Source: Gemmatimonadota bacterium (GTDB lineage Bacteria > 4572-55 > J002). From it: DNA of 11,433 bases. The notes beneath the pieces are model-generated. The model ran no database searches. It saw only the letters and a list, made by a program, of their open reading frames with translations, and was not told the DNA's origin. Location: NCBI GenBank assembly GCA_003697105.1, contig RFFQ01000055.1:1-11433 (forward strand), in the 5' to 3' direction. The translations under genes and the position numbers were made by a program. Positions within the stretch are counted from its first letter, which is position 1. Every line of letters begins with the position of its first letter. Below, piece after piece: positions 1 through 11,433 of this stretch.

Positions 1-200
1 CTCCAGCTTCTAGCTCCCATCCTCCAGCCTCTAGCCCCCAGTCTCCAGCTTCTAGCTCCCATCCTCCAGCCTCTAGCCCCCATCCTCCAGCTTCTAGCCC
101 CCAGCCTCTAGCTTCTAGCCCCCAGTCTCCAGCTTCTAGCTCCCATCCTCCAGCCTCTAGCCCCCAGCCTCTAGCTTCTAGCCCCCAGCCTCTAGCCTCT
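1..200. repeat. Degenerate heptanucleotide tandem repeat (21-bp higher-order period)
   Basis: The first 200 bases consist of heptamers such as CCAGCTT, CTAGCTC, CCATCCT, CCAGCCT and CTAGCCC. They are organised as about nine 21-bp units beginning at 3, 24, 45, 66, 87, 108, 129, 150 and 171, and the array decays near 192. The trinucleotide TAG recurs exactly every 21 bases (11, 32, 53 and so on to 179). Because 21 is a multiple of three, the frame that continues into hypE is free of stops and would encode a seven-residue Pro/Ala/Ser repeat ([14 protein letters not shown]). The array continues past the left edge, so its full length is unknown. There are no unique spacers, so it is not a CRISPR array. 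Similar heptanucleotide arrays are known from other bacteria, for example cyanobacterial STRRs. Confidence 0.93.
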
Positions 201-1229
201 TGCCCTATACCCATCAGCGACTACCCAAATGTTCTTCTTGCGCATGGTAGCGGCGGCAAATTGATGCACCAACTCATTGGCAAAATGTTCGCCCCGGCGT
301 TTAGCAACAAATTGCTCAATCAACAACACGACGGCGCGGCAATTGACTTGGGTAACGGGACAAAAATTGCCTTTACTACGGATTCATTTGTCGTCAGTCC
401 GCTTTTCTTCCCCGGTGGGAATATCGGGACTTTGGCGGTGAACGGAACAGTCAATGATCTGGCAATGTGCGGCGCAAAACCGCTCTATCTGAGCGCGGGA
501 TTCATTATTGAGGAAGGCTTACCGATGGAAACGCTCTGGCAGGTCGTCCACAGCATGAGCGAAGCGACAGAAACTGCTGGAGTGCAACTGGTTACCGGTG
601 ATACTAAAGTGGTGGATCGCGGCAAAGGGGATGGTATCTATATCAACACGGCGGGTATCGGTTTAATCGATTCAGATCGAGCTATTTCCCCTACCCAAAT
701 TCAACCCGGTGATAAAATTCTGATCAATGGCGATTTAGGACGGCACGGCATGGCGATCATGGCGGTGCGGGAAGGCTTGGAATTTGAGACCGAAATCAAA
801 AGTGATTGTGCCCCCCTGGTCGATCCGGTGTTTGCCCTACTAGATGCGGGGATTGAGGTTCATTGTCTGCGCGATCTTACGCGCGGCGGGCTAGCGACGA
901 CACTTGTGGAAATAGCGGAGTCGATAAATACACACCTTCATATATCTGAAGCGGCAGTGCCCGTGCGGGAGGATGTCCGCGGGGCGTGTGAAATCCTCGG
1001 TTTTGACCCGTTCTATGTTGCCAATGAGGGACGATTTATGGCATTTGTACCGCCCGATGATGCCGGCCGGGCAATAGAAATTTTACGCCAGTTCCCGGAT
1101 GGAGATCAAGCGGCAATCATTGGGGACGTTACGGAAAAGAGCGGTACCGTAGTCACGATGAAAAGCCAGATCGGGGCAACTCGTATCCTTGATATGCTTA
1201 GCGGAGAGCAACTGCCCCGGATTTGCTAG
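201..1229 (+). CDS. hypE: Hydrogenase maturation protein HypE (carbamoyl dehydratase); 5' end unresolved
   Basis: HypE dehydrates, with ATP, the carbamoyl group that HypF places on HypE's own C-terminal cysteine. The product is a thiocyanate that supplies the CN ligands of [NiFe]-hydrogenase. The sequence shows the AHGSGGK motif (codons 240-260), the [18 protein letters not shown] core, [14 protein letters not shown] and the diagnostic C-terminal PRIC, so the acceptor cysteine is intact. From codon 201 the protein has 342 residues, the normal family length. The only ordinary start-like codons nearby, TTG 261 and ATG 264, lie inside or after the conserved motif and would remove it. No ATG, GTG or TTG exists in frame between position 3 and 261, and the frame stays open through the repeat to the window edge. 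I therefore start the feature at the first codon after the repeat. The true start is either upstream of the window or non-canonical. The stop overlaps the converging chitinase stop. Confidence 0.93.
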
Positions 1230-2761
1230 CGTAACAAAATTAATTTGCGCCCACTTACTACCGTCGAACCCACTTGCAAACGAACCCCATAAACCCCGCT
1301 CTGCACCGGTCTGCCCTCCTGGTCCGTCCCAGACCAAATCACCGCATGTTGACCTGCCTGCCGGTACTCATCGACTAACACCGTGACCAATCGCCCACCC
1401 AGATCATATATCGCCAGATATACCGGAGCACCTTCCGGTAAATCGAACCGGATCGCCGTTTGGGGATTAAACGGATTGGGGTAATTGGGGTGTAATTGCA
1501 TCGGGGAGTGAATCACAGGTTGATCCGGCGGATGCGGAACCGCCACAATAGCGGAATTGAGCGTATGATAGACGGTCTCCAATAGGGTATGATTGCGGTC
1601 GGCACTGAACTCCCAAAACATACTACCCCCGAGCTCATAAAGATTGATATAGGCGCACTTTTGCTGGATGGAGATGCTATCATCATAACTAATCATAATC
1701 TGTGTTTCGGGATTATACAGCCACGGAACGTGAGCACCGTCATGCCAGTAGCGGCTATACCCGTTGGTTTCCACGTAGTTAGTGGCTAAATCCCAAAAAT
1801 CAAAGACACCGTTTTCCCAAGTGCCGGCAGGCGCGGCACCCCAATAGGAGGTAAACAGCCCGTTATTTTCATTGGGGACACCCCCATAACCTCGTCCGTA
1901 AAATGCCAGCCCCACATGGAGTTTCTCCGGAGGCACACCCCGGCTCAGATACGCTTGAACGGCTGCATCTACCGTATAAGCAGAATGATACGGCTCTTCC
2001 AGTGGGTCATCCTCTGCGATAAATAGCGGGGCATTGAAGTGCGTTACGGCATCCGCCTCACCACCCCACGGACCGTGTAGATCGTAGCTCATCAGATTTA
2101 TCCAATCCAGATACTCATGAAGGAGTTCCACTTCCAGATTCTCAATTTTGTGCGGTGCGGCAGGAGCGGCAATGGTTAGCAGATAATTACCGGCGTCATC
2201 TAGTTGTTCTCGCAGTTCCGCCAGGAGCAAGGTAAAATTTTCCCGATCTTCGGGGCGATAGATATTGCCGGGGTCACCGCAGCAGACGGGATATTCCCAA
2301 TCAATGTCCACCCCGTCAAATTCATATTCCTGAATAAATTCGACACAAGATGCGGCAAACGTCGAGCGGGATTCCTCGGTGAGAGCAATATCGGAAAAAT
2401 AGGTGGACCACGTCCAACCGCCGACAGAAATCAGCGTTTTTAAGTGTGGATGAGCGGCTTTCAGCAATTGTAGCTGGTGAAAAGAGCCCCGCAGACAGCC
2501 TTCATCCCAACAATCACCTTCATAATACCGATCAATGTCGGCATAGGGGTCTCCTAGTTGGATTGTACCGGTGGTCGGGTCGATATTCGCGAAAGCATAA
2601 TTGATATGGGTGACCTGATCCGCTGGAATATCGGGTACGTGATAATTCCGGGCATAAACTGACCACGAGGTGTAATACCCCACAATGTTTTTCGCAAATT
2701 CCTGCGCGTGAACGGGGAATAGCAGGCAAAAAAAGATCAACATCGATAGAACATAGGACAT
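1226..2761 (-). CDS. Secreted GH18 chitinase with FlgD-like C-terminal sorting domain
   Basis: A 511-residue glycoside hydrolase family 18 enzyme, predicted to hydrolyse beta-1,4-linked N-acetylglucosamine polymers outside the cytoplasm. Residues 1-19 form a signal peptide (hydrophobic [15 protein letters not shown], cleavage near A19). The barrel spans about 24-400. It carries SVGGW at 112-116 and the GH18 signature DGVDIDWE at 149-156, in which Glu156 is the expected acid/base and Asp154 its partner. LMSYDLHG at 223-230 and MFWEFSAD near 381 also fit the family. Residues 420-511 (NYPNPFNP, then IYDLGGRLV and SGVYGVRL) form a FlgD-like/type-A sorting domain, which in FCB-type bacteria marks export and surface attachment. 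The ATG at 2761 is chosen over upstream in-frame starts because AAGGAGG precedes it at 6 bases and it begins the signal peptide. Chitinase versus other GH18 activity, such as endo-N-acetylglucosaminidase, is not settled by sequence. Confidence 0.92.
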
Positions 2762-3003
2762 TGGAACCTCCTTTTGTGATGAATGATCCGGTATTCGGTT
2801 GTTGGGCGGGATCACCATAATAAAAAAACAACCGGCCGTTCCGCAAGGGCTATCAAGTGTCCATTCCAAGGCAATTTTGCCCGTCACCGAACATTCACCA
2901 CATCTCAAGCAGGTGATCGCGCATAAAAGACCCGGTAAGGTCCTTCAAAATTGGAGAAAGCGCGCTTGTTACACTCTGAGTTATAGGTCACAAAAATCAC
3001 ATA
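2762..3003 (-). other. Upstream region and probable 5' leader of the chitinase gene
   Basis: About 240 bases without a convincing gene. If the promoter at 3004-3033 is used, this would be an unusually long leader for the chitinase mRNA. On the minus strand it holds a run of seven T at about 2822-2828 preceded by GC-rich sequence, and TGATCC/GGATCA inverted arms between about 2785 and 2813. Neither makes a stable terminator or a riboswitch I recognise. Small open frames here lack ribosome binding sites. Confidence 0.45.
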
Positions 3004-3033
3004 AGTATAAAATTTTAGTGTGGGTCTTGACAA
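3004..3033 (-). promoter_or_regulatory. Candidate sigma-70 promoter for the chitinase gene
   Basis: On the minus strand TTGTCA (3033-3028) is separated by 18 bases from TATACT (3009-3004). Each hexamer matches the consensus at five of six positions. The -35 box is the complement of the -35 box of the divergent tRNA promoter, so the two promoters share the same few bases. The predicted start near 2997 leaves a leader of about 235 bases. Confidence 0.4.
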
Positions 3034-3054
3034 ATGCGGCACACCTCTTATATT
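3027..3054 (+). promoter_or_regulatory. Promoter of the tRNA gene
   Basis: A perfect -35 TTGACA (3027-3032) and a -10 TATATT (3049-3054) are separated by 16 bases. The predicted start falls at about 3061-3063, essentially at the 5' end of the tRNA, so the precursor would have almost no leader. Confidence 0.6.
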
Positions 3055-3062
3055 AATTTGGT

Positions 3063-3145
3063 AGCAGGACAGCTTAATGAGGTGCGGCCGCCTCGCGAGG
3101 CTCATGACCTCGTGCTCCCCTGTTCGACTCAGGGTCCTGCTACCA
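3063..3145 (+). tRNA. tRNA-like gene, probable tRNA-Met (anticodon CAT), with an aberrant D domain
   Basis: The ends fold as a perfect 7-bp acceptor stem, AGCAGGA (3063-3069) with TCCTGCT (3135-3141), followed by A73 and an encoded CCA (3143-3145). The T arm is CCCTG-TTCGACT-CAGGG (3118-3134). The anticodon arm is a 5-bp stem CGAGG/CCTCG around CTCATGA (3101-3107), which gives anticodon CAT at 3103-3105. The variable loop is five bases. The D region (3070-3095) is odd: 26 bases instead of the usual 18-22, C instead of T at position 8, and only a three-pair D stem (GCT/GGC). That leaves about seven extra bases (CGCCTCG) before the anticodon stem. It can also fold as a separate 6-bp hairpin, GAGGTG-CGGC-CGCCTC. 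The base 3' of the anticodon is G where Met tRNAs normally have A. A strong promoter and terminator flank it, which favours expression over decay, but a pseudo-tRNA is possible. Confidence 0.7.
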
Positions 3146-3157
3146 TATTTAAAACTT

Positions 3158-3194
3158 AAAACCCCCGATCCAGCGTGCTGGATCGGGGGTTTTT
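3158..3194. terminator. Bidirectional intrinsic terminator between the tRNA and hppA
   Basis: A perfect inverted repeat, with arms of 12 GC-rich pairs flanked by A and T tracts, spans 3158-3173 and 3178-3193 around a CGTG loop. The plus-strand transcript (tRNA) ends in TTTTT (3190-3194). The minus-strand transcript (hppA) reads GGGGG followed by TTTT. It therefore ends both converging transcripts. Confidence 0.93.
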
Positions 3195-3228
3195 GTTGCT
3201 TAAAAACCGATTTAATTTGTAGCTCGGA

Positions 3229-5319
3229 TTACATCACGGCAATCAGGGGAGCAATCACTAAACTCACCACACTCATTAACTTAATGAGGATATTGAGTGA
3301 GGGACCCGCCGTATCCTTGAAAGGGTCACCTACAGTATCCCCGACGACCGTTGCCTTGTGAACATCACTACCTTTACCACCAAGTTGCCCGGTTTCCACA
3401 AACTTCTTGGCATTATCCCACGCACCACCTGCGTTGGACATAAAAATAGCCATTAGCACGCCGGAAACCGTTACACCTGCCAGCAAGCCACCCAGCACTT
3501 CCGCACCAAAAATAAAACCGACAACCACTGGAGCCGCGACCGCAATCACGCCGGGTGCAATCATCTCTTTGAGGGCGGCGCCGGTTGCAATGGTTACACA
3601 CTTGGCGTATTCGGCTTTGGCTTTACCCTCCATCAAGCCGGGGATTTCGTTAAACTGCCGGCGGACTTCCTCAATCATTTTACCGGCGGCTCGCCCGACC
3701 GCTTTCATCGCAAGCGACGAAAAAAGGAATGGCAACATACCACCCACCAGCAGACCCGCCATGACGGTAGGGTGCATGATGTCAATTCCGGTCAAACCGG
3801 CAACAGAAGTAAATGCAGAGAACAGGGCTAATGCGGTCAATGCTGCCGAGCCAATGGCAAATCCTTTTCCGATGGCGGCAGTGGTGTTCCCCACAGCATC
3901 GAGCTTATCTGTTCGTTGCCGGACTTCTGGACCTAACTCACACATTTCTGCAATCCCGCCAGCGTTATCCGCAATCGGACCGTAGGCATCCACCGCAAGC
4001 TGAATTCCGGTTGTGGAAAGCATCCCTAACGCCGCGATGGCAATGCCATACAAATGGGCAAAATGGTACGCCACAATAATTGCCGCTGCAATCGCAATCA
4101 GGGGAATGGCGGTGGACATCATTCCCAATCCCAAACCGGAAATGATGTTGGTAGCGACACCTGTCACCGAATCTTTCGCGATACCTTGTGCCGGACTTTT
4201 ACTTTCTGCGGTGTAATATTCTGTACTAAAGGCAATGACCAAGCCGGAAATTAGCCCGGCAATCGTAGCGAAGAAGACCCCATTTGCGGTAATCGTGTGA
4301 TCACCAATAACAAACGAGCCTTCGGGTAACATCCACTTGATGATAAAAAATGAGACAATGACCATCAAAATACCGGCGGTGAAAATCCCTTTATTTAAGG
4401 CGGCTTGGGGGTTGCCGCCTTCCTTCGTGCGTACCAAAAATGTTCCTAAAATAGAGACCACAATACCGGCACTTGCCAGCACGAGCGGTAACAACACGGC
4501 ATTATAACTGCCAATAACACCTGCCCAAGCCACGCCGATCACCATTGTCCCGATAATCGAACCGACATAGGACTCAAACAGGTCTGCACCCATACCTGCC
4601 ACATCACCGACGTTATCGCCCACATTATCGGCAATCACCGCCGGATTGCGCGGGTCATCTTCGGGAATACCGGCTTCCACTTTACCCACCAGATCGGCCC
4701 CGACGTCCGCCGCTTTCGTAAAAATACCACCGCCGACACGGGCAAACAGGGCAATTGAACTGGCACCTAATGAGAATCCGGTCAGTACGCTTAGCACCCG
4801 TGCCATTAGGATTTGCCCTTCACTGGTGGTTACGCCTAAGTCCGCTCCAAAAAACTTCACGTATAAAATAAATAAGCCGGACAGACCCAATACCCCTAAA
4901 CCAACCACCGACATGCCCATCACCGACCCGCCGGAAAAAGCAACTTTTAATGCACTTGCTAAACCGGTTTGGGCGGAGCCGGCGGTGCGGACATTTGCCG
5001 AGGTGGCTACGCGCATCCCGAAAAATCCTGCCAGTGCCGAACAGATCGCCCCAATAATAAACGAGATGGCAACCAACCAATGACTATCAGCAGAACCATT
5101 GTAAGCCACACCTAAAATAATGGCAACAATCAATACAAACCCGGCTAGAATACGATATTCGCTGGCTAAAAATGCCATTGCTCCTTCGCGGATATATCCT
5201 GAAATCTCTTTCATGCGCTCACTGGGGACATCCTGCTTACTAATACCCTTCGACTTTATGAACGCAAACAGTAACGCCGCGATACCGAACACCGGCATCA
5301 AGTAAATCAAATTATTCAA
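3229..5319 (-). CDS. hppA: Membrane-bound ion-pumping pyrophosphatase, K+-dependent type
   Basis: A 696-residue integral membrane pyrophosphatase that couples PPi hydrolysis to H+ or Na+ export and recycles biosynthetic PPi. About 16 hydrophobic helices are visible, the usual number. The cytosolic catalytic site is complete: [11 protein letters not shown] at 205-215, [19 protein letters not shown] at 221-239, the [12 protein letters not shown] region near 444-455 and [14 protein letters not shown] at 661-674. In [11 protein letters not shown] (477-487) Ala481 and Gly484 stand where K+-independent enzymes have Lys and Thr, so K+ dependence is predicted. Na+ versus H+ specificity cannot be assigned safely. 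The start is TTG at 5319: AAAAGGAGG lies nine bases upstream, while the next ATG (codon 8) lacks a spaced site. The gene stands alone, with its own promoter and the shared terminator. Confidence 0.96.
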
Positions 5320-5445
5320 GGTAAGGTATCCTCCTTTTAAAATGAAGATGTGAATCGGTTAAATTAAATAAGTGAATTTCATCGCATGATTTCGTCTCGA
5401 ATGGTGACCATTACAAGATGAGAGTACTGTAACAAAAGGTTTGCA

Positions 5446-5474
5446 ATCATAACACCTCGAAAAAGATCAGTCAA
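5446..5474 (-). promoter_or_regulatory. Promoter of hppA
   Basis: Read on the minus strand, TTGACT (5474-5469) is followed after 17 bases by TATGAT (5451-5446). Each hexamer matches the sigma-70 consensus at five of six positions with ideal spacing. The predicted start near 5439 gives a leader of about 120 bases before the TTG start codon. Confidence 0.6.
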
Positions 5475-5623
5475 TACAAAAACCGCTCAAAAGCCTGATG
5501 ATAACCATCTTAAAGCGAAAAATTTAAACAGGAATATGTAATCTCTTTGGGGATATTAACCTACCTACATTTGTATTGAAATATATATTACTTGATCTCA
5601 CCCTTTTCGGAGGAAAATTAGTG

Positions 5624-5652
5624 TTGACAAAAAACTAAGTTTAGTGTATTAT
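5624..5652 (+). promoter_or_regulatory. Promoter of the pncB-nrtR-pncA operon
   Basis: TTGACA (5624-5629), exactly 17 bases, then TATTAT (5647-5652). This is the best promoter in the window. Transcription would start near 5659, about 20 bases ahead of pncB. The -10 box lies inside the inverted repeat 5642-5660, so binding there would block RNA polymerase. Confidence 0.8.
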
Positions 5653-5660
5653 GTACACTA
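5642..5660. promoter_or_regulatory. Probable NrtR operator (inverted repeat over the -10 box)
   Basis: TAGTGTA (5642-5648), TTATG, TACACTA (5654-5660): a perfect 7-bp inverted repeat with a five-base centre. NrtR repressors are known to bind palindromes of about 21 bp at promoters of NAD genes, and nrtR is the second gene of this operon. An additional overlapping inverted half-site pair, ACTAA-GT-TTAGT, lies at 5634-5645. Assignment to NrtR is inferred from position and symmetry, not from an aligned motif. Confidence 0.7.
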
Positions 5661-5678
5661 TAAAGAAAGGAGGAAGCT

Positions 5679-7154
5679 ATGAGTTACCAAAAGTTACCGT
5701 ATAATCAGTCGTTAGCCTTACTCACAGACCTATATGAACTCACGATGGCGTACGGGTTCTGGAAAACCGGTACCGGGGAGCGAGAGTCTGTGTTTCATCT
5801 TTTTTTCCGCAAAAATCCGTTTGGTGGGGGATACGCCCTTGCGTGCGGGCTTGCCACGATCATCGATTATCTGGAGAATTTCACCTTTGATGAAAGTGAT
5901 CTCGCATATCTAAGTTCACTCAGCGGAAATGACGGCAAACCGCTATTTGATCCTGCCTTTTTAGAGTATCTCAAACGGATGGAGTTCCGGTGTGATGTTG
6001 ATGCCGTTCCCGAAGGGACGGTTGTGTTCCCCAACGAACCGTTGGTACGGGTACAAGGTCCGGTCATTCAATGCCAAATTTTAGAAAGTGCCCTACTCAA
6101 TGCGATCAATTTTGAGACGTTGATTGCAACCAAAGCCGCCCGTATTTGCTATGCGGCAAATGGGGAACCGGTACTGGAATTTGGCTTACGCCGGGCACAG
6201 GGGTTTGATGGAGGGTTGGGTGCTAGCCGGTCTGCTTATATTGGGGGCTGTGCGGCAACTTCCAACGTGATGGCGGGTAAACTGTTCGGTATCCCTGTTA
6301 AAGGGACACACGCCCACAGTTGGGTGATGCTGTTTGATTCCGAGATTGAGGCGTTTGAGGCGTATGCGGACGCGATGCCGAACAACTGCGTTTTTTTGGT
6401 CGATACCTACAATACCCTGGAGGGTGTCAAACACGCGATTGAAGTTGGGAAAAAATTGCGGGAACGTGGCTATGAAATGGTGGGAGTCCGGCTCGACTCC
6501 GGGGATTTAGCGTACCTTAGCATCCAAGCGCGGGAACTCCTCGATGCCGCCGGATTTACCGGCGCAACTATCGTGGCGAGTAACGATCTGGATGAGATCA
6601 TCATTGACAGCCTCAAGGACCAAGGGGCAAAAATTACCGTGTGGGGCGTCGGTACAAAGTTAGCAACTGCCTACAACCAGCCCGCTTTAGGAGGCGTGTA
6701 CAAACTTGCCGCCGTGCGCCATGCCGGTGGGGAATGGGAGTACAAGGTTAAGCTCTCCGAACAGCAAGTTAAAATCTCTAACCCGGGGCGACAGCAAGTC
6801 CGGCGCTATTTCAACTCAGTGGAAAATATCGCCGATATGATTTACAATCTGGATGCCCCGCCTCGCTCGGACGCGGTCATTGTTGATCAATTTGACATGA
6901 CACGCCGCAAGCACATCCCCCCAGAAACACCGTATCAGGATTTGCTGGTGCCGATCTTCCGGCAAGGTACGCGTATCTATGACCTGCCTTCTATCCATGA
7001 CATTCGCCGGCAGGCTCAAGAAAATCTCAGCCGCTTTCATGCGGGCATCAAACGATTTGTCAATCCGCACCAGTACCCGGTCGGGTTGGAAAAATCACTG
7101 TTTGATCTCAAAACCGAACTCATTTTGAAGGCACGCCACATCAACCACCAGTAG
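5679..7154 (+). CDS. pncB: Nicotinate phosphoribosyltransferase
   Basis: A 491-residue enzyme that condenses nicotinate with PRPP to nicotinate mononucleotide, usually with ATP hydrolysis. It is the committed step of the Preiss-Handler NAD salvage route in the cytosol. Family marks in order: [13 protein letters not shown] at 15-26, [15 protein letters not shown] at 43-57, [13 protein letters not shown] at 167-179, [10 protein letters not shown] at 208-217 with the conserved histidines His211 and His213 (one is the phospho-acceptor), RLDSGDL at 271-277, ASNDLDE at 300-306 and [10 protein letters not shown] at 322-331. The length is normal for the bacterial long form. ATG 5679 has AAAGGAGG five bases upstream. 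It is the first gene of the operon, with nrtR nine bases downstream, and is directly under the palindromic promoter. Confidence 0.96.
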
Positions 7155-7163
7155 AGGTACATT

Positions 7164-7856
7164 ATGCCATTTACATACGAATATCCACGCCCTGCCGTGA
7201 CGGTCGATTGTGTTGTTTTTGGACTTGATACCGAACCACAGCTAAAATTGATGGTCATCCAGCGGGCTCACCCACCGTTTGCCGGCGAGTGGGCGCTACC
7301 CGGCGGGTTTGTGGGTATGGACGAAGATTTGGAAGAAAGCGCCCGTCGCGAGTTGAAGGAAGAAACCGGCATCGACCATATTTTTTTGGAACAACTGTAC
7401 ACCTTTGGTAAACCGGGGCGTGACCCCCGCGGCAGAACCATCACCGTGGCGTATTATGCCCTGATCAATTTAAGCGAGCACCCTGTGACCGCGGCAAGTG
7501 ACGCCCAAGATGCCCGCTGGTTTGAAGTCAATCATTTGCCGAAATTGGCATTCGACCATGATCAAATTGTGGCAACCGCCCTTCAGCGGTTGCGGGGGAA
7601 AGTGCGCTACCAGCCCATCGGGTTCGAGTTACTCCCCCGAAAATTCACCCTGACCCAACTTCAGCAGTTGTATGAAATCATTCTGGAAAAACCGCTGGAT
7701 AAACGCAATTTCCGCCGAAAAATTCTCAAAATGGATATTCTGGTCGCCCTAGAGGAGTATCAAACCGGTGTACCCCACCGCGCGGCGCGGTTGTATCAGT
7801 TTGATGAAAAGAAGTACCAGCAAAAAATTAAAGCGGGTTTCAATTTTGAAATTTAA
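7164..7856 (+). CDS. nrtR: NrtR, Nudix-family transcriptional regulator of NAD metabolism
   Basis: A 230-residue protein with an N-terminal Nudix domain (about 10-145) and a C-terminal winged-helix region (about 150-225; [27 protein letters not shown] is the DNA-binding part). This is the NrtR architecture: a repressor of NAD genes released by ADP-ribose-type ligands. The Nudix signature is complete: Gly48, Glu54, then REL-EE-G with Arg62, Glu63, Glu66, Glu67 and Gly69. Many NrtR proteins have a decayed box, so this one may keep pyrophosphohydrolase activity. ATG 7164 is served by AGAGG, which overlaps the pncB stop codon, so the two are probably translationally coupled. Its place inside the pncB-pncA operon indicates autoregulation. 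A plain ADP-ribose pyrophosphatase is the less likely alternative, because of the C-terminal domain. Confidence 0.92.
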
Positions 7857-7880
7857 ACTTAAAATGGAGGTCAAGTTGAC

Positions 7881-8504
7881 ATGAAAAAAGCACTGATTAT
7901 TGTCGATGTTCAAAATGATTTTTGTCCGGGCGGGGCACTGGCGGTTCAGGAAGGTGATCAGATTATTCCCATTATCAACCGGTTGGCGCAGTCCGGGCAG
8001 TTTGACCGGATAATTGCTACCCAAGATTGGCATCCTGCCAATCACGGTAGTTTTGCCGCCAATCATCCGGGTAAAACACCCGGTGAGCGCATCAAATTAG
8101 GGGGATTAGACCAAATTCTGTGGCCCATTCATTGTGTGCAAGGCAGTCATGGTGCGGATTTCCATCCCGAATTAGACCGGTCTCACGTGGATTGTATCTT
8201 CCAAAAAGGTACCGACCCCCAAATTGATAGTTACAGTGGATTTTATGACAATGGGCGACGGAAATCTACCGGCTTAGCAGAGTATCTGCACGGCGAGGGA
8301 ATCCAACAGGTAGTGGTGGTGGGTTTAGCAACGGATTATTGCGTGAAATTTACGGCGTTGGATGCGCGGCAAGAAGGGTTTGAGACCGTGTTGGTCGAAG
8401 ATGCCGTGCGCGGGGTGAATCTAAATCCAAATGATGTGGAACAGGCAATTCGTGCGATGAAAGCCGCTGGAGTACGTGTGGTATCGAGTGACATGTGGCA
8501 ATGA
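7881..8504 (+). CDS. pncA: Nicotinamidase (possibly also pyrazinamidase)
   Basis: A 207-residue cysteine hydrolase of the isochorismatase fold that deamidates nicotinamide to nicotinate and ammonia, feeding PncB. The catalytic triad is visible: Asp9 in IIVDVQNDF, Lys109 in FQKG and Cys154 in TDYCV. Metal ligands Asp49 and His51 (QDWHPANHGSF) and His84 (WPIHCVQG) match the E. coli-type enzyme. Length and motif order are normal. GGAGG at 7866-7870 lies ten bases before the ATG. The gap to nrtR is 24 bases, so it is the third gene of the operon. The converging gene ends 27 bases beyond its stop, with no clear terminator between them (only a weak CAATGG/CCGTTG hairpin at 8511-8527). Confidence 0.96.
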   Translation: MKKALIIVDVQNDFCPGGALAVQEGDQIIPIINRLAQSGQFDRIIATQDWHPANHGSFAANHPGKTPGERIKLGGLDQILWPIHCVQGSHGADFHPELDRSHVDCIFQKGTDPQIDSYSGFYDNGRRKSTGLAEYLHGEGIQQVVVVGLATDYCVKFTALDARQEGFETVLVEDAVRGVNLNPNDVEQAIRAMKAAGVRVVSSDMWQ

Positions 8505-8531
8505 TGGCTTCAATGGAATTGCCGTTGTGCC

Positions 8532-9071
8532 TTATCTTGACCCTGAGTAGCCAAACCGTAGATGTCCATCATGGTGATATTCGATGCACCAGCTATCTTG
8601 TTCATCAAAAATCCAGCAATCCCAGAAATCTTGGGTAACAACCTTGGAAGCCACGGGGATCAGGTCTTGCAAGTTGATTTTCAAATTGGGTGAGAGAAAA
8701 TTTGCCCAGAGAACGGTCACTTGCGGGTTCGCTAATCCTGCCCGTTCACTGACCTGTTTGATAAATTGACCATGATCAAAATTGAAAGTGGTTTCATGAC
8801 GCTCGTACACCTCCCGGGCGAAATTCCAGTCAATACGCCCTCCGGCGTGGAACACAAAATGCTGTTCCAGCCAGAGCTGTGAGGGGTCGGTAGGGTGGGC
8901 GTGTGTTTGGGTTTGCCAGACCTCGATCTGGTAGGGAATCCCTTGTTGGTCGAGTTGGTTCAAAAGCGGTTGTCGCGAAGCGACGATTTTATCATAATCA
9001 ATGGACGTTTGTGCTCGTTCACGAGCTTGACGCCGGCGGATCGCTCGTTCTTGGGGGGTAAGTTCTCGCAT
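8532..9071 (-). CDS. Hypothetical protein of unknown function, tryptophan-rich, cytosolic
   Basis: I do not recognise this 179-residue protein. The first 20 residues are strongly basic and helical (RAIRRRQARERAQ). The rest is a mixed alpha/beta soluble domain rich in aromatic residues, with seven tryptophans including FWDCWIF near 148-154. There is no signal peptide, membrane segment or metal motif, and the C-terminus reads HHDGHLRFGYSGSR. The coding case is good: AAAGGA six bases before ATG 9071, a full-length open frame, and codon use like that of its neighbours. It stands alone, converging on pncA. The upstream leader on its strand contains two hairpins, CGGGCAC/GTGCCCG (9126-9149) and GCGGA/TCCGC closer to the start. 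Their role is unknown. Confidence 0.8.
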   Translation of the reverse strand: MRELTPQERAIRRRQARERAQTSIDYDKIVASRQPLLNQLDQQGIPYQIEVWQTQTHAHPTDPSQLWLEQHFVFHAGGRIDWNFAREVYERHETTFNFDHGQFIKQVSERAGLANPQVTVLWANFLSPNLKINLQDLIPVASKVVTQDFWDCWIFDEQDSWCIEYHHDGHLRFGYSGSR

Positions 9072-9410
9072 GTGATGTCCTTTCTCTCATAAACACGCGG
9101 ATATTCATTCCGCCAAAGCGCGATACGGGCACTGCAGAAGGTGTGCCCGGATTCTGTCTTTCCCCTCAAGCAAGACCTGTCACGAAGAGCAGAAGTAAGG
9201 TGCTTTCAGTTCCCCAGTTTACACAATCCACCCTTGAAAATCAAGGGGTTTCGTCTTTTCGGGAGAGCAACTTCCGCTCAAAAAAGCTATTGACAACCCT
9301 TTCGCAAGTATGATAAGCTCCTTCCATACTTCGTCCAACCCGCCGGATTATGTGCCAAATCACATCTGGTATCTGCATTTTTGCCTACCTACGAGAAGGA
9401 GATATTTTTT
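9072..9410. other. Divergent intergenic region between the hypothetical gene and the V4R-STAS gene
   Basis: 339 bases without a supportable gene. Contents: hairpin-forming CGGGCAC/GTGCCCG (9126-9132 with 9143-9149); a short inverted repeat CCCTTGA-AAA-TCAAGGG (9231-9247) with an interrupted T tract after it on the plus strand; a promoter at 9290-9317; and a leader of about 90 bases ending in AAGGAG. On the minus strand a weak TTGATT-N17-TAAACT pair overlaps the 9231-9247 repeat and may serve the hypothetical gene. Confidence 0.5.
9290..9317 (+). promoter_or_regulatory. Candidate promoter of the V4R-STAS gene
   Basis: A perfect TTGACA (9290-9295) is followed after 16 bases by GATAAG (9312-9317). 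An alternative -10, TATGAT (9309-9314), matches better but is only 13 bases away. The -35 box is convincing; the exact -10 is not. The leader to the ATG would be about 85-90 bases. Confidence 0.45.
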
Positions 9411-10451
9411 ATGAAAGCCCAAGATTTTATCCTTAGTGACGCTCTAAAATTTCATCCAGAAGTTGGGAAATTGCTCCTGGGTGATGAGCGAATGCTACTC
9501 TTCCGGCAAGAAGCTTTTACGGTACTTCGTAAACTGTTGTTTGAGCAGTTAGGAGACGACCTCGCCAATGGTTGGTTGTTTCAATTCGGTTACCGGTGCG
9601 GTCATGGTGATTTTGGGGTCCTTTCGACTTTATACGATTGGGATACCGATGCAGACCGGTTAGCTTGTGGTCCCATCATGCACACGTGGGAAGGCATCGT
9701 TCAGGTTGAACCGGTGCAGATGGAATTTGACTTGGGCAGTGGTCACTTCTATTTTCGGGGCATCTGGCGCAACTCGTATGAAGCCGAAATTCATCTAAAA
9801 GAATTTGGTAAAAGTAAGGTACCCACCTGTTTTTCCCTAACCGGTTATGCTTCCGGTTGGTGTAGCGCTTTTATGGGTAAACCGCTGTTAGCGATTGAAA
9901 CCAAATGCATTGGTAAAGGAGATGAGCAATGTGAATGGGAAATTAAGCCGTACGATACATGGGGTCCGGAAGCCGATCTATGGCGCCGCGCCTCTACGGC
10001 TACTGAATCATCATTGACAGAAGACCTCGAAGAAAAGATGAAGGTGATTGAAGAACAGCAAGAGGCCATGCTGGAACTTTCCACACCTGTGATCCAAATC
10101 TGGGAAGGCATCCTGATTTTACCCTTGATTGGCACGATTGACAGCCGCCGGGCGGGGCAGATCATGCAAAACACATTGAATGCGGTCAGCCAACATCGCG
10201 CCAAACAAATCATTATTGACATCACTGGCGTGCCGTTTGTGGATACAGAGGTTGCGAATCACTTGATCAAAACCATTCAAGCGGCAAAATTGGTCGGGGC
10301 AAAATGCATCTTAGTCGGGATTTCCTCCGAAGTGGCGCAAACTCTCGTCCATATCGGCATTGATCTGGAACATCTGGATACCTTCGCCACGTTGGAAGAT
10401 GGCTTGCAAGAAGCCCTTTACCGGATGAAATTTGAAATCTGCCGGGTGTAA
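9411..10451 (+). CDS. Aromatic-sensor (XylR_N/V4R) fused to RsbR-type STAS domain; stressosome sensor
   Basis: A 346-residue two-part protein. Residues about 12-110 resemble the XylR_N sensor module and about 112-180 the V4R domain (TGYASGWCSAFMGKPLLAIE). This combination senses phenols and other aromatics in XylR/DmpR/MopR. Cys140, Glu163, Cys166 and Cys174 have the spacing of the MopR zinc site (23, 3, 8). His91 and Trp119 fall where MopR's phenol-contacting His and Trp would. A charged helical linker (about 200-222) leads to an RsbR-type STAS domain (225-335), with Ser245 in IDS and Thr279 in VDT at the two RsbT phosphorylation positions. There is no AAA+ or DNA-binding domain, so output is presumably to a stressosome. 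ATG 9411 is preferred over TTG 9381 because AAGGAG lies eight bases before it. The next gene shares the STAS domain. Confidence 0.88.
   Translation: MKAQDFILSDALKFHPEVGKLLLGDERMLLFRQEAFTVLRKLLFEQLGDDLANGWLFQFGYRCGHGDFGVLSTLYDWDTDADRLACGPIMHTWEGIVQVEPVQMEFDLGSGHFYFRGIWRNSYEAEIHLKEFGKSKVPTCFSLTGYASGWCSAFMGKPLLAIETKCIGKGDEQCEWEIKPYDTWGPEADLWRRASTATESSLTEDLEEKMKVIEEQQEAMLELSTPVIQIWEGILILPLIGTIDSRRAGQIMQNTLNAVSQHRAKQIIIDITGVPFVDTEVANHLIKTIQAAKLVGAKCILVGISSEVAQTLVHIGIDLEHLDTFATLEDGLQEALYRMKFEICRV
10068..10379 (+). repeat. STAS-coding duplicated segment, copy 1
   Basis: 312 bases aligned without gaps to 11122-11433. I count 30 differing bases (about 90% identity) and five amino-acid changes in 104 codons. 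Upstream of ATG 10068 the two genes are unrelated except for the linker EQQ. Copy 2 is cut by the window edge, so the right boundary is not visible. Confidence 0.93.
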
Positions 10452-10620
10452 TCTAACACCTTTTGCCCTTTGTTAGGGTTTGATAGGCTCACTAACTCCC
10501 TCCGTCTGCCCCCAGAGCCGTCATGGACATCGCCGAAGTGACCGGATCGCCAGAACACATCCCATATTAAAATAGCAACCAACCCAAACTTATAATTATT
10601 GAAAGAAAAGAGGTATGTGC
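10452..10620 (+). promoter_or_regulatory. Spacer before the PAS-STAS gene, with a possible promoter
   Basis: 169 bases separate the two sensor genes. A consensus -10 TATAAT lies at 10591-10596, but the -35 position (about 10568-10573) is poor. A six-pair hairpin CTAACA/TGTTAG (10453-10476) follows the first stop codon and has no T tract. Read-through from the first gene is therefore possible, with an optional second promoter. AAGAGG (10608-10613) is the ribosome binding site. Confidence 0.35.
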
Positions 10621-11433
10621 ATGACCCAATCGGAGCAAAATCAGCTCGAAATGCTCAAAAAGCAACTTAAACAGACCCAACAAAAGCTCCGTGATGTAGA
10701 AAAGAAGTATCAACTTTTATCCGAAGCATCTTTTGAAGGGTTTTTGGTGCATGAACAAGGTGTCATTTTAGAGGCAAACCCGAATATTGCAGCTATGTTG
10801 AGGTGTGACCTCGAAGACCTCCCCGGCTTGAATTTATTGCAAGATGTGGTACACCCCGATTCACTGGAAAAAGCCTTAACCCGCATCAAATCGGGTTCGG
10901 AAGAACCCTATGACCTGAAAGTGTTACGGCGCGATGGCACAACCTTTTTCGCCGAAGTGTGCGCGAAAAATATTGAACTGGAGGGGCGGTCTGTCCGGGT
11001 GCTGGCAGTGCGCGATATTACCGCCCGTAAAAAAATGGAAGATGAACTCCGGCAAGCAAAAGCGAATCTGGAAAAAATGGTGGAAAAACGGACGGCACAA
11101 CTCAAAGAACAACAGGATATTATGCTGGAACTTTCCACACCTGTGATCCAAATTTGGGAAGGCATCCTGATTTTACCTTTGATTGGCACGATTGATAGCC
11201 GGCGGGCGGGGCAAATCATGCAAAATACCTTGGAGGCGATCTCTCATAAACGTGCTAAACAAGTCATCATTGATATCACCGGTGTGCCGTTTGTGGATAC
11301 AGAAGTTGCGAATCACTTAATCAAAACCATTCAAGCGGCAAAATTGGTCGGGGCAAAATGCATTTTGGTCGGGATTTCCTCGGAAGTGGCGCAAACTCTC
11401 GTCCATATCGGTATTGATCTGGAACATCTGGAC
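10621..11433 (+). CDS. PAS-STAS RsbR-type stressosome sensor, 3' truncated by the window edge
   Basis: 271 codons are visible, with no stop before the edge. Residues 1-28 are a charged helix. A PAS domain follows (about 29-135; LLSEASFEGFLVHEQG, then RRDGTTFFAEV, ending with VRDITARKKMEDEL). A coiled-coil linker (136-168) leads to the RsbR-type STAS domain from about 170, with Ser193 (IDS) and Thr227 (VDT) at the RsbT phosphorylation positions. About 40-60 residues of the STAS end are missing, judging from the paralogue at 9411-10451. No ligand can be assigned to the PAS domain. I chose ATG 10621 over the in-frame ATG 10615 because AAGAGG ends seven bases before the former and only one before the latter. 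The gene is probably co-expressed with the preceding one; stressosome partners (RsbS, RsbT) may follow outside the window. Confidence 0.9.
   Translation, partial: MTQSEQNQLEMLKKQLKQTQQKLRDVEKKYQLLSEASFEGFLVHEQGVILEANPNIAAMLRCDLEDLPGLNLLQDVVHPDSLEKALTRIKSGSEEPYDLKVLRRDGTTFFAEVCAKNIELEGRSVRVLAVRDITARKKMEDELRQAKANLEKMVEKRTAQLKEQQDIMLELSTPVIQIWEGILILPLIGTIDSRRAGQIMQNTLEAISHKRAKQVIIDITGVPFVDTEVANHLIKTIQAAKLVGAKCILVGISSEVAQTLVHIGIDLEHLD
11122..11433 (+). repeat. STAS-coding duplicated segment, copy 2 (cut at the edge)
   Basis: The near-identical partner of 10068-10379. The differences cluster around the codons for NTLNAVSQH versus NTLEAISHK. Long stretches on either side, including VPFVDTEVANH and KLVGAKCILVG, differ only at third positions or not at all. 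Confidence 0.93.

Follow-up and report, generated by a model that had tools for sequence, protein, structure and literature searches.

The locus described here raises the question of whether a sensor module of the kind found in MopR, PoxR, and DmpR can serve as the input of a stressosome and, if so, what it may bind. The signals of most stressosomes are unidentified, the known cases being light (YtvA) and oxygen or heme (PMC9237108, PMC4976288). The window, meaning the whole stretch of 11,433 nucleotides that was analyzed, is an entire contig (C122); C45, C22, and C183 are other contigs of the same genome. The gene of interest, V4R-rsbR, probably encodes, judging from its sequence, an RsbR-type co-antagonist subunit of a stressosome that carries an XylR_N/V4R ligand-binding module as its turret.

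Domain Architecture and the Output Half

9411..10451, + strand: V4R-rsbR, 346 amino acids, ATG start and TAA stop; RsbR-type stressosome protein with an XylR_N and V4R sensor
9432..9731, + strand: XylR_N domain, residues 8–107 (Pfam PF06505, E 2.3e-25; alignment with MopR, PoxR, and DmpR)
9681-9683, + strand: codon of pocket residue His91, inside XylR_N
9765..9950, + strand: V4R domain, residues 119–180 (Pfam PF02830, E 1.4e-10), carrying Trp119, Cys140, Glu163, Cys166, and Cys174
9963..10085, + strand: helical linker of the RsbR type, residues 185–225, ...KVIEEQQEAMLELSTPVIQIWEG (linker comparison; helices in the predicted model)
10086..10400, + strand: RsbR-type STAS output domain, residues 226–330 (Pfam PF01740, E 1.1e-18; alignment with 7o0i and 7b0u)

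A ribosome-binding-like site, AGAAGGAGAT, lies immediately 5' of the ATG. The XylR_N, V4R, and STAS matches each exceed their own Pfam cut-off and no fourth domain does so; STAS alone follows the sensor, and an ATPase, AAA+, HTH, or DNA-binding part is absent. The preliminary description had this protein as an XylR_N/V4R module fused to an RsbR-type STAS domain with no ATPase or DNA-binding part, and Pfam and the phmmer searches of the PDB agree with it.

The best PDB matches to the linker and STAS domain are the RsbR proteins of Vibrio (7o0i, E 7e-35) and Listeria (7b0u, E 1.5e-32), both by phmmer. At an offset of 46 to 7o0i, Ser245 and Thr279 occupy the positions of the VvRsbR phosphoacceptors Ser199 and Thr233 (Bs Thr205) and are putative phosphosites. 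The linker motif EEQQ..L.ELSTPVIQ (EEQQ..LELSTPVIQIWEG) is common to the other RsbRs of the genome, and this form of linker is shared with five others. When 47 STAS domains are placed in a tree, the RsbS proteins form a clade of their own (100/99). V4R-RsbR groups with the RsbR proteins, within a five-member RsbR clade drawn entirely from the source genome (96/91), where it is the sister of the PAS-RsbR encoded by the neighboring gene (100/99). The features of an RsbR co-antagonist, namely an RsbR-like STAS domain, both phosphoacceptor positions, and a helical linker, are all present by sequence or model, and the case that V4R-RsbR is a real stressosome RsbR is strong. The source genome encodes at least six RsbR-type proteins: the V4R protein, two with PAS, two whose N-terminal part is long and TPR-like (by eye), and one whose N terminus has no match in Pfam.

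Gene Neighborhood

10615..11433, + strand: second rsbR (PAS-STAS; Pfam PAS_9 and STAS), truncated by the contig end and finished on C45 (L067, 1 to about 168) in a joined reading frame
11340..11433, + strand: contig-end overlap of 94 nt, whose sequence recurs exactly at the start of C45
C45, L067:199-576: rsbS (best PDB match B. subtilis RsbS, 6jhk, E 5.9e-23)
C45, L067:572-958: rsbT, a HATPase/SpoIIAB-like kinase, RsbT-like by blastp, with an ATG that overlaps the end of rsbS

Elsewhere in the genome the terminal 94 nt are matched exactly only at the start of C45, and the copy in V4R-rsbR is a 96% match. On the basis of this overlap C122 appears to continue into C45, from which we infer the gene order V4R-rsbR, PAS-rsbR, rsbS, rsbT. 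As in an rsbRST module, rsbS and rsbT thereby adjoin rsbR across the exact overlap. The preliminary description had looked to rsbS and rsbT beyond position 11433 and had taken a genome devoid of RsbT/RsbS-type partners as evidence against its reading; both genes lie on C45 past the overlap. The C45 kinase compares at 34–48% with the kinases at the RsbT position of other rsb loci, as against 27% with the RsbW-like protein of the genome.

On C45, no RsbX (as in an rsbRSTX locus) or downstream output gene was recognized immediately past rsbT, and a search of the source genome for RsbU_N gave no match. The two rsbR genes are 163 bp apart, with a promoter-like site (TTAAAA-18-TATAAT, 10567-10596) in the gap, and so may be separate transcripts. 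A second core cluster on C22 (L066:6623-8408) comprises rsbS, two successive RsbT-like kinases, a weak RsbX-like phosphatase of the SpoIIE/PP2C type that is sub-threshold (23.6 bits versus 25), and an HD-domain-like ORF (by eye). With two copies of rsbS in the genome, it is uncertain which RsbS goes with a given RsbR.

Origin of the Fusion

10051..10440 (about), + strand: module common to V4R-rsbR and PAS-rsbR (linker and STAS only); the PAS copy runs from 11105

Within this module 95 of 133 codons are identical, the differences being 26 synonymous and 12 non-synonymous, and similarity collapses sharply at both edges. Since V4R-RsbR and PAS-RsbR are alike in linker and STAS only, the sensor seems to have been exchanged at the linker. 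The shared module would be explained by duplication or conversion at the domain level accompanied by such an exchange, with either gene as the possible donor. It is very improbable that the gene is instead an assembly chimera formed by fusing a stand-alone V4R gene to the repeated STAS region. The V4R/STAS boundary does lie close to the start of the repeat at 10051, and the contig end falls within the repeat, but the copies differ in 38 of the 133 codons and their longest exact shared run, 44 nt, is far below the 94-nt overlap between contigs, which makes an artifact unlikely, and the chimera was rejected. It is also at odds with the linker sequence KVIEEQQEAML, which is unlike the PAS copy and similar to another RsbR of the genome, and with the presence of V4R-type-STAS fusions in three other genomes.

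The Sensor Half

Residues 8–195 of V4R-RsbR align without gaps with residues 23–210 of MopR (5kbe) at an offset of +15, residues 10–188 align without gaps with DmpR/CapR (6iy8), and residues 9–188 align with PoxR (5fru) at an offset of +11 with a single gap at the extreme end (all by phmmer). The MopR offset places His91 and Trp119 on His106 and Trp134, which hold the phenol hydroxyl in MopR (PMC10715001), and Cys140, Glu163, Cys166, and Cys174 occupy the MopR zinc-ligand positions, for a predicted Cys-Glu-Cys-Cys site. A constant offset of 15 with this His/Trp correspondence, and the MopR spacing of the four zinc ligands, had both been proposed in the preliminary description; they are borne out by the gapless alignment and, for the former, by the numbering in PMC10715001. 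The zinc residues of DmpR as printed, C151/E172/C177/C185 (PMC7264223), are not accounted for by a single constant offset; C151, C177, and C185 agree with the PoxR offset.

The AlphaFold models, built from alignments of 5–6 sequences, reach a pLDDT of 57 (full length) and 64 (sensor half), which is low, and pocket shape and geometry were not taken from them. In a Foldseek search, the check by structure prediction that had been suggested earlier, the low-pLDDT model of the sensor half falls on PoxR, MopR, and DmpR (E 3e-15 to about 1e-12, TM ~0.67), with the TRAPP/Bet3 and H-NOX folds ranking far below. The full-length model, also of low pLDDT, matches the stressosome RsbR of Listeria and Vibrio and also several RsbS.

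The Ligand Pocket

Nearly all aligned XylR_N/V4R proteins have the zinc ligands and the His/Trp dyad, whether their output is of the sigma-54, histidine-kinase, or PucR type or no output is fused; these residues therefore do not single out phenol and were dropped as specific evidence for it. The nearest sensors are stand-alone XylR_N/V4R proteins, with about 45–49% best-segment identity, and not sigma-54 activators. Among 13 pocket residues of MopR, seven are the same in V4R-RsbR and six are changed (F99L, F132G, Y165W, S166C, Y176A, and I191W). All six changes are common to the stand-alone relatives (Zixiibacteriota, Calditrichaeota, and others), with which V4R-RsbR matches at 12 of the 13 positions.

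That V4R-RsbR is a true sensor of phenol or monoaromatic hydrocarbons like MopR, which would be a special case of the preferred explanation (an RsbR-type stressosome subunit with a V4R ligand-binding turret), is unlikely. A phenol sensor has a His and a Trp to anchor the hydroxyl, and His91 and Trp119 stand at these positions; Pro88, Val97, Val99, Tyr146, and Ala147 are also identical to MopR. However, the shared residues are nearly universal across the family, and the set of pocket residues that stabilizes the aromatic ring is not kept intact: F132G and Y176A take away aromatic walls, and I191W and Y165W add bulk elsewhere. No aromatic-catabolism genes were recognized among the ORFs of the window by eye, and a phenol-hydroxylase family search of the genome is uninformative, since it returned no matches and its control likewise had none anywhere. 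For the direct response to phenol-like or hydrocarbon-derived molecules claimed in the preliminary description, support thus ends at the level of the fold. From the fold, a small hydrophobic or aromatic ligand is a reasonable expectation for the V4R pocket; phenol is only one candidate, and the phenol reading is a hypothesis.

Slightly less probable again is that the V4R module is a structural dimerization turret that binds no ligand, with PAS-RsbR or other paralogues setting the stressosome. The turret of B. subtilis RsbR is a non-heme globin without cofactor residues (PMC4976288), and a V4R-like-STAS protein of Cytobacillus, weakly aligned to XylR_N, is apparently without the zinc residues. 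In V4R-RsbR, in contrast, the four zinc ligands and His91/Trp119 are intact, which together with the close pocket match to the stand-alone relatives suggests that the pocket is under selection. A bolder reading, somewhat less likely than not, is a chemosensory stressosome in which a small aromatic or hydrophobic molecule would be bound directly in the V4R pocket and which would have been made by a sensor swap with PAS-RsbR in an rsbRRST locus.

Distribution of V4R-STAS Proteins

Among 386 genomes from many bacterial families, the XylR_N-V4R-STAS arrangement was found in the source genome only, and V4R-STAS without an XylR_N match in one other genus (G038 and G183), where it belongs to a separate STAS lineage and lies away from rsbS and rsbT. 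A Cytobacillus spongiae plasmid encodes a protein whose annotation names a STAS domain and nothing else; it can be aligned along most of the length (26%) and has apparently lost the zinc residues. This one genus and the degenerate plasmid protein are the yield of the V4R-STAS architecture search that had been called for earlier. No V4R-STAS fusion turned up at E <= 1e-40 among 400 genomes from one RsbR-rich phylum. The fusion searches used a single-protein query and strict cut-offs, by which distant fusions could be missed; V4R-STAS fusions look rare. A pattern scan of the genome collection returned four stand-alone proteins, the patterns having sat in the sensor. A match of residues 126–346 on a Paraburkholderia D15 plasmid is annotated RsbRD_N-STAS and stands in an rsbR-rsbS-rsbT-SpoIIE run; it was kept for reference only. 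In the open-access literature no paper was found that pairs the stressosome with V4R or V4R with a STAS domain, which does not prove absence from print. The sensor type is new for RsbR in that no description of it was found; the underlying system is already known.

Related arrangements were also seen. The source genome has a second V4R protein, stand-alone and of ~179 residues, on C183 (L065:5566-6102). At L139:3120-5306 and L143:1318-2829, histidine kinases carry XylR_N/V4R sensors, and a response-regulator gene comes next in both cases. Other genomes, at L110 (G145) and L108 (G332), have rsbR genes in tandem whose STAS domains are closely similar; the two L110 proteins are of unequal length, so their sensors may differ.

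Comparison with Known Systems and Proposed Mechanism

Like the heme-globin RsbR of Vibrio (7o0i; PMC9237108, PMC4976288), V4R-RsbR has an N-terminal sensor, a helical linker, and STAS, with rsbS and rsbT following, and would place a sensor of the ligand-responsive type outside the Bacillales SigB scheme. It differs in that XylR_N/V4R with a predicted zinc site replaces the heme globin, and the locus differs in having a second (PAS) RsbR in the gene run and no RsbX recognized directly past RsbT. The STAS type, linker, and phosphosite positions are shared with Bacillus and Listeria RsbR and YtvA, whereas the turret fold is different and the SigB-type RsbU_N output domain was not found. The sensor fold, zinc ligands, His/Trp dyad, gapless or near-gapless alignment, and helical linker past the sensor are common to MopR, PoxR, and DmpR, but in place of the AAA+ ATPase and DNA-binding domain of these XylR-family sigma-54 activators there is a STAS output, and MopR differs at the six pocket positions given above. 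The stand-alone XylR_N/V4R proteins (Zixiibacteriota L087, Calditrichaeota L090, and others) have the closest sensor sequences and the same pocket signature but carry no fused output domain. The G038/G183 protein also combines a zinc-motif V4R with an RsbR-type STAS, but it is an orphan of a separate STAS lineage, with no XylR_N match and no rsbS or rsbT beside it.

In the proposed mechanism, V4R-RsbR would dimerize through its sensor and would coassemble through STAS domains with PAS-RsbR and RsbS, holding the kinase RsbT. Entry into the V4R pocket of a small ligand, probably one that is hydrophobic or aromatic, might then shift the C-terminal helix and linker, by analogy with the B-linker of DmpR, in which signaling runs through the linker (PMC7264223). 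The stressosome cycle is described in PMC9237108 and PMC4976288. Because the sensor fold has solved ligand-bound structures, ligand screens, RsbT kinase assays, and mutants of His91/Trp119 and of the zinc site can be designed at this point, and this may be one of the few stressosomes with a chemical signal open to direct testing. Adjoining RsbRs with a common linker and STAS but different sensors raise the possibility that stressosomes gain inputs by linker swap.

Other Features of the Window

Positions 5679-8504 hold, consecutively, nicotinate phosphoribosyltransferase-like, NrtR-like Nudix regulator, and nicotinamidase-like ORFs (by eye), an NAD salvage cluster that lies just upstream of a convergent ORF at 8532-9071. 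An ORF at 1226-2908 resembles glycoside hydrolase family 18 (chitinase) and has a sorting-type domain at its C terminus (by eye). At the contig start, a HypE-like ORF begins with a PASS/PPAS low-complexity repeat (3-180), which may be repeat DNA or a truncated N-terminal extension.
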